Assembly: GCF_000017165.1 (NCBI RefSeq)
Contig: NC_009634.1
Span: forward strand, 1,410,552-1,474,551
Direction: 5' to 3'
Origin: Methanococcus vannielii SB
Lineage (GTDB): Archaea; AGJL01; Methanococci; Methanococcales; Methanococcaceae
Length of the DNA: 64,000 nucleotides
Shown here one piece after another: positions 1 to 64,000 of the stretch (within the stretch, counting starts at the first letter, position 1; each line of letters opens with the position of its first letter). The position numbers and the translations under genes were made by a program. The notes below the pieces were generated by a model, which saw only the letters and a list, made by a program, of their open reading frames with translations, was not told where the DNA came from and did no database searches.

Positions 1-151
1 TTTCATTGTTAAATGATACTTCTTTTGACAATCCATAAATTCCCGGATTTTTATTTTTCATTAATGTATATAGTTCTACACTTCTATTTTTTTTTAAAGC
101 CATTGCAATAGCGTGTTCCCGTGCTCCACCGCCAATAAGTAAAACTTTCAT
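1..151 (-). CDS. purD: Phosphoribosylamine-glycine ligase, N-terminal part (cut by window edge)
   Basis: Only the first 50 codons lie in the window. The protein opens with [16 protein letters not shown], the hallmark start of GAR synthetase (PurD), the ATP-grasp enzyme that joins glycine to phosphoribosylamine in the second step of purine synthesis. The GGGAREHA loop begins the N-terminal Rossmann-like domain. The ATG at 151 is preceded by GGTGATAG, a good ribosome binding site. The call rests on a short but very characteristic segment; the catalytic ATP-grasp domain is outside the window. Confidence 0.9.
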
Positions 152-360
152 ACTATCACCAAAGTAAACCTTTTTAAATTCCATCTTTAAAAATTTTTTA
201 AATACGATTTTTTCGTGTTAAATTTATTTAAATAACGATATATTATCAAATAATCATCACTAGTTCTATTTTAACAATAAGTATTGCGGTTTATTATTGA
301 ACTAATGCTTAAAATAAAAGAGTAATTAGTTATAAATATTTATCACTATTAAAAAATGAT
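152..360. other. AT-rich intergenic region, purD promoter side
   Basis: About 210 bp with no credible reading frame. It holds the presumed promoter of purD on the minus strand: an AT-rich TATA-like stretch lies near 236-246 (ATATTATC on the plus strand). No structured RNA or repeat was recognised. Confidence 0.4.
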
Positions 361-876
361 TTATATTTCTGAAACTTCGTCCAAATCAATTTCTTGGTAT
401 TCTTTTGATACCGTATTTAATATCCCGATTGAAGATTTTCCAGTTAGGTATCCACAGCATTCTCCAGGGTTTATTACTAAAATACCGTTTACTTCATCAA
501 AAAAGCTTTCGTGAGTATGTCCATGAATTACAACATCGTATTCTTTGGACTTTATCACTGATTCAAGAATTGGCCCATGAGTTCCATGAAGTACAAAAAA
601 TCTTAAACTATCAATTTCAAAACTCAAATAGTTTTCAAGTTCGTTATCTTGGTCTATCTCTTTTAGCCATTCCTTTAAAAGGACTTTTTCGCCGTCATTG
701 TTTCCATAAACGCTTATTATTTTAGAATTTAATTTTTTAAATTCTTTTATTACAAAAAGGGATACAAAATCCCCACAATGAATAACTAGATCAACTTTTT
801 CATTGTTAAATACTCCAATCGCCTTTTTTATATTTTTAAGGTGATCGTGAGTATCCGAAATTATTCCAAGTTTCAT
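361..876 (-). CDS. YfcE/MJ0936-type metallophosphodiesterase
   Basis: A 171-residue calcineurin-like phosphoesterase of the small YfcE/MJ0936 family, which hydrolyses phosphodiester bonds using two metal ions. All metal-binding motifs are present: D8-x-H10 (SDTHD), GD36, GN59-ND, H97 (LHGTH) and the GHTH motif at 119-122. Length is typical for the family. It is a soluble, stand-alone domain. The physiological substrate of archaeal members is not settled. It is followed on the same strand by purD and has its own short leader. The start at 876 is the only ATG before the conserved beta strand. Confidence 0.85.
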   Translation of the reverse strand: MKLGIISDTHDHLKNIKKAIGVFNNEKVDLVIHCGDFVSLFVIKEFKKLNSKIISVYGNNDGEKVLLKEWLKEIDQDNELENYLSFEIDSLRFFVLHGTHGPILESVIKSKEYDVVIHGHTHESFFDEVNGILVINPGECCGYLTGKSSIGILNTVSKEYQEIDLDEVSEI

Positions 877-939
877 AAAAAACCACCATTATAAACGATA
901 TTAAACAACAAAATAAATTAAGCAAATATAATATAAAAA

Positions 940-1680
940 TCAGATATTTAAACTTAAACCTTTAATAACAAAAACCATGCCTTTAGTAGTGTAGTTTTCA
1001 GGGTGCATTTTAGAGTCAAAACCAAATGAATCAACGGTTTTTTTAGTTATTGGGCCAATTGAAACGACTTCCTGTTTTTTTAAAACCTCTAAAAAGCTTA
1101 AATCAACATGTTTGAAAAAATTCCTTGCAGTAAGGCTACTTGTAAATGTTAATACTATTTTTCTGCCGGATTTGTTTTCGTTGGCAGTTATCTTTTTTAA
1201 ATCATCTATTTTTTTATCAATGTCGTTTGGTTCTTCAGAAGAGTATACAAAAACAAGTTCTGCGTTTAATCCTTCCTTTAATACATCCCTTGTTGAAGGC
1301 GTTGTCGGAATTAAAACTTTTTCATGACTTTTAACTTCTTTTTTAAGTGCTAAAAGAAGATTTTCAGCAGTATATAAGTTTGGAATAATATCTGCATCTT
1401 TTCCAAAAATGTTTTTAAATTCTTTTGCAGTTTCTATCCCGATTACGCCTATTTTTTTTGAAGTTACCTTTTTAACATCCTCTAAACTTAGATTTTTAAG
1501 AAGGCCTTCAACACCTCTAGGACTTGTAAATACAATCCAAGAATAATCGTCGATTTTTAAATTTATGTTTTTAAATACCAAGTCAAGAGTAGGTATTAAT
1601 ATGGGCTCAAATCCTTCTTTTTTAAGTATTTCTCCAAAATTACTTCCTTTTTCAATTGGACGGGTGATTACAACTTTCAT
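940..1680 (-). CDS. hemD: Uroporphyrinogen-III synthase
   Basis: A 246-residue HemD-family protein that cyclises hydroxymethylbilane to uroporphyrinogen III, the last common precursor of siroheme, cobamides and coenzyme F430. The N-terminus (VVITRPIEKG) and the segment WIVFTSPRGVEGL are the usual HemD signatures. A second half-domain contains LTFTSSLTARNFF, VVSIGPITKKTV and a C-terminal YTTKGMV, as expected for the two-domain fold. HemD sequences vary strongly, so the call depends on these motifs. It feeds the F430 pathway represented in this window by cfbD. The start at 1680 is followed directly by the conserved first strand. Confidence 0.87.
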   Translation of the reverse strand: MKVVITRPIEKGSNFGEILKKEGFEPILIPTLDLVFKNINLKIDDYSWIVFTSPRGVEGLLKNLSLEDVKKVTSKKIGVIGIETAKEFKNIFGKDADIIPNLYTAENLLLALKKEVKSHEKVLIPTTPSTRDVLKEGLNAELVFVYSSEEPNDIDKKIDDLKKITANENKSGRKIVLTFTSSLTARNFFKHVDLSFLEVLKKQEVVSIGPITKKTVDSFGFDSKMHPENYTTKGMVFVIKGLSLNI

Positions 1681-1720
1681 AGTTTCACAATGCTTAAATA
1701 TCTATTTTTAACTACTAATG

Positions 1721-1750
1721 CATTTTTAATCATTTTTAATCATTTTTAAT
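1721..1750. repeat. Three tandem copies of a 10-bp unit
   Basis: The decamer CATTTTTAAT occurs three times head to tail without mismatch, upstream of the hemD start (minus strand) and downstream of the small unknown gene. Seen directly. It may be replication-slippage debris or part of the hemD promoter region; nothing further supports a function. Confidence 0.8.
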
Positions 1751-1792
1751 AATGTTATATAATTATGTTATCTATTCTTTTTATCTATAATT

Positions 1793-2071
1793 TTAAATTT
1801 TTTTCATTGCAAGATCCCTTAGATATGCCCTTAATTTTTCTATGTTTTCCTCAAAATACTCCATATCTTCTAAATCCTTAAGAATTTCTTCTCCAATATA
1901 TATTCCAGCCGAAACTTTATCTAATACAAGTTTACTATTATTAACGTCGTATTTTGCATATAAAATTTTCAATTCTTCTTCCATTTCGGTTAATTCTTCT
2001 TTAAATACTCTTTCCATTGAGTTTATAATTGTTTTATCATCAACGGCAATTATATTATTAATATCTTTCAT
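1793..2071 (-). CDS. Small acidic helical protein of unknown function
   Basis: A 92-residue frame rich in Glu, Lys and Leu, probably all helical, with no motif I recognise and no membrane segment. The sequence looks like a genuine soluble protein (heptad-like EELTEMEEELKIL at about 26-38, no low-complexity run). The ATG at 2071 is preceded by a plausible GGATGATAG ribosome binding site. It sits between hemD and the divergent enolase gene without clear operon partners. Probably a conserved Methanococcus hypothetical; function not assignable from sequence. Confidence 0.6.
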   Translation of the reverse strand: MKDINNIIAVDDKTIINSMERVFKEELTEMEEELKILYAKYDVNNSKLVLDKVSAGIYIGEEILKDLEDMEYFEENIEKLRAYLRDLAMKKI

Positions 2072-2240
2072 ACTATCATCCGGTGCGCTTTTAACGTCAA
2101 ATTACATCTATTATTTTAATTATAAAAAACTTTTTTTACGAATTTAGATAATATTTTAAATCAATTAAACCATTTTTGGTTATACTGTTAAACTAAAATT
2201 TCCATTTAAATCAATGCATATAATATCCAATCATGGAAAA

Positions 2241-2250
2241 CTATATATTT
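2241..2250 (+). promoter_or_regulatory. Probable TATA box of the enolase gene
   Basis: CTATATATTT stands about 90 bp before the enolase start, in a good archaeal TATA context. A start of transcription about 25 bp downstream would give a leader of roughly 65 nt. Confidence 0.45.
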
Positions 2251-2336
2251 CTTAAAATGATATTTTTTATTGAAGATTTAGCGTTAATTTAATCTTTTTT
2301 TATTGTAATATCTATACACTTACTAGAGGTGGTATT

Positions 2337-3629
2337 TTGTTAAAAAACATGGATAATTCATTTGATATCTACGAAATAAAGGCAAGACAAGTTTTAGATT
2401 CAAGAGGTAATCCAACAATTGAGGCAGAAGTACTGACTGCTGGAAGGGGTTATGGCCATGCAATAGTTCCAAGTGGGGCCTCAACAGGAACTTTTGAAGC
2501 AGTTGAATTAAGGGATTTAGGCAAAAAATACGGTGGAAAAGGCGTATTAAATGCAGTAGGCAATGTTAACGAAATAATTGCACCTGAATTAATCGGTGAA
2601 GATTCAAGAAACCAGCGATTAATTGATAACATCATGATTAACCTTGATGGGACTGAAAATAAGGCAAATCTTGGTGCAAATGCAATTTTAGCAGTTTCAA
2701 TGGCAGTTGCAAGGGCTGCGGCAGATACATCATCATTACCGTTATATAAATATCTTGGAGGGTGTAATTCTTATATAATGCCTGTTCCAATGATGAATGT
2801 TTTAAATGGTGGTAAGCATGCAGGAAACGCTCTTGATTTTCAGGAGTTTATGATAATGCCAATAGGTGCAGATTCATTTTCAGATGCGGTTAGAATGTGT
2901 GCTGAGACATACCAGTCATTAAAAAAGGTAATTTCTGAAAAATACGGAAAAGATGCAGTAAATATTGGGGATGAAGGTGGATTTGCCCCTCCTGTAAAAA
3001 CAATTGATGAAGCTTTTTCAGTTCTTTTAGAGGGCGTTAAAAGGGCAGGATATGAAAATGAAATAGTATTTACGTTAGATAGCGCTGCAAGCGAATTTTA
3101 CGATGAAAAAACTAATTCATACGTAGTTTTAGGCGAATCACTTTCAACAGATAAATTAATTGAAATTTATAAAGATATGGTTTCAAAATACCCCATTGTT
3201 TCAATTGAAGACCCCTTATTTGAGGGAGATTTTGAAGGATTTAAAGAAATTACAAAAGAATTAAAAGGAATTCAAATTATTGGTGACGATATATTTGTAA
3301 CAAATACAAATAGGCTTAAAAAAGGAATCGAAATGAATGCAGCAAATGCATTATTATTAAAGGTAAACCAGATTGGGACAATTTCCGAATCAATTGATGC
3401 GGCAAATTTAGCATCAAGAAATGGATATGGCGTAATCGTTTCACATAGGAGTGGTGAAACGGAAGATTCAATAATTTCGGATTTAACTGTTGCATTAAAT
3501 TCTGGCCAGATTAAAACTGGAGCCCCTGCAAGGGGGGAACGAACTGCAAAATATAACCAGTTAATTAGAATTGAAGAAGAACTTCAAATATCAAAATACG
3601 CTGGAAAAAACTTTAAAATTCCATTTTAA
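2337..3629 (+). CDS. eno: Enolase (2-phosphoglycerate dehydratase)
   Basis: A 430-residue enolase that interconverts 2-phosphoglycerate and phosphoenolpyruvate in glycolysis/gluconeogenesis, a Mg-dependent cytosolic enzyme. Diagnostic stretches are present: [12 protein letters not shown] near the N-terminus, [11 protein letters not shown], the catalytic-base loop GDEGGFAPP, metal ligands in [10 protein letters not shown] and GDDIF, the catalytic lysine in [10 protein letters not shown], and SHRSGETED. Length matches the family. I chose the TTG at 2337 because GAGGTGG ends four bases before it; the ATG at 2349 is too far from that site. A phosphoglycerate mutase, the enzyme preceding enolase, lies 8 kb downstream in this window. 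Confidence 0.97.
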
Positions 3630-3671
3630 CTAAATTTTTAAATTCTTGGCCTTTAAGTTTATAATTATTTT

Positions 3672-3705
3672 ACCATATTTATTTTTTTATTTTTTTAATA
3701 AACTT
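3672..3705 (+). terminator. T-rich terminator after enolase
   Basis: A run of T-rich sequence (TTTATTTTTTTATTTTTTTAATA) begins about 45 bp past the enolase stop codon. Archaeal intrinsic termination generally uses such T tracts without a required hairpin. Position and composition are seen; termination is inferred. Confidence 0.4.
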
Positions 3706-3750
3706 ACTTAGTCATACAAAAATTTAAATTATGATTTTAAAATTATGATT

Positions 3751-3769
3751 TTAAAACCTGTGGTTTTAA
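3751..3769. other. Perfect 8-bp inverted repeat in the alaS upstream region
   Basis: TTAAAACC and GGTTTTAA flank a 3-nt TGT, a perfect small hairpin or operator-like element, located about 130 bp before alaS. Just before it (about 3727-3755) a 14-bp unit containing ATTATGATTTT is repeated twice in tandem. The 268-bp gap between enolase and alaS holds no gene. Confidence 0.5.
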
Positions 3770-3897
3770 GTAAAGGATAAAAATAAAAGATGTATATTAT
3801 TTTAAAATCATTATATTTCATGCTAATACTAATGTTAAATTAATGTTAAATCCTCGCTAATAATATTCATGTTAATTTTATTAACCGGTGGTCTATA

Positions 3898-6576
3898 ATG
3901 GAAATTACTCACGATTACAAAGTAAAACTCTTTGAAGAAATGAATTTTGAGAGAAAACAATGTTCAGAATGCAAACAGTGGTTTTGGACATTAGATAAAG
4001 AAAGAATAACTTGTGGGGATAGTCCTTGCGATAAATATTCTTTTATTGGAAACCCGATTACAACTAAAAAGTATACTTATAATGAGATGGTAAAAGAATT
4101 TACAAACTTTTTTGATGAACGTGGGCATAGTCCAGTTAAACGGTCACCTGTTATTGCAAAAAGATGGCGGGACGATATTTTACTAACAATTGCATCAATT
4201 GCAGTATTTCAGCCGTGGGTTACAAATGGATTGGTAAAGCCAGTTAAAAACCCGCTTGTAATTACCCAACCCTGTATAAGACTAAATGACATTGATAACG
4301 TTGGAAGAACCGGAAGACACTTAACCTGCTTTACAATGGGGGCACACCATGCCTTTAATTCAAAAGATGAGTATAAATATTGGACTGATAAAACCGTTGA
4401 GCTCTGTTTTGAATTAATGCAGAAATTAGGGATAGATGGACATACAATTACATTTATTGAAAGTTGGTGGGAAGGCGGTGGAAACGCTGGTCCGTGCTAC
4501 GAAGTTATTACGCACGGCGTAGAACTTGCAACACTTGTATTTATGCAGTATAAAAAAGTTGGAAATAATTATGAGGAAATTCCCTTAAAAATAGTAGATA
4601 CGGGATACGGGATTGAAAGATTTGCATGGGCATCACAAGGAACCCCTACTGTTTACGAAGCACTATTTTCGGATATTATTGAAAAATTAAAGAAGAATGC
4701 AAATATTCCAATTGTAGACGAAAAAATTATGGCAGAAAGTGCAACTTTAGCAGGATTAATGGATATTGAAAATGTCGGGGATTTAAAAGCACTCAGGCAA
4801 AAAGTTGCAGAAAAAATTGGAATGGACGTAAATGAACTTGATAGGCTAATAAGTCCTCTTGAATACATTTATGCAATTTCTGACCATACAAGATGTCTTT
4901 CATTCATGTTTGGTGATGGAATTGTTCCTTCAAACGTAAAAGAAGGGTATTTGGCAAGATTAGTTTTGAGAAAAACGCTAAGATACATGGAAAAGGTTGG
5001 AATTTCCTATTCAATAAAAGAAATTATTTTAATGCAACTTGAAAGTATGAAAGAAGTATATCCTGAACTTATAGGTATGAAAGACTATATTATGGACGTA
5101 CTTGATTCAGAAGAGAAAAAATACATTCAAACAGTAAACAAAGGTAGGGGCATTGTTGAAAGAATGACAAAATTAAAGTCAGAAATTACCCTTAATGACT
5201 TAATCAATTTATATGATAGTAACGGCCTTCCTCCAGAAATTGTAAAAGACATTATAGATGAGATAAATAAAACAAGTAAGACAAAGATTTCAATACATGT
5301 TCCAGACAATTTCTACACCATTGTTGCAGAAAGACATGAAGAAGAAAAAGCTGAAGAAGTTGCTATATTAAAACATGAACTTCCAGAACTTGATTTACCA
5401 AAAACAGAGCTTTTATTCTTTAAAAATACAATGCAGTCAGAATTTGAAGCTAAGGTATTAAAAATTGTCGATAAGTATATCATTCTTGATAGAACCGTAT
5501 TTTATGCAGAAGGTGGCGGTCAAAAATACGACATCGGACAGATAAGTGGCGTTGATGTTGTTGACGTTCAGAAAAAGAATGGAATAGTATTCCATAAAGT
5601 ATTAGATATTTCTAAATTTAAAGAAGGAAATCTTGTAAAAGGGGAATTAAACTTTGAAAATAGACTTAAATTAATGCGAAACCATACTGCAACCCACGTA
5701 ATAAATGCAGCTTTAAAACAGGTTCTTGGAAAACACGTATGGCAAACTGGTTCAAATGTAGATACTGAAAAAGGAAGACTTGATGTTACCCATTATGAAA
5801 GAATATCAAGAAAAGAAATAAAGGAAATAGAAAAAATTGCAAACGAAATAGTCCTTTTAGGAAAACCTGTAACTTGCAAATTCATGGATAGGAACGATGC
5901 AGAACAAGAATATGGCTTTAAAATTTATCAGGGCGGCGTAGTTCCTGGCGATACCTTAAGAATAGTTGAAATTGATGGAATTGATGTTGAAGCTTGTGGT
6001 GGAACACACGTTACCAACACATCTGAAATTGGATACATTAAAGTTTTAAAAACTGAAAGAATTCAAGACGGAGTCGAAAGGCTTGAATATTCTACTGGAA
6101 TGGGTTCAATTTTTGAGATTGCAGCTTTAGAAGATATTTTACTGGATTCAGCAGAAGTTTTAGGCGTTCCAATTGAAAATCTTCCAAAAACTGCTAAACG
6201 ATTTTTTGAAGAATGGAAGGAACAAAAAAAGGTAATTGAAGAACTTCAGAAAAAAGTTGGTGAACTTTTAAAGTATGAACTTTTAGAAAAATTCGAAAAA
6301 GTCGGTAATTTAGAAATTTTAGTTGAAAAAGTTAGTGGAACTTCAAACGAATTGATGGCAATTGCAGACAATCTTGCAACGAATGGTAAAATTGTTATTT
6401 TAATGAACGATACCGACTATATTTTGTGCAAAAAAGGAGAAAATGTCGAAATAAGCATGAAAGAATTAATTCAAAAAATTGGAAAAGGTGGCGGAAAAGA
6501 AAATCTTGCCCAAGGAAAGTATTCAACATCCAAAGAACAAATCAGGGAAAAAGCGTTTGAACTTTTAAAACAATAA
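3898..6576 (+). CDS. alaS: Alanyl-tRNA synthetase (archaeal type)
   Basis: An 892-residue AlaRS that charges tRNA-Ala. The N-terminal extension carries the archaeal cysteine-rich segment (CSECKQW ... CGDSPC, residues about 20-41), followed by the class II catalytic core. The editing domain is intact: HTATH (zinc ligands) near residue 599 and CGGTH near residue 699. The C-terminal part has the long helix and a final glycine-rich stretch (GKGGGKEN) typical of the C-Ala domain. The start has GGTGG eight bases upstream. No intein or truncation. A pantoate kinase gene follows after 39 bp. Confidence 0.97.
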
Positions 6577-6615
6577 AAGACTCTTTTTCTATTTTTTAAT
6601 AATTTAGGTGCTAAA

Positions 6616-7461
6616 ATGTTTATACCCTCACACATTACAGGCTTTTTCAAAGTAACTAGGCATGAAAATTTACTAAAAACCGGATCAACTGGTGCTGGAA
6701 TCACATTAAACAAAGGAGTGACCACAAAACTTATTAATGGTTCTGGAAACGTCTATTTTAACGACGAAAAAATAGATTTATGTCCTTCAAACGACGTTAT
6801 AAAATATTTGGATTTAAAAGGAAAATTAAAACATGATATTTTATATAATTCTGATTTTCCTTTGGGCTGCGGCATGGGAACATCGGGTTGTTGCGCACTT
6901 GGTTCTGCACATGAACTTAAAAATGCGTACGACTTGAAATTTACTGAAAATAATGAACTATTAACTGAATTAGAACTTTTAAAAATTTCACATAAATCCG
7001 AAGTTAGATGTAATACTGGACTTGGGGACGTTATTGCACAGCATACAAAAGGCTTTGTAATTCGAAAAGGCCCAGGTTTTCCAATAAATGTTGAAAGCAT
7101 AAAAATTAATAATTTAAATGACTATTATGTTTTAGTAGATATATTTGGAAAAAAAGAAACTGATACGATAATAAATAATTCTGAATGGGTGGAAAAAATA
7201 AACGCTACATCGGATGAATTACTTGGAAAATTGTTAAATAAACCAACACTTGAAAATTTTATGGAACTTTCATATTACTTTGCAAAAAATACTGGACTTG
7301 CATCTGATGAAGTATTGGAATTATGTAGTGATTTAAAATTTACGGTTGGCGCATCTCAGGCAATGCTTGGAAATGCACTTTTTTGCATATGTAAAAAAGA
7401 AGAATTAAACGACGCTTTATCGATACTTTCAAAACCAGTAGTGTGTAAAATTTACTGCTAA
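6616..7461 (+). CDS. Pantoate kinase (archaeal CoA pathway)
   Basis: A 281-residue GHMP-superfamily kinase matching archaeal pantoate kinase, which phosphorylates pantoate to 4-phosphopantoate; archaea then make 4-phosphopantothenate by a separate synthetase. The GHMP phosphate loop is visible as PLGCGMGTSGCCALG (about residues 80-94), and the N-terminus IPSHITGFF resembles the PSHIT-type start of the family. A later RKGPGFPI is also family-like. The ATG at 6616 follows GGTGCTAAA. The 7473 protease gene begins 11 bp after the stop, so the two are probably cotranscribed. A second CoA-pathway gene lies at 46980. Confidence 0.85.
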   Translation: MFIPSHITGFFKVTRHENLLKTGSTGAGITLNKGVTTKLINGSGNVYFNDEKIDLCPSNDVIKYLDLKGKLKHDILYNSDFPLGCGMGTSGCCALGSAHELKNAYDLKFTENNELLTELELLKISHKSEVRCNTGLGDVIAQHTKGFVIRKGPGFPINVESIKINNLNDYYVLVDIFGKKETDTIINNSEWVEKINATSDELLGKLLNKPTLENFMELSYYFAKNTGLASDEVLELCSDLKFTVGASQAMLGNALFCICKKEELNDALSILSKPVVCKIYC

Positions 7462-7472
7462 AGGGTGTAATT

Positions 7473-8330
7473 ATGATGTCAACAGTTAAAGTGCTTATAT
7501 TAATGGCAGGTTTAACAGGGATGATTTATGGAATATGTTATATATTAGGAATCCATCCACTCCTTGCAATAATTTTTGCATTAGTACCAAACTTTATAAG
7601 TTATTTTTACAGTGATAAAATAGTTTTAATGAGTTATGGTGCAAAAACGCTCAATGAAAATGAAGCTTTAGAACTTCAAAGGATAGTCGAACGAATTTCA
7701 GAAAGAGCAAATATAAAAAAGCCAAAAGTTGCAATAATTAATAATAATACTCCAAATGCTTTTGCAACCGGAAGAAGTCCAAAGCACGGGGTAGTTGCAG
7801 TTACAACTGGACTCTTAAATATTTTGAATGAACAGGAACTTGAAGGAGTTTTGGCCCACGAAATTGGCCACATTAAGCATAGGGACGTTCTTATTGGCAC
7901 AATAGTTGCTACAATGGCAGGGGCAATAGTATATATTGCAAACATACTTAAGTGGGGAATGATTTTTGGATACGGCAGGGATGACGATGCAAACCCATTA
8001 CAAATTGTCGCATCATTATTATTCATGATTTTGGCACCTATTTCTGCAATGGTAATCCAATTTGCAATTTCAAGGCAGAATGAATATACTGCAGATGAAA
8101 GCGGTGCAAGATATTCAAACCCAATATATCTTGCAAATGCATTAACAAAACTTGAAAAGGGCGTAAGGCATAATCCTTTAAAAAATGGAAATCCTGCAAC
8201 AGCACACATGTTTATCATAAATCCTTTTAAATCAGATAACCTCATGCGGTTATTTTCAACTCACCCTTCAACCGAAGAAAGAGTTAAAAGATTAATGGAA
8301 ATGGCCAGCAACCCTAAATATTTAAGATAG
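7473..8330 (+). CDS. htpX: HtpX-family membrane zinc metalloprotease
   Basis: A 285-residue HtpX homologue, an M48 membrane protease that helps degrade misfolded membrane proteins. Two hydrophobic segments lie at about residues 5-25 and 28-48. The zinc motif H129-E-I-G-H133 (LAHEIGHIKH) is intact, a further hydrophobic stretch follows, and the third zinc ligand region is NEYTADESGARY. The active site should face the cytoplasm. Two adjacent ATGs exist (7473 and 7476); GGGTG stands 8-11 bases upstream. It is close-packed between pantoate kinase and the ACT protein. Confidence 0.95.
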   Translation: MMSTVKVLILMAGLTGMIYGICYILGIHPLLAIIFALVPNFISYFYSDKIVLMSYGAKTLNENEALELQRIVERISERANIKKPKVAIINNNTPNAFATGRSPKHGVVAVTTGLLNILNEQELEGVLAHEIGHIKHRDVLIGTIVATMAGAIVYIANILKWGMIFGYGRDDDANPLQIVASLLFMILAPISAMVIQFAISRQNEYTADESGARYSNPIYLANALTKLEKGVRHNPLKNGNPATAHMFIINPFKSDNLMRLFSTHPSTEERVKRLMEMASNPKYLR

Positions 8331-8339
8331 GCGATTTTT

Positions 8340-8993
8340 ATGCAGCTTGGGCTTACATTAATTGCAGAAAACCGGGTTGGGATATTATACAGGCTTACCG
8401 GAATAATTTCAGAATTAAATGCAAATATAGTATACACTCAACAGTTTTTAATGGGGGAAAATGAAGGCCTGATTTACATGGAACTTGAGAATGTATCTGA
8501 TGAAGGGATTCTTTTAGACAAAATAAAAAAACTTGAATTTGTAGAAAGCGTTCAAACTCATAAAACACTTCGAAAAATATTTGGAAAACGGGTGATTATC
8601 TTTGGCGGTGGAGCACAAGTTGCACAAGTTGCAATGGGTGCAATAAGTGAAGCAGATAGGCACAATATTCGTGGTGAAAGGATAAGCGTTGACACAATGC
8701 CCGTAGTGGGTGAAGAAAACCTTAAAGATGCAATTTTAGCACTTAAATCTCTTCCAAGGGCAGGAGTTTTAGTTTTAGCAGGTTCTTTAATGGGGGGGGA
8801 GGTAACAAAAGCAGTTTACCGTTTAAAAAAAGATACGGGCCTTCCAGTAATATGTTTAAATATGTTTGGAAGTGTTCCAAAAGTTGCAGATTTAGTTGTA
8901 ACTGACCCTATTCAAGCAGGAGTTTTAGCGGTAATGGCTATTGCAGATACTGCAAAATTTGACATCAATAAAGTTCTTGGCCGAACAATTTAG
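8340..8993 (+). CDS. ACT-domain protein with C-terminal DUF5612-like domain
   Basis: A 217-residue two-part protein. Residues 1-75 form an ACT domain (GLTLIAENRVGILYRLTGIISE, split here by the alpha helix), the fold that usually binds amino acids to regulate metabolism. Residues about 85-217 form a separate alpha/beta domain with a glycine-rich loop (IIFGGGAQVAQV) and LVLAGSLMGGEV; this looks like the methanogen DUF5612 family. The function is not established; a ligand-sensing role is inferred from the ACT domain. It begins 9 bp after htpX, so is likely in the same transcript. Confidence 0.75.
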   Translation: MQLGLTLIAENRVGILYRLTGIISELNANIVYTQQFLMGENEGLIYMELENVSDEGILLDKIKKLEFVESVQTHKTLRKIFGKRVIIFGGGAQVAQVAMGAISEADRHNIRGERISVDTMPVVGEENLKDAILALKSLPRAGVLVLAGSLMGGEVTKAVYRLKKDTGLPVICLNMFGSVPKVADLVVTDPIQAGVLAVMAIADTAKFDINKVLGRTI

Positions 8994-9057
8994 TTAAATT
9001 AATATTTAATAATTTGAAATTATTTTTAAACTATTCCAAGTATTTAAGGGGGATTAT

Positions 9058-9996
9058 ATGCTAAAAACCGTTGTAGGAAGTTACCCAGTAGTTAAAGGAA
9101 AACCTGAGTCTATATCTGACAAAGTTAAGAATTTTTTTGGAAAATATGATGAATACGAATTTTCAATAAAAAAAGCACTAGATGATCAGTTAAATGTGGG
9201 AATAGATGTATTAAGTGACGGTCAGATTCGGGGCGACATGGTAGAAATTTTCGTGAATAATATGTACGGTTTTGAAGGAAGAAGGGTAGTTTCAAGGGTT
9301 GAATTTGTAAAACCAATCACGTTAAATGATATAAAATATTCTTTAAGATATATTTCTTCAAAAAATAGTAAAAAAGGAATAAAAGGAATAATAACTGGCC
9401 CTTCAACACTTGCATCGTCGTTAAGAATTGAAAATTACTATTCCGACAACAAAGATGAAGATTTAATTTATGATTTAGCAAGAGCACTAAATAAAGAAGC
9501 ACTTTCTATTCAAAATCATGTAAAAATGATACAGATTGATGAACCAATTTTATCAACTGGAATGTATGACTTAGAGATTGGAAAAAAAGCAGTCGATATA
9601 TTAACTGATGGGATAAACGTTCCAACGGCAATGCATGTCTGCGGAAATGTCGTCAAGATATTTGATGAATTAAACCAATTTAATGTGGATATTCTTGACC
9701 ATGAATTTGCATCGTGTAAACAGAATCTTGAAATATTGGCTAAAATTGAAAAAAAAGTAGGGTTTGGATGCATAAATACGAAACTTAAGTCGGTTGATAC
9801 TGTTGATGAAGTAAAAGAATTAATACTCGAAGGAATAGAAATATATGCTAACAATAATAACAAATTCGGAACTTTAAATGATTCTATTATTATAGATCCG
9901 GATTGTGGTATGAGATTGCTCCCATTAGATGTTGCACGTGCTAAGCTGGGCAATATGGTTTTAGCAGCCTCTGAAATTGAGAAAGAAATTCATTAG
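9058..9996 (+). CDS. Core methionine synthase (archaeal MetE-like)
   Basis: A 312-residue protein matching only the C-terminal catalytic barrel of cobalamin-independent methionine synthase; the folate-binding N-terminal half is absent. The zinc ligands are visible: His and Cys in MHVCGN, Glu in ILDHEFAS and the last Cys in DPDCGM. Archaeal homologues transfer a methyl group from a methylated corrinoid (not methyl-folate) to homocysteine, so a link to the corrinoid proteins of methanogenesis is expected by family knowledge. The start at 9058 has GGGGGATT upstream. The next gene begins 16 bp after the stop. Confidence 0.88.
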   Translation: MLKTVVGSYPVVKGKPESISDKVKNFFGKYDEYEFSIKKALDDQLNVGIDVLSDGQIRGDMVEIFVNNMYGFEGRRVVSRVEFVKPITLNDIKYSLRYISSKNSKKGIKGIITGPSTLASSLRIENYYSDNKDEDLIYDLARALNKEALSIQNHVKMIQIDEPILSTGMYDLEIGKKAVDILTDGINVPTAMHVCGNVVKIFDELNQFNVDILDHEFASCKQNLEILAKIEKKVGFGCINTKLKSVDTVDEVKELILEGIEIYANNNNKFGTLNDSIIIDPDCGMRLLPLDVARAKLGNMVLAASEIEKEIH

Positions 9997-10012
9997 GGGT
10001 TTTGGAGATACC

Positions 10013-11374
10013 ATGGCTAAACTGGATTCAAAAATATATAAAATATTTTTAATTTTAATTTTGGCTGTTTCTTTTTTAAATACAGCTAACGCATACCGAT
10101 TTGAAGAGTATTCAGTTTACTATTCAATAGATAAAAACAACGTTTTTTCTGAAACAATAAACATAAAAATTTACAATAACGATTCTAAAGAAATAAAGGA
10201 TATACGATATAATATTCCTCAACAAACGTCAAATTTGATAATTAATTCTTCAAATGGCGTTGATTCATACTCTATTACCTCAGACGAATCAACGGGCATT
10301 ACTGAAATATTTGTACGGTTTGAAAAACCGATAACTCCTGGAAACACCGGAACGCTTTCATTAAGTTTTAGCGGGAGAATTAATGATATAAATGATAAAA
10401 GGCAGGTTTACATAATAGTTCCGGCACTTGATTCCAAGTTTAAGCTGACTGTCGAACTTCCAGAAGGGGCGACAATTGTTTCTCCAGTAAAGGATGTTTT
10501 AAGCATAAGTCCACGGGATTATACAATTTCTACTGATGGTAAAAGTATATTTATATTATGGGAAAAACAAATGTTTAGTTCTGAAAGGTATTTTGAAGCA
10601 ACAATAAATTATATGCTTACTGCAGTACCTCCTGAGCCCGAAAAAGTAGATAATGAAAATTTGTATCGTGCAATAATTTTAGTTTTAGCAGTACTCTTAA
10701 CTTCACTGATATTTTTCGTATATAGGAATTATAACAAGTTAAAAATGATACATGAGCTACAAAATGAAATAAATGGTTTAAATAGGGGACTTGAAATCTC
10801 TGGACTTAATCTTCAAAATAAAGATAGAGAAATTAGGAGACTCGAAGAATTAAATAATCACCTTACAAAAGAACTTGAACACTTCAAAAATACATTTGAA
10901 GATCAAGATTCTAAAATAAACTCATTAAAAGAGCAATTATCATTATTTGAGAGACAAAAAGAAACTTATGAAAATCTAAAGTCCGAATATTCCAAACTAC
11001 AAAACGAAGTTAGTGAATTAACTAACTATAAAAAACTTTCAAATGAATTAAAGAAAAAAATTGATGAATTAATGGAAATTTTAGGTGAAAAAGAAGAATA
11101 TATTTCAGAACTGGTTGATAGAATTGGAAACTATGAATCTCAAAAAAATGAAACATTGATGAACATATTAATTGACGAAGAAAGAGAATTAATTGAATTA
11201 ATCAAAGAACATGGTTCAATATCTCAAAAAGAAATAGTGGATATAACAGGCCTTACAAAGCCAAAGGTTTCAAGAATGATTTCTGACCTTGAACAAAGAG
11301 GGATTGTTAAAAAGGTTAAAATTGGAAGAATTAATAAAATAGCTCTTTCAAAGGAACTTGGAAACGATAATTAG
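10013..11374 (+). CDS. Membrane-anchored winged-helix protein with extracellular domain
   Basis: A 453-residue protein of unusual design. A hydrophobic signal sequence (about 9-27) leads to an extracytoplasmic beta-rich domain (28-215), then a transmembrane helix (218-237), a long cytoplasmic coiled coil (about 245-390) and a C-terminal winged helix-turn-helix (392-453, with ISQKEIVDITGLTKPKVSRMI). It looks like a one-component signal transducer that senses outside the membrane and binds DNA inside. Ligand and targets are unknown. I chose the ATG at 10013 because TTTGGAGATACC precedes it; the longer frame from 9977 would overlap the previous gene. It has no helicase or kinase domain. Confidence 0.75.
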   Translation: MAKLDSKIYKIFLILILAVSFLNTANAYRFEEYSVYYSIDKNNVFSETINIKIYNNDSKEIKDIRYNIPQQTSNLIINSSNGVDSYSITSDESTGITEIFVRFEKPITPGNTGTLSLSFSGRINDINDKRQVYIIVPALDSKFKLTVELPEGATIVSPVKDVLSISPRDYTISTDGKSIFILWEKQMFSSERYFEATINYMLTAVPPEPEKVDNENLYRAIILVLAVLLTSLIFFVYRNYNKLKMIHELQNEINGLNRGLEISGLNLQNKDREIRRLEELNNHLTKELEHFKNTFEDQDSKINSLKEQLSLFERQKETYENLKSEYSKLQNEVSELTNYKKLSNELKKKIDELMEILGEKEEYISELVDRIGNYESQKNETLMNILIDEERELIELIKEHGSISQKEIVDITGLTKPKVSRMISDLEQRGIVKKVKIGRINKIALSKELGNDN

Positions 11375-11450
11375 TAATAAAAGCTTTAAAAATCTAAATA
11401 TATTACTATAATGCTAATTTTTTTAATAGATATTAGTTAACGGTGATTTT

Positions 11451-12158
11451 ATGGCAAATCTCGTTTTTTTAAGGCATGGGGAAAGCATATGGAATAAAAT
11501 GAATATTTTTACCGGCTGGGTTGATGTGCCACTAAGTAAAGGTGGGGTAAAAGAAGCTAAAATTGCTGGAAAATTACTTAAAAGTTACAAATTTGACGTT
11601 GCTTATTCTTCAGAACTTATACGTGCATTAAACACGTTAATATTAGTAATGCAGGAAAATAAAGCTTCAAATTTTATTAAAATTAACCATGACAGTGTAA
11701 AAATGAAAGAATGGGGAAAAGTATATGGGGCTGAAAGTATAAATTATACTCCAGTATATAAATCGTGGGAATTAAATGAGAGATACTATGGAAAGCTTCA
11801 AGGTTTGAATAAAGAACGGGCAAAGGAAATTTATGGAAAAGATGACGTATTTTTGTGGAGAAGAAGCTATGAAACTGCCCCTCCTAACGGCGAATCTTTA
11901 AAAGACACTTATGAGCGAACAGTACCTTATTTAAAAAGATATATATTACCAACCTTGACATATGGAAAAGATGTCATAGTTACAGCGCATGGAAATAGTT
12001 TGCGTTCAATTATTGCATATCTTGAAAAACTTAATAGTGAAGAGGTATTAAAGCTTGAAATTCCAACTGGGGTTCCTTTAGTCTATAATCTAGATGAAAA
12101 AGGTCTAAAAAGATTAGGATACTTAAATAAAAAAGGATTTGATAACGAATTAATTTAA
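11451..12158 (+). CDS. Phosphoglycerate mutase, cofactor-dependent (histidine phosphatase) type
   Basis: A 235-residue GpmA-like enzyme interconverting 3- and 2-phosphoglycerate through a phosphohistidine. The active-site RHGE motif (R8-H9-G10-E11), NIFTGW, ELNERYYGKLQG and the second histidine in TAHGNSLR are all present, the set that separates true dPGM from general histidine phosphatases. Methanogens normally rely on the unrelated metal-dependent mutase (ApgM), so this bacterial-type enzyme may have been acquired. The start has ACGGTGAT upstream. The following glycosyltransferase gene begins 23 bp later. Confidence 0.88.
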   Translation: MANLVFLRHGESIWNKMNIFTGWVDVPLSKGGVKEAKIAGKLLKSYKFDVAYSSELIRALNTLILVMQENKASNFIKINHDSVKMKEWGKVYGAESINYTPVYKSWELNERYYGKLQGLNKERAKEIYGKDDVFLWRRSYETAPPNGESLKDTYERTVPYLKRYILPTLTYGKDVIVTAHGNSLRSIIAYLEKLNSEEVLKLEIPTGVPLVYNLDEKGLKRLGYLNKKGFDNELI

Positions 12159-12181
12159 CTTTTGAAGATCGGGTGAACATT

Positions 12182-13267
12182 ATGCGAATACTTATTTCCG
12201 TATGTGGCGAAGGATTTGGGCACACTACTAGATGTATTGCTATTGGAAAAGAGCTTTTAAAAAAGCACGATGTAAGATATGCAGCATATGGGAAGAGCAA
12301 GGACTTCATTGAAATGTCTGGAGGAGTTGTTTTTGAAACGTACCCTGAAATAAAGCTTTCTGGAAAAGACGGTAAGTTTGATGTGACAAAGAGTATATTT
12401 AATAGTGATTATCATCCTGCAAGGGCAATAAAAAAGGAATTAGATATTATACGGACTTATGAACCGGATTTAATAATTTCAGACTGCAAATATAGTTCTG
12501 TCATTGCATCAAAAATTGCAAAAAAGCCCTATTATATTATTACAAATCAAAATTACACGAAAACGGATAAAAAAGAGAAATACATTGTTTATCCGGTAAT
12601 GAGCGTTTTAAACGTGATACATAACTCCGCTGAAAAAGTCATAATTCCTGATTTACCATGTCCTTATACGATCTGTGAATACAATTTAAAAATGCTGGAA
12701 AACCTTGCATTTATTGGCCCACTCATACGATATGACGTAAACCCTGAAGAAATTAATGATGAAGGCTATATTTTAAGTGTTATAGGTGGCTTTGAATATA
12801 GATTTAAAATTTTAGAGCTTTTAAATAAACTTTCTAATAAAAAAGGGATTAAAATAAAGATGGTATGCGGAAGCTATGATGTAGCGAAAAAACTTGAAGC
12901 TGTAAAATCCGAAAATGTTGAGATAATCCCAATGACAACTGAAATGGATAAACTTATAAAAGACTGCTCATTTTTAGTATGTCATGGAGGACATTCTACT
13001 TTAATGGAAGCAGTATGTTTTGGAAAGCCGATAATTACGATTCCAGATATGGGTCATCCAGAACAGGAAAATAATGCGAAAAAAATAAACGACTTAGAAT
13101 GTGGAATAGCACTATCTTATAAAAATCTTGAAAGTGAACTTGAAAATGCAATAGAAAAGGTTAGTTCAAATCCCAAGTATCTTAAAAATGCAAAAAAACT
13201 TCAAAAGTCTTATTTAAATCATAAAGGAACGGATAAGATACTAAATATTGTAGAAAATGGACTTTAA
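12182..13267 (+). CDS. GT-B fold glycosyltransferase, MJ1255/MGT type
   Basis: A 361-residue predicted glycosyltransferase. The N-terminus RILISVCGEGFGHTTRC matches UDP-sugar transferases of the MurG/MGT group, and the C-terminal half carries the nucleotide-sugar binding region (CHGGHSTLMEAVCFGKPIITIPD, split here by helix and loop, about residues 262-285) followed by GHPEQENNAK. No membrane segments. The acceptor is unknown; candidates are glycolipids or cell-surface glycans. I prefer the ATG at 12182, preceded by GGGTGA, over the GTG at 12173 which overlaps that site. cofD follows after 10 bp. Confidence 0.8.
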   Translation: MRILISVCGEGFGHTTRCIAIGKELLKKHDVRYAAYGKSKDFIEMSGGVVFETYPEIKLSGKDGKFDVTKSIFNSDYHPARAIKKELDIIRTYEPDLIISDCKYSSVIASKIAKKPYYIITNQNYTKTDKKEKYIVYPVMSVLNVIHNSAEKVIIPDLPCPYTICEYNLKMLENLAFIGPLIRYDVNPEEINDEGYILSVIGGFEYRFKILELLNKLSNKKGIKIKMVCGSYDVAKKLEAVKSENVEIIPMTTEMDKLIKDCSFLVCHGGHSTLMEAVCFGKPIITIPDMGHPEQENNAKKINDLECGIALSYKNLESELENAIEKVSSNPKYLKNAKKLQKSYLNHKGTDKILNIVENGL

Positions 13268-13277
13268 TGTGAAAATT

Positions 13278-14216
13278 ATGAAAATAACTATTCTTTCAGG
13301 TGGAACGGGTACTCCAAAACTTATTCAGGGATTTAAAAAAATAATTCCAAACAAAGATATTTCTGTAATTGTAAATACTGGTGAAGATACGTATATAGGA
13401 GACCTTTACCTTTCTCCAGATATTGATACGGTTATTTATACGTTTTCTGATATAATAAACGATGAAACGTGGTATGGTTTAAAAGAAGATACTTTTTTCT
13501 GCCATGAACAGCTAAAAAATTACGGTTTTAACGAAGTTTTAAAAATCGGTGATAGGGATAGGGCCCTAAAAATGCATAAAACAGCTCTTTTAAAAAAGGG
13601 GATTCCTTTATCAGAGATTGTTGAATTAGAAAAAAGTTCATTAAATATAACGTCAAAAATATACCCTATGTCAAACGATTTAGTTCAATCAAAGATTTTA
13701 ATTGAGGAAAATGGAGAAAAATTACTTTTAAAATTTCATGATTTTTGGATATTTAGAAAAGGGAATGCAAACGTTTTAGACGTTTTTTATGAAAATTCAA
13801 ACTATGCAAAACCAGCAGACGGGGTTTTAAGGGCAATTGAAGAAAGTGACTTTGTAGTTATCGGCCCATCGAATCCTATTACCTCTATTGGGCCAATTTT
13901 AAGTATTAAGGAAATAAAAGAAGCGTTAAAAGAAAAAATTGTTTTTGCAGTGTCCCCAATTATTGGTGAAAATCCTGTAAGTGGGCCTACTGGAACTTTA
14001 ATGTCTGCCAAAGGGTATAGTGTTGATGTAACGGGAATTTATGGGTATTACAAAGATATTGTCAATGTCATGGTAATAGATAGTAAAGATATTAATAAAA
14101 AGAAAGAAATAGAATGTGATGTTTTATGTATCGATACAATAATGAAAACTATCGAGGATAAGGTAAATCTTTCAAAAAATATAGTTGAATATTATAAATC
14201 TAAATGTACATATTAA
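13278..14216 (+). CDS. cofD: 2-phospho-L-lactate transferase
   Basis: A 312-residue CofD, which transfers the phospholactyl (or related) moiety from its guanylylated form to the deazaflavin FO to make F420-0. The N-terminal ILSGGTGTPKLIQG loop, VNTGEDTYIGDLYLSPDIDT (20 residues) and GPSNPITSIGPILS are classic CofD motifs. Length fits the family. I chose ATG 13278 (MKITILSGG); a longer frame begins at 13257 inside the preceding gene. arfA, needed for the FO half of F420, follows 95 bp downstream, so this is a small F420 neighbourhood. Confidence 0.95.
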   Translation: MKITILSGGTGTPKLIQGFKKIIPNKDISVIVNTGEDTYIGDLYLSPDIDTVIYTFSDIINDETWYGLKEDTFFCHEQLKNYGFNEVLKIGDRDRALKMHKTALLKKGIPLSEIVELEKSSLNITSKIYPMSNDLVQSKILIEENGEKLLLKFHDFWIFRKGNANVLDVFYENSNYAKPADGVLRAIEESDFVVIGPSNPITSIGPILSIKEIKEALKEKIVFAVSPIIGENPVSGPTGTLMSAKGYSVDVTGIYGYYKDIVNVMVIDSKDINKKKEIECDVLCIDTIMKTIEDKVNLSKNIVEYYKSKCTY

Positions 14217-14240
14217 TATTTTTATTAAGCAACATATTTA

Positions 14241-14250
14241 TTATATATTA
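14241..14250 (+). promoter_or_regulatory. Probable TATA box of arfA
   Basis: TTATATATTA lies about 65 bp upstream of arfA in the cofD-arfA gap, so arfA probably has its own promoter. A purine-rich AAAGGAGAT ribosome binding site precedes the ATG at 14312. Confidence 0.4.
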
Positions 14251-14311
14251 GATTAACGTCATGTTTGTTGTTTCGTAGACTGAAAGGTTAGCGGATAATA
14301 AAGGAGATATA

Positions 14312-15112
14312 ATGATTCAAATAACCGTTGTACAAATTGATAATTACGGCCCATGGACAGTTACCCCCAATCCAAGAAGGGAAAGCGATTTGCAAGCACT
14401 CCAATCGAGACTATACTGCGACATGAATTTGCAGTTTGGCGCACATAAAGGTCTTGCATTTTACACGAGATTCGACAATATTATTGCGATAACGAATGGA
14501 ATAGACCTTGAAACCCATAGAAGAATACAAAATAGTATAAAAAATAGGTACCCCTTTACGGTAAGTATGGCGATAGCTTCAGCAGAAACCCCGTATGATG
14601 CACAAAAACTGGCTACCGAAAAATTACAGGAGTATGGCAGTGCTCAAGATGAAGTAAGAAAAGAAGTCTTAGATATTGCTAACGAATTTGTTTCAAATGG
14701 GTACGTTCAGTTAGCACATGTTGATATAAATGATATAACTGGCACATTAACTGATCTTGAAACTGCATATGATACTTACCTTTCAGTTCAGATGACTAAA
14801 CTTAAATTAATGGAAGAATTGAAGAAATACAATTCAATGGGCTTTTTTATTGGGGGGGACAACTTTATGTGTCCTTGTAATGGCATGAATGAAAAAGATT
14901 TCCAGTGCATGTTTGAAGATATAATGGAATCATCAGGAATAGAGCTTAAAGCAGGAATTGGAATTGGAAAAACCGCAGAAGATGCTTCAAATCTTGCAGA
15001 TATCGGACTTGAAATAATTCGGGAAGGAAAAACTGATCTTCAAGTATATAAGTTGAAACAGGCAACTGGGGAAACTAAAAGTTCACCTTATAATTACATG
15101 TGTCCTATCTAA
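14312..15112 (+). CDS. arfA: GTP cyclohydrolase III
   Basis: A 266-residue GCH III (ArfA), which converts GTP to the formamidopyrimidine nucleotide that starts archaeal riboflavin and F420 (FO) synthesis. The N-terminus [20 protein letters not shown] is the family signature. Two related halves, each resembling a nucleotidyl cyclase-type fold, are visible, the second with [15 protein letters not shown] and [12 protein letters not shown]. Length matches characterised archaeal enzymes. It follows cofD on the same strand. Confidence 0.96.
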
Positions 15113-15136
15113 AATTACTCTTTTTTCAGGGATTTT

Positions 15137-15934
15137 ATGAAAAATTTAAACAAAATTTATAAGCTAGATAAAAAAATAGTTCTTGCACCAATGGCGGGAA
15201 TTACTGATGGTGATTTTTGTAAAAATTATACTGATTTATTTGGAATTACTTGCATTGGAGCATTTAACCTTGATTCAAAAACCGATATTGCGAGTAAATC
15301 TATTTTAAAACGTGGAAGAAAGGAATTTATTTACGATTTAGAAGATTTAAGTGAAAAAATAGTTCTTGAAATTAAAAAAGCAAAGGAATCAAAATCACTA
15401 GTTTCAGTAAATGTGCGTTTTGATGACTTTTTAGCCGCCAAAAAAACACTCGTTCAAATTTCAAAATATGCTGATATCATTGAAATAAACTGCCACTGCA
15501 GACAGGAAGAGATTACAAACTTAAATTTAGGCCAAAATCTTTTAAAATTAGAGAATAATCTAAAATTAAAAGAAATTTTAACACAAATTGACAATTTAAA
15601 TTTAAAAACCCCTATTTTTTTAAAAATAAGGGCAAATTTTGTAAATTTTGAAGAATTAACGGATTCATTAAATAATGTTAAAGACTACTTTGAGGGAATT
15701 CATATAGATTGTTTTAATCCAAAAAAAAATTATCCTGATTTAGACTACTTAAAAAAAGTTTGGGAAAACTTTAATGAAAAAATAATAATTGGAAATAATT
15801 CTGTAAATTCTATTGAAAGTGCTAAAAAAATGATTGAATATTGTGATTTTGTATCGGTTGCAAGAAGCGTAATTTCAAAAAATATTGAATGGATTTATGA
15901 ATTTAATAAGTTAATGTCTGAAACTAAAAAATAG
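15137..15934 (+). CDS. Dus/NifR3-related TIM-barrel protein (archaeal)
   Basis: A 265-residue flavoenzyme-like barrel related to tRNA-dihydrouridine synthases. VLAPMAGITDGDF at the N-terminus and DFVSVARSVI near the C-terminus fit Dus-type FMN barrels. The segment where true Dus enzymes have ExNxGCP reads EINCHCRQEE, so the substrate or reaction may differ. It belongs with the archaeal 'NifR3-related' barrel family, whose function is not known to me. The ATG at 15137 follows CAGGGATTTT, 24 bp after arfA. Confidence 0.75.
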   Translation: MKNLNKIYKLDKKIVLAPMAGITDGDFCKNYTDLFGITCIGAFNLDSKTDIASKSILKRGRKEFIYDLEDLSEKIVLEIKKAKESKSLVSVNVRFDDFLAAKKTLVQISKYADIIEINCHCRQEEITNLNLGQNLLKLENNLKLKEILTQIDNLNLKTPIFLKIRANFVNFEELTDSLNNVKDYFEGIHIDCFNPKKNYPDLDYLKKVWENFNEKIIIGNNSVNSIESAKKMIEYCDFVSVARSVISKNIEWIYEFNKLMSETKK

Positions 15935-15945
15935 CAGAGTCTTAA

Positions 15946-16359
15946 CTAGCAAAGTTTTGAAATTGCCCGAATTATATCTCCATCAGAAATTATTCCAACA
16001 AGCTTATTTTCGTTATTTACAACTGGTAATTGGTTTATTATTTCCTTACCATTTCCAAAAAGATCCATTTTTTTTAAAGCATCAACAAGCGATTCTTCAG
16101 AATTTACTGTAACAACGTTTTTTGTCATAACGTCTTTTATGGTTGTCTCTAAGGTGTATTCATCAATTATTAAGTTGTAGCCTATATCAGTAGTTGTTAC
16201 AATACCTATTGTTTCGTTTTTTTCGTTTACAACAGGCAAGCAGCTAACCTTATTTTTTAAGAGGGCTTCAAAAGCTTCAACAACACCTGCGTCTGGTGAA
16301 ACGGAAAACACATCACCTGTCATTATATCTTTAACAATTATTTCTTTGAGTTTGTTCAT
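15946..16359 (-). CDS. Two-CBS-domain protein
   Basis: A 137-residue stand-alone Bateman module: CBS 1 at about 9-62 ([16 protein letters not shown]) and CBS 2 at about 73-134 ([15 protein letters not shown], then [18 protein letters not shown]-type ends in each repeat). Such pairs bind adenosine nucleotides or S-adenosylmethionine and regulate partner proteins, but no partner domain is fused here. It is convergent with the Dus-like gene and divergent from the DUF1611 gene. GGAGAATAAA precedes the start. Confidence 0.9.
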
Positions 16360-16450
16360 TTTATTCTCCTGTTGCCTTTAATAAATCCCAAAAGGTATTT
16401 AAATTAAATACTCATTTGTATATTAGATTTTAAATTTATTAAATGAACTA

Positions 16451-16465
16451 TCGATTTTAAATCGA
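16451..16465. promoter_or_regulatory. Palindrome just upstream of a TATA box
   Basis: TCGATTTTAAATCGA is a perfect inverted repeat (7-bp arms around one T) placed directly before the TATA-like CTTATATATG at 16470-16479 that should serve the DUF1611 gene. Its position over the BRE region suggests an operator. Two exact copies of AGGTATTTAAATTA, exactly 100 bp apart (16393 and 16493), flank it. Confidence 0.4.
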
Positions 16466-16525
16466 AAGCCTTATATATGTGTACCTTTTTCGAGGTATTT
16501 AAATTAATATTTTTAAAGGATAACT

Positions 16526-17446
16526 ATGGAACGGGCAAAGCTTTCTCATAAAAATAAGGTTGCAAAAGGAATAGAGCTCTTTAGTACAATTGTACTGGAT
16601 GAAGAAAATTACGACACATTTATCTGGACAAAAGAAATATTATCCGAAAAAGAAGTTCTAACTTGGAAAAAAACGATAGAAAACGAAATAATAATTGGAA
16701 AAAATATTTACAATATGGCAAGGCTTTCGAGGATTTCGGACGATTTTGAACTTATGAATTTAGCTTTAAAACATGGTGTAAATTGTTTTGATTCTTCAAA
16801 CCCGAATAAATTTGAAGAAGTAAAAGAATATGCCAAAATTGGCCTTAACACCGTTAATGCAAAAATTCTAACGATAATGGGAACAAGTAGGCAATCTGGA
16901 AAATTTACTACTTGTATGGTATTAAAACGGGAACTTGAAAAAAAATTTAATATTGGGATTATTGGAACTGAACCCCAATCATTACTTTGTGGAATTGATG
17001 AAATGATAATTCCTCAAACAATAGAAACGTGTCATTCTGCATCTACCATATTTGGAGCTGTAAAAAAACTAGACTTGGAAAAAAAAGACTTAATTATCGT
17101 TTCTAGCCAGACCGGAATTTTTTCCGATAATTTAGAAGTTGGAACTGGGCGGGGCGGCGGATTAATAAGTATTACTGTTTTATTTGGTTCAAAACCGGAT
17201 TTTACAATATTGGCATCAGATACTGATAATTTAGAAGTTATAAAAAAGAACATATCTGCAATAGAGCTTTTAAGCGGAAAACCAGTAATTGGAATTACCC
17301 TAAACCTAAAAAATAGGGAAAGTGAAAATTTAAAGAACTCAATTAAAAAATTGGAAAATGAGTTTAACCTTCCAGTATCTGACGTTTTAAAAGGAATAAA
17401 TTTGGAAAAATTAATCGATTCAATAGTTACTAACATGGAAAGTTAA
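16526..17446 (+). CDS. DUF1611-family P-loop protein
   Basis: A 306-residue protein of the DUF1611 family. The N-terminal part (about 1-110) is a Rossmann-like domain; the C-terminal part starts with a Walker A-like loop, MGTSRQSGKFTT (about residues 118-129), and continues with LIIVSSQTGI, GRGGGLISI and VIGITLNLKN. Bacterial relatives have been linked to metabolism of D-glutamate-type acids, but I would not transfer that role. The start has AAAGGATAACT upstream. It is transcribed alone, divergent from the CBS protein and convergent with the GMC oxidoreductase. Confidence 0.7.
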   Translation: MERAKLSHKNKVAKGIELFSTIVLDEENYDTFIWTKEILSEKEVLTWKKTIENEIIIGKNIYNMARLSRISDDFELMNLALKHGVNCFDSSNPNKFEEVKEYAKIGLNTVNAKILTIMGTSRQSGKFTTCMVLKRELEKKFNIGIIGTEPQSLLCGIDEMIIPQTIETCHSASTIFGAVKKLDLEKKDLIIVSSQTGIFSDNLEVGTGRGGGLISITVLFGSKPDFTILASDTDNLEVIKKNISAIELLSGKPVIGITLNLKNRESENLKNSIKKLENEFNLPVSDVLKGINLEKLIDSIVTNMES

Positions 17447-17525
17447 CTAATGTAACTAAACATATCAAACTTAAATTATTAAAGTCTAAATTTATTAACT
17501 TTAAATAAATTTAAATAAAATTAAT

Positions 17526-18719
17526 TTAAAAGCTGTTTTTCAAATTTTGAGAAAATTTTTTTGAGATTGCAATAAGTCCTAAAATTGGGGGGGCACCTAC
17601 TGCATTAGGGATAACTGATGCATCACAAACATACAAGTTTTTAATTTCGGTTTCCAAGTTTTTATCAACAACTTTATCTAATGCACACGTGCCTCCTGGG
17701 TGAGACCCCCTTGGAATAGTAGAGTAAATATTTTCAAGCCCTAAATCGTAGAGATATTTTGAAGCTTTTATAACTCCTTCAGAGAGTTTTTGCGTATCAT
17801 TCATTGTCATTTCTTTTATTACTGAATTTTCAAGAACTTCTCCGCTATTATCATCATTTATTTTGACCATAAGTCCAAAAACGTCTTTTTTATCAACTTT
17901 TTGAAATTTTGATATTCTACCGTACAAAAGTTCAGAGTAGTGAGGAGCAATTATGAAATCCTGATATTTTTTATGAACAATCATTTGTACGTCTGAATTT
18001 AAGTTACAGTCTTTTAAAATTCCTCCAACGGTTACAAACGTGTCTACAAATAAATTTTTCCCAACATGTTCATTTTTTGAGATTGTTTTTAAAATTCTAG
18101 GTGAATTAACTCCGCCTGCGGAAATTACAACTTTTTTAGATTCAAAGACTTTTATTTCCCCTGTTTTTTTATTAAGTCCAATTATTGAAAATACGTCCCC
18201 AACTTTTGATATTCTTAAAACTTCAATGTCTTTTAAAATGTCCCCTTTTAAATGCCTCATTTTTACCTGATTTTCAAAAGTTTTTAATATATTAAAAGGC
18301 GTCCACTTTGAGCTACATGGGACATGGGCACAAAGTCCGCATCGACTACACGTACTTTCGTCTATGAATTTTGGAGTCATTGAAAAATTCATTTCAAGGA
18401 GTTTTTTCAAATTTTCATTTAAAGAATCTTCAAAAATAACTGATACATTTAATTCACGTTCTATCTCATCGTAAATTTTATCCTTTTTTGATATTTTAAA
18501 TTCCGGTAAATCTATTCTAACTGCATTTCCAACGGAAAACATTCCTGCACCGCCAAAAGAACTTGCATGAATAATTTCAACGTTTTTTCCTTCTGAAATA
18601 TATTCTGGACTGTTTCCTTTTTCAATTAACCGTATTTTTTTTTCAGGAAATGATTTTTTTAATTCATTAAAAATCGTACTTCCGCAAATTCCTGACCCGA
18701 TTATAATCACATCGTCCAT
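17526..18719 (-). CDS. GMC-type FAD oxidoreductase with an embedded cysteine cluster
   Basis: A 397-residue flavoprotein. The FAD-binding GSGICG (8-13) opens the protein, and the C-terminus has the GMC substrate-side motifs SHPGGTCAL (His about 340) and VCDASVIPNAVGAPP (Asn about 372). Between them, Cys124, 127, 130 and 135 form CxxCxxCxxxxC, a pattern suited to an iron-sulfur cluster or zinc site and not usual for GMC enzymes. The function is probably an alcohol or sugar dehydrogenase using a non-oxygen acceptor. I chose ATG 18719 (AGGTGAAAAT upstream); the frame could extend to 18737. Confidence 0.75.
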   Translation of the reverse strand: MDDVIIIGSGICGSTIFNELKKSFPEKKIRLIEKGNSPEYISEGKNVEIIHASSFGGAGMFSVGNAVRIDLPEFKISKKDKIYDEIERELNVSVIFEDSLNENLKKLLEMNFSMTPKFIDESTCSRCGLCAHVPCSSKWTPFNILKTFENQVKMRHLKGDILKDIEVLRISKVGDVFSIIGLNKKTGEIKVFESKKVVISAGGVNSPRILKTISKNEHVGKNLFVDTFVTVGGILKDCNLNSDVQMIVHKKYQDFIIAPHYSELLYGRISKFQKVDKKDVFGLMVKINDDNSGEVLENSVIKEMTMNDTQKLSEGVIKASKYLYDLGLENIYSTIPRGSHPGGTCALDKVVDKNLETEIKNLYVCDASVIPNAVGAPPILGLIAISKKFSQNLKNSF

Positions 18720-18809
18720 ATTTTCACCTAACTTCAAATGGCTTTAACCGATAATTATAAATCATAATATAAAATACTCATAGGATAGTTTATTTAAGAC
18801 GTTTAGTAA

Positions 18810-19721
<912 letters not shown>

Positions 19722-19797
19722 ATTTAAAAATTTTAACTATTTTTAATATTCAAATAAATTTAAAAATGAAAAATACACTTTAACTGATAAACTTAAT

Positions 19798-20298
19798 TTA
19801 TCGAATTTCCCAGTATAATGCATCCAAAAGTACTGCTACAGGATACTCCATATTTACTGAAAGTTCAGATGCATATTTTATCGTTTCAAATGCTTCTTCA
19901 GGAGTTTTTGGACAATAGTATGGAATTTCAACGGTTTCAAGGAGTTTTTTCGTCCATTGGCCCATCGGAATTTGTGCCGAAATTTTTTCCTTTAAATCTC
20001 CCCTATGACTTATTATGAATACCATCGGAATTTTGTAAACCTTTAAAAGGGAGCCTATCGCATTTATCGAATTTCCAAGACCTGAATTTTGCATTAAAAT
20101 TGCAGTTTTTTTACCTGCAAGGTATGCTCCCGCACAAACTCCAATCCCTTCTTCTTCACGAGTTACAGGTATATGCTGAATATTTTTATCTTCATCAAGA
20201 TAATTTAAAACATCTTTTAAATTTGCACAAGGCACACTAGTTACGAAATCTATCTTTGATTCTACTAGTCCATTAAATACGGCTTTACTTGGGCCCAT
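19798..20298 (-). CDS. comD: Sulfopyruvate decarboxylase, alpha subunit
   Basis: A 166-residue ComD, which with ComE forms the TPP-dependent enzyme converting sulfopyruvate to sulfoacetaldehyde on the coenzyme M pathway. VTREEEGIGVCAGAYLAGKK carries the conserved glutamate region of TPP enzymes, then MQNSGLGNSINAI. ComE is not in this window, so the alpha and beta genes are not adjacent here. The ATG at 20298 follows AGGTGGAATGTT; the open frame extends far upstream to 20424 but would overlap the divergent gene and lacks a binding site. Confidence 0.92.
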   Translation of the reverse strand: MGPSKAVFNGLVESKIDFVTSVPCANLKDVLNYLDEDKNIQHIPVTREEEGIGVCAGAYLAGKKTAILMQNSGLGNSINAIGSLLKVYKIPMVFIISHRGDLKEKISAQIPMGQWTKKLLETVEIPYYCPKTPEEAFETIKYASELSVNMEYPVAVLLDALYWEIR

Positions 20299-20354
20299 AA
20301 CATTCCACCTATCCAATTTATGTATGAAATATTTAAATAATAATGGTGATTGAT

Positions 20355-21608
20355 TTGAAAATTTATATTGAAGGATACGGCTGTACTTTAAATACTGCCG
20401 ATACCGAAATAATAAAAAATTCAATTAAGGAATTTCAAAATTTTGAAATAACAACTGATTTAAATGATTCTGATATTATTGTGGTAAATACCTGTATTGT
20501 GCGGCAAGAAACAGAGCACCGGATGATTTCACGAATAGAGTATTTCAAATCATTGAATAAAAAAGTTGTTGTAGCAGGATGCATGGCAAAAGCCCTTCCC
20601 AAAAAAATTGAATATTTTTCTGACTGCATGGTGCTTCCAAGGGAGGCCCAAAACTCTGGAAACATCCTATTTAAGAAATTTATCGAAAACAAAGAAAAAA
20701 CAAATTTTGAAAACAATTTAAGTGAAAAACTAAATAAATTAAGTTCTAAAGGTTTAATTTCTCCAATGCCTATTTCAGAAGGATGTCTTGGAAACTGTAG
20801 TTATTGTATTGTAAAAAAAGCAAGGGGAACTTTAGAATCATACGACCGCAAATTAATTGTAAAAAAGGCGATGGAATTTATAAATTCCGGTACAAAATGT
20901 CTTCTTATAACCGCACAGGATACTGCATGTTATGGATATGATAATAACGATAATCTTTCAAATTTGATAGATGATATTTCGGAAATTCCAGAAAAATTTG
21001 CAATGAGAATTGGAATGATGCATGCTAAATTTGCAGAGCCAATTCTTGATGAATTAGTAGAATCTTTTAAATCCGAAAAAGTAGTGAAATTTTTACATCT
21101 TCCAATTCAAAGTGGGGATAATCAAGTTTTAAAAGATATGGGTAGAAATTATACTGTAGATGAGTTTATTTCAGTATTAAACGAGTTTAAAAGAAAGATT
21201 AAAGATTTAAATTTTACAACCGATGTTATAGTTGGTTTTCCAAGTGAAACTGAAGATGCATTTAATAACACTCTTGAAGTCTTGAAAAAAATAAAACCTG
21301 ATTTTACCCACGGTGCAAAATATTCTCAAAGAAAGTACACTAAAGCCGCACTTTTAAAACAGGTAGATACAAAAATTAGGAAGGAACGGTCTGAAATATT
21401 AAACGAACTTCGACGAGATTTGAGTTATGGGAATAACAAGCGACATATCGGCCAAACTTTTGAAATACTTGTAACAAAAAATAACATGGGAGTTACTGAA
21501 AATTCTAAAAACGTGATTTTTAAAGATAATGCAAAAATTGGGGAATTTAGAAAAGTAAAAATATCGGATGCAAATACTTTTGGACTTTTGGGTAAACTAT
21601 TAGAATAA
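20355..21608 (+). CDS. tRNA t6A37 methylthiotransferase (archaeal MtaB/CDKAL1 type)
   Basis: A radical-SAM methylthiotransferase that should convert t6A37 to ms2t6A in tRNAs reading ANN codons. The N-terminal domain has its three cluster cysteines (GYGCTLN, VNTCIV, VAGCMA). The radical-SAM motif CLGNCSYC follows, then a TRAM-like C-terminus. I take the TTG at 20355 as start because GGTGA ends five bases before it; an in-frame ATG at 20343 overlaps the site. Length about 417 residues. The t6A-making Kae1-Bud32 fusion is 6 kb downstream, so substrate and modifier enzymes are both in the window. Confidence 0.88.
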   Translation: MKIYIEGYGCTLNTADTEIIKNSIKEFQNFEITTDLNDSDIIVVNTCIVRQETEHRMISRIEYFKSLNKKVVVAGCMAKALPKKIEYFSDCMVLPREAQNSGNILFKKFIENKEKTNFENNLSEKLNKLSSKGLISPMPISEGCLGNCSYCIVKKARGTLESYDRKLIVKKAMEFINSGTKCLLITAQDTACYGYDNNDNLSNLIDDISEIPEKFAMRIGMMHAKFAEPILDELVESFKSEKVVKFLHLPIQSGDNQVLKDMGRNYTVDEFISVLNEFKRKIKDLNFTTDVIVGFPSETEDAFNNTLEVLKKIKPDFTHGAKYSQRKYTKAALLKQVDTKIRKERSEILNELRRDLSYGNNKRHIGQTFEILVTKNNMGVTENSKNVIFKDNAKIGEFRKVKISDANTFGLLGKLLE

Positions 21609-21640
21609 CTCTTTTTATTTTTAATTTTTTAATAATCAAT
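21609..21640 (+). terminator. T-rich terminator
   Basis: CTCTTTTTATTTTTAATTTT directly follows the stop codon of the methylthiotransferase gene, an archaeal-type T tract. Termination is inferred from composition and position. Confidence 0.4.
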
Positions 21641-21830
21641 GCAATTTTAAACTTTTTTTCCAAAAACTATAAATATTGTTAAAATTTTATACGGAATATT
21701 AATTCCTTATTATTTAAAAAAAACAGGAATTATTTGTCCACATTTAATCTAAATATTTGGATATTAAACGATACTATCCCAGAGGCCAACAATGAGATCA
21801 GTAAATAGTATTAAAACTAAATAAAACTTC

Positions 21831-22013
21831 AATGTTTTAAAGAATGTTCAAGAAATTGCCCTAATTTCTGAAAAGCTTGCATCAGCCGCAGAAAAGTTAG
21901 AAGTTTCTACAGAAGAACAAAACTGTGCAGTTGGTGAAATAGATAATGTTTCAGAAGTAATTTCAAAAGTTTCTAGATCAATATCTGATAAAATCATGCA
22001 GTTTAGAATTTAA
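21831..22013 (+). pseudogene. Remnant of a chemoreceptor C-terminus
   Basis: Sixty codons ending in TAA at 22011-22013 read like the last 60 residues of the intact chemoreceptor encoded just downstream: NVLKNVQEIALISEKLASAA here against [19 protein letters not shown] there, then STEEQNCAVGEIDN against [14 protein letters not shown]. Upstream in the same frame there are stop codons and no start, so only the tail survives. It is best read as a decayed duplicate of the chemoreceptor gene. The rest of the 675-bp gap (21609-22283) holds no other gene I can support. Confidence 0.75.
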
Positions 22014-22229
22014 GGAAACTTTTTCATCATATTTTTAAAATATTTTATAAAAAGATAAACGATGGCCGATATATTAGTTATTATATTAGTTATTATTTTA
22101 TTAAAGTTCCATTACTTAATATTTATAGTAACATTATTCTGGCTATTTTATGTAATTTAAGTAATATTAACGATATTAAAAAATTTTTACGTTAAAATGA
22201 ACTACCTACATAACAATAAACATAAAAAC

Positions 22230-22238
22230 AATATATAG
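22230..22238 (+). promoter_or_regulatory. Probable TATA box of the chemoreceptor gene
   Basis: AATATATAG lies about 50 bp before the ATG at 22284, giving a predicted leader near 25 nt that contains the ribosome binding site AAGGTGACACA. Confidence 0.45.
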
Positions 22239-22283
22239 TTAAAACGAGACATAATACCTTGGGAGATTATATAAGGTGACACA

Positions 22284-24479
22284 ATGGCATTCGGTACAAA
22301 AAAAATTGGAACCAAACTTTTATTATTTTCAATAATAAGTGTTATAATCCCAATTGCAATACTTGGACTTGTTTCAATCAACACAATAACTGTAAACATG
22401 GAAGATCAGTCCAGTAACACATTGGATTCAAACATAAAAACCGCTGAATTAGTAATTGATTCAAGAATTACAGAATTAAAAACTATCGCAGAATATGCAT
22501 CTTTTAGTCGCGATATGAGATATAACCTCAACGAAAAAAATGTACAAAATCTTGAAATTTACGCAGAAACACTAAAAAGTGCATCAAATGCAGATGTGGT
22601 GTTATTTACAGATAATAATGGTAAAACAATTGCATCTTCATCTGGAAGCAATATATTTTTAGATGCTACTGTTTTAAAAGTTTCAAAATCTGCTTCAAAA
22701 TCTGGTTTTGAAATTATACCAAATGAAGAGGCTTCAAAATTTAGTGACTCTACAATTAGTGGTGTAAATAAAGCACTTACAATTACTGTTGCATATCCAG
22801 TATATGATGGTTCAGGAACAATTGGAAATGTAGTTTTTGTAGATGTTATTAATAATGACCATTTCATAGTAGATTTGGTCAAAAAGACAACTGGTGATGA
22901 ATCAACTATATTTTTAGATAAATACAGAATTTCAACGAGTGTAGTTTCAAACGGCCAAAGGGCAGTTGGAACAACTGCTTCAGACGGAGTATATAACGAA
23001 GTTGTAAGGCAAGGTAATGATTATAGTGGAACTGCAGTTGTTGTGGGTCAAAACTTCTTAACTAGATATGAATCACTAAAAGATTCTAATGGAAATACTA
23101 TTGGAATGCTCTTTGTTGGAACTCCTGAAGCACCTTTTGTATCGTTAGTCAACAGTGCAAGACTTAATACAATAGTAATTGCAATTATAGGTCTTTTAAT
23201 TGCAATTGGAATTTCTTTAGTATCCTCAAAAAGTATAACAAAGCCAATTAAAAAGCTTGAAGAAGGTACAGAAAAATTCGGAAATGGGGATTATGATCAC
23301 GTAATAGATGTTAAAAGTGGCGATGAATTAGAGGATTTAGCAAATTCATTTAATAAAATGGCCGAAAATATCAAAGAATTATATAATACTCTTGATATGG
23401 ATAAGGTAAAACTTGCAGGAACCTTAAAAGAAATATCCAATGTAATGGGAAAACTTTCTGAAGGGGACTTTTCAGTAAGGGCCGATGAAAATAAAGAACA
23501 AAATGGCCTTCAAAAGACAATAAACCATGCAATAAAGAATGTTTCAATAATGGTAAATAGTTTAAAATCGGAAATACAAAGATTAAATAGTGAACTTGGC
23601 GAAGTAAACGATGGATTAAAACGCGCTAAAGAAACATCTGAACAGGTAACTGATGCTGCAAATCAGGTTGCAACTGCTGCTGCAGACCAATCTGCAAAAT
23701 TACAGGATATTGCAGATGAACTTGAAAAAACTGCAGGTGCTGCAGAAAAAGTATATGAAGATGCTGAAAAAAGCGTTAATTCATCGATTGAAGTAAAAGA
23801 AAACTCCGATATAGGGGTTAAAAAAGTAGAAAATGCAATTTCAACAATGCAAGAAATCACAAATGTAATTGAAAATTTAGGAAAAGCAATACAAGAACTT
23901 GGGGATGAATCTAAAAAAATCAACGAAGTTACAACATTGATTAAGGACGTTGCAGAACAAACTGGACTTTTAGCACTAAATGCTTCAATTGAAGCAGCAA
24001 GGGCGGGAGAAGCTGGAAAAGGTTTCGCAGTTGTTGCAAGTGAAATTAAGTCGTTAGCAGAAGAAATTAAAAAGTCTGTAAATGATATTAATAGGACAAT
24101 TAAAGGGATTAACAGTAAAATCGACACAACAATCGATTTAGGGCTTTCTGGAAAAGATGAAGTTGATAAAGGAGTTATTGCAATAGATGAAGTAAATAGT
24201 GCATTCTTAAAAATAAAAGAAAGTGTTGAATTATCATCAAAAATGATAACTCAAATTAAAGAAAATGCAAAAGATGCATCAAACAGCACACAGTCTGCAC
24301 TGAAAAATGTTCAAGATATTGCATCAATTTCAGAAGAATTCGCAGCAACCGCAGAAGAATTAACTGCATCTTCTGAAGAACAAAATAGTGTTGTAGAAGA
24401 AATTGGAAATTCTGCTGAAAAGATGATGAATATTTCAAAAAATCTTTCAAAAGACGCTGAAAAATTCAAAATAGAATAA
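22284..24479 (+). CDS. Methyl-accepting chemotaxis protein with extracellular Cache domain
   Basis: A 731-residue chemoreceptor. TM1 spans about 12-33, an extracellular Cache-type sensor (Cache_3-Cache_2-like, ending [14 protein letters not shown]) about 38-290, TM2 about 296-315, a HAMP linker about 316-370, and a long cytoplasmic coiled coil with the conserved hairpin tip at about 558-594 ([19 protein letters not shown] region). It signals through CheA/CheW to the archaellum. Methylation helices flank the tip. No C-terminal CheR-tethering pentapeptide. It is monocistronic; a decayed copy of its tail lies just upstream. Confidence 0.95.
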
Positions 24480-24512
24480 ATTCCTATTTTTTTATTTTAA
24501 TTTTATTTTACT
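24480..24512 (+). terminator. T-rich terminator after the chemoreceptor gene
   Basis: TTCCTATTTTTTTATTTTAA starts right after the chemoreceptor stop, in the short gap before the convergent thrS gene. Assigned by composition and position only. Confidence 0.4.
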
Positions 24513-24565
24513 TTTAAAAAAGATTTTTAACCCGATAAAAAATTAAAAATTTAAAAGAGTTACGG

Positions 24566-26434
24566 TTATCTAAATATTGGCTGTACTGAACACTTCATTG
24601 GAAGTGGAAGTGGCCTATTGGGTGATCCTTTAATTTCAGAAGTTACTTTTTCAATCAGTTCTCCAACAGTTAAAGATTCTTTTTTGGGCTGTTTTATTGA
24701 AGATTCTTCTCTTAATGTAACAGTTAACTTTTTACTTTCCATTTCATTATCTCCAATTACAACGACGTAATTTACCCAATCTGTTCCTGCATTTCTTATT
24801 TTTTTACCCATGCTGTCTTCCCTATCGTCAAAGTCTGTCCTGATACCGGATTCTCTTAATTTATTCACTACTTCAAGAGCAAATTCTTCATTTCTTTCGG
24901 AAACTGGAATAACTCTTGCCTGAATTGGGGTTAACCATGTAGGAAGTGCAGGTGGTTTATCTTCTAAAGTTTTAATATACGCATTTTCCAAAAGGCCGCA
25001 TAACACTCTTTCAATACTTCCTGTTGGGGAACAGTGTAGTATTATTGGGTGAATTGTTTTGTCGCCATCATGAACCGTAATTCCAAATCTTTGTGCACTC
25101 TCAACGTCAATTTGAACGGTTGGATTTTCAATTGGCCTACCGAAACTATCAACAACTGCCATATCAACTTTTCCGACCCAATAATGCTTTCTACCCGGTA
25201 AAATTTCTAGAATTGCATCTTTTCCGTATTTTAGTTTATATTCTTTCGCCATTTTGAAGAACCATTCTTTATTTTCTTCAAAGAACTCATTTGTAAATCT
25301 AAATATGATAGAGTATGGGGTTTTAAAGTCATCTCCTGTTTTTAATCCCATCCAAAACTGGTTTTCAAATGCTTCCATGGCCTGATTCATGTCGATACAT
25401 ACCGTATGCATGTCAGGCATTGTAAATCCTCTTAGTCTTTTTAGACCAACTAACTCCCCCCTCTGTTCGTACCTAAAACTGTATGTTGAAAGTTCATACA
25501 ATTTTAAAGGAAGATGTTTTGGAAGAAGGTACATGTCTTTTTTCATCATGAACTGTCCAAAACATGCCGCAAATCTTAACATTAAGTCCTTATTTCCTTG
25601 CCTAAACCGGTATTGTCTTTCTCCAAATTTATCTGCATGTTCCCTAATTGCATTATTTTGAAGGTCGTACATAACAGGTGTTTCAACAGGCATTCCGCCA
25701 TTTTCTACAACAAGGTTATAAACGTAATCAGAGAGCAAATCTCTTATTAATTTTCCTTTAGGATACCATCTAAAGTGACCCGCATCAGAACTAGGTTCAT
25801 AATCACAAATTTCTTTTTCTTTAATGTATTTTACATGAGGGGGTTCCCCATTTTCTTTTCCTTCTTCTTTAATATCGAGTTCGTGTTTTAAAAGTGCTAA
25901 AAGTCCTTTATCTTTTAGTTTAGAGAGTAATTCATCATTTACTTCGGTAAGTTCTGAATTTTCCCCATTTATTATGTAAAATTTTGAAACAACCTTTTCC
26001 TTTTTCTCCTTTTCAATCCTTTCAGTACCGATCTTTCTTGAAAGTTCACTTAATGGATGGCCTTTACAGCTAATTTTAAATGATTTATACCATCCAAATG
26101 GGGCCCTAAGTACTTCAAAAGAGCTTGAAAGTTCCTTTTCAATTCCTTTTAAAATTTCTTTTGCAGTTTCTGGGGATCCTAAATCACTTGAAAGGTGCGC
26201 ATAAGGATAAACTACAATGTTTTTAACATTCAAGTTTCCAGCAGTTTTTATTATTTCAAAAACTGCATTTTTAATTACTGCAACAGGGTCAGACTCGTCT
26301 TCCTTTTCAACGGCAATAAAAACGGTTAAACATTCATCCATTTTTCCGTTTAAAATTTCTGCATCCTCTGCAATTTTGGTTTTTTCTTTAGCAGTAAATT
26401 CCAAATAATCAGAATGTATAAGTAGTGTTTTCAT
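24566..26434 (-). CDS. thrS: Threonyl-tRNA synthetase (archaeal type)
   Basis: A 622-residue ThrRS. The first 140 residues are the archaeal D-aminoacyl deacylase-like editing domain (KTLLIHSDYLEF start), unlike the bacterial TGS-containing form. The class II core follows: motif 2 at YRFRQGNKDLMLRFAACFGQ, with the zinc-ligand Cys, and motif 3 around LHCSPTGSIERVL. The anticodon-binding domain near the C-terminus contains ARVIPVSE and TDFDDREDSMGKKIR. The start has AGAGGGAAATA upstream. It is divergent from kae1-bud32 and convergent with the chemoreceptor. Confidence 0.97.
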   Translation of the reverse strand: MKTLLIHSDYLEFTAKEKTKIAEDAEILNGKMDECLTVFIAVEKEDESDPVAVIKNAVFEIIKTAGNLNVKNIVVYPYAHLSSDLGSPETAKEILKGIEKELSSSFEVLRAPFGWYKSFKISCKGHPLSELSRKIGTERIEKEKKEKVVSKFYIINGENSELTEVNDELLSKLKDKGLLALLKHELDIKEEGKENGEPPHVKYIKEKEICDYEPSSDAGHFRWYPKGKLIRDLLSDYVYNLVVENGGMPVETPVMYDLQNNAIREHADKFGERQYRFRQGNKDLMLRFAACFGQFMMKKDMYLLPKHLPLKLYELSTYSFRYEQRGELVGLKRLRGFTMPDMHTVCIDMNQAMEAFENQFWMGLKTGDDFKTPYSIIFRFTNEFFEENKEWFFKMAKEYKLKYGKDAILEILPGRKHYWVGKVDMAVVDSFGRPIENPTVQIDVESAQRFGITVHDGDKTIHPIILHCSPTGSIERVLCGLLENAYIKTLEDKPPALPTWLTPIQARVIPVSERNEEFALEVVNKLRESGIRTDFDDREDSMGKKIRNAGTDWVNYVVVIGDNEMESKKLTVTLREESSIKQPKKESLTVGELIEKVTSEIKGSPNRPLPLPMKCSVQPIFR

Positions 26435-26628
26435 TATTTCCCTCTATATTTAATTCTTGTATTAAACTCTTTTATCAAACTATATCGAATTAAAAATTAC
26501 ATAAATTCTACATAAATATATATGTTTAATAAGGATACACAATATAAAAAATTAATTACTATTTGAATTTTGGCATATCTTTTTTAAACAGATGTTTATT
26601 TTTATTTATTGAAAGTATGGTGACTTTT

Positions 26629-28272
26629 ATGGGCAATTCTAATGAATTAATATGTATCGGGCTTGAAGGGACTGCTGAAAAGACGGGAGTTGGAGTTATT
26701 ACTTCAAATGGGGAAGTTTTATTTAATAAAACTGTGATATATACGCCTAAAATACAGGGAATTCATCCAAGGGAGGCTGCAGATCACCACGCAGAAACTT
26801 TTATTAAATTATTAAATGAAGTTTCAGGAGTAATTCCTCTTGATAAAATTGATTTAGTTTCATTTTCACAAGGTCCCGGTTTAGGGCCAAGTTTGAGGGT
26901 TACTGCAACAACAGGCAGGGCATTAGCTCTTTCTCTAAAAAAACCAATAATCGGAGTTAACCACTGCGTTTCACACGTTGAAATAGGTAAACTTAAAACA
27001 GATGCATTAGACCCCCTAACACTTTATGTAAGTGGGGGAAACACCCAAGTTTTAGCATATACGGGTAAAAAATATCGTGTAATAGGGGAAACACTCGATA
27101 TTGCAATAGGTAACTGTCTTGATCAGTTTGCAAGATACTGCAATCTTTCACATCCCGGTGGAGTTTTTGTTGAACAATACGCCAAAGAAGGAAAAAAATT
27201 TTTAAAACTTCCTTATACGGTAAAAGGAATGGACATTTCATTTTCAGGCTTATTAACGGCTTCAATGAAAAAATATGATTCAAATGAAAAAATTGAAGAT
27301 GTATGTTATTCATTACAGGAAACGGCATTTTCAATGCTTACTGAAATTACTGAAAGGGCCCTTTCACACACTAATAAGCCAGAAATAATGCTTGTTGGAG
27401 GAGTTGCTGCAAACGACCGTTTGAAAGAAATGTTAGAAATAATGTGCAATGAACAAAATGTTGATTTTTACGTTCCAGAAAAGCAATTTTGTGGAGATAA
27501 CGGTGCAATGATTGCATGGCTTGGAATACTACAATATATTAATGGAAAAAGAATGGATATTTTGGATACAAAAACAATTCCCCATTTTAGGACCGATATG
27601 GTTGACGTAAACTGGGTCGTTAAATCTACTGAAAATGAATTAGATATTCTAAATAAAAAAAGGCAAATACCACGGCATTTGATTGGAAAAGGTGCAGAAG
27701 CAGACATTTTAAAAGGAAGATACCTTGAATGGGAATCTATCACTAAAGAAAGGATTAAAAAAGGATACCGCACAGCGGAACTTGATGAAATGATAAGAAC
27801 GAGAAGAACTGTAAAGGAAGCAAGATTTTTATCAATTATCAAGGATTTTAGTGTAAATTCACCTCATATCTTTGATATTGATATAGAAAACAAAAAAATT
27901 ACAATGGAATATATTCATGGAAAACTTTTAAAAGACTTAATTGAGGAAGGTAATTTAGAATTTTGTAAAAGTATTGGAGAACTTATTGGAAAAATGCACG
28001 AAGGAAAAATTATACATAACGATTTAACTACGTCTAATTTTATAGTTAATACTGATGCATACATGATTGATTTTGGACTTGGAAAGTATTCTGATTTAAT
28101 TGAAGATAAAGCAATAGATTTGATAGTTTTAAAAAAATCAATAATGAGTATTCATTACGATAAATTTGGGGAAATATGGGATAAAATCATCGAAGGATAT
28201 TCTAAATACGGCCACTCAGAGCTGGTTTTACAGTATATAAAAGAGGTAGAAAAAAGGGGAAGATATTTATAA
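26629..28272 (+). CDS. Kae1-Bud32 fusion, t6A37 synthesis
   Basis: A 547-residue fusion. The N-terminal 330 residues are Kae1 (TsaD family), which transfers threonylcarbamoyl to A37 of tRNA; metal ligands H112 and H116 (NHCVSH) and the [10 protein letters not shown] motif are present. The C-terminal 200 residues are the small kinase/ATPase Bud32 with [11 protein letters not shown] and MIDFGLGK. The fused form is typical of Methanococcales. I chose ATG 26629, preceded by ATGGTGACTTTT; the frame is open back to 26563 but without a binding site. Its product is the substrate of the methylthiotransferase at 20355. Confidence 0.96.
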
Positions 28273-28396
28273 TTTAATAAAATTGCTAAAATAATACTTT
28301 TAAAATACATTTTAATTTTAGAAATTTTAATTTTCATTTAAATATTGTCACAAAGTTAATTTATCAGTTAATTTTTAATTAGTTTCTTAGGTACCA

Positions 28397-28405
28397 ATAT
28401 ATATG
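28397..28405 (+). promoter_or_regulatory. Probable TATA box of hisA
   Basis: ATATATATG about 100 bp before hisA. Transcription starting about 25 bp downstream would give a leader of about 70 nt that includes the palindrome at 28457-28476. Confidence 0.4.
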
Positions 28406-28456
28406 TTAAAACCTAATTTAACATAGTTTTAAATGTTTTTAAATGCCTAGAACTTT

Positions 28457-28476
28457 CCTACTTTACGTAAAGTAGG
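28457..28476. promoter_or_regulatory. Perfect 20-bp palindrome before hisA
   Basis: CCTACTTTACGTAAAGTAGG is self-complementary over all 20 bases and lies 22 bp before the hisA start, just ahead of the ribosome binding site AAAAAGGTG. It could be a repressor operator inside the leader or an RNA hairpin with no loop. It does not match the GGAA-N6-TTCC operator of the Methanococcus nitrogen regulator NrpR. Confidence 0.6.
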
Positions 28477-28498
28477 ATTATAAAAAAAGGTGAATACA

Positions 28499-29215
28499 AT
28501 GCTTATAATTCCCGCAGTTGATATGAAAAATAAAAAGTGCGTGCAACTTATACAGGGAAATCCTGATAAAAAACACGTGGAACTTGATAATCCTCCTGAA
28601 ATTGCAAAAAAATGGGTTGAACAAGGTGCTGAAATGCTTCATCTTGTTGACCTCGATGGTGCAATAAATGGAAAGCGTGTAAACGACGAATTTATTGAAG
28701 AAATAATCAAAAATTCAGGAGTTCCCGTTCAAATTGGTGGGGGGATAAGGAGCGTTTCAGATGCACTTTATTTTATTGAAAAGGGTGCAGAAAAAGTGAT
28801 ACTTGGAACAGTTGCAATTCAAAATCCTAAAATCGTTCGTGAAATCTCCAGTATTGTGGGAAAGGAAAAAGTAACAGTTGCACTCGATGCAAAAGACGGT
28901 AAAGTATTAATAAAAGGTTGGACTGAAAAAACGGACTATAGTCCAGTTCAAATTGGAAAAATACTTGAAAATATGGGTGCAGGAAGTATTTTATTTACAA
29001 ATGTAGATAGTGAAGGACTACTTGAAGGTATTAATGTTTTACCAACAAAAGAACTTGTTGATAATCTAAACATTCCAATAATTGCCTCAGGCGGAGTTAC
29101 AACCGTTGAAGACCTCTTAAAATTTAAAGAAATCGGAGTTTATGCAGTTGTAGTTGGTTCAGCACTTTATAAAGATATGATAAACTTAAAAGATGCAATT
29201 TTAGCATCGAAATAG
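28499..29215 (+). CDS. hisA: ProFAR isomerase (histidine biosynthesis)
   Basis: A 238-residue HisA, the (beta/alpha)8 isomerase of the fourth step in histidine synthesis. [19 protein letters not shown] at the N-terminus contains the catalytic Asp, [10 protein letters not shown] forms the first phosphate loop, and [13 protein letters not shown] the second, with the second catalytic Asp in [12 protein letters not shown]. The ATG at 28499 follows AAGGTGAATACA. No other his gene is nearby. A 20-bp palindrome in the leader hints at gene-specific control. Confidence 0.95.
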
Positions 29216-29250
29216 TAGCGTCAAAAATAATATAATATTCTGGTGATTCA

Positions 29251-30159
29251 ATGGAAAAATCTGGTAAAATAACAACGGTGGGCCACATTGCACTTGACTA
29301 TATCTTTAACGTTCCTAAATTTCCTGAATTAAATACTTCAATACAAATTCCAACCGCCAAAAAATACTACGGCGGAGCTGCATGTAATGTTGCAGCGGAA
29401 GTTTCAAATCTTGGAATACTTTCTGAAATAATTTCATGTGTTGGAACTGACTTTGAGATATCGGGCTATAATGATTATCTAAAAAATTTAGGCGTTTTAA
29501 CCAAAAATGTTTTCATTTCTAACGAAGAAGAAACTCCAAAAGCGTGGATTTTCACTGATCCAGAAAATAATCAGATAACTTACTTTTTATGGGGGGCTGC
29601 AAAACACTATCCTGAAATTTCTGTTCCAAATTTTGATTCAGACATTGTTCACCTTGCAACTGGGGATCCAAAATATAATGTAAAATGTGCAGAAAAAGCG
29701 AGTTCAAAAGGAATACTTGTTTCCTTTGACCCCGGACAGGATTTAACTCTTTATTCCAAGGAAGACTTGGAAAAAATAATCAAAAATGTTGATTTTTTGT
29801 TTATGAATAACCACGAACATAAAAGAATACTTGATTTATTGAATATCTCTGAAAAGGATCTTATTAGGCGTGTAAAGGTTTTAATTGTTACCTACGGAAA
29901 ACAGGGTAGTATTATTTATTCAAAAGATACTAAGATAAAAATTCCTGCAATTTTAACTGTGTCAAAAGACCCTACCGGAGCAGGTGATAGCTATAGGGCA
30001 GGATTTTTAGCAGCATATTTAAAAGGCCATGATTTAGAAAAATGTGGGCTTTTTGGCTCATGTGTGGCCTCATTTGTAGTTGAAAAAGTGGGGTGCCAAA
30101 CAAACATGCCTTCGTGGAATCAAGTAATTGATAGACTAAAAGAAAATAATTTCGAATAA
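29251..30159 (+). CDS. PfkB-family nucleoside/sugar kinase
   Basis: A 302-residue ribokinase-family protein. The N-terminal TVGHIALDYIF and YYGGAACNVAAEVSNLG motifs bind substrate, and the catalytic signature DPTGAGDSYRAGF (about residues 243-255) contains the base Asp and the anion hole. It resembles the Methanocaldococcus PfkB nucleoside kinase (MJ0406), which has broad nucleoside specificity, so nucleoside salvage is the best guess; adenosine-, sugar- or ADP-dependent roles cannot be excluded. It starts 35 bp after hisA with TCTGGTGATTCA upstream. Confidence 0.82.
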   Translation: MEKSGKITTVGHIALDYIFNVPKFPELNTSIQIPTAKKYYGGAACNVAAEVSNLGILSEIISCVGTDFEISGYNDYLKNLGVLTKNVFISNEEETPKAWIFTDPENNQITYFLWGAAKHYPEISVPNFDSDIVHLATGDPKYNVKCAEKASSKGILVSFDPGQDLTLYSKEDLEKIIKNVDFLFMNNHEHKRILDLLNISEKDLIRRVKVLIVTYGKQGSIIYSKDTKIKIPAILTVSKDPTGAGDSYRAGFLAAYLKGHDLEKCGLFGSCVASFVVEKVGCQTNMPSWNQVIDRLKENNFE

Positions 30160-30444
30160 AATTCCTTTTTTATACATTTTAGATATTTTATTCATTTTAA
30201 CGGTTTTAAAAACCTTTTATCTAATTTTAAAAATTAATTTATATATTTAATTTTAAAATTATATATTTAGTAATTAGTTGATAAAATGAATACTTTGGCC
30301 ATTAGTTTTTATATTAAATACATTCCTTTTTTAGACGTATTTTGTAGCAGATTAAATTTTAAATACATTGTTTTTATATGTTTTAAAAAATATATGAGTT
30401 AATCATTCGATATTTATATTCAAGGTTATCTTTATGGTGGTTTA
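30160..30444. other. AT-rich intergenic region
   Basis: About 285 bp without a credible gene. A TATA-like AAAATATATG near 30387-30396 probably serves the following CBS-protein operon. T-rich sequence after 30160 may end the hisA-kinase transcript. Nothing else recognised. Confidence 0.35.
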
Positions 30445-31413
30445 ATGTTATTTAAAAAGCTTTCAACAATTGAACGGGTTTATAATATTGGTTTAGAGCA
30501 TGAATCATTAATAAATGTCTTTAAATACATTACAACTTTTATAAATGAGTCTGAAAATGACCTTATACGGCTTTACGATTTAAAAATACTTGAAAAGATT
30601 TCAGCAAGCGAAATAATGACAAAAAAAGTCATTTCACTAAAAGAAGATGATAGTACTGAGGAATTAGTGCGCCTTATAAAAGAGTACCGGCACATGGGAT
30701 ATCCAGTAGTTGATTCAAATAATAAACTTTCAGGCATAGTTACTTTTGAGGATTTGAGGACTAAAAAACAGAAATTTGGGGCGCTAAAGAAGCTAAAAAT
30801 AAAAGATATAATGACAAAAAAAGGCAATTTAATAACTATTTCTAACGAAACTTCCGCTTCCGAAGCACAGCGAATAATGGTAAAACACGACATTGGAAGA
30901 TTAATTGTAGTTGATTCAATGGAAAATTTTGTTGGAATACTAACCAAAGGAGATATTGTAAGGACTTTTGAGATATATGGGGAGAATACAAAGGTAAATG
31001 ATTGCAGGCACATTACAAACATCTATTTTTACGATGATAATAAATCAAAAGTGGAAAATCTTGCAGAAGACCTCATAGTTTTAATGGGTGCAAGAGGATA
31101 TATTATTACTGAAAAATCGGATTACATCGAAATATCTGATAGAGAATGGGAGTCCATTGCCAAAATCATGAAAAGAAATAAAAAAATAGACCATATTTCA
31201 ATAACGACAAATTTATTGAATATTCTTGACCTAAATATCACCAAAGAAATTTTAAATTTGATGGAAAAGCCCAAATTTGAAGAAATAATTATTACTGACC
31301 ACATCACGTTAGTAGATGAGCGTTCAACTATCCAAAGATTTATCACCGATGTAACAATTTTTGAAAAGAGTATGAAGACTTTTGGGACAATTACTGTCAG
31401 GATTGACTTTTAA
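30445..31413 (+). CDS. CBS-pair protein with extra N- and C-terminal domains
   Basis: A 322-residue protein. A short N-terminal helical part (1-50) precedes two CBS domains, about 52-108 (EIMTKKVISLKEDDS) and 120-175 (DIMTKKGNLITISNE ... VGILTKGDIVRTFE). The remaining 140 residues form an alpha/beta region without a recognised motif but with FITDVTIFEKSMKTFG near the end. A nucleotide- or SAM-sensing regulatory role is inferred from the CBS pair. The gene is 20 bp ahead of the marker 7 gene, so it may act on the same process. Confidence 0.8.
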   Translation: MLFKKLSTIERVYNIGLEHESLINVFKYITTFINESENDLIRLYDLKILEKISASEIMTKKVISLKEDDSTEELVRLIKEYRHMGYPVVDSNNKLSGIVTFEDLRTKKQKFGALKKLKIKDIMTKKGNLITISNETSASEAQRIMVKHDIGRLIVVDSMENFVGILTKGDIVRTFEIYGENTKVNDCRHITNIYFYDDNKSKVENLAEDLIVLMGARGYIITEKSDYIEISDREWESIAKIMKRNKKIDHISITTNLLNILDLNITKEILNLMEKPKFEEIIITDHITLVDERSTIQRFITDVTIFEKSMKTFGTITVRIDF

Positions 31414-31433
31414 GTTTCATTTTGGGTGAAAAG

Positions 31434-32375
31434 ATGTATCAGGTAATAAGGTATGAAGGTGGAGTTTATAAAAACAACGTCTTAAAGGAATGGATTGAAG
31501 ATACGGGCGGATTTATAATACAAGAGCACGTAATGCAACTTGATGTTTACATGACTGTTGCAATTCCGGGAAGTGAAATCGAGAATTTCAGGGAAGAGGC
31601 GAAAAAATACAAGGGAAAAATCGTTGAAACCCCGCTAGCAGGGATTGAAATTGCAGTAGTTTCCCCAAGTCTTTCGAGGCATCACTTACCCCATATTGCA
31701 TGCGATGTTTCAGAATACGTTAGAAAATTTGGTGCAAAGCCAAACATGATAGGTTTAGCACATGGGGCAGGAAAAAACATAAGTCAGCTCCGTGAAAAAG
31801 AAAAAAGATTAATTCAAGAGCATGATATTGCAATATACGTTATGGGAAACTTTGAAAGCTGCATAAAAGATAAAATACACCTTTTTAACGTAGATGTACC
31901 GCTTGTAGTTACCGGTGGCCCTGAAAAAATAGATATACCTTATACATACGTTGGAAACCTTGGAAGGAGGTCGCATCGACTAAGGCATGGTGAAGAAATA
32001 AGGGCATTAAGACAGATGATTGACGAAGTAACAAAGAAAATAGCAGATAAACGTGCTGAGCTTTCATATGACCCGCCAATTATTCCCCCAGTTGTTGTAA
32101 AAGATGAAATAGAAAAGAAAGTTGTTGTAAAAGATGAAATAGAAAAGAAAGTTGAAGAAGTAAGGGGACTTTTAGCACCAATGCCGATTGTAACCCAATT
32201 GGATGGCCTAAGGATTAAAATGGATTACGATAGGAATTTTGAAGAGATAGAAAATTTAAAAGTAGGAAAATACCTTTTAAAAGATATATCATATATTTCA
32301 AAATCAGAAATGAAAAACTATATACTTATAAAATTAAAATCAACATCAGAAGTTAAAAATTTAAATAAATATTAA
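31434..32375 (+). CDS. Methanogenesis marker protein 7
   Basis: A 313-residue protein matching methanogenesis marker 7, a family confined to methane- and alkane-metabolising archaea. Marker 7 has been reported as part of the ATP-dependent complex that activates methyl-coenzyme M reductase. Recognisable stretches include YEGGVYKNNVLKEWIEDTGG, SRHHLPHIACDVSEYVRKFG and VTGGPEKIDIPYTYVGNLG. I chose ATG 31434 (GGGTGAAAAG upstream). Odd: residues about 220-239 contain an exact internal duplication, VVVKDEIEKK twice, produced by a 30-bp tandem repeat in the DNA. Confidence 0.85.
   Translation: MYQVIRYEGGVYKNNVLKEWIEDTGGFIIQEHVMQLDVYMTVAIPGSEIENFREEAKKYKGKIVETPLAGIEIAVVSPSLSRHHLPHIACDVSEYVRKFGAKPNMIGLAHGAGKNISQLREKEKRLIQEHDIAIYVMGNFESCIKDKIHLFNVDVPLVVTGGPEKIDIPYTYVGNLGRRSHRLRHGEEIRALRQMIDEVTKKIADKRAELSYDPPIIPPVVVKDEIEKKVVVKDEIEKKVEEVRGLLAPMPIVTQLDGLRIKMDYDRNFEEIENLKVGKYLLKDISYISKSEMKNYILIKLKSTSEVKNLNKY
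32091..32150. repeat. Exact 30-bp tandem duplication inside the marker 7 gene
   Basis: Bases 32091-32120 and 32121-32150 are identical. The duplication keeps frame and adds ten residues in a charged linker between the two conserved parts of the protein. Seen directly; perfect identity points to a recent event. Confidence 0.95.
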
Positions 32376-32453
32376 TCTATAGTAACATTAAGTCATATTT
32401 AAATAATATTTTAAAACTAACAACCGTGTTAAAAATAAAATCGGGCGAAAAAA

Positions 32454-32885
32454 ATGGAAAACGAGAGAAATTTTGAAAATGAAAACATTGATATTATTGA
32501 AATACCCCTTCCCCCAGGTATTCCTCAGTCAGTTATAGGGCGTCTTTCATGTATAAATGGAATAGGCTATGAAATAAGGAAAAATGAAATGATGGATAAG
32601 GAGTATCCCGTAATTACTGGAACAAAAGAGCAAATTGATTATGTAAAAGAATACATGGCCCTTTTTACCGAGTTAAAACTTGCATTAAGAGATATTTCAA
32701 GGCTTGCAAGAAGATTTAAAACAGAAGTTAAACTTTATTGTGAAGAAGAGGAATTAAGATACATTCTTTCCTTTGCAGTTTCTGATGTTTCTGGAAAAGA
32801 ACGATTTTTCGTTTTAGATGAAAAACCAGAAGGCGAATATGAAAAAATTGTTATATTAGATAAAGAAATTTTTGTTTACATCTAA
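32454..32885 (+). CDS. Conserved hypothetical protein downstream of marker 7
   Basis: A 143-residue soluble protein I do not recognise. It has an acidic N-terminus, a segment IPLPPGIPQSVIGRLSC, a central helix (EYMALFTELKLALRDISRLARR, split by no break) and a C-terminal beta-rich part. The ATG at 32454 follows CGGGCGAAAAAA. It lies 78 bp after the marker 7 gene on the same strand, so an association with methyl-CoM reductase assembly is possible by position only. Confidence 0.65.
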   Translation: MENERNFENENIDIIEIPLPPGIPQSVIGRLSCINGIGYEIRKNEMMDKEYPVITGTKEQIDYVKEYMALFTELKLALRDISRLARRFKTEVKLYCEEEELRYILSFAVSDVSGKERFFVLDEKPEGEYEKIVILDKEIFVYI

Positions 32886-32930
32886 ATTTTTTATTTTAAT
32901 ACATTTTTTAAAATTTTTTTATTTTAATTT
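32886..32930 (+). terminator. Repeated T tracts (probable terminator)
   Basis: Three T-rich blocks follow the stop at 32885 (ATTTTTTATTTTAA and similar), consistent with archaeal U-tract termination of the CBS-marker 7 transcript. Inferred from composition. Confidence 0.4.
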
Positions 32931-33045
32931 AAATTCATAAATTCAAAAAAAATCTTTTTAAACTAAATCTAAAAATTTTAAAATTACATAGATTATTTAC
33001 GGAAGTTTTTCTAAAGTATTATACAGAACTTTTTTAGGTGGTTTT

Positions 33046-33687
33046 ATGAATGAAGTTCACGAGTGGCATAATGAACTTATTGGAAAAAAACTCATTGAAA
33101 ATTTAAAAAAAAATCTTTTTGATGCGTATTACTTTTCCAGCGAAAAAGAAGTTTCAGAATTTATTTTAAACTACATTGGAACCGGGACTAAAGTTGGATT
33201 TGGGGGATCAGTTACTGTAAACTCGTTAGGAATTTTAGAAAAAGCAATTGAAAAAGGGGCGGTAATTTTAGACCATAACACACCTGAAATTACAATTGAT
33301 GAAAAAATGGAAATAATGCGACAGCAGTTAACATCGGATTTGTTTATTTCAAGTACAAATGCAATAACTGTTGATGGAAAACTTGTAAATGTGGATGGCG
33401 TTGGAAATAGGGTTTCAGCAATGTCATTTGGCCCAAAAAAAGTAATTGTTGTAGTTGGGTTAAATAAACTTTGTAAGGATGTAAAAACCGCATTTGAAAG
33501 GATTAAAATGGAAGCGGCTCCAAAAAATATGAAACGATTGGGATTTTTAAACCCATGTATAAAAACAGGTTATTGTGTAAATTGTGATTTAGAAACCCGT
33601 GCATGCAGAATTTATTCAGTAATTAAAAAAAGACCAATGCTTACTGATATTACTGTAATCGTTGTACAAAAAAGCCTTGGATTTTAA
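33046..33687 (+). CDS. LUD-domain protein (LutC/DUF162 family)
   Basis: A 213-residue LUD-fold protein. The nucleotide-like binding loop VGFGGSVTVNSLGI and the stretches SSTNAITVDGKLVNVDGVGNR (split by the turn) and VIVVVGLNK are typical of this family. Bacterial relatives take part in lactate oxidation, but here no LutA/LutB partner is present. Four cysteines in the C-terminal part (NPCIKTGYCVNCDLETRAC) might bind a metal. The role in a methanogen is unknown. The ATG at 33046 follows TAGGTGGTTTT. Confidence 0.82.
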   Translation: MNEVHEWHNELIGKKLIENLKKNLFDAYYFSSEKEVSEFILNYIGTGTKVGFGGSVTVNSLGILEKAIEKGAVILDHNTPEITIDEKMEIMRQQLTSDLFISSTNAITVDGKLVNVDGVGNRVSAMSFGPKKVIVVVGLNKLCKDVKTAFERIKMEAAPKNMKRLGFLNPCIKTGYCVNCDLETRACRIYSVIKKRPMLTDITVIVVQKSLGF

Positions 33688-33734
33688 ATTAAGATGTAAT
33701 ACATAATCTAAAATGAACTACCTCTTTTTAATAA

Positions 33735-34226
33735 TTATTTTTGGATAATGAGACATTCTGGCCCGTTATATCCGTTTACTGAATCTAGAAATGCTAAATC
33801 TGTAAGTTTTAATTCGTTAATATTAACTGTTTTTGTGGTTTTTAGTCTATCATCATTTAGCCAGATATTCCATACTTCTATTTCAATTACGGCATTAATC
33901 TGATTAGCGATATACTTAAAAAGATGTTCTGCTCTTAATTTTGTGTAATGAAACTTTAATTCCGCAAAATACTGCTTTTTTGAATATTTTTTACAGTATT
34001 CTATAGAATAATACGTATTATTTGTAATTTTTAATTCCCCTAAATAATCTTCTGATTCAAAAAAAAGTATGTTTTTTTCATTCCGATTTATTTTCGTATC
34101 ATTTAATATAAAATCCGCTATTTTTATCTTCTTTTCAAGAGCTTCGTTTATAGATATAACCTCCTTAAATGGGTTATCTAATTCGTCTAATGGGTTATCA
34201 CTTGCTAAAAATTGAAATAGACTCAT
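33735..34226 (-). CDS. Hypothetical protein, possibly acquired from bacteria
   Basis: A 163-residue protein with no known domain that I can name. The N-terminus FQFLASDNPLDELDNP and the body recall small hypothetical proteins common in Firmicutes; this is memory-based and not proven. It has a good start (AGAGGGATAAAT) and stop, and its content of Lys, Ile and Asn is high even for this genome. It stands alone between the LUD gene and rfcS. Confidence 0.6.
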   Translation of the reverse strand: MSLFQFLASDNPLDELDNPFKEVISINEALEKKIKIADFILNDTKINRNEKNILFFESEDYLGELKITNNTYYSIEYCKKYSKKQYFAELKFHYTKLRAEHLFKYIANQINAVIEIEVWNIWLNDDRLKTTKTVNINELKLTDLAFLDSVNGYNGPECLIIQK

Positions 34227-34358
34227 ATTTATCCCTCTTGATGATAATATTTTAAAATTGCTAGAAATAATTCTAAATTTGAAAGCTTTTAAACAAAAAA
34301 TTTAAAAAGAACTTTAAATAATTTAAATAACTTAAAAAATAATTTTTAAAAAGTATTT

Positions 34359-35306
34359 TCACTCTAAAATTCCCATCTTTGCAAGTAGTGCACTTAACTG
34401 TATCCTTTCATTTGCACCTTCAACAATTCTAAAATCACATTCTCCGATTGCTTCAACTAAATGCACTTTTTCTTTTTCAGAAATTTCTAAATTTGGAACT
34501 TCTCTAAATATCTGTATTATTATATCTTCTCCACTCATTCCCCAGTCAATCATAAGCTTATAAAGCTGTTCACGTGCTTCAACGAATTTTCCATTTAATG
34601 CAAGTTCAGTCATTTTTTTAATTTCATCAGGCCTTGCCTTTGATGCGACTTTATAAATTACTGTTTCATTTATATTTTTTGAAACCGCAGCACCGGTTTG
34701 TAATACATTAATTGCTTTTCTCATGTCCCCTTCTGAAACATAGATTATTGCATCCATTCCACTTTTTTCAACATTTATACTTTCTTTTTCAGAAATTTCC
34801 TTTAAATTTTTAACAAGGTCTTCGGTTTTTAACGGTGAAAATCTAAAAATTGCACATCTTGACTGTATTGGGGGAATAATTTTACTTGGATAGTTACAGC
34901 TTAATACGAATCTACATATATCAGAATACTTTTCCATCGTTCTACGAAGTGCATTTTGCGCATCTGATGTTAATGCATCACTTTCATCTAAAAATATTAC
35001 TTTAAATGGCGCATCTCCAATTGGTTTTGTCCTTGCAAAGTCCTTTACTTTCGTCCTAATTACATCGATTCCCCTTTCATCAGAACTGTTTAATTCAAGG
35101 AAATTTTCTTTCCAAGTATTTCCGTAAAGGTCTTTTGCAAGGCATAATGCAGCAGTGGTTTTTCCAACACCGGGGGATCCACTAAATAATAAGTGGGGCA
35201 TTGATTTTTTTTCAACATAATTTTTGAGTCTTTTTATTATTTCTTGATGCCCAACAACTTCGTCAAGGTTTTCAGGCCTGTACTTTTCAACCCATGGTTT
35301 TTGCAT
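34359..35306 (-). CDS. rfcS: Replication factor C small subunit
   Basis: A 315-residue clamp-loader ATPase that opens the PCNA ring. Walker A GSPGVGKTT lies at 43-51, Walker B FLDESDAL near 107-114, and the SRC arginine-finger motif is in PIQSRCAIF. N-terminal WVEKYRPENLDEVVGH is the RFC box. It has no intein, unlike some Methanocaldococcus homologues. I chose ATG 35306 (GAGGGAAATT upstream) over 35327. The divergent or neighbouring genes give no operon clue. Confidence 0.96.
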   Translation of the reverse strand: MQKPWVEKYRPENLDEVVGHQEIIKRLKNYVEKKSMPHLLFSGSPGVGKTTAALCLAKDLYGNTWKENFLELNSSDERGIDVIRTKVKDFARTKPIGDAPFKVIFLDESDALTSDAQNALRRTMEKYSDICRFVLSCNYPSKIIPPIQSRCAIFRFSPLKTEDLVKNLKEISEKESINVEKSGMDAIIYVSEGDMRKAINVLQTGAAVSKNINETVIYKVASKARPDEIKKMTELALNGKFVEAREQLYKLMIDWGMSGEDIIIQIFREVPNLEISEKEKVHLVEAIGECDFRIVEGANERIQLSALLAKMGILE

Positions 35307-35394
35307 AATTTCCCTCGCAAAATTCAACTTGTAAAAATTTAATTAAAATATCTGCTTGATTTTATTAATATCTGTCTATTTAAAAAGAACACCG

Positions 35395-36495
35395 TTAAAA
35401 ATTTAAATAACTTAAAATTTCCCCAAGCCTTGACTTTACAATTTTTTCATTTCCCAATACTTTTGCATGGGCATCAAGTTCGATTATGCAAAAGTCGTAA
35501 ACTTCTTTTATCGGATGATAAAGCCTTGGGCCGTCACTAATTCCTACTGTTATAACATTTGGGTTCATATCCTTTAATTTTTCAATTAAGAGTGCATGTG
35601 GAACCCCTGAAACAATTACAATATCAGGATTTAATTCTATTAAATAAGATAGTGCATTTTCACATGCTATTGGGTATTCATCAAGTCCTCCAGTTATATA
35701 ATCAATTTTAAACCCATTTTCATTAAATTCTTTAACAATGTTTTTAGCATCTTTTCTTATTTTATCGAATCCGATATTTTCATCGAGGTTTGCAATGTTT
35801 ATGCAATTAAAATGTTTGTTTAATTCCAAAAGTGGGTTTGAAAATAGATACGCAGTTTCTTTTTTAGCATTTAAAATACAGGCTAATTTTAAATTTTTTC
35901 CATTTTTAATCTCTTTTTTAGCGTTTTTTAATATTTCAATAAATTTTTCAAGGTCATCGTCGTAATTTGGTTTTAAATATTTATTTTTTGCCATTCCACG
36001 TGCTTTTTCAATTTCAGTTGCTTTCAAAAGCATTTTTTTCTGTCTTTCATACTCACGATTAGTAATTAGCCCCGATAAAAGGGCTCCTTCCATTGCACGC
36101 ACTGCGCCAATTGTGTTGTCATTTAGCCCGCTGTGAATTTCAACAGGAATAATAATATCTTCAAATTCTTCTACAGCACTTTTTAAGTCTTCACCAATAA
36201 TCATGCTTGCACATGTTCCAACAACTCCTATTTTATAAGGTTCTTTTTTTGGGCATTCTTTTTTTAAGTATTCTAAAACTTCGTTAATTACGTTCCTTAA
36301 TTTATCCATTGCACCAAAAATAAAATCATTTTCACTCATTGAACTTGTAAATACCCTTATTCCATCGATTTCAAGTAATCTTGCGGTTCTAAAACAGCAA
36401 CCACTTGGGCCGTGAAGAATTATTGCATCAATTCCAATGTCTCTTAACTGGTACATCGAAGCAGCAATTGGGGAAGGTCTTGGGTGTAATATCAT
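35395..36495 (-). CDS. cfbD: Ni-sirohydrochlorin a,c-diamide reductive cyclase, catalytic subunit
   Basis: A 366-residue NifD-like protein matching CfbD, which with the NifH-like CfbC reduces and cyclises Ni-sirohydrochlorin diamide on the way to coenzyme F430. The N-terminus HPRPSPIAASMYQLRDIG, the Cys33-Cys34 pair in HGPSGCCFRTARL and Cys95 in VGTCASMI fit the cluster-binding subunit; FVISGVPHALLIEK-type sequence near residue 300 is also family-like. CfbC is not in this window. F430 is the prosthetic group of methyl-CoM reductase, linking this gene to marker 7 and to hemD. GTGATAGC precedes the start. Confidence 0.93.
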   Translation of the reverse strand: MILHPRPSPIAASMYQLRDIGIDAIILHGPSGCCFRTARLLEIDGIRVFTSSMSENDFIFGAMDKLRNVINEVLEYLKKECPKKEPYKIGVVGTCASMIIGEDLKSAVEEFEDIIIPVEIHSGLNDNTIGAVRAMEGALLSGLITNREYERQKKMLLKATEIEKARGMAKNKYLKPNYDDDLEKFIEILKNAKKEIKNGKNLKLACILNAKKETAYLFSNPLLELNKHFNCINIANLDENIGFDKIRKDAKNIVKEFNENGFKIDYITGGLDEYPIACENALSYLIELNPDIVIVSGVPHALLIEKLKDMNPNVITVGISDGPRLYHPIKEVYDFCIIELDAHAKVLGNEKIVKSRLGEILSYLNF

Positions 36496-36813
36496 GCTAT
36501 CACGCTGTTTTAATTTCTTTTACAGGGTCATTTTAAATTAAAGTATTAATCAAAGCATTAATTCAATAATTTTAGGTTTTATCTACTTTAAAATAAAATT
36601 TACTTTAAAATAAAAACCGTAAATTTTTCAGACTTATAAGTCAACTATTAATAAATTGTAATATAATCATGTATTACAAATAAGATATATATTATTTGAG
36701 ATACAACTATAAATATAAATAATACCTTCTTTAAATTAGGGAAAAAGAATGTAAATCGATTTAAATCTTAAAATGTATTTTTAGTATTATCCTAAGGTAT
36801 ATGGAGGAATATT
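36496..36813. other. AT-rich intergenic region between cfbD and the DUF211 gene
   Basis: 318 bp with divergent promoters expected at both ends (TATA-like AGATATATATTA near 36682). No gene, repeat or structured RNA recognised. Confidence 0.35.
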
Positions 36814-37107
36814 TTGACAAAATTACGTAGGATGGTTCTAGATGTTTTAAAAACACATGAACCTAAATTGACAGATTTGGCACTTAAATTGTGTTCTTTA
36901 GATGGCATAGACGGGGTAAATATCACCGTTTATGAAATTGACAAATCGACTGAAAATATTAAAATTACAATTGAAGGGTATAATTTAGATTATGAGGCAA
37001 TTAAGTCAATTATTGAATCAATGAATGGAGTTATTCACAGCATCGATGAAGTTGCAGCAGGCAAAAAAATTGTTGATGAAGTAAAAACTCCTCAAGATAG
37101 GTATTAA
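36814..37107 (+). CDS. DUF211-family protein
   Basis: A 97-residue DUF211 protein, a ferredoxin-fold family found almost only in archaea. RRMVLDVLKTHEP at the N-terminus, DGVNITVYEID and the C-terminal GVIHSIDEVAAGK are the family signatures. No biochemical role is established that I know of. The start is TTG: GGAGGAAT stands four bases upstream and no ATG lies before the conserved region. The RNase P gene follows 69 bp later. Confidence 0.87.
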   Translation: MTKLRRMVLDVLKTHEPKLTDLALKLCSLDGIDGVNITVYEIDKSTENIKITIEGYNLDYEAIKSIIESMNGVIHSIDEVAAGKKIVDEVKTPQDRY

Positions 37108-37176
37108 TTCAGATTTACTTCTTTTTTTATATTATTACTATTATTTTACGTTAATTTTAATTTACAGGGGATTTAA

Positions 37177-37872
37177 ATGCTTGAAAAAGTTTTTGATATA
37201 AATCAGATTTTTGATGAAAAAGGAATCATGACTTTAAAACGGTTTGGTTGGGACGGCAGTGTTGCATTTCAGAACCATACGGATTTTTCTGATGAATTAA
37301 TAGATAATGCAAAAAAATATGGTGAAGAAAATGGAATTTTGGTGTATTCTGGATTAAAAATTTTATCTAACAACCAAAATGAAATTGACAAAATAGTTAA
37401 AAAATATAGGAATCGGGTAGAAATGATTTTTATTGAAGGTGGCGATATTAAAATAAACAGAAAAACGCTTGAATCAAATGAAACAGATGTATTATCTACT
37501 CCTGAATTAAATAGGGCGGATAATGGACTTGACCATGTTTTAACAAGATTGGGTAGTACTAATCGAGTTTCTATTGAACTAAATTTATCAAATCTGATTA
37601 AAAATAAAAATTACGACCGTGCAAGAGTTTTATGGGCATTTCAAAGAAATTTAATGCTCTGTAAAAAATATGATACTCCAGTCGTAATTTCAAGTGGTGC
37701 AAACGATATATACGGAATAAAGGCCCCTGATGATGTAAGGGGATTTTTAAATACGCTAGTTGACCAAATGTATGCAAAAAAGATAATGGAAACAACATCG
37801 AAAATTGTAAATTATAGATTACACATGAAAAAAAGCAATGTTTTAATGTATGGACTTGAAATTGTGGAATAA
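37177..37872 (+). CDS. rnp3: Ribonuclease P protein component 3 (Rpp30)
   Basis: A 231-residue Rpp30 homologue, a TIM-barrel-like protein subunit that pairs with Pop5 and aids tRNA 5' maturation. LSTPELNRADNGLDHVL and SIELNLS are the conserved core; the C-terminal KKSNVLMYGLEIV is typical. Length matches other methanococcal proteins. It has a CAGGGGATTTAA binding site. Weakly linked to the DUF211 gene by spacing. Confidence 0.92.
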   Translation: MLEKVFDINQIFDEKGIMTLKRFGWDGSVAFQNHTDFSDELIDNAKKYGEENGILVYSGLKILSNNQNEIDKIVKKYRNRVEMIFIEGGDIKINRKTLESNETDVLSTPELNRADNGLDHVLTRLGSTNRVSIELNLSNLIKNKNYDRARVLWAFQRNLMLCKKYDTPVVISSGANDIYGIKAPDDVRGFLNTLVDQMYAKKIMETTSKIVNYRLHMKKSNVLMYGLEIVE

Positions 37873-37962
37873 TATTTTCTTTTTTAAATAAAAGTATTTA
37901 ACATTTAAAAAATAAACTAAAAATTAATTTTAAAATATTAGTTTAAGATTTTAAATGAATTA

Positions 37963-39264
37963 TTACCTTAAAATTTCATTTAAATTAATTTTATCCCCTA
38001 CTTTAGGAGTAAATACTTTATTTTCACTAAATCCTTCTAAAACTGCCCAGTTTTTAAAAGATTCAAGTGAACTAGCTTCTCCATGCTGAATAATTAATGT
38101 TTCAGGGTTTACTTTTTTTACGATATGCCTTAATTCGCCCATTTCCCCATGGGCAGAAAATTGAAACGCCATAACTTCAAATTCAGGAGTTACATCAAGT
38201 TCTCCCATTTTTACTTTTCCAGTTTCAAGTAAATATCTTCCAGCAGTGTCTTCTACTTGGTAGCCAGTAAAAATCAGGGAACTTTTTTTATCTTTCATAA
38301 ATTCAAAAATATATGGAATTATTGGCCCCCCTTCAAGCATTCCCGCAGTACTGACTACTATTCCCCCATTGTTTTTCAGGTCTTTTATAATCTGTTTTCT
38401 GTCTTTTGGGTTCACTTCAATTACCTTAAAAAAGGCATCTTTTAATTCATGGGGATAATTTAAGTATTCTGGATAATCAAGCATTATTCGAGTTATTTTT
38501 CTACCCAGTCCATCAAAATATACTGGAACTTTAAAATCGTACTTATTAAGCATCATAATAATTTCTTGGCTACGGTCAACTGCAAAAACTGGTATTAATG
38601 CAACTCCCCCTCTTTCAACAGTCTTTTTTATTTCTTCTACAAACTTCTTCTCGGCTTCTTTTCGATCTTCCTGATTATTTCCCCCGTAAGTTGATTCAAT
38701 TATCAAACAATCAATATTTTCCTTAGAATATGATAAATCTGCCCCCTTTACAAGTTCTGTGTCATTTACTTTTACATCTCCAGTATAAACTATTTTTTTA
38801 CTTCCATAATTTAGTAAAATTGTTGAACTTCCAGGAATATGGCCGGCATTAAATAGTTCAAATTCAAAATCTTTAAATTTTTTCGGTTTATTATATCCTG
38901 CTTTTCTAAATAGGCTTAATGAAGTGTTAAAATCCTCTTTATCGTACGGAAGTTCATGACCTTCTACCTGTGAAATTTTTAAGGAATCCCTTAAAAGCTC
39001 TTTAGTAATTGCCTTTGTAATTGGGGTTGCATAAATTGCGGGAACCATGCCTTTTCGAATTAAAACTGGAATACTTCCAACGTGATCAAGGTGTGAATGA
39101 GATGGGAAAACGCAATCTGCATTTAAATCATCTAAAATTGGATATTCAATTCCCTTGGGGGATAATTTTACACCGCAGTCAAATAATACTGTACTTTTAT
39201 CTGATTTTACTTCTACACAACTTCTTCCAACTTCAAAAGCCCCTCCTCTAAAATAGAGTTCCAT
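37963..39264 (-). CDS. Beta-CASP metallo-beta-lactamase ribonuclease without KH domains (aCPSF2-like)
   Basis: A 433-residue beta-CASP nuclease. The metallo-beta-lactamase motif is SHSHLDH, the usual HxHxDH with Ser in the first place. Further metal ligands are in NAGHIPGSS and YTGDVK, and the beta-CASP motifs appear as IESTYGG, PVFAVDRSQE, STAGMLEGGP and FQFSAHG. It lacks the N-terminal KH domains of aCPSF1, so it best matches aCPSF2, an RNA-processing enzyme. Convergent with rnp3. GAGGCGGTATAT precedes the start. Confidence 0.88.
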   Translation of the reverse strand: MELYFRGGAFEVGRSCVEVKSDKSTVLFDCGVKLSPKGIEYPILDDLNADCVFPSHSHLDHVGSIPVLIRKGMVPAIYATPITKAITKELLRDSLKISQVEGHELPYDKEDFNTSLSLFRKAGYNKPKKFKDFEFELFNAGHIPGSSTILLNYGSKKIVYTGDVKVNDTELVKGADLSYSKENIDCLIIESTYGGNNQEDRKEAEKKFVEEIKKTVERGGVALIPVFAVDRSQEIIMMLNKYDFKVPVYFDGLGRKITRIMLDYPEYLNYPHELKDAFFKVIEVNPKDRKQIIKDLKNNGGIVVSTAGMLEGGPIIPYIFEFMKDKKSSLIFTGYQVEDTAGRYLLETGKVKMGELDVTPEFEVMAFQFSAHGEMGELRHIVKKVNPETLIIQHGEASSLESFKNWAVLEGFSENKVFTPKVGDKINLNEILR

Positions 39265-39500
39265 ACATATACCGCCTCCCTTATTTTACATAACTTATAT
39301 CTTACAAAATATATAAAGAGGTAAAAATAAAGTTAAAATAGAAAGTTATTAAAAACGAAGAAAATGTTTTTGAACAATTTAAAAAAATAGAAATATAATA
39401 ATAGAAATGCAATATAACTTAAAAATTAACTTTAAAAAAAATAGCATTCTAAAAAATAGGCTTTAATTATAATAACACTTTTAATGATAATGGTGCTTTA

Positions 39501-40265
39501 ATGATTGATTCACATATTCACTCTGATTCAAGACCTTATGAAGATTTTGAGATAATGGCGGCAATTTTTGACTGCGTTATTACTCATGCACACGATCCAT
39601 TGAAAATGAGGTCTTTTGACGTATTATTAGACCATTTTGATAGAATTTTGGAAGTTGAAATAGAAAAAGCCAAAAAAAACGGTCTTAAAATGTATGCATG
39701 CATTGGAATTCATCCAAGAGCAATTCCTAAAAATATCGACTATGATGTTTTAAAAAGTTATTTTAAAAAAGAAGGAGTTATTGGGGTTGGGGAAATAGGG
39801 CTTGAAAAATGCACTAAAAACGAAATTGAAATTTTCTTAAATCAGGTATCTATTGCAAAAGAAATGAATTTACCCGTAGTTATACACACTCCAAGAACTA
39901 ATAAAGAATATGTTACAAGAGAAATTTTGGAAAATTTAGAAACACTATCTCTTTCTTTAGAATTTAAGAAAAAAATAGTTATAGAACACGTTACAAAAGA
40001 AACAATACCCATTTTGTGGGATACGGACTATAATCTCGGGCTTACAGTTCAACCTCAAAAATTATCTTCAAAAGATGTTTTTGAAATAGTTTCTAACTAC
40101 TGCGAAAAAAGATTTTTATTGAATAGTGATAGTTCGTCTGCCCCTTCAGATATTTTTTCTGTTCCAAAAACAGCTTCAAAATTAAAAGCAAAAGGAATTT
40201 CAAATTCAATAATAAAAGCTATATCTCATGAGAATACAGTTAGAATGTTTAATTTAAAAATATAA
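39501..40265 (+). CDS. TatD-related metal-dependent hydrolase
   Basis: A 254-residue TIM-barrel hydrolase of the archaeal TatD-like group (COG1099 type). Metal motif HIHSD is at residues 5-9, GIHPRAIP and GVGEIGLE in the middle, and LPVVIHTPR and VIEHVTKE supply later ligands; LNSDSSSAPSD near the C-terminus carries the last Asp. Bacterial TatD proteins are 3'-5' exonucleases, but activity of this branch is not known to me. The flavodoxin gene begins 16 bp downstream. Confidence 0.85.
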   Translation: MIDSHIHSDSRPYEDFEIMAAIFDCVITHAHDPLKMRSFDVLLDHFDRILEVEIEKAKKNGLKMYACIGIHPRAIPKNIDYDVLKSYFKKEGVIGVGEIGLEKCTKNEIEIFLNQVSIAKEMNLPVVIHTPRTNKEYVTREILENLETLSLSLEFKKKIVIEHVTKETIPILWDTDYNLGLTVQPQKLSSKDVFEIVSNYCEKRFLLNSDSSSAPSDIFSVPKTASKLKAKGISNSIIKAISHENTVRMFNLKI

Positions 40266-40281
40266 TTTTGGAGGGGAAATT

Positions 40282-40776
40282 TTGAGAGAAGAAAAAAAAT
40301 TAGTAATATATTATTCTCTTACAGGAAATACTGAATTTGTTGCGGAAATGATTTCAAAATACGCTTCTGCAGATATTTTAAAAATTGAGCTTTTAAGAGA
40401 TATCTCTGAAAATAAGGTTTCAAGATTTTTAGAACTTTTAAGGTTTATATTGTTTAGGAAAAAGCCGGAAATTAAGGATATTTTAATAGATATTGATGAA
40501 TATGACACAATATATATTGGAACTCCCGTATGGGCTGGAAATATGGCTGCTCCAATAAGAACATTTTTTTCAAAATATAAATTCTCCAAAAAAAAAGTTG
40601 CAGTATTTTGTACGGCAGATAAAAATATTGGAAAAACCCTAGAACGTATGAAAAATGAACTTTTAGACAATAAAATTATTGGCGGAACGATTTTTTTAGA
40701 TGTATTAAATAAAAAGGAAGAAACAAACGATTACGTTAAAAATTGGGTTGATGGAATGTACATGTTAAAAGAATAA
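40282..40776 (+). CDS. Flavodoxin
   Basis: A 164-residue flavodoxin-fold protein. The FMN phosphate loop is IYYSLTGNTEFVA (about residues 9-21), and IYIGTPVWAGNMAAPIRTFF covers the second FMN loop. It is probably an electron carrier or a quinone-reductase-like protein; no partner gene is obvious. The start is TTG at 40282 with TTGGAGGGGAAAT directly upstream. Likely cotranscribed with the TatD-like gene. Confidence 0.87.
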   Translation: MREEKKLVIYYSLTGNTEFVAEMISKYASADILKIELLRDISENKVSRFLELLRFILFRKKPEIKDILIDIDEYDTIYIGTPVWAGNMAAPIRTFFSKYKFSKKKVAVFCTADKNIGKTLERMKNELLDNKIIGGTIFLDVLNKKEETNDYVKNWVDGMYMLKE

Positions 40777-40821
40777 ATATAGTTAGTTTTTAAGTATATT
40801 TTTAAGTTCTAATTTTTAAAG

Positions 40822-41070
40822 TTATTTTTTTGTAGCAAAGTAAATCATGTAGACGGCAGCAAGTCCAACTAAAATATAAATTATTCTTGCAACCATTGGA
40901 AATCCACCGAATAATAGTTGCACAAGGTCGATATTAATCGCGCCAACTAATCCCCAGTTTAAACCCCCAATTATAACAAGAACAATCGAAAGCCAGTCCA
41001 AATAATCCTTCTGAGACTGTGAATGGGTAGTTTTATGTGCTTTTTTTTCAATTGTATGTTCTGTTTCCAT
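40822..41070 (-). CDS. DUF378-family small membrane protein
   Basis: An 82-residue protein with a polar N-terminus and two hydrophobic segments (about 28-50 and 57-78). LSIVLVIIGGLNWGLVGAI is the DUF378 signature. The function is unknown. GGGGTGGAAAAT before ATG 41070 decides the start; the frame is open to 41124 but without a binding site. Convergent with the flavodoxin gene. Confidence 0.85.
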   Translation of the reverse strand: METEHTIEKKAHKTTHSQSQKDYLDWLSIVLVIIGGLNWGLVGAINIDLVQLLFGGFPMVARIIYILVGLAAVYMIYFATKK

Positions 41071-41263
41071 ATTTTCCACCCCATAATGCCAAGGCTTTTT
41101 AGCCTTAATATATTTTATTTTCAAAAGACTTAATATACATTTACTAAACTATCGTTTTTATAAACTATCGTCTTAATATCTTACTAATATTTTTCAAAAT
41201 CCATTAAAAATCCTGTTTTTTATAAAAATCATTCAATACGCTCCAGGTTTTAAAAAAGAATAG

Positions 41264-41272
41264 ATTTATATA
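41264..41272 (+). promoter_or_regulatory. Probable TATA box of the amidoligase operon
   Basis: TTTATATAC stands about 80 bp before the first gene of the three-gene operon. Transcription would begin near 41292-41297, at the edge of the hairpin described at 41291-41324. Confidence 0.4.
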
Positions 41273-41290
41273 CTGGAATAGTAGAGGAAT

Positions 41291-41324
41291 TCATGATACT
41301 TCGATTATCATGGGGGGTATCGAA
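41291..41324 (+). promoter_or_regulatory. Overlapping inverted repeats at the predicted 5' end of the amidoligase operon mRNA
   Basis: Three competing stems can be drawn here. ATGATA (41293-41298) pairs with TATCAT (41306-41311), extended by one C-G; TTCGAT (41300-41305) pairs with ATCGAA (41319-41324); GATAC (41295-41299) pairs with GTATC (41317-41321). They cannot all form together. Either an RNA switch/5'-end hairpin or an operator would fit. Pairing is seen; function is inferred. Confidence 0.4.
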
Positions 41325-41344
41325 CCTTTAAAACTTATTAAAAG

Positions 41345-41989
41345 GTGACTTTTATTCCTAAAAAAGGGTTTTTTTTAAATAAAGGTTCATATACTGTTGT
41401 AAAAGACGGAATAGACTGTGTAATAAGCAAAGATTATTTTTACAAAACAGAAAGCTACTATGAAATAATTTTAAAAGAAATTAATGGGGAAGACAAAGTA
41501 TTTCCAAATAGTAAGGATGTTTTAGATGCTTATGTAGTTCCAATTGCATTGAAACGTGCGGAAATTTCAGGAATTCCAACATGTAATTTTGAGATATCCT
41601 ATGGATACGTCCCATTTCCATCTATAGTTTATTCATTAAATTATTTTTCAGACCCTTCAATTTATTACGTTGTTAAAAACTGCGATGAATCAAAAAAAGC
41701 CTCAAAACACGTGACAAACTGTGGTAAGTACCCACTTTGCTACCAGAATATTTCGGAAGATTCAAGCATTGTTGATTTTTCAGTAATATTTGGGCAAACT
41801 GACGTGGAAAATGAACAGTTAAAATATATTGCAGGTAAAATATACGAAATTTTCAAAATCCCCCTATTAAAGGTATTGTGTGTTAATAAGGATGGCAAAA
41901 TGCTTCTTTCATCAATATCTCCACTTAATACTTCAAAACTCACTAAAAAAGAAAAGGAACTTATTGAAAAGACCTTGTTGGTGGATTAA
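41345..41989 (+). CDS. RimK-associated N-terminal-type (RLAN-like) protein
   Basis: A protein of about 211-214 residues, first gene of a three-gene operon. It resembles the RLAN domain found fused or adjacent to RimK-type ATP-grasp ligases (segments DAYVVPIALKRAEISGIPTC and PSIVYSLNYFSDPSIYYVV). There are four Cys in the middle part, two of them in NCGKYPLCYQN. Start: the frame opens with GTG at 41345, but GGTGA at 41344-41348 looks like the ribosome binding site itself, placing an ATT at 41354 exactly where the start should be. The next gene begins at the base after the stop. Confidence 0.7.
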   Translation: MTFIPKKGFFLNKGSYTVVKDGIDCVISKDYFYKTESYYEIILKEINGEDKVFPNSKDVLDAYVVPIALKRAEISGIPTCNFEISYGYVPFPSIVYSLNYFSDPSIYYVVKNCDESKKASKHVTNCGKYPLCYQNISEDSSIVDFSVIFGQTDVENEQLKYIAGKIYEIFKIPLLKVLCVNKDGKMLLSSISPLNTSKLTKKEKELIEKTLLVD

Positions 41990-42940
41990 ATGGGAAAATT
42001 AGGAGTTTTTGTAGATAGGCAAACTTTAAGTAGTTCAAATCAACTCCGCTCACTTATTCGTTTTAGAGATATTGCTGAATCGATGGGACATGAGTTTTAT
42101 TTTTTATTTCCAAATGAAATTAATAAAATAAAGACTTTAGATGGTCTTTTTATACGCTGTAAAACAGATCCCATGAATATAAGTTATGTAGCATCGAGAA
42201 TGGCAGAATTACATGGGGTAAAAGTAATAGATGATTCAAAGTCGATTAGAATATGTGCGGATAAAATAAATATGTATTCCCACATGATTAAAAATGGAAT
42301 TAATATTCCAAAAACTATATTTATGAAAAAATCAGAAGTAAATGAAGGAAATGCGGAAAAAATAATAAGTGAATTAGGGCTCCCACTTGTACTTAAGGAA
42401 CCTTCAACATCATTTTCAGTTCGTGTTGAAAAAATTACGTCTCTTGAAGAATTTATGAAAGTTGCAAACCGATTTACACGTCTTTCTGACATTTTTGTCG
42501 TCCAAGAATTTATAGGAAGTAAATTTGACTGGAGAATTGGCGTTATAAATGGGGAAATAATATACACATGTAAATACCATCTTCCAAAAGAAAGTTTTAA
42601 GATACAAGACTGTATTGACGGGCATATGGTTTTTTGCACTGTTGAAAGTATTCCATTAGATGAAGTCCCAAAAAAAGTCCTTGAACTTGGTTTAAAGGCA
42701 GCAAATGCTGTTGGGAACGGACTTTATGGGATAGACTTAAAAGAAAGAAATGGTGAAGTTTACGTAATAGAGGTAAATGATAATCCATCTATGGAAACAA
42801 CGGAAGATGAATTTTACCCTGAAGCGTATTTAAAAATAATTTCGTACATAATGAATACAGATAAGTCTAATTTCCACAAAAACGAATTAAATATTTCAGA
42901 AGCTTTGGAAACAAATGGTGTGGTTAATGATAGGAACTGA
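41990..42940 (+). CDS. RimK-like ATP-grasp ligase
   Basis: A 316-residue ATP-grasp enzyme that should join a carboxylate to an amine through an acyl phosphate. LPLVLKEPSTSFSVRV is the ATP-binding lysine/glycine loop region, FVVQEFIGSKFDWRIGVI contains the adenine-contacting strand, and YVIEVNDNPSMETTEDE the Mg-binding Glu/Asn pair. The N-terminal 100 residues form the pre-ATP-grasp domain. The ATG directly follows the upstream stop, and the next gene overlaps this one by 14 bp: translational coupling is likely. Substrates are unknown; RimK, LysX and CofF relatives add glutamate or similar amino acids. Confidence 0.82.
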   Translation: MGKLGVFVDRQTLSSSNQLRSLIRFRDIAESMGHEFYFLFPNEINKIKTLDGLFIRCKTDPMNISYVASRMAELHGVKVIDDSKSIRICADKINMYSHMIKNGINIPKTIFMKKSEVNEGNAEKIISELGLPLVLKEPSTSFSVRVEKITSLEEFMKVANRFTRLSDIFVVQEFIGSKFDWRIGVINGEIIYTCKYHLPKESFKIQDCIDGHMVFCTVESIPLDEVPKKVLELGLKAANAVGNGLYGIDLKERNGEVYVIEVNDNPSMETTEDEFYPEAYLKIISYIMNTDKSNFHKNELNISEALETNGVVNDRN

Positions 42941-44030
42941 GCATGAATATTCTATCAATGACTTTAATTTTAAAGCAATGCCGATTTCAGATGTAATAAT
43001 TAAAGAAATTACTGGAAAAATACAAAATGAATTCTTTTTAGATACAATTGGAATTTCAAAAGAACTTCAAAAACACGTAATTGAATTTAAGCCGAAAATG
43101 CCTTCAGGAAGCATTAAAGACTTGGAAAAAATGCTTTATGACGGCATGAAAGACTTTCACTCCCGTACAAATAATTGTTATAATTTAATGGGTCTTGGAA
43201 TGCACCCTTTACTTGATTTAAACGGAACTGCATTCTGGGATCATGATGAAAGGGAAGTTTTCGATACATATGACCGTGTATTCAATTTAAAACAGCATGG
43301 ATGGTTAAATATACAGTCAATACAAGTTAATGTATCATATTCAAGTGAAGACGATATGGTTTTAAAACACAATAAAATTAGGACCATGATTCCATATCTT
43401 GTTGCTTTAACCGCATCTTCCCCCATGGTTGAAGGAAAACTTACTAAATACGCAGATAACAGGCTTATATACTATAAAGAAAACCAAAAAGAAATTCCTG
43501 AAATTACTGGAAAAATAATTCCTGAACCTCTTTTAAAATCTTCAGATTATGAAGACCTACTTGAAAAAATGTATATGGAACTTAAGGAAAAAGAAGCTCA
43601 AGTTTTATGTCAGGAATGGGTAAATTCAAGAGGTTTAATAGTAAGACGAGAAAGAAAATGTGTTGAAATAAAAGCAATGGATGAACAAGAGTCTATTCAT
43701 GCAGATATGGCCATTTCTGCATTGATAAATTGTTTAATTCGTGTGGATGACTTAAATCTCCCTGATGATGAAGAAGGAATATTGGAAGTATTTGAAACAG
43801 CAAAAAAATCTGGAACTAAAAATTTAAAGCCCGAACTTGAAGCAATATATAAAAAAGCGCAATTAATTGCAACCAACGAAGAAAGACATTATTTAAAGCA
43901 TATTTTTAATCGGATTGAATATGGTTGCCTTTCTGAAATTATTACTGAAAAATATAATGAAGAAAAAGATATTTTAAAAATTATGAATGAAGCAAAATTG
44001 TGTTTAAAAGAAAACAAATTAATGTTTTAA
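42927..44030 (+). CDS. GCS2-family carboxylate-amine ligase (YbdK/EgtA-like)
   Basis: A 367-residue protein of the glutamate-cysteine ligase 2 superfamily. IGTEHEYSI at the N-terminus is the metal/ATP-binding motif of these amidoligases; VIEFKPKMP, MGLGMHPLLD, HGWLNIQSIQVNVSY and AANSSPMVEG-like TASSPMVEGK follow in the expected order. The reaction is probably ATP-dependent formation of a gamma- or alpha-amide bond. ATG 42927 is chosen because GGTG stands 7-10 bases upstream; the frame is open to 42915. It is the last gene of the RLAN/ATP-grasp operon. Methanogens are not known to make glutathione. Confidence 0.8.
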   Translation: MIGTEHEYSINDFNFKAMPISDVIIKEITGKIQNEFFLDTIGISKELQKHVIEFKPKMPSGSIKDLEKMLYDGMKDFHSRTNNCYNLMGLGMHPLLDLNGTAFWDHDEREVFDTYDRVFNLKQHGWLNIQSIQVNVSYSSEDDMVLKHNKIRTMIPYLVALTASSPMVEGKLTKYADNRLIYYKENQKEIPEITGKIIPEPLLKSSDYEDLLEKMYMELKEKEAQVLCQEWVNSRGLIVRRERKCVEIKAMDEQESIHADMAISALINCLIRVDDLNLPDDEEGILEVFETAKKSGTKNLKPELEAIYKKAQLIATNEERHYLKHIFNRIEYGCLSEIITEKYNEEKDILKIMNEAKLCLKENKLMF

Positions 44031-44080
44031 CAGTTTTAAATTTTAAGCAAACCAAAATGCATTTAATTTACATCCAATTT

Positions 44081-44854
44081 TTAATTTTTTAATTTTTTAC
44101 TTGGATTTTCAAACGAACAAGGAATATTTGATAAGCATTTTCCGCAAACATCGGAAATTCCAATTTTTTCATAAATTTTTGCATTCAAAAGGCATGCTTT
44201 ATAGCACTCTTTTCTATTAAATTTATTTATTTTTAAGGCTCCTTTTTCACATTTTTCAATGCAAACACCACATGAATAATTGTACTTATATAAACAATAT
44301 TCATAACATGGTTTTTCAGTTGGAATTAATTTAATATCGGTAACAATGCTTCCAATTCTCCCACTACATCCCTTTTCCGTAATTAACATGTTATTTATTC
44401 CGAAAGTTCCCAAACCTGAGATATATGCAACATGCCTATGCGACCAATTACTTATAAGTTTTTCAGTATCAAAATTATGCGTTGGTGGAATTTTAGCACA
44501 AACATGCCCAAACTTACCTAATTCCACAGATAAATAACTATTTAAATTCTTAATCATATTATTAGTTTCAACATATGCCTTAGCCCATTCTTTAGATGCA
44601 ATTCCTGAAAAATCGTTACTTTTGACGATATTTTCAGCAAAAGGTAAAAAATAGCAAACAACACTTTTTGAAGTTGGTAAAATTTCTTGAGGAGTTAAAT
44701 GTTCTTTTGAGATAATTTCCTTTAATTTTATAAATTCTGGATTTTCGGCATCTGAATATCCAACAATTGGCTTTTTCCATGCAGTTTTGGTATTATTTTC
44801 TAAAGGATAATTTTTTACAAAATTAACGATTAAATCTCTTATAATCTGTTCCAT
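44081..44854 (-). CDS. QueG-like iron-sulfur protein
   Basis: A 257-residue protein related to epoxyqueuosine reductase. SVVCYFLPF, RHVAYISGLGTFGINNML and GSIVTDI are core motifs of the cobalamin-binding reductase part. The C-terminal half has cysteine sets CLYKYNYSCGVCIEKCEKG and later CGKCLSNIPC, suitable for two [4Fe-4S] clusters. HEAT repeats of bacterial QueG are absent. Archaea generally lack queuosine, so a different reduction is likely. I chose ATG 44854 (TGGGGTGGAAAA upstream). It is convergent with the amidoligase operon. Confidence 0.78.
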   Translation of the reverse strand: MEQIIRDLIVNFVKNYPLENNTKTAWKKPIVGYSDAENPEFIKLKEIISKEHLTPQEILPTSKSVVCYFLPFAENIVKSNDFSGIASKEWAKAYVETNNMIKNLNSYLSVELGKFGHVCAKIPPTHNFDTEKLISNWSHRHVAYISGLGTFGINNMLITEKGCSGRIGSIVTDIKLIPTEKPCYEYCLYKYNYSCGVCIEKCEKGALKINKFNRKECYKACLLNAKIYEKIGISDVCGKCLSNIPCSFENPSKKLKN

Positions 44855-45007
44855 TTTTCCACCCCACATTTAATTTAATTTTATTCTTAATTTACTTTTG
44901 CTTTGATTTAATTATCCTGACTAACATGGCTACTTTTAATACTTTATTCTTTAGTTTTTTATATGTCCTTTTCTAAATATCTTTTAAAATATCTTGGAGA
45001 TTTTAAA

Positions 45008-45922
45008 ATGTTAAAAACAAAACTTTGGAACATCGAATTTAAAAATCCCGTGTTTTTAGCAGCGGGCGTTATGGGTGAAACTGGAAGCGCTCTAAAAAGA
45101 ATGGCTAAAAATGGTGCAGGTGCAGTTTGCACTAAGTCTGTTGGAATTGAAAAAAAGGAAGGACATAAAAATCCAACAATGGTTGAAGTTGAAGGCGGAT
45201 TTTTAAATGCAATGGGTTTACCAAACCCGGGAGTAGAAGAGTATATCTTAGAACTTGAACGGATAAAATCAGAAATGAAAAGAATGAATGTAAAAATTAT
45301 TGGTTCAATATATGGTAAAAATGAAACCGAATTTCAAAAAGTTGCTGAAAATTTAATACCTCATGTAGACGTTTTAGAACTAAATATTTCATGCCCTCAT
45401 GCAGGCGGAGGGTATGGTTCGTCAATTGGTCAAGATAAATGCCTTTCAAAAAATGTGGTTTCAGCAGTAAAAAGTGTTTCAGATATACCTGTTATCGTGA
45501 AATTAACGCCAAATGTAACTGATATAAAAGAAATTTCAAATTCTGTTGTAAATGCAGGAGCTGACGGAATAGTTGCAATAAATACCCTTGGCCCAGGAAT
45601 GGTTATAGATATAGAATCAAAAAAACCAGTTTTAGCAAACAAATTTGGCGGAATGAGTGGAAAAGCAATAAAACCAATTGCAGTAAAGAATGTTTACGAT
45701 ATATGTTCAACAGTAGAAGTTCCAGTAATTGGCGTAGGGGGAATTACAACCGGATATGACGCTATTGAATTTATGATGGCAGGAGCGTCGGGAGTTCAGG
45801 TTGGAACTGGAGTCTATTATCGTGGATATGATATATTCCAAAAAATAAATCAGGAAATTGAAGAATTTTTGAAAAATCGGGATTTAAATTTAAAAGATAT
45901 TATTGGAATTTCAAGAAAATAA
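45008..45922 (+). CDS. pyrD: Dihydroorotate dehydrogenase, class 1B catalytic subunit
   Basis: A 304-residue FMN barrel oxidising dihydroorotate to orotate in pyrimidine synthesis. FLAAGVMGETGSAL, FLNAMGLPNPG, ELNISCPHAGGGYG (with the catalytic Cys, class 1B style), VKLTPNVTDI and VIGVGGITTGYDA are present. The class 1B enzyme normally works with the PyrK electron-transfer subunit, which is not in this window. I chose ATG 45008, preceded by CTTGGAGATTTTAAA; the frame is open to 44963. Confidence 0.95.
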   Translation: MLKTKLWNIEFKNPVFLAAGVMGETGSALKRMAKNGAGAVCTKSVGIEKKEGHKNPTMVEVEGGFLNAMGLPNPGVEEYILELERIKSEMKRMNVKIIGSIYGKNETEFQKVAENLIPHVDVLELNISCPHAGGGYGSSIGQDKCLSKNVVSAVKSVSDIPVIVKLTPNVTDIKEISNSVVNAGADGIVAINTLGPGMVIDIESKKPVLANKFGGMSGKAIKPIAVKNVYDICSTVEVPVIGVGGITTGYDAIEFMMAGASGVQVGTGVYYRGYDIFQKINQEIEEFLKNRDLNLKDIIGISRK

Positions 45923-46042
45923 TGTATAGTTAAAAAAAAACAGTTAATTTGTAAAAAAATAGGTTAAATAGTATATATCTACGTTTCATCGGTTTTCCAT
46001 AAAGTATATTTCTAATCCATAGATTTTATATATTAAAAACAA

Positions 46043-46053
46043 GATATATATAC
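46043..46053 (+). promoter_or_regulatory. Probable TATA box of the rpo7 operon
   Basis: GATATATATAC lies about 90 bp before the rpo7 start in a 218-bp gap that holds no gene. The decamer ACTGTTTTAC occurs twice just downstream (about 46059 and 46099). A promoter role is inferred. Confidence 0.4.
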
Positions 46054-46140
46054 TGAAACTGTTTTACTATTTTGAGAAAACAATTTTTAATTATTTTAAC
46101 TGTTTTACAACATTAATCAGGTATAATCCGAGGTGGTTAT

Positions 46141-46707
46141 TTGTACAAAATTTTAACAATTTCTGATACCGTAAGAGTTCCGCCAAAAATGTTTGGAACG
46201 CCTTTAAACGATAACGTGAAAAGGGTTTTAATGGATAAATACGAAGGAATTCTCGATAAAGATGTAGGATACGTTCTTTCAATAGTTGACATAAATCAGG
46301 TAAGTGATGGAAGCATTATATATGGGGACGGTGCAGCTTATCACGAAACAAAATTTGACGTTCTTACATACGTTCCAGAACTTCACGAGGTTGTTGAAGG
46401 GGAAATCGTTGACGTTGTTGAATTCGGTGCTTTTATTAGGCTTGGGCCCCTTGACGGTTTAATCCACATTTCGCAGATTATGGATGATTTTGTAAGTTTT
46501 GACCCAAAAAGAGAAGCAATTATTGGGAAAGAAACAGGTAAAGTTTTAGAAAAGGGAGATTTTGTAAGGGCAAGAATTGTTGCAGTAAGCTTAAAAGAAG
46601 AAAAAAAGAGAGGAAGCAAAATTGCACTTACAATGAGACAACAAAGCCTTGGAAAATTAGAATGGCTTGAAGAACAGGTAGTAAAAAATAAAAAGGAAAA
46701 AAATTAG
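46141..46707 (+). CDS. rpo7: RNA polymerase subunit Rpo7 (E')
   Basis: A 188-residue Rpo7/RpoE1, the stalk subunit that pairs with Rpo4 and contacts emerging RNA. The N-terminal RNP-like domain contains TVRVPPKMFG and the C-terminal S1/OB domain contains VVEFGAFIRLGPLDGLIHIS (about residues 91-110). Start is TTG at 46141 with CCGAGGTGG five bases upstream. It heads a conserved archaeal cluster continuing with spt4, the dephospho-CoA kinase and two ribosomal proteins. Confidence 0.96.
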   Translation: MYKILTISDTVRVPPKMFGTPLNDNVKRVLMDKYEGILDKDVGYVLSIVDINQVSDGSIIYGDGAAYHETKFDVLTYVPELHEVVEGEIVDVVEFGAFIRLGPLDGLIHISQIMDDFVSFDPKREAIIGKETGKVLEKGDFVRARIVAVSLKEEKKRGSKIALTMRQQSLGKLEWLEEQVVKNKKEKN

Positions 46708-46781
46708 TCAATAATTAGTTATTTTTTACTTTCAATATCTAATGTACTTATTCTGATTTTTTATTTAACGAGGTGAATTGA

Positions 46782-46958
46782 ATGAAGGCATGTTTAAGAT
46801 GCAAATACGTCACAAAGGACGATACTTGCCCAATATGTGGATTTGATACTTCCGAAAACGTGAAAGGTCTTTTAATTGTTTTAGATCCGAATAATTCAGA
46901 AGTAGCAAAAAAAGCAAGAATTGATATTAAAGGAAAATATGTTCTTAGTGTTAAATAA
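46782..46958 (+). CDS. spt4: Transcription elongation factor Spt4 (RpoE'')
   Basis: A 58-residue zinc-ribbon protein: MKACLRCKYVTKDDTCPICG holds the two CxxC pairs (Cys4, 7, 16, 19), followed by the short beta domain ending GKYVLSVK. It binds Spt5 to form the archaeal DSIF-like clamp on RNA polymerase. GAGGTGAATTGA precedes the ATG at 46782. Its place directly after rpo7 is the usual archaeal arrangement. Confidence 0.95.
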   Translation: MKACLRCKYVTKDDTCPICGFDTSENVKGLLIVLDPNNSEVAKKARIDIKGKYVLSVK

Positions 46959-46979
46959 TTTTTACATATCGTGAAAATC

Positions 46980-47456
46980 ATGTATATACTCACGGATAAG
47001 GTTGCAACCGAGTTAAAAAAGCCTTTTGGAAAAGTATATAAGGAACTTAACAGTATAGAAGGAAAGGTTATTTCTATTGGTGATGTTACTACAAAACATC
47101 TTTTATCTAATGGTATTGTACCAGACTTATCAATTTTAGACTTTAAAACTAAGAGAAACGTGCCTGTTGAAATACCTCATAAATTTAAAACTGTTTTTGA
47201 GGTTTATAATCCTCCAGGATATATTTCTGATGAAGCCATAGAAAGAATTAAATACCTTTCCACCATAGATGATAGAGACATGGCTTTAATCGTTAAGGGT
47301 GAAGAAGACTTACTTACACTTCCTGTAATAAAGTATTTCCCCGAGGATACCTCAGTCATTTATGGACAGCCTGACGAAGGCATGGTAGTTTTAAAGATTA
47401 CAAAAGAACTGAAACAGAAAATCGAAAAACTTCTAAAAGATATGGAAGAACGGTGA
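46980..47456 (+). CDS. GTP-dependent dephospho-CoA kinase
   Basis: A 158-residue protein of the former DUF359 family, shown in another archaeon to phosphorylate dephospho-CoA with GTP, the last step of CoA synthesis. [36 protein letters not shown] and [16 protein letters not shown] are typical. I chose ATG 46980 (TCGTGAAAATC upstream) over the GTG at 46971. Placed between spt4 and S24e, as in many archaea. Together with the pantoate kinase at 6616 it gives two archaea-specific CoA steps in the window. Confidence 0.92.
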
Positions 47457-47460
47457 TATG

Positions 47461-47763
47461 ATGGACATAAAGATTATCTCAGACAAAAATAACCCGTTAT
47501 TACACAGAAGGGAAGTAAAATTCTTAGCTACGTTTGACGGCGCTACACCTTCAATTAAAGATGTAAAAGTTAAACTAGTAGCAATTTTAAACGCTAAAAA
47601 AGAAATGCTTGTAATTGACACATTAGACCAAGAATTTGGTAAATTGGAAGCAAAAGGCTACGCAAAAATCTACGAAGATGAAAAAATCATGAATACCGTA
47701 GAGAAAAAATCCGTTTTGGAAAAAAACAAACTTGAAGAAGCAGCAGAAGTAGCGGAGGAATAA
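47461..47763 (+). CDS. rps24e: Ribosomal protein S24e
   Basis: A 100-residue S24e. [18 protein letters not shown] is the conserved N-terminus, with a short charged C-terminal tail. Two adjacent ATGs exist (47458, 47461); GGTGA at 47452-47456 fits the second. Its binding site overlaps the end of the preceding kinase gene. S27ae begins one base after its stop. Confidence 0.95.
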
Positions 47764-47764
47764 T

Positions 47765-47980
47765 ATGGCAGCAGCTAAAGGTAAAAAAGGCGCAAAAGCA
47801 CCAAGTACAAAAAAATCAGACTACTATAAAGTAGAAGGAAACAGTGTAACAAGAACGAAAAAAGCATGCCCTAAATGTGGTGCAGGTGTATTCATGGCTG
47901 AACACTTAAACAGATACGCATGCGGAAAGTGCGGATTTTTAGAATACAAAAAGAATGAAAAAACTGAAGAACAAGAATAA
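47765..47980 (+). CDS. rps27ae: Ribosomal protein S27ae
   Basis: A 71-residue small-subunit protein with a lysine-rich N-terminus and a zinc ribbon, CPKCG ... CGKCG (about residues 35-58). In eukaryotes the homologue is fused to ubiquitin; in archaea it stands alone, as here. It is the last gene of the rpo7 cluster. Confidence 0.96.
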
Positions 47981-48006
47981 TTTTCTTTTTATTATTCTTT
48001 TTTAAC
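47981..48006 (+). terminator. T-rich terminator of the rpo7-S27ae cluster
   Basis: TTTTCTTTTTATTATTCTTT starts immediately after the S27ae stop codon, a strong archaeal-type T tract ending a five-gene cluster. Confidence 0.5.
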
Positions 48007-48116
48007 TTAACTAATTTTTGACTGAAAAACGATTTTTAAATTTTTTAGATTTTTTTAAAAAAAGAAATGTATATAAATGTAAATTAAAGTTATTTATGCA
48101 TTTTTATTACTCGTGT

Positions 48117-48452
48117 TTAGTACCTATTTTCTAAAAACTGTTTTAACGCAGATTCAACATCTTTTAGATCTGTATGATGGAGTTTAATTCTATTTGAAAG
48201 TGCATTTATACTTTTTTGCCCCATATTAATGAAAATAACTGCATCTACATTTTCAGAAAGTAGTGTTTCAATAGTTGAACCATTTCCAGCAGTATGTTTC
48301 TGCCCCCCATCATGGCCTTCACAAGGGGAATTTTCTATTTTTTTAGCATTTATTACTTCTTTGTTTTCGTTTATTTCAAAAATGGTGAAAAAAGGAGTTT
48401 TACCAAAGTGCGAGCAGATTTTATTTTCAATTGTAGGTATTGCTATTTTCAA
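48117..48452 (-). CDS. NifX/NafY-type (dinitrogenase cofactor biosynthesis domain) protein
   Basis: A 111-residue intact protein of the NifX-NifB family, an RNase H-like fold that carries iron-sulfur or FeMo-cofactor-like clusters. KIAIPTIENKICSHFGKTPFF, FINMGQKS (in place of the usual GMGxR/GNIGPN loop) and a Cys/His-rich segment (CEGHDGGQKH, about 46-55) are visible. The start is TTG at 48452. The preceding gene on the same strand ends 22 bp upstream. No nif genes are nearby; in methanogens this family also occurs in MinD-associated clusters of unknown role. Confidence 0.85.
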   Translation of the reverse strand: MKIAIPTIENKICSHFGKTPFFTIFEINENKEVINAKKIENSPCEGHDGGQKHTAGNGSTIETLLSENVDAVIFINMGQKSINALSNRIKLHHTDLKDVESALKQFLENRY

Positions 48453-48474
48453 ATTATCGCCTTGTTAATTTTTA

Positions 48475-48756
48475 TTATTGTATTCCAAATTTTCTTCCGC
48501 CACGGAACTGGGATCCAGAACCCCTGAATGAATTCATTCTTCTCGCATCTATTATTTTTTCATCTTTAAGCATTTCTTTTGATAATTTATCTAATTCTTC
48601 CTCAGGTACTTTTAATCCAGTCTCCTTTTTAATTACATGTTCAATTTCTTCAGAGCTAAGTACCATTCTAAGAAGTCGCCTTATTCCCGTACCGGAATAT
48701 CTGGCATTACCAAATAATTTTTTACATATGCAGTTTTTATGCATTCTAAAATCCAT
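48475..48756 (-). CDS. Small basic protein associated with a NifX/MinD cluster
   Basis: A 93-residue protein with three Cys/His-containing residues near the N-terminus (HKNCICKKLFG), a helical centre (SSEEIEHVIKKETGLKVPEEEL, interrupted by no known motif) and a Gly/Arg/Ser-rich tail (RGSGSQFRGGRKFG). I do not recognise the family. It is the first gene of a two-gene unit with the NifX-type protein. Its promoter carries a 20-bp palindrome over the predicted transcription start, so it is probably repressed under some condition. Confidence 0.6.
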   Translation of the reverse strand: MDFRMHKNCICKKLFGNARYSGTGIRRLLRMVLSSEEIEHVIKKETGLKVPEEELDKLSKEMLKDEKIIDARRMNSFRGSGSQFRGGRKFGIQ

Positions 48757-48783
48757 TTTATCAACCTTTTCATCAATGATAAT

Positions 48784-48803
48784 TTATGCACATATGTGCA
48801 TAA
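48784..48803. promoter_or_regulatory. Perfect 20-bp palindrome, probable operator
   Basis: TTATGCACATATGTGCATAA is fully self-complementary. On the minus strand a TATA-like TTATATATT lies at 48822-48830, so transcription should begin near 48798, inside the palindrome, and the 93-residue protein starts at 48756. This is the geometry of a repressor site. The core CATATGTGC recurs at 49834-49842, before the decayed nifX gene. Confidence 0.6.
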
Positions 48804-48938
48804 TTATTCTATTGGATAACTAATATATAAAATCTTTGCTTTTACGTGAGTAAATATTTTTGAGAATAATAATTATAGTATAATTTTTGAATGTAATTTA
48901 TTCCACATACCCATAATTGCAAGTCCTGTAGGACTTTT

Positions 48939-49375
48939 TTATAGTTTAAAAGAGGAATTCCTTCTGAAATGATCTAATGACAGTACTTCCTGAAGTGATT
49001 TAATGACAGTATTATCGAATAGAATTTTTCTAAGAACTTCAAAACCGGATTTTTCACAATAATCTATGATTTCCGTGATTTTTTCAGGATTTATGTCGTA
49101 TTTGTTTACTATCACGTAGCATTCGATTTCAAAATATTTTAAAAGATCTAAAACCCGCACCAAATCATCAAGGCCAATTTTTTGGTTCAGTTACTAATAA
49201 TGCATAATCACAGCCCGTAACTGACGAAATTACGACATAACCAATTCCCAGAGATCCGTCAATTAATATCGCCTCTCATTTAATATTTTTTAAAGCATTT
49301 TTTCTAACTTCAGTTACGATTTTTCCTGCACACTCTGCCCCAATGTTTAAGTTCGTATAAGATAAAACCTTTTTT
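48939..49375 (-). pseudogene. Decayed MinD-family P-loop ATPase (C-terminal part)
   Basis: Three linked pieces of a MinD-superfamily ATPase (the ferredoxin-containing COG1149 type) can be read. IGAECAGKIVTEVRKNALK is followed by an in-frame TGA, then AILIDGSLGIGYVVISSVTG and YALLVTEPK, where family members read IDGSPGIGCP. An extra A in a run of A residues near 49170-49180 then shifts the frame, and VRVLDLLKYFEIECYVIVNK continues in the frame open from 49163. The N-terminal Walker A half and ferredoxin insert are missing. It is a broken gene with at least one nonsense codon and one frameshift. Confidence 0.75.
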
Positions 49376-49406
49376 CAATTTTACCACTGAAGACTATTCC
49401 GGTAAA

Positions 49407-49774
49407 TTATTTAACCAGTGTTACATTGAAGGGGTTTTTAGGTGTAATTATTTCTTTCAATTCATTTTTTTCAAATAATAGGATGTTTTCAAGAACCGTA
49501 TTTCCAATGCCTTCATAAATTGATATTTTTTTCATCAAACTTCTATTTTCACATTTGGCCCGATATTTCCGCTTATTACTACATTAATACCTTTGGAAAG
49601 TACGGCTTGTGACGCACCAATTCCCGCACCGTGTGCGGAATCTCTTTTTAAGTTATCCAAGGTTTCAAATTCTTTAGTTTCTGTATCATAAATTATAAAA
49701 TATGGGCTTCTTCCAAATTTCTGTTCAAAACCGCTTTCAAATGAGTTTCCGGTACTTGTTACACATATTTTCAT
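49407..49774 (-). pseudogene. NifX-type gene broken by a frameshift
   Basis: The first part, from ATG 49774, reads KICVTSTGNSFESGFEQKFG ... INVVISGNIGPN and ends at TGA 49535-49537. The expected remainder of a NifX domain (IYEGIGNTV...) is found in another frame beginning at 49535: KKISIYEGIGNTVLENILLF and on to a TAA at 49407-49409. The two halves together are one NifX domain, lacking only a few residues at the joint, so a frameshift (perhaps with a small deletion) broke the gene. TATA-like sequence lies at 49818-49826. Confidence 0.75.
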
Positions 49775-49833
49775 TTTTTTCACCATTTTTATCAATACTT
49801 TTAGCTTATTTGAAAACTATATATAATTATCCC

Positions 49834-49842
49834 CATATGTGC
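49834..49842. promoter_or_regulatory. Second copy of the CATATGTGC half-site
   Basis: CATATGTGC matches half of the 48784-48803 palindrome and sits just upstream of the TATA box of the broken nifX gene. The surrounding palindrome is imperfect here. This suggests a common regulator of both units, with one site decaying. Confidence 0.4.
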
Positions 49843-49950
49843 GATATGTATTTAGTAGTTGAAGAAGTATTATGGCCTAATCGCATAGTGATATACTTTA
49901 TCCATTTAATACTTAAAATGCTAAAAAAATAATATTTTTTAAATTTATTT

Positions 49951-50961
49951 TTACTTATTATTTTTTAATCCAAGGACGCTTAAAGTTCTTACAATATCTG
50001 TTTTTGAAATTATTCCTAAAGTTTTGTCATTTTCAACCACATAAACCCTATCGGCTTTACCCATTCCCCTTAAAAGCTGATTTAAAGCTGCATTTGGAGG
50101 CACCATTACCGGAGGTTCCATTAAATCCTTTATTTTATCAGATTTTTGGGCTGAATTGAGTTCGTTTATTGTAATGGTACCTACAATTTTTTCATCTTCA
50201 ACTACTGGATATCCTAAAAACCTGTGTTTTAGCATTAAATTTAAAACGTCGTCCACAGTTTCGTTTGAATTTACATATATAATATTTTTAGACATTATAT
50301 CTTTTGCAGATACATTTTCAAATAATGTATTTGCAACGAGGGCACGGTATTCTTGCGATGCTCCAAAATAGATAAAAATAGATATTAAAACTAAGATTAC
50401 ATTGAAATTTATCAATCCAAATAGTAAAAGCAAGAGTGAAAAGTACTGGCCAATGGTTGATGCGATTTTTGTTGCTTTTACATAACTTAAATTTGATAGT
50501 TTTGAAATTAATGCCCTAAATACTCGTCCTCCATCCATTGGAAACGCAGGAATTAAGTTGAACAATCCTAAAAGAATATTTAATGCACCTACGGTCTGAA
50601 AAAGAGAATAATCTGCTAAAACATAATCTTTTACGCTTGATAGTAAAAGAAGCACGGTACCTAAAACTAAACTTACTAATGGGCCTGAAAGTGCAATCTT
50701 TAACTCTCCTTCTCTTGAAATTTCGTCCATCATTGCCATTCCCCCTATTGGAAGAAGCAGTATTTTTTCTATTTTTACACCATACTTTTTTGCAACGTAT
50801 GAATGCCCTAATTCATGTAAAATTACGGATGTAAACAAAGATACATATAAAATAAATCCTTCAATGCCCCAAAAATAATAAACAACTATTAAAAGCAGTA
50901 TGAACGTTATGTGAAGTTCAATTGGTATACCCATTATCTTAGCAATTTTAAATGACTGCAA
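49951..50961 (-). CDS. Site-2-type intramembrane metalloprotease with CBS pair
   Basis: A 336-residue M50 (S2P) protease. The zinc motif H49-E-L-G-H53 is in the second hydrophobic region and the third ligand in NLIPAFPMDGGRV (Asp about 143). About six hydrophobic segments cover residues 12-205. Two CBS domains follow (about 220-275 and 282-333, with DIMSKNIIYVNSNET), as in the Methanocaldococcus S2P of known structure. It cleaves membrane-embedded substrates; the CBS pair may sense nucleotides. AGGGGAAATTTT precedes the start. Confidence 0.93.
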   Translation of the reverse strand: MQSFKIAKIMGIPIELHITFILLLIVVYYFWGIEGFILYVSLFTSVILHELGHSYVAKKYGVKIEKILLLPIGGMAMMDEISREGELKIALSGPLVSLVLGTVLLLLSSVKDYVLADYSLFQTVGALNILLGLFNLIPAFPMDGGRVFRALISKLSNLSYVKATKIASTIGQYFSLLLLLFGLINFNVILVLISIFIYFGASQEYRALVANTLFENVSAKDIMSKNIIYVNSNETVDDVLNLMLKHRFLGYPVVEDEKIVGTITINELNSAQKSDKIKDLMEPPVMVPPNAALNQLLRGMGKADRVYVVENDKTLGIISKTDIVRTLSVLGLKNNK

Positions 50962-51091
50962 AATTTCCCCTCTTTAAAATGGTTAATATTTTATAGTTAT
51001 GTAATAAATCCCTTATAAACTTTCACGTATGGCCATTAAACGATAAAGCTAGTAATAGTAATTATGATTTTAGCTTTTATCGTAAATATAA

Positions 51092-51505
51092 TCATTTTTT
51101 CCAGATATAAAGTGGCTTTCCAAAGTAGTTTACGAGTTTTAGCTCCGAAATTGGTTCTTCACCGCTAAGGGGTTTTATTACAAGATCACAATTTATATTT
51201 TTGGAAAGATTAAGTAAATATGGCTGTAAATCCCTTGGGGGCCTTATTGAATATATTAATTTTATATTTTTATATATTTTAAGGTCAGGCTTAAAAATAT
51301 CATCCATTTTAGAGTTTAAACCATGTTGAAAAGCTTCAATAACTGCTTTTTCATTTGAATCGATTGCAATTACGTTAAATCCTGACTTTTGCATTTTTTT
51401 TGAAATTTCAACATAAAATCCAATTCCAATTTCAGCAACAACTATTTTTGAGTTGTTTTTAAGGTGAGAATAGTTATTCAAGAGGTATTCAAAAATGTAG
51501 TCCAT
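51092..51505 (-). CDS. UPF0146-family protein
   Basis: A 137-residue small Rossmann-like protein of the archaeal UPF0146 family. VAEIGIGFYVEISKKMQKSG and VIAIDSNEKAV resemble the nucleotide/SAM-binding part of methyltransferases, and YSIRPPRDLQPYLL is a family hallmark. No methyltransferase catalytic motif is evident and no activity is known to me. AGGGATATT precedes the start. Monocistronic. Confidence 0.83.
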   Translation of the reverse strand: MDYIFEYLLNNYSHLKNNSKIVVAEIGIGFYVEISKKMQKSGFNVIAIDSNEKAVIEAFQHGLNSKMDDIFKPDLKIYKNIKLIYSIRPPRDLQPYLLNLSKNINCDLVIKPLSGEEPISELKLVNYFGKPLYIWKK

Positions 51506-51658
51506 AATATCCCTAAATTTTAATGATTAATTTAATATTCTTAAAATCATTACATAACTTAAACTCTTTAGTTTTTTATAAGTTAAATACAATATTATTA
51601 AATGCTATCGATAAGGTCGGTATTCTAATTTCACTTTAACTTCCTGGAGGGGATTTTT

Positions 51659-52174
51659 TTGGCAGTTTTAATGGTAATTGCACCTGAAAAATTTAGGGAT
51701 GAAGAACTTTTTGAGCCGCTACAGGTATTTCAAAGTAAAAATATTGGAACACAAGTTGTATCTTTAACAACGGGCCAACATACGGGGGTACTTGGTAAAC
51801 GTATTACTACTACAAAAACTCTTGATGAAGTAAAGACAAGCGACTTTGATGCAATAGTTATTGTTGGTGGAAGCGGTTCAAGGAAGTATTTATGGAATAA
51901 TAATAAACTAATTGACCTTTTAAAAGAATTTAATAACGAAGGTAAAATAACAGCTGCAATATGTATTTCTCCTGCAATTTTAGCACAAGCGGGCCTTTTA
52001 AAAAATAAAAAAGCTACTGTATTTCTAGATGATGAAGCAATATTGGAATTACAGAAAAATGGGGCAATTTATATTGATGAAAATGTAATTATTGATGGAA
52101 AAGTAGTTACCGGTAAAAATCCAGAGTCTGCAAGAGAGTTTGGAAATGCAATCTTAAAATTACTTGAAAAATAG
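51659..52174 (+). CDS. DJ-1/PfpI-family protein
   Basis: A 171-residue DJ-1/PfpI-fold protein. The nucleophile elbow is AAICISPAILAQAG with the conserved Cys at about residue 102, and IVIVGGSGSRKYLW and FRDEELFEP complete the family pattern. Members act as glyoxalases, deglycases or proteases; which applies here cannot be read from sequence. The start is TTG at 51659 with CTGGAGGGGATT upstream. Monocistronic. Confidence 0.88.
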   Translation: MAVLMVIAPEKFRDEELFEPLQVFQSKNIGTQVVSLTTGQHTGVLGKRITTTKTLDEVKTSDFDAIVIVGGSGSRKYLWNNNKLIDLLKEFNNEGKITAAICISPAILAQAGLLKNKKATVFLDDEAILELQKNGAIYIDENVIIDGKVVTGKNPESAREFGNAILKLLEK

Positions 52175-52319
52175 TAATTATAGCATAAATAATAGGTATA
52201 CTCCATATGATATAATATATAATAGGTATAACACTTAGAATAAAAAAATAATTTTTAAGATACTATTTTCTTTTTTTATTTTTTATTCATCATAAATTTA
52301 ATACTTTTACGTGAAAAAA

Positions 52320-53090
52320 ATGGACACTATGCCAAAATATCAAAAAATAGGGAATATTTTAATAGTTAAAAGAAACCTCAATGTTGAAGAAATCGACTAT
52401 CTTTTAACTAAAACAAACTGTAAAACAATAGTAAAATACAGCACCCACATTACTGGAAGCTTGAGAATTCCTAAAATAAAGATAATCTATGGAAAAGAAA
52501 CAGAAACAGTACATAAAGAACACGGATGCATGTTTAAAATAGATGTGTCAAAATTAATGTGGAGCATGGGCAATTTAAAAGAACGTGAACGAATAAGCAC
52601 GATTTCAAGCGATACTGAAACTGTTGTCGATATGTTTTCAGGAATAGGATACTTTACAATTCCTCTTGCAAAATATTCAAATCCCAAACTACTTTATGCT
52701 CTTGAACTTAATCCTGATTCGTATAATTATCTACTAGAAAATATAAAACTGAACAATTTAAAAAATGTAATTCCCATTTTAGGAAATAATCAAAAATTCC
52801 CTTTAAAAAATGTTGCAGACCGCATTTTGATGGGTTATGTTTTAACAACCCATAAATTTTTAGATAAGGCATTTGAAATTTTAAAAAATGAAGGTGGATT
52901 TATTCACTATCACGAAACAGTTCCAGAAGGGATAATTGAAGTTAGGCCAATAGAGCGTTTAAAGTATCACGCAGAAAAAAATGGTTACGTATTAGCTGAT
53001 TACAAAATAAATAAAATAAAAACTTATTCTCCAGGCATTTTTCATGTAGTTATTGATGCCCATTTTTTAGAATTAAAAAAAGAAAAGTAA
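52320..53090 (+). CDS. taw2: tRNA-Phe aminocarboxypropyl transferase (wyosine pathway)
   Basis: A 256-residue class I SAM-fold enzyme of the Trm5/Tyw2 group. VVDMFSGIGYFTIPLAKY is motif I, and ALELNPDSYNYLLENIKLNN follows. The short length and the reduced N-terminus favour Taw2, which adds the aminocarboxypropyl group of SAM to the tricyclic base at G37 of tRNA-Phe, over the m1G37 methyltransferase Trm5. HITGSLRIPKIKIIYG and FHYHETVPEG-like IHYHETVPEG fit. I chose ATG 52320 (ACGTGAAAAAA upstream). Alternative: Trm5b. Confidence 0.85.
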   Translation: MDTMPKYQKIGNILIVKRNLNVEEIDYLLTKTNCKTIVKYSTHITGSLRIPKIKIIYGKETETVHKEHGCMFKIDVSKLMWSMGNLKERERISTISSDTETVVDMFSGIGYFTIPLAKYSNPKLLYALELNPDSYNYLLENIKLNNLKNVIPILGNNQKFPLKNVADRILMGYVLTTHKFLDKAFEILKNEGGFIHYHETVPEGIIEVRPIERLKYHAEKNGYVLADYKINKIKTYSPGIFHVVIDAHFLELKKEK

Positions 53091-53113
53091 TTTAAAGAAT
53101 ATAAAAACACTTT

Positions 53114-53380
53114 TTATATATAAAGAGATAGAATTCCACGATATTTTACTACTAAAAGAATCACTGTAATTACCACTCCTAAAAATGCGTAGTATGTTAA
53201 TATTTTATCTTTCAAATGCTTAGCACGTTGTTTTTTTGAACATATTTTATTTTGAAGATGTCCTATAATCTCTCTTTTTTCAAAAATGCTCCGTCTTTCG
53301 TCGTTTATTATATTTATTATTTCTTTATTTAGCTGATAAGTTTCGTCCCTTAATAGCAGGTATTCTATAATTGCCCCCAT
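53114..53380 (-). CDS. Small coiled-coil protein with C-terminal membrane helix
   Basis: An 88-residue frame with a charged helical N-terminal two thirds and one hydrophobic segment near residues 64-80 (FLGVVITVILLVV), so tail-anchored in the membrane. I do not recognise the family. TAGGGGGTATTT precedes the ATG at 53380, which supports real translation. Convergent with taw2. About 220 bp to the next gene upstream hold nothing recognised. Confidence 0.6.
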   Translation of the reverse strand: MGAIIEYLLLRDETYQLNKEIINIINDERRSIFEKREIIGHLQNKICSKKQRAKHLKDKILTYYAFLGVVITVILLVVKYRGILSLYI

Positions 53381-53601
53381 AAATACCCCCTAAATACTTA
53401 ACGTATTATTTTAATTGAATATTACTACATGGGATATATCGTGTAAAATACCATTATTTAAACTAAATATCCCATATTATATTTTTTTAAAGCTAATATA
53501 CATATTTTTTCATCTATTTAAAAAAAGGATTATTTTTTAGGTTTATTTTATAAATAGTTTCAAAATAAATAGTCTTAAAAAAATTAAAAACTACTTTAAA
53601 A

Positions 53602-54084
53602 CTATTTTTTATATACTGTTACAGGGTCAAGGGTTCCGTCAATAATTATATCAAAATCGATTTTTTCAGCCCATCCAGAAGTTTTTAAAACGTTACAAAT
53701 GCTTATACCAACTATTTTTTCAGGCACTATCTTTTTAATTAATAAGCGAGCATCTTCAGGCGTTGAATTACTATGTTTTGTTGCGATACCCCCCATTATT
53801 ATTAGATAATCTGGATTATTCAATTTTTTAATGTTGGAAATTCCAAAAAATCGATATCCAATGTCAGTTAGTTCATATTCAACTGATTTGTTTATTTCCG
53901 TTTCAGGAATAAAATACTGATTTTTTACGAAATCTCTAACTGAATAGCCGAAAAGCTGAGCCATTGAAAAACAAACGCCTTTTGAACCCATATAAACTAT
54001 TTTTTCAGGTTTTTTAAGCTGTAATTCTGATTTAAACGATTCTACAAAGTATGAAAGGCATTTTCCAGATTCTGATACTTTCAT
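53602..54084 (-). CDS. DUF2124-family protein
   Basis: A 160-residue protein of the archaeal DUF2124 family. IVYMGSKGVCFSMAQLFGYSVRD and PDYLIIMGGIATKHSN are characteristic, and a small alpha/beta fold is likely. No function is known to me. GGTGGAATC precedes the ATG at 54084. It lies 152 bp downstream of mfnD on the same strand. Confidence 0.8.
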   Translation of the reverse strand: MKVSESGKCLSYFVESFKSELQLKKPEKIVYMGSKGVCFSMAQLFGYSVRDFVKNQYFIPETEINKSVEYELTDIGYRFFGISNIKKLNNPDYLIIMGGIATKHSNSTPEDARLLIKKIVPEKIVGISICNVLKTSGWAEKIDFDIIIDGTLDPVTVYKK

Positions 54085-54236
54085 GATTCCACCTAAAAAA
54101 ATTTAAATGAGTATGTAACGTAAAATACAAATTAACTTATCCAAATTAAATTATCTAAAATAACTATACAAAATAAAATATTTAAATATTAAAATAGAAT
54201 ATTAAAATAAAAATTTTTTATTTAGATTATTTCAAT

Positions 54237-55145
54237 TTAAAAAAATTCAAAACCGTTATTTTTTCGTTTAAACTTTACAGTATGTTCTAATGTAATTTTT
54301 AATGAATTAACCCTCAAATTATCGATTAATAATTTTCCAATGCTCGGGTTAGATTTAATTCCACATATTGAAGTTGTGATTCTTGGATTAATTTCAAGTA
54401 TCGAAATCTCTTCAAAATCTATCATGAAGTCTACCCCCACATATCCATTAAGTCCTGAAATCTGTTTTAGTGTTTTTTCACACTCTATAATGGCCTTTTC
54501 TTTAAGTGGGTGGCATATATTTATCTCTCCTCCACAGTATCTCTCCTCAATGTACTGCTTGTTCATGCAAACCGGATAGAATTTGGAATTATTTACTATA
54601 AAAATCATGGAATATGGCTCTCCATTTATAAACTCCTGAACTATGTAGTTTTCATCAAACGTTGAATGGGTGCTATCACAGCCCAATCTATGCTTTACAA
54701 CATATTTTTTTGGAAAATATGTTTTTGGAGTATTTACTACATTTTTTATTGCTTCATAAGTTAAATATTTGTCCCCTGCAATTTTTACTCCTTCTAAATG
54801 ACATCCAAGATTTAAAACTCCTTTTTCTTCTATAATTTTCGTCAAATTGTAAAGGTGCAACTCTTCTTCAGGGGCAATTACAAGGGCCATATCTGAATCA
54901 TCAAGCGCATTTTTAAAATCTTCAAGGTAGTTTTTGGAGGTAATAACTTCTAAATTTTTAATATTTTTGTATTCAGGGTATTTATTTACTATTTTTTCAC
55001 ATAAAATAGTTTTTACAACATAATTTTCATTTAAAAATTGATTCAAAAGAGTATCAAACATTAATTTACCTTCAAAAAGTAATTCTTCAGAAACGATTCC
55101 TGTACCGACTGTAAATTCGAAAAAAAATATCTTTTTAGTGTTCAA
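54237..55145 (-). CDS. mfnD: Tyramine-L-glutamate ligase (methanofuran biosynthesis)
   Basis: A 302-residue ATP-grasp ligase resembling MfnD, which joins glutamate to tyramine while the methanofuran side chain is built. FFFEFTVGTG at the N-terminus, NLGCHLEGVKIAGDKYLTYE, YIVQEFINGEPYSMIFIV and the Mg-binding ILEINPRITTSICG are seen. The start is TTG at 55145 with TCGAGGGAAATT upstream. Thirty base pairs separate it from the KH/PP-loop gene, so the two may be cotranscribed. Confidence 0.88.
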   Translation of the reverse strand: MNTKKIFFFEFTVGTGIVSEELLFEGKLMFDTLLNQFLNENYVVKTILCEKIVNKYPEYKNIKNLEVITSKNYLEDFKNALDDSDMALVIAPEEELHLYNLTKIIEEKGVLNLGCHLEGVKIAGDKYLTYEAIKNVVNTPKTYFPKKYVVKHRLGCDSTHSTFDENYIVQEFINGEPYSMIFIVNNSKFYPVCMNKQYIEERYCGGEINICHPLKEKAIIECEKTLKQISGLNGYVGVDFMIDFEEISILEINPRITTSICGIKSNPSIGKLLIDNLRVNSLKITLEHTVKFKRKNNGFEFF

Positions 55146-55175
55146 AATTTCCCTCGAAAGCTTCTGTTTAAAAAT

Positions 55176-56096
55176 TTAATTTATAAATTTCATTATTTCT
55201 TTTGAACCTTCTGTAGGTTCGATGTACCCACCATACACTTTTTCTACAACATTTTTTATTTTTTCAAATTTTATATTCTTATTTCCCCTACAAGACTGAA
55301 TAAGTAGCGGACAATCAAGTGATTTTTCGAGGTAATTTAATGTATTTAAATTAACTGGAAATAATTCTAGGAAATTTAGGACATGAATTCCATTAATTAA
55401 ACTGTATTTACTTTCAAAATGATTAAATATTACAGTATCGATCCCGTTATCCCTTGCAAAATGGACAATTTCAGGAATTAACGTATTACAGACGGTTTTA
55501 CACGGGTCTTTTGAACTTAATAGTTTTATATCTTTGCCATTCATCAAAAAGGGCGATAAAATTTCATGTTTAATATTTTTTTCAGCAAGGGCTTTTTGTA
55601 TTCTATTTTTGTTTTTATGGGGTAATATAACCGTTCCAAGATCAAAAGATAAGCATAGCGGGTTAAAATATTTTTTTATAATTTCAAGCATTGAAAGGTC
55701 GTATTCGCACTGTATTAATACAACTGCTTCTTTTTTAACATATTTATCTGTTAAATCAATTCCTTTATCATATAAAAATTTAATAGAGGAATTAAAATGT
55801 TCTAATTTTCTTTTATGATCAATATAATTTTCAACCCTTATTATTACGTTTTCTTCAAATTTCTCGTTTAGTTCTTCACGAAGCTTCCCAATTACCCAGC
55901 CCCCTGGACCAATTATTGCAGACTTATCAGTTCGAATTGGAGTATAAATTTTTATTATAAGGTCGTTTTCCCTTTTTTTAAATTCAAAGTCCACAATACT
56001 AAAATTTGTAGCTTTTAACCCGATTTCAGCACGTATCTTTTTAACCCGTTCATAGATTTCTGATAAAAATTCGTTTTTATTGTTAATGTACTGCAT
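55176..56096 (-). CDS. KH-domain protein with PP-loop-like ATPase domain
   Basis: A 306-residue protein of the archaeal COG1365 type. The N-terminal part (about 60-115) is a KH-like RNA-binding motif with IIGPGGWVIGKLREEL (GxxG loop). The second half resembles PP-loop nucleotide-binding enzymes, but the usual SGGxDS loop is replaced by LIQCEYDLSML, so ATP use is uncertain. Three Cys in the C-terminal half (CKTVCNTLI, SCRGN) might matter. An RNA-modifying role is inferred, not shown. Confidence 0.7.
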   Translation of the reverse strand: MQYINNKNEFLSEIYERVKKIRAEIGLKATNFSIVDFEFKKRENDLIIKIYTPIRTDKSAIIGPGGWVIGKLREELNEKFEENVIIRVENYIDHKRKLEHFNSSIKFLYDKGIDLTDKYVKKEAVVLIQCEYDLSMLEIIKKYFNPLCLSFDLGTVILPHKNKNRIQKALAEKNIKHEILSPFLMNGKDIKLLSSKDPCKTVCNTLIPEIVHFARDNGIDTVIFNHFESKYSLINGIHVLNFLELFPVNLNTLNYLEKSLDCPLLIQSCRGNKNIKFEKIKNVVEKVYGGYIEPTEGSKEIMKFIN

Positions 56097-56138
56097 GCTT
56101 TTTGCCTTAAAAAGGTTAATATAAAAAATAGTCCGTAA

Positions 56139-57791
56139 TTATAATTCTTCTAATTTTCGCTTTTTAAGTAGTTCTAATCCAAGATTACTCAGTTTAAACT
56201 TTTGAATTTTTCCACTAGCAGTCATTGGGTATTCATTTACGAAGAAAACATGTTTTGGAACTTTATATCTTGCAATTTTTAAAAGTGCAAAATCTCTTAC
56301 GTCTTCTTCTTTAAGTTCGCATCCTTCTTTTACTATTACGAATGCACCAACAATTTCACCGTATTTTTCATCGGGAATTCCAACAACCTGTACGTCTTTA
56401 ATTTCGGGCATAGTATATAAAAATTCTTCAATTTCCCTAGGGTAGATATTTTCCCCGCCACGTATTATCATTTCTTTTATTCTTCCAACTATTTTATAGT
56501 ATCCATCACTGTCTTGAACTGCTAGATCGCCACTATGTAGCCACCCTTCTTTATCAATTACTTCAGAAGTTTTTTCAGGCATCTTATAGTATCCTTTCAT
56601 TACATTATACCCTTTACAGCAGATTTCGCCTACTTGGTTTGGCAAACATGTTTTCCCTGTTTCAGGGTCTACTATCCTTACTTCACAATTCGGCATTGAT
56701 TTTCCAACAGTTTGAACCCTTTTTTCAATTGGGTCATCAACACTAGTCATGGTAAATACTGGAGATGCTTCTGTAAGGCCATAAGCGATTGTTACATCCT
56801 TCATATTCATTTCAGAAATTACTTTTTTCATCGCTTCAACAGGACATGGGGATCCAGCCATAATTCCAGTTCTAAGGCTTGATAGGTCAAACATATCAAA
56901 CATAGGATGTGAAAGTTCTGCAATAAACATTGTTGGAACCCCATAAACTGCAGTACATTTTTCTTTTTGAATTGCAGCAAGAGTTAATAGTGGGTCAAAT
57001 AATTCAAGCATTACCAAAGTTCCCCCGTGAGTTAATATTGCAAGTACTCCCAAAACAATTCCAAAACAGTGAAATAATGGCACGGGTAGGCACAAACGGT
57101 CTTTTTCGGTGAATTTTTGTTTCTCACCTATATAAAATCCGTTATTTAGTATATTTTTATGGGTAAGCATGACTCCTTTTGGAAATCCGGTTGTTCCAGA
57201 AGTATACTGCATATTTATTACATCATTAGAATTTAATTCCGATTTAATTTTTAAAATTTTATCATCTGGCGTATGTTTTCCAAGGAGCATTAATTCGTTA
57301 GTGTTGTACATTCCACGATGTTTTTCTTGACCGACGTAAATCACACTTTTTAAAAATGGGAATTCGGAACTATTTAGATTACCCCGTTGACTCGTTTTTA
57401 GTTCTGGAAGGAGTTCATAAACAATATCAAGGTAATTTACATCTCTAAATCCATCAATTATTGCAAGGGCCTTCATATCTGACTGTTTCATTACGTATGC
57501 AAGTTCATGGCTCTTATATGCAGTATTTACCGTAACTAAAACAGCACCAATTTTTGCAGTCGCAAACATGAATGTAAGCCAGTCTGGAACGTTTTTAGCC
57601 CATATTCCAACATGATCCCCTTTAATAATTCCTATTTCAAGGAGCCCCTTTGAAAGCATATTTACTCTATCGTTAAATTCGCCATATGTAAATTTGAGGT
57701 TTCTATCTGGGTACACTAAGAATTCTTTTTCAGGGTTTTTTTGCACCTGTTTTTCAAAGAATTCACCAATAGTATCGTTAGTAAAAAGCAT
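56139..57791 (-). CDS. AMP-forming acyl-CoA ligase
   Basis: A 550-residue member of the ANL superfamily that activates a carboxylic acid to acyl-AMP and then acyl-Co[17 protein letters not shown] is the phosphate loop, [10 protein letters not shown] motif A5, WLHSGDLA and [16 protein letters not shown] the hinge region, and SGKIQKFKL the catalytic lysine. It resembles bacterial medium/long-chain ligases. I chose ATG 57791 (GAGAGG six bases upstream) over 57797. It closes an operon with a thioesterase and an HTH-cupin regulator. A substrate in an ether-lipid archaeon is not obvious. Confidence 0.92.
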
Positions 57792-57823
57792 GTACATCCT
57801 CTCGATACAGGTTTTTTAACTTT

Positions 57824-58231
57824 TTAATTAATATCTTCAATTAAATGTAGGGATAGTTTTTTTCGTATTTCGTCAGGAATTTTTACCGGACTTTGCTTTA
57901 AAAAATCATAATGTACAACAACGGCTTTTCCCTTAACTGCTAGCTTTTCTCCCTGCCAGGCTTCCTGATATATCGTAAATGATGTATTTCCTATTTTTGA
58001 GATATATGACCTTATTTCTACATCTTTTCCATAGTACATCTGATATAAAAAATCATATTCAGTTCTTACCATTATTAAATTCCATTTTTCATAACTTAAG
58101 TCAAGGTCGGGTACGAAAAATTGAAATATTGGGTTTCTAGCTTGTTCAAACCAAATTGCAGGTACAATGTTATTCACGTGTTTTAATCCATCAATATCTC
58201 CAAATCTTGGAGTTACAATCGTTTTAAACAT
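57824..58231 (-). CDS. Hot-dog fold acyl-CoA thioesterase
   Basis: A 135-residue 4-hydroxybenzoyl-CoA-type thioesterase. PRFGDIDGLKHVNNIVPAIWFEQAR carries the catalytic Asp and the helix of the hot-dog fold (quoted part split: PRFGDIDGLKHVNN, then WFEQAR). It sits 32 bp before the acyl-CoA ligase; opposing enzymes in one operon suggest control of a CoA ester pool. AGTGATAAAA precedes ATG 58231. Confidence 0.87.
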   Translation of the reverse strand: MFKTIVTPRFGDIDGLKHVNNIVPAIWFEQARNPIFQFFVPDLDLSYEKWNLIMVRTEYDFLYQMYYGKDVEIRSYISKIGNTSFTIYQEAWQGEKLAVKGKAVVVHYDFLKQSPVKIPDEIRKKLSLHLIEDIN

Positions 58232-58287
58232 TTTTATCACTATATCTTATTATCCTATGTTTTCTTATTTTAAACTAAACTAACGAA

Positions 58288-58866
58288 TTAAAATGGAGCG
58301 TAGATTACGGCAAGTATTTTTGCAAGGGAATTTCCAAAAGCGTGTAAGTCGTGAGGTACTACTGAATCATAATAAATACTATCTCCTGTTTTAAGCAGGT
58401 ATTTTTCGCTACCATATAATATTTCTATTTCACCACTTATTACAAAGATAAATTCTTCACCTTCATGGGACGATAACTTGTATTCGTTTGTTTCAAATGG
58501 GTAAACATCAATTAAAAATGGTTCCATATGCCTATCTTGTTTTTCAAAAGCAAGAGAATAAAAGTTTAATTTACTATCAACTGCCCCATTTAATTTTCCA
58601 GAAAACCTGACAACGCTTTCGTAATTTCCTGATTTTGTTATAACTGGCCCATTTTGTGGGGCATCATCAAGAAAAGTACCAAGTCTAACTGAAAGTGCCC
58701 TTGCGATTTTTAAAAGAGGAGTTAATGAGGGAACTAAATTTCCCTTTTCAAGACATTCAATAAGTTCAATACTACTATCACTCGCTTTTGCAAGGTCTTC
58801 AATAGACATGCCTTTTGATTCTCTTAATTGAGTTATTTTACTACCTAACTGATTCTTTTCTGTCAT
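58288..58866 (-). CDS. HTH-XRE/cupin transcriptional regulator
   Basis: A 192-residue two-domain regulator. Residues about 10-65 are an XRE helix-turn-helix ([19 protein letters not shown]), and 120-190 a small cupin barrel ([20 protein letters not shown], then [15 protein letters not shown]) that likely binds the effector. First gene of the unit with the thioesterase and acyl-CoA ligase, so it probably controls them, possibly sensing the acid or acyl-CoA. CGAGGGCAATT precedes the start. The inverted repeat at 58883-58897 may be its operator. Confidence 0.9.
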
Positions 58867-58882
58867 AATTGCCCTCGTTTTG

Positions 58883-58897
58883 CTGTTTTTTAAACAG
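58883..58897. promoter_or_regulatory. Inverted repeat before the HTH-cupin operon
   Basis: CTGTTT-TTT-AAACAG, perfect 6-bp arms, lies 17 bp before the regulator start; a second one (AACTTT-A-AAAGTT) follows at about 58900-58912. Both lie in the promoter/leader region and could bind the regulator encoded next to them. No terminator or other gene is seen in this 164-bp gap. Confidence 0.4.
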
Positions 58898-59030
58898 TTA
58901 ACTTTAAAAGTTTTTCAATTTTAATAGACTTTCAACTTTTAAAAAATTATCTATTTTTTTATGGGCCTTTTAAAAATAATGAAAAAAGCTATGGTTTTTT
59001 AAAACTTTAAATATACTAAAATTAATAATT

Positions 59031-59924
59031 TTATTCTGCTTTACAAAACGGTTCTCTATTTTTAATACACTTTATAAAATAACTACGAATACTTTCTTCA
59101 TTTCGTAAAGGAGTTACTACATCAACCAAATTATCGTCTCTTAAAAGACAGGGCTTTAAAAACCCATCATAAGTTAATCTTATTCTTGTACAGTGTCCAC
59201 AAAATTCAGTATTATCCATGGGCCTTACAAATTCAATTTCAAGCCCGTCTAAGATATATTTTTTTCGGTTTTGCATGAATTTTCTTGTAACTACTTTTTC
59301 AGACTTTTTTGCTATTTCTTCTTCTATAGGGGTTATATCAATGTGATGATGCTTAAGATTTGGATCTACTGGAATGAATTCTATTATCTGGAGTATTGCG
59401 CCGACTTTTTTACAGTAGTCCATTACTTCTGAAAGGTCGTTTAATGTAATGTCCATTGCTAAAAAATTAACCTTTAAAGGGGTTAATCCTAAGAAAATTG
59501 CTTTTTCAATCCCTCTTTTTACCTTTTCAACGTCACCGCCCGTAATTTCTTTATATTTTTTAGGGTTTAATGTATCAAGGCTTACGTTTACCCTATTAAG
59601 ACCTGCCTTTTTTAGGTCTTCAGCACACTTTTCAAGGAGTATTCCATTTGTAGTAAGTGAAATATCTTTAATCTGGTCATTTTTTATGTTTTGAATAATT
59701 TTTGGAAGGTCTTTTCTAACAAGCGGCTCTCCACCGGAAATCTTTATTTTTCGAACTCCAAATTCTAAGGATGCACTAACAATTTTACCAATTTCATCAG
59801 GCGACATTAATTTACCATTTTCTTCAGTTCTTCCTTCTCTATGGCAGTAGAAACATTTTAAATTACATTCTGGAGTAATTGATAATCTAAAAGACCTGAT
59901 TTCTCTTCCAAATTCATCTTTCAT
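59031..59924 (-). CDS. moaA: GTP 3',8-cyclase (molybdopterin biosynthesis)
   Basis: A 297-residue radical-SAM enzyme converting GTP to the cyclic intermediate of molybdopterin. The N-terminal cluster motif is CNLKCFYC, followed by KISGGEPLVRKD; the C-terminal cluster motif is CGHCTRIRL ... CLL. The usual C-terminal GG of bacterial MoaA is replaced by a short FCKAE tail, as in other archaea. I chose ATG 59924 (TGTGATACTG upstream). mobA is 1 kb away on the other strand. Confidence 0.94.
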   Translation of the reverse strand: MKDEFGREIRSFRLSITPECNLKCFYCHREGRTEENGKLMSPDEIGKIVSASLEFGVRKIKISGGEPLVRKDLPKIIQNIKNDQIKDISLTTNGILLEKCAEDLKKAGLNRVNVSLDTLNPKKYKEITGGDVEKVKRGIEKAIFLGLTPLKVNFLAMDITLNDLSEVMDYCKKVGAILQIIEFIPVDPNLKHHHIDITPIEEEIAKKSEKVVTRKFMQNRKKYILDGLEIEFVRPMDNTEFCGHCTRIRLTYDGFLKPCLLRDDNLVDVVTPLRNEESIRSYFIKCIKNREPFCKAE

Positions 59925-60047
59925 CAGTATCACAGCGTTTTAAATTATATGTTCATGTAAATTAAAATTATATGATAAAGTTAACACTACTATATATCAG
60001 GTAATTTAAAAAAGTTACTATTTTAAATTGAAAGTAATATTTAAAAT

Positions 60048-60088
60048 ACTTAAATATTTAAGATACTTACACTACTTAAATATTTAAA
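60048..60088. repeat. Paired 14-bp palindromic repeats
   Basis: ACTTAAATATTTAA occurs at 60048-60061 and 60074-60087; the first copy extends to the perfect palindrome CTTAAATATTTAAG (60049-60062). They lie 26 bp apart in the gap between the FKBP gene and moaA, on the promoter side of moaA. Could be operator sites; AT-rich chance repeats are possible. Confidence 0.45.
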
Positions 60089-60104
60089 AAAAGAGAATTT
60101 TTAT

Positions 60105-60782
60105 TTATTGGGTTTTTTTGACAAAGTTGTCGATGAATGAAACTTTTTTAGCATCTAATCTTTTTATTAGTTCGTTTGCAATTCCCATTTTTATCATTTG
60201 GAGGTTTTGCATAAATGCAGTGTTTTCTGGAAGGTCGATTATTACATTTTCACTTTCCAATGTTATTTTCAAGTTTTCTTCAGATACTCTTGGAACAAAT
60301 AACTTTACAACTTCTAAAGCAACGTCAGTTGGAGCTTCAACAACTTCTTCTAATTTTAATTTATAATTCAATGTTTTTCCTGCAAGTTCATGGTTAAAAT
60401 CAACTAAGATTCTTCCACCGTTTGCACTTACAATTTTACCAATTTTATTGTCGATGTTTACTGGCATTCCAGGGATAGGCCTTACGTTATGCTTTTTAAA
60501 GTCGTTCATAGGAACAATTTTCACTTTTGAAGCATCTCTTTTACCAAAAGCTTCCTCAGGTGATAATTCAAGTTCCTTTTCTTCACCAACGTTCATTTCA
60601 GTAATTGCCTTATCAAGTCCAGGTATTAACATTTTTTCGCCAACTGAAACAGTAACGAAACCGTATACCATGTTAGGGTTAAGAATTCCTTCCTCTTTAG
60701 CTAATTCCTCGTTTGTTGTGTCAAATAATTTTCCTTCGACATAACCATCGTATGAAATTTTTACGAGCTTTCCAGATTCCAT
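60105..60782 (-). CDS. FKBP-type peptidyl-prolyl isomerase (long archaeal form)
   Basis: A 225-residue FKBP with the archaeal insert-in-flap domain. GKLVKISYDGYVEGKLFDTT, VSVGEKMLIPGLDKAI and NVGEEKELELSPEEAFGKRD are typical of the SlyD-like group, a chaperone with isomerase activity; a C-terminal extension of about 70 residues is present. I chose ATG 60782 (GGTGAAACA upstream); the open frame reaches 60866 and would overlap the divergent mobA region. Confidence 0.92.
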   Translation of the reverse strand: MESGKLVKISYDGYVEGKLFDTTNEELAKEEGILNPNMVYGFVTVSVGEKMLIPGLDKAITEMNVGEEKELELSPEEAFGKRDASKVKIVPMNDFKKHNVRPIPGMPVNIDNKIGKIVSANGGRILVDFNHELAGKTLNYKLKLEEVVEAPTDVALEVVKLFVPRVSEENLKITLESENVIIDLPENTAFMQNLQMIKMGIANELIKRLDAKKVSFIDNFVKKTQ

Positions 60783-60892
60783 TGTTTCACCAAAAATTGT
60801 TTCAATGCCAAAATCGCATAGGTTATCACAACAAGTATAAATAAAAGAGTATATAAACCTTGTCAAAATACTTCTATAAAATCAGGATAGTT

Positions 60893-61531
60893 ATGATATC
60901 AGCAGTAATATTATCGGGCGGAAAAGCAGAGCGAATGAATGGTGAAAAGTCTTTTAGGACTTTTGGTAACAAATATTTAATAGAGAATATTGCAGATATA
61001 TTAAATAGCTTAAAAATTCCTTTTACAACGGTTTTTAAAAATCCTGTGTTTTTAAAAGATTCGTCAAGTGAAATAGAAAAACAGGTTTATTTTTATAAAA
61101 AATATAACCAAGCAATAACATGGGATATGATACCCGAAATGGGCCCTTTAGTTGGAATGTTATCTGGAATGATTAACTGCGATTCTTCTTGGGTACTTTT
61201 AGTTCCATGTGACATGCCTTTCATTACTGAAAAATCGATAGAAAATTTAATAAATTGCATTCCTATTGCAGAATATAAAAATTGTAATGCAATAGTTCCA
61301 AAACATGAAAATGGATTTATAGAGCCCATTTTTGCACTCTACCACAGGTCTACAATTAATGCCCTTCAAAAAATAGTTCTTGAAACAAAAGAAAAAAAGT
61401 GTTCATACCCAATAAGGAGATTAATTGACGAAATAAATCCATTATTTATGAATATTTCAAAAATAGACCCTACTGGAAATGTATTTTTAAATATTAATAC
61501 TATTGAAGAATTAAATAGTAATATTTTTTAA
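60893..61531 (+). CDS. mobA: Molybdenum cofactor guanylyltransferase
   Basis: A 212-residue nucleotidyltransferase of the MobA family, adding GMP to molybdopterin. AVILSGGKAERMNGEKS is the GTP loop, GPLVGMLSGM and LLVPCDMPFI are further hallmarks. ATG 60893 follows AGGATAGTT; the frame opens at 60860. With moaA it shows that the organism makes the guanine-dinucleotide form used by formate and formylmethanofuran dehydrogenases. Confidence 0.9.
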   Translation: MISAVILSGGKAERMNGEKSFRTFGNKYLIENIADILNSLKIPFTTVFKNPVFLKDSSSEIEKQVYFYKKYNQAITWDMIPEMGPLVGMLSGMINCDSSWVLLVPCDMPFITEKSIENLINCIPIAEYKNCNAIVPKHENGFIEPIFALYHRSTINALQKIVLETKEKKCSYPIRRLIDEINPLFMNISKIDPTGNVFLNINTIEELNSNIF

Positions 61532-61769
61532 TTTAAAATTAATATAATTTTATTTATCCATGTTTTAGGTATTTTTCATCAAATAAGTGAAATAAAGAGG
61601 ACTTTTAAATAGATAATAGGTATTTTTATCGGTTTAAAGTAGTAAAGTTAATTAAAATTATATTTAGACTAAATGGGCAATACAAAATAAACTTTTAAAA
61701 CTTGAAATTACTTTAAACATTTAAACATTTGAAAAAATTATATTTATAAAAAAATAATTATTTATTTAA
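61532..61769. other. AT-rich intergenic region between convergent genes
   Basis: 238 bp between mobA and the L41e gene with no recognised feature. Two short repeats (AAACATTT twice near 61720) and T/A tracts fitting termination on both strands. Confidence 0.35.
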
Positions 61770-61889
61770 TTATTTATTTTCTCTCTTTTCTCTCTTCATT
61801 CTTCTAATTCTCTTCTTGTAGTGTTTCCATCTCATCTGTCCTTTCTTTTTCCATCTTCTTGAACTTCTTTTTATAGTCTCACGCTCCAT
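61770..61889 (-). CDS. rpl41e: Ribosomal protein L41e
   Basis: A 39-residue, extremely basic peptide: an N-terminal MERETIKRSS lead, then RRWKKKGQMRWKHYKKRIRR and a short charged end. Composition and pattern match L41e, the smallest ribosomal protein, a single helix between the subunits. An internal ATG (residue 19) would give 21 residues, closer to some relatives. It is easily missed because of its size. It begins 7 bp after the GatC-like gene. Confidence 0.7.
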   Translation of the reverse strand: MERETIKRSSRRWKKKGQMRWKHYKKRIRRMKREKRENK

Positions 61890-61896
61890 TTTGGTT

Positions 61897-62136
61897 TTAC
61901 TGGCTCCACTTACTTTTTTCAACAATGATTACATCATCTTTTGTTTTAGGTGCCACGTTTAATGCATTTGATTTAAATGATTCATCAAGAACTGCTTCAT
62001 CATCGCTTCTTAATACATTTTTTGACTCAAGGATGTAGTACTCACCTTCATTTTCAAACTTAAAGTTTTCTAAAACGTCAGCGAGTTTTGAAACGATTTC
62101 TTCAGCCTGTTTTTGAATTTTTTCAATATCAATCAT
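61897..62136 (-). CDS. GatC-like small protein
   Basis: A 79-residue acidic protein. A helical start (EEIVSKLADVLENF), LRSDDEAVLDESFKSNAL and NVAPKTKDDVIIVEKSKW resemble GatC, the small subunit of the tRNA-dependent amidotransferase (R-x-DE ... NAP ... F-x-V-P-K pattern). The final VPK is altered, so the assignment is tentative. It lies in an operon after dapA. TTTGTGATAAT precedes the start. Confidence 0.6.
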   Translation of the reverse strand: MIDIEKIQKQAEEIVSKLADVLENFKFENEGEYYILESKNVLRSDDEAVLDESFKSNALNVAPKTKDDVIIVEKSKWSQ

Positions 62137-62153
62137 ATTATCACAAACCGTGA

Positions 62154-63023
62154 TTATTTAAGTAATCCCAATGTATTTAATGCATTTTGCAATTTTAATT
62201 TATTGCTTTGCGCCATTTCACAAAGGGGTAACCTTAACTCACCGGAAGGCATTCCAAGCATATTCATTGCGGTTTTTATGGGTATTGGATTTGTTTCAAT
62301 GAACATTAGTTTCATTAGTGGGAATAATTTATAGTGAATTTCTTTTGCCTTATCAAACTTGCCCTTTTCAGCGAATTCAACCATCTGAACGAATTCCTTG
62401 GGGGCAATATTTGCAATAACGCTTATAACTCCCTTTCCTCCAAGTGACATTATTGGTAAGGTTAATTCATCATTTCCTGACAAAACATCGATATTACATA
62501 TATCCAATATTTCAGAAACCTGCGATAAATTTGGATTTGCTTCTTTAATGGCTGTAATGTTACTATATTCATCAAATAAGTATTTAATAGTATCTGGTTC
62601 TATATTCAAGGCAGTTCTTGAAGGAACATTATATAGAACAATAGGAACGGTTATTGAGTTTGCTACTTCTCCAAAGTGTCGTTTCAAACCTTCCTGAGGT
62701 GGTTTGTTATAGTAGGGAGTTATCAGTAGTACTCTATCAGCACCTACATCTTCAGCATATTGGGAAAATTCAAGTGCTTCCAAAGTAGAGTTTGAACCAG
62801 TGCCTGCAATTACCTCGACTCTACCGTTTACGAAATCTACGACCTTTTCAATTACCTTTTCATGTTCTTTTGGAGTTAATGTAGGTGATTCACCTGTTGT
62901 TCCAACTGGAACGACGCCCTTAACACCATTTTCAATTAAAAAGTCTATATTCTTTCGTAAACCTTCGAAATCTACGCTACCGTCTTTGAACGGGGTAACA
63001 ATTGCAGGATATACGCCTTGCAT
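62154..63023 (-). CDS. dapA: 4-hydroxy-tetrahydrodipicolinate synthase
   Basis: A 289-residue class I aldolase-fold enzyme condensing pyruvate with aspartate semialdehyde in lysine/diaminopimelate synthesis. VPVGTTGESPTL, RVLLITPYYNKPPQEGLKRH (with the catalytic Tyr), VLYNVPSRT and the Schiff-base lysine in ITAIKEANP are present, then GVISVIANIAP. AAGGTGTAATTT precedes the start. S17e lies 10 bp upstream in the same transcript. Confidence 0.97.
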   Translation of the reverse strand: MQGVYPAIVTPFKDGSVDFEGLRKNIDFLIENGVKGVVPVGTTGESPTLTPKEHEKVIEKVVDFVNGRVEVIAGTGSNSTLEALEFSQYAEDVGADRVLLITPYYNKPPQEGLKRHFGEVANSITVPIVLYNVPSRTALNIEPDTIKYLFDEYSNITAIKEANPNLSQVSEILDICNIDVLSGNDELTLPIMSLGGKGVISVIANIAPKEFVQMVEFAEKGKFDKAKEIHYKLFPLMKLMFIETNPIPIKTAMNMLGMPSGELRLPLCEMAQSNKLKLQNALNTLGLLK

Positions 63024-63033
63024 AAATTACACC

Positions 63034-63225
63034 TTAAGCGTTCATTTTTTTTACTTTAGCAGTAATGTATCCTGCGATTCTGTTTCTCAATGTTTTTGTT
63101 GAGATTCTTGCAACTTCTTCAACAGCTTTCTTGTTTGCTTCAAAATCGCTTGTGAATTTACCAGCAAACTTCTCAATGAGTTCTTCACCAGTTCTTTTAA
63201 TAAATGTCTGTCTTATTCGTCCCAA
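63034..63225 (-). CDS. rps17e: Ribosomal protein S17e
   Basis: A 63-residue archaeal S17e: [19 protein letters not shown] is the conserved N-terminus and [13 protein letters not shown]-type [14 protein letters not shown] the core. The start is TTG at 63225 (AAGGTGATAAAT upstream). Gene order aroQ-S17e-dapA matches what I recall from Methanocaldococcus jannaschii. Confidence 0.95.
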
Positions 63226-63294
63226 TTTATCACCTTATTTAGCACGGGTTTGAATCTTTTTAGTCTTTAATGGTAATGTCTATTATTTATATAC

Positions 63295-63597
63295 CTATTT
63301 AGAGTCTACTTTTCGGAAAAACTCTGCCTGAACTTCTTTGTTGTATTCCATAAGAATCTTTATAATTTTTAAAGCCACACTGCATTCAATACAGTGTTCT
63401 TCACATAATATTCGTGTTTGTTCACAAATGTCCTGTTCTCTTTTAGAGTCAGTTACTGAAGCTCCAAGTGAATTTTTTAAAGACGCTATTTCGGGCGCAA
63501 AACCAGTTCTTTCGGCAATTAAGGTTATTAACTGCTCATCGATTTCGCTAATTCGCTTCCTAATTTCTTCAAGCCTTTTTTCCGAAGAAGATGACAT
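63295..63597 (-). CDS. Chorismate mutase (AroQ class)
   Basis: A 100-residue all-helical mutase making prephenate from chorismate, for phenylalanine and tyrosine. LEEIRKRISEIDEQLITLIAERTGFAPEIA (read in two parts: RKRISEIDEQLI and AERTGFAPEIA) gives the AroQ helix with its catalytic Arg; a final helix IKILMEYNKEVQAEFF follows. The central part has four Cys, unusual for the family. GGAGATATTTT precedes the start. Confidence 0.9.
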   Translation of the reverse strand: MSSSSEKRLEEIRKRISEIDEQLITLIAERTGFAPEIASLKNSLGASVTDSKREQDICEQTRILCEEHCIECSVALKIIKILMEYNKEVQAEFFRKVDSK

Positions 63598-63696
63598 AAA
63601 ATATCTCCACGAGAATAATAAAAATTATCAAAACAAGTATTGAATATATATTATTTAAAGTTAACTGTGGGTTTTTAAAACATCCAAGTAACGTAC

Positions 63697-64000
63697 TTAG
63701 CCCATAAACCGAATTGGAGTTTTTCCATTTTCCTTAAGCCAATTTACAAGGGTTTCTGCATATTTTAACTTTTTAACTTTTATCGAATCAGCAATTTCAA
63801 CGTCTTTTTCAATATTTGGACGAGAATATTTGGTTACATAAATCCCAAAGTCCATTCCACAAAGAATCATTTGTTTAGCGCCAAATTCTTCGGCTAAAAA
63901 ACAACACCTATCTCCATCTGTAAACCCACCGTAATTTGACAGATTTTTAAATTTTTTTGGAACTTGGGTCGTTCCAAAGATATTTTTAAGGTTATTAACG
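63697..64000 (-). CDS. mptE: 6-hydroxymethyl-7,8-dihydropterin pyrophosphokinase, C-terminal part (cut by window edge)
   Basis: The last 100 codons of a gene entering from the right edge, stop at 63697-63699. NYGGFTDGDRCCFLAEEFG and MILCGMDFGIYVTKYSRPNI are typical of MptE (formerly DUF115), the archaeal enzyme for tetrahydromethanopterin and folate-like pterins. No start is visible. A short gap of 99 bp separates it from the chorismate mutase gene. Confidence 0.8.
   Translation of the reverse strand, partial: VNNLKNIFGTTQVPKKFKNLSNYGGFTDGDRCCFLAEEFGAKQMILCGMDFGIYVTKYSRPNIEKDVEIADSIKVKKLKYAETLVNWLKENGKTPIRFMG

Follow-up and report, generated by a model that had tools for sequence, protein, structure and literature searches.

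Three co-directional genes on the plus strand of the analyzed window, for an RLAN protein, a RimK-type ATP-grasp ligase, and a GCS2 carboxylate-amine ligase, were identified from the list of open reading frames and from Pfam matches (Table 1). The window is a 64,000-nucleotide stretch (positions 1410552-1474551) of the Methanococcus vannielii SB genome, which consists of a single contig of 1.72 Mb. The tight packing proposed in the initial annotation is confirmed, with all three genes at the positions given there: the RimK ATG (41990) directly follows the RLAN stop codon TAA (41987-41989), and the GCS2 ATG at 42927 opens a 14-bp overlap with the RimK gene, whose stop codon ends at 42940. Both junctions are identical in the Methanococcus relatives that carry the operon. 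These three further carriers are close relatives and probably belong to the M. maripaludis group. On the minus strand, positions 44081-44869 encode a Cys-rich protein with weak similarity to epoxyqueuosine reductase QueG (23 bits against a cut-off of 200) and without a Pfam match; this gene adjoins the operon in the relatives too.

Table 1. Features of the operon and its upstream region (positions within the window)
Feature	Position	Strand	Evidence and remarks
TATA-like promoter element	41264-41273	+	ATTTATATAC, conserved in three relatives; located about 25 bp ahead of the leader
Conserved 5' leader	41285-41335	+	86% identity with three Methanococcus relatives
Mini-ORF inside the leader	41293-41331	+	MILRLSWGVSNL*, 12 codons
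Ribosome-binding site of RLAN	41344-41348	+	GGTGA, kept in 4/4 carrier genomes
RLAN gene	41354-41989	+	Probable ATT start (ORF caller: GTG 41345); Pfam RLAN
RimK-type ATP-grasp ligase, RLAN-linked subfamily	41990-42940	+	Pfam RimK, catalytic residues, tree
GCS2 carboxylate-amine ligase (gamma-glutamyl-ligase-like), 367 aa	42927-44030	+	Pfam GCS2, AF2 model, folds

A Conserved Leader and an Unusual Start Codon

The identity of the leader across the three relatives compares with about 48% for most intergenic DNA nearby. Within it, an 18-nucleotide block, TCATGATACTTCGATTAT, occurs exactly and at a single site in each of the four carriers and is confined to Methanococcus carriers. The leader has no match in Rfam. 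It contains a mini-ORF of 12-13 codons across the carriers (MILRLYCGGVSGL in the relatives), located near the predicted transcription start. The leader could be a regulatory element.

In each of the four Methanococcus carriers, the RLAN reading frame probably begins with ATT (AUU). The GTG at 41345, chosen by the ORF caller, overlaps the GGTGA motif. In the three relatives this codon is out of frame, and no in-frame ATG, GTG, or TTG occurs between the upstream stop codon and a conserved IPKK segment. This segment aligns with residues internal to the Methanothrix RLAN protein (MNKRHTIPKK), and all four genomes share only one start-like codon, the ATT located 4-5 nucleotides past GGTGA. The automatically assigned starts (the GTG here; a later TTG or ATG at loci L008, L009, and L010) look wrong. 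A programmed frameshift at AAAAAAG, which precedes the RLAN frame in the relatives, was considered and dropped because of a stop codon in the other frame of the window. Synonymous conservation at the 5' end of the gene is not exceptional, with 23/33 codons identical compared with 56-62% elsewhere in the operon.

Two Ligases Outside the Curated Families

The second gene product matches the Pfam RimK family (PF08443; 49.7 bits against a cut-off of 21), and the ATP-grasp motifs ascribed to it at the outset are accompanied by the expected catalytic residues: K136, R182, D249, E261, and N263 are invariant in 16 archaeal homologues, and the homologue alignment shows D249, K251, E261, N263, and N265 to be invariant. 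The protein shares its fold and catalytic residues with the RimK, LysX/ArgX, CofF, and MptN ligases; however, it falls below every curated cut-off and belongs to a separate clade of RLAN-linked RimK proteins. Its scores are 88.6 bits for the NCBIfam rimK_fam model (TIGR00768; cut-off 143.4), 76.8 for LysX (TIGR02144; 275.6), 58.6 for MptN (NF040720; 350), 49.4 for CofF (TIGR04443; 300), and 20 for MfnD (400), and the NCBIfam comparison shows it to be only distantly similar to GshB. Dedicated genes for CofF (507 bits) and MptN (383 bits) are located elsewhere in the M. vannielii genome, which refutes the identity of the operon ligase with either enzyme; such an identity had been named in the initial annotation as evidence against a new pathway. 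At locus L010 (genome G017, about positions 10041-10226), the N-terminal part of the RimK gene contains a frameshift, whether from gene decay or from an error in sequencing; the RLAN and GCS2 genes there are intact.

The GTEHEY motif noted earlier in the third gene product is present at its N terminus. The protein matches Pfam GCS2 (PF04107) with 123.2 bits against a cut-off of 21, and its AF2 model (pLDDT 92) predicts the same fold as that of YbdK (1r8g) and plant glutamate-cysteine ligase (GCL; 2gwc), the nearest structures, with a TM score of about 0.73. In contrast to this overall similarity, identity to the two enzymes is only 13-16%, and the subfamily has its own invariant signature, FN-x3-HGW-x-N-x-Q. 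The score for YbdK (TIGR02050) is 50.5 bits against a cut-off of 176.4, and all GshA models score lower still. Neither the RimK nor the GCS2 protein passes the cut-off of any NCBIfam equivalog model. With its families, the retained RimK residues, and the predicted GCS2 fold, a conserved amidoligase gene set, as originally proposed, is real.

RLAN Resembles a Degenerate ATP-Grasp Domain

The RLAN protein matches Pfam PF14401 with 40.5 bits against a cut-off of 25, the match being confined to the C-terminal half of the model. When its AF2 model (pLDDT 84) was used as a Foldseek query, the top matches were all ATP-grasp proteins, led by LysX/ArgX (E = 1.7e-8) and followed by RimK, D-Ala ligases, and others. 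The superpositions with LysX/ArgX, RimK, and Ddl extend over the whole length of RLAN with query-normalized TM scores of 0.56-0.61, values obtained with a predicted model as the query and with RMSDs that are mostly 4-5 angstrom or more. A second, viral structure library assigns the model to the same class. A direct comparison of the RLAN and RimK profiles aligned the corresponding regions at E = 0.00035 and a probability of 37%, which is weak on its own; ten column-shuffled controls gave 0.1-0.7%. When solved structures were searched with an RLAN sequence profile, the matches were at chance level only.

Based on these comparisons, RLAN looks like an ATP-grasp fold. In an alignment made by hand from matching strands, none of 17 archaeal RLAN proteins retains the RimK residues D249, E261, N263, and K136 at the equivalent positions. 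A predicted ATP-grasp fold without the metal- and ATP-binding residues that are invariant in RimK suggests, as the simplest reading, that RLAN is a catalytically dead ATP-grasp partner of the active RimK subunit. The pairing of a dead with a live subunit is consistent with the fusion of RLAN to RimK in bacteria. The protein had initially been likened to the RLAN domain that accompanies RimK ligases; the Pfam match supports the name, but the predicted fold suggests more than an accompanying domain, namely, a degenerate ATP-grasp domain in its own right.

Distribution and Inheritance of the Gene Set

Conservation of the three-gene order throughout the Methanococcales, put forward with the initial annotation as a check, was found only in part. 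Both GCS2 and RLAN are encoded in the same 4/36 genomes of the order, all of them Methanococcus and with one chromosomal context (a phylum-level search for RLAN covered the same 36 genomes); yet order and adjacency are retained in Methanothrix and in many bacterial phyla, where RLAN is fused to RimK. When 84,980 genomes were scanned with a GCS2 profile, at least 285 places that encode relatives were located, and the gene set is also present in other archaea and in bacteria from more than ten phyla.

Synteny was counted among the best 80 of these 285 places. In bacteria, a fused RLAN-RimK gene lies beside GCS2 in 42 of the 43 loci with enough flanking sequence, a protein similar to N-formylglutamate amidohydrolase (FGase) is encoded in 34/43, and a C39-like peptidase in 32/43. 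Among archaeal loci from the same best 80, likewise with enough flanking sequence, RLAN and RimK are adjacent in 14/21, and a CxxCxxCC protein is encoded in 20/21. Archaeal RLAN and RimK are separate genes, with an overlap of about 4 bp at most of 15 loci, and neighboring genes at the loci generally abut or share a few bases. These counts place the gene set far from a chance arrangement. The M. vannielii operon itself contains RLAN, RimK, and GCS2 genes of the same subfamilies, adjacent and in the same order.

The closest relatives are the RLAN-RimK-CxxCxxCC-GCS2 operons of Methanothrix (L026-L028 and L054), which share the gene order and, with the Methanococcus proteins, 48% identity in GCS2, 54% in RimK, and 46-47% in RLAN. 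They differ in a gene for an eight-cysteine CxxCxxCC protein between RimK and GCS2, a position at which Methanococcus has none. Eight cysteines and one histidine are invariant in the CxxCxxCC protein (L026, L028, L030, L037, L042, and L050), and this archaeal partner is likely a metal-cluster protein. Two CxxCxxCC proteins are encoded elsewhere in the M. vannielii genome. With a profile specific to the operon, however, no M. vannielii protein reached E = 0.001, and the matches are equally weak in carriers and non-carriers; therefore, we do not claim a CxxCxxCC partner for this species.

The bacterial clusters of C39-like peptidase, RLAN-RimK, GCS2, and FGase (for example, L051, L053, L059, and L061), of which the Legionella adelaidensis plasmid NZ_LR134436 carries a part, share with Methanococcus the RimK and GCS2 subfamilies, the gene order, and overlapping or abutting genes, with RLAN N-terminal to RimK. 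In Methanococcus, by contrast, RLAN is a separate, longer gene, and the operon has neither the peptidase nor FGase: there is no C39-like gene among the neighboring ORFs examined in the window and no FGase in the whole M. vannielii genome. In Azospirillum (L023, 6139-8846), the RLAN-RimK gene lies beside a GNAT-DUF3335 (C39-like) fusion, in which an acetyltransferase domain replaces GCS2, and inspection by eye suggests the same pairing in Tistrella (L025, 4107-6855).

The RimK tree and the GCS2 tree show the same broad outline, grouping Methanococcus with Methanothrix, then with Bathyarchaeia and Njordarchaeia, and then with bacteria; the root of the RimK tree, in which the CofF paralogue sits on a very long branch, is not trusted. 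For the most part, the gene set has been inherited as a unit. In six Bathyarchaeal genomes with GCS2 and CxxCxxCC genes but no adjoining RLAN and RimK, an adjacent RLAN-RimK pair is located elsewhere (6/6).

A Two-Ligase Model and Its Alternatives

GCS2 enzymes activate a carboxylate; the substrate group in glutamate-cysteine ligase is the gamma-carboxylate of glutamate. Ligases of the RimK type likewise activate a carboxylate, to which they add an amino acid. The combination of one GCS2 enzyme with one ATP-grasp enzyme is the logic of glutathione synthesis (PMC7278568), and the correspondence of both families to this logic favors synthesis of a peptide in two steps. By analogy, the operon would constitute a glutathione-like module in which two ligases, accompanied by a non-catalytic RLAN protein, make a small non-ribosomal peptide or a peptide-like molecule, a reading to which we assign a probability of about one half. 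GCS2 would join an amine to a side-chain carboxylate that it activates, probably that of the gamma position of glutamate. The RimK-type ligase would then activate a carboxylate of the GCS2 product or of a precursor and add a further amino acid or amine. The dead RLAN protein would be the partner of the active RimK subunit, whose substrate it would probably shape or hold, the two having been fused in bacteria, and the product would most likely be a small non-ribosomal peptide or a related metabolite. It is important to note that we infer the pairing, the order of the steps, the substrates, and the release of a free small molecule alike. Several observations run against the model: the GCS2 protein differs from true glutamate-cysteine ligases as well as from YbdK, the peptidase-like partners in bacteria would also fit reversible protein tagging, and some archaeal GCS2 genes come from genomes, albeit incomplete ones, in which RLAN and the close RimK are missing.

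Such tagging is the main alternative, although a less likely one. Amino acids would be attached by both ligases to a protein or peptide, and in bacteria this tag would be trimmed or taken off by the C39-like peptidase and the FGase-like hydrolase. RimK is an enzyme that adds amino acids to ribosomal protein S6. In Pseudomonas, its modification of RpsF is opposed by a protease (PMC12239564); the frequency of both hydrolases at the bacterial loci fits this scheme. The archaeal loci, however, contain neither hydrolase, and no target gene is linked to the locus. The GCS2, YbdK, and GCL enzymes of known activity, moreover, act on small molecules.

We would be surprised if the operon matured a ribosomal peptide in the manner of graspetides, with the mini-ORF of the leader (MILRLSWGVSNL here) as the precursor. 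Its conservation near the predicted transcription start, together with the maturation of graspetides by ATP-grasp ligases as described in PMC8939145, would fit such a role, but the mini-ORF is very short, offers no acidic or lysine residues for cross-linking, and has no ribosome-binding site. The 18-nucleotide block is also confined to Methanococcus carriers, and the leader could be simply regulatory. Synthesis of gamma-glutamylcysteine or glutathione itself appears similarly improbable. Although a GCS2 fold with an ATP-grasp partner follows the logic of GshA plus GshB, and GshA-like and GshB-like genes occur together in some other methanogens (PMC7278568), the operon proteins are far from the GshA, YbdK, and GshB families in score, and an early survey of five unidentified methanogens, as cited in that review, found neither compound. 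Membership in the RimK superfamily is common to the operon ligase and to CofF, MptN, MfnD, and LysX, so that a known methanogen ligase under a loose annotation might be considered; this explanation is hardly credible, given the scores below all four cut-offs, the dedicated CofF and MptN genes, and the absence of the gene from most Methanococcales, which nevertheless use the cofactors in question.

More generally, this is a widespread gene set, and its conservation spans both prokaryotic domains. The pathway is nevertheless not as undescribed as originally stated: bacterial RLAN-RimK associations were reportedly among the predictions made by Iyer et al. in 2009, a study that PMC12239564 and PMC10318531 cite. 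A literature search returned no experimental paper on the gene set and none on RimK in M. maripaludis, a genetically tractable species. New here are the split archaeal form with its CxxCxxCC partner and the distribution and co-inheritance of that form; the apparent nature of RLAN as a degenerate ATP-grasp domain is likewise new. If RLAN is indeed a dead ATP-grasp subunit, an uncharacterized Pfam domain gains a fold and a testable role. Returning to the two-ligase model, we tentatively propose, at less than even odds, that RLAN and RimK form an amide ligase from a dead and a live ATP-grasp subunit and that this ligase acts with a distinct GCS2 enzyme to make an undescribed peptide-like metabolite. 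Such a metabolite would be common to Bathyarchaeia, to certain methanogens, and to bacteria of more than ten phyla.

GCS2 may also act without the other two proteins, since a Bathyarchaeal GCS2 subclade and the GCS2 of Archaeoglobaceae come from genomes, albeit incomplete ones, that lack RLAN and a close RimK. Inspection by eye of this Bathyarchaeal subclade (L033, L039, and L043) shows GCS2 beside genes for a protein similar to pyruvoyl-dependent arginine decarboxylase and for a small HExxH protein. A deoxyhypusine-synthase-like gene lies nearby at L039 and L043, and AdoMet-decarboxylase-like and agmatinase-like genes at L033. These neighbors hint at a polyamine-linked substrate for GCS2.
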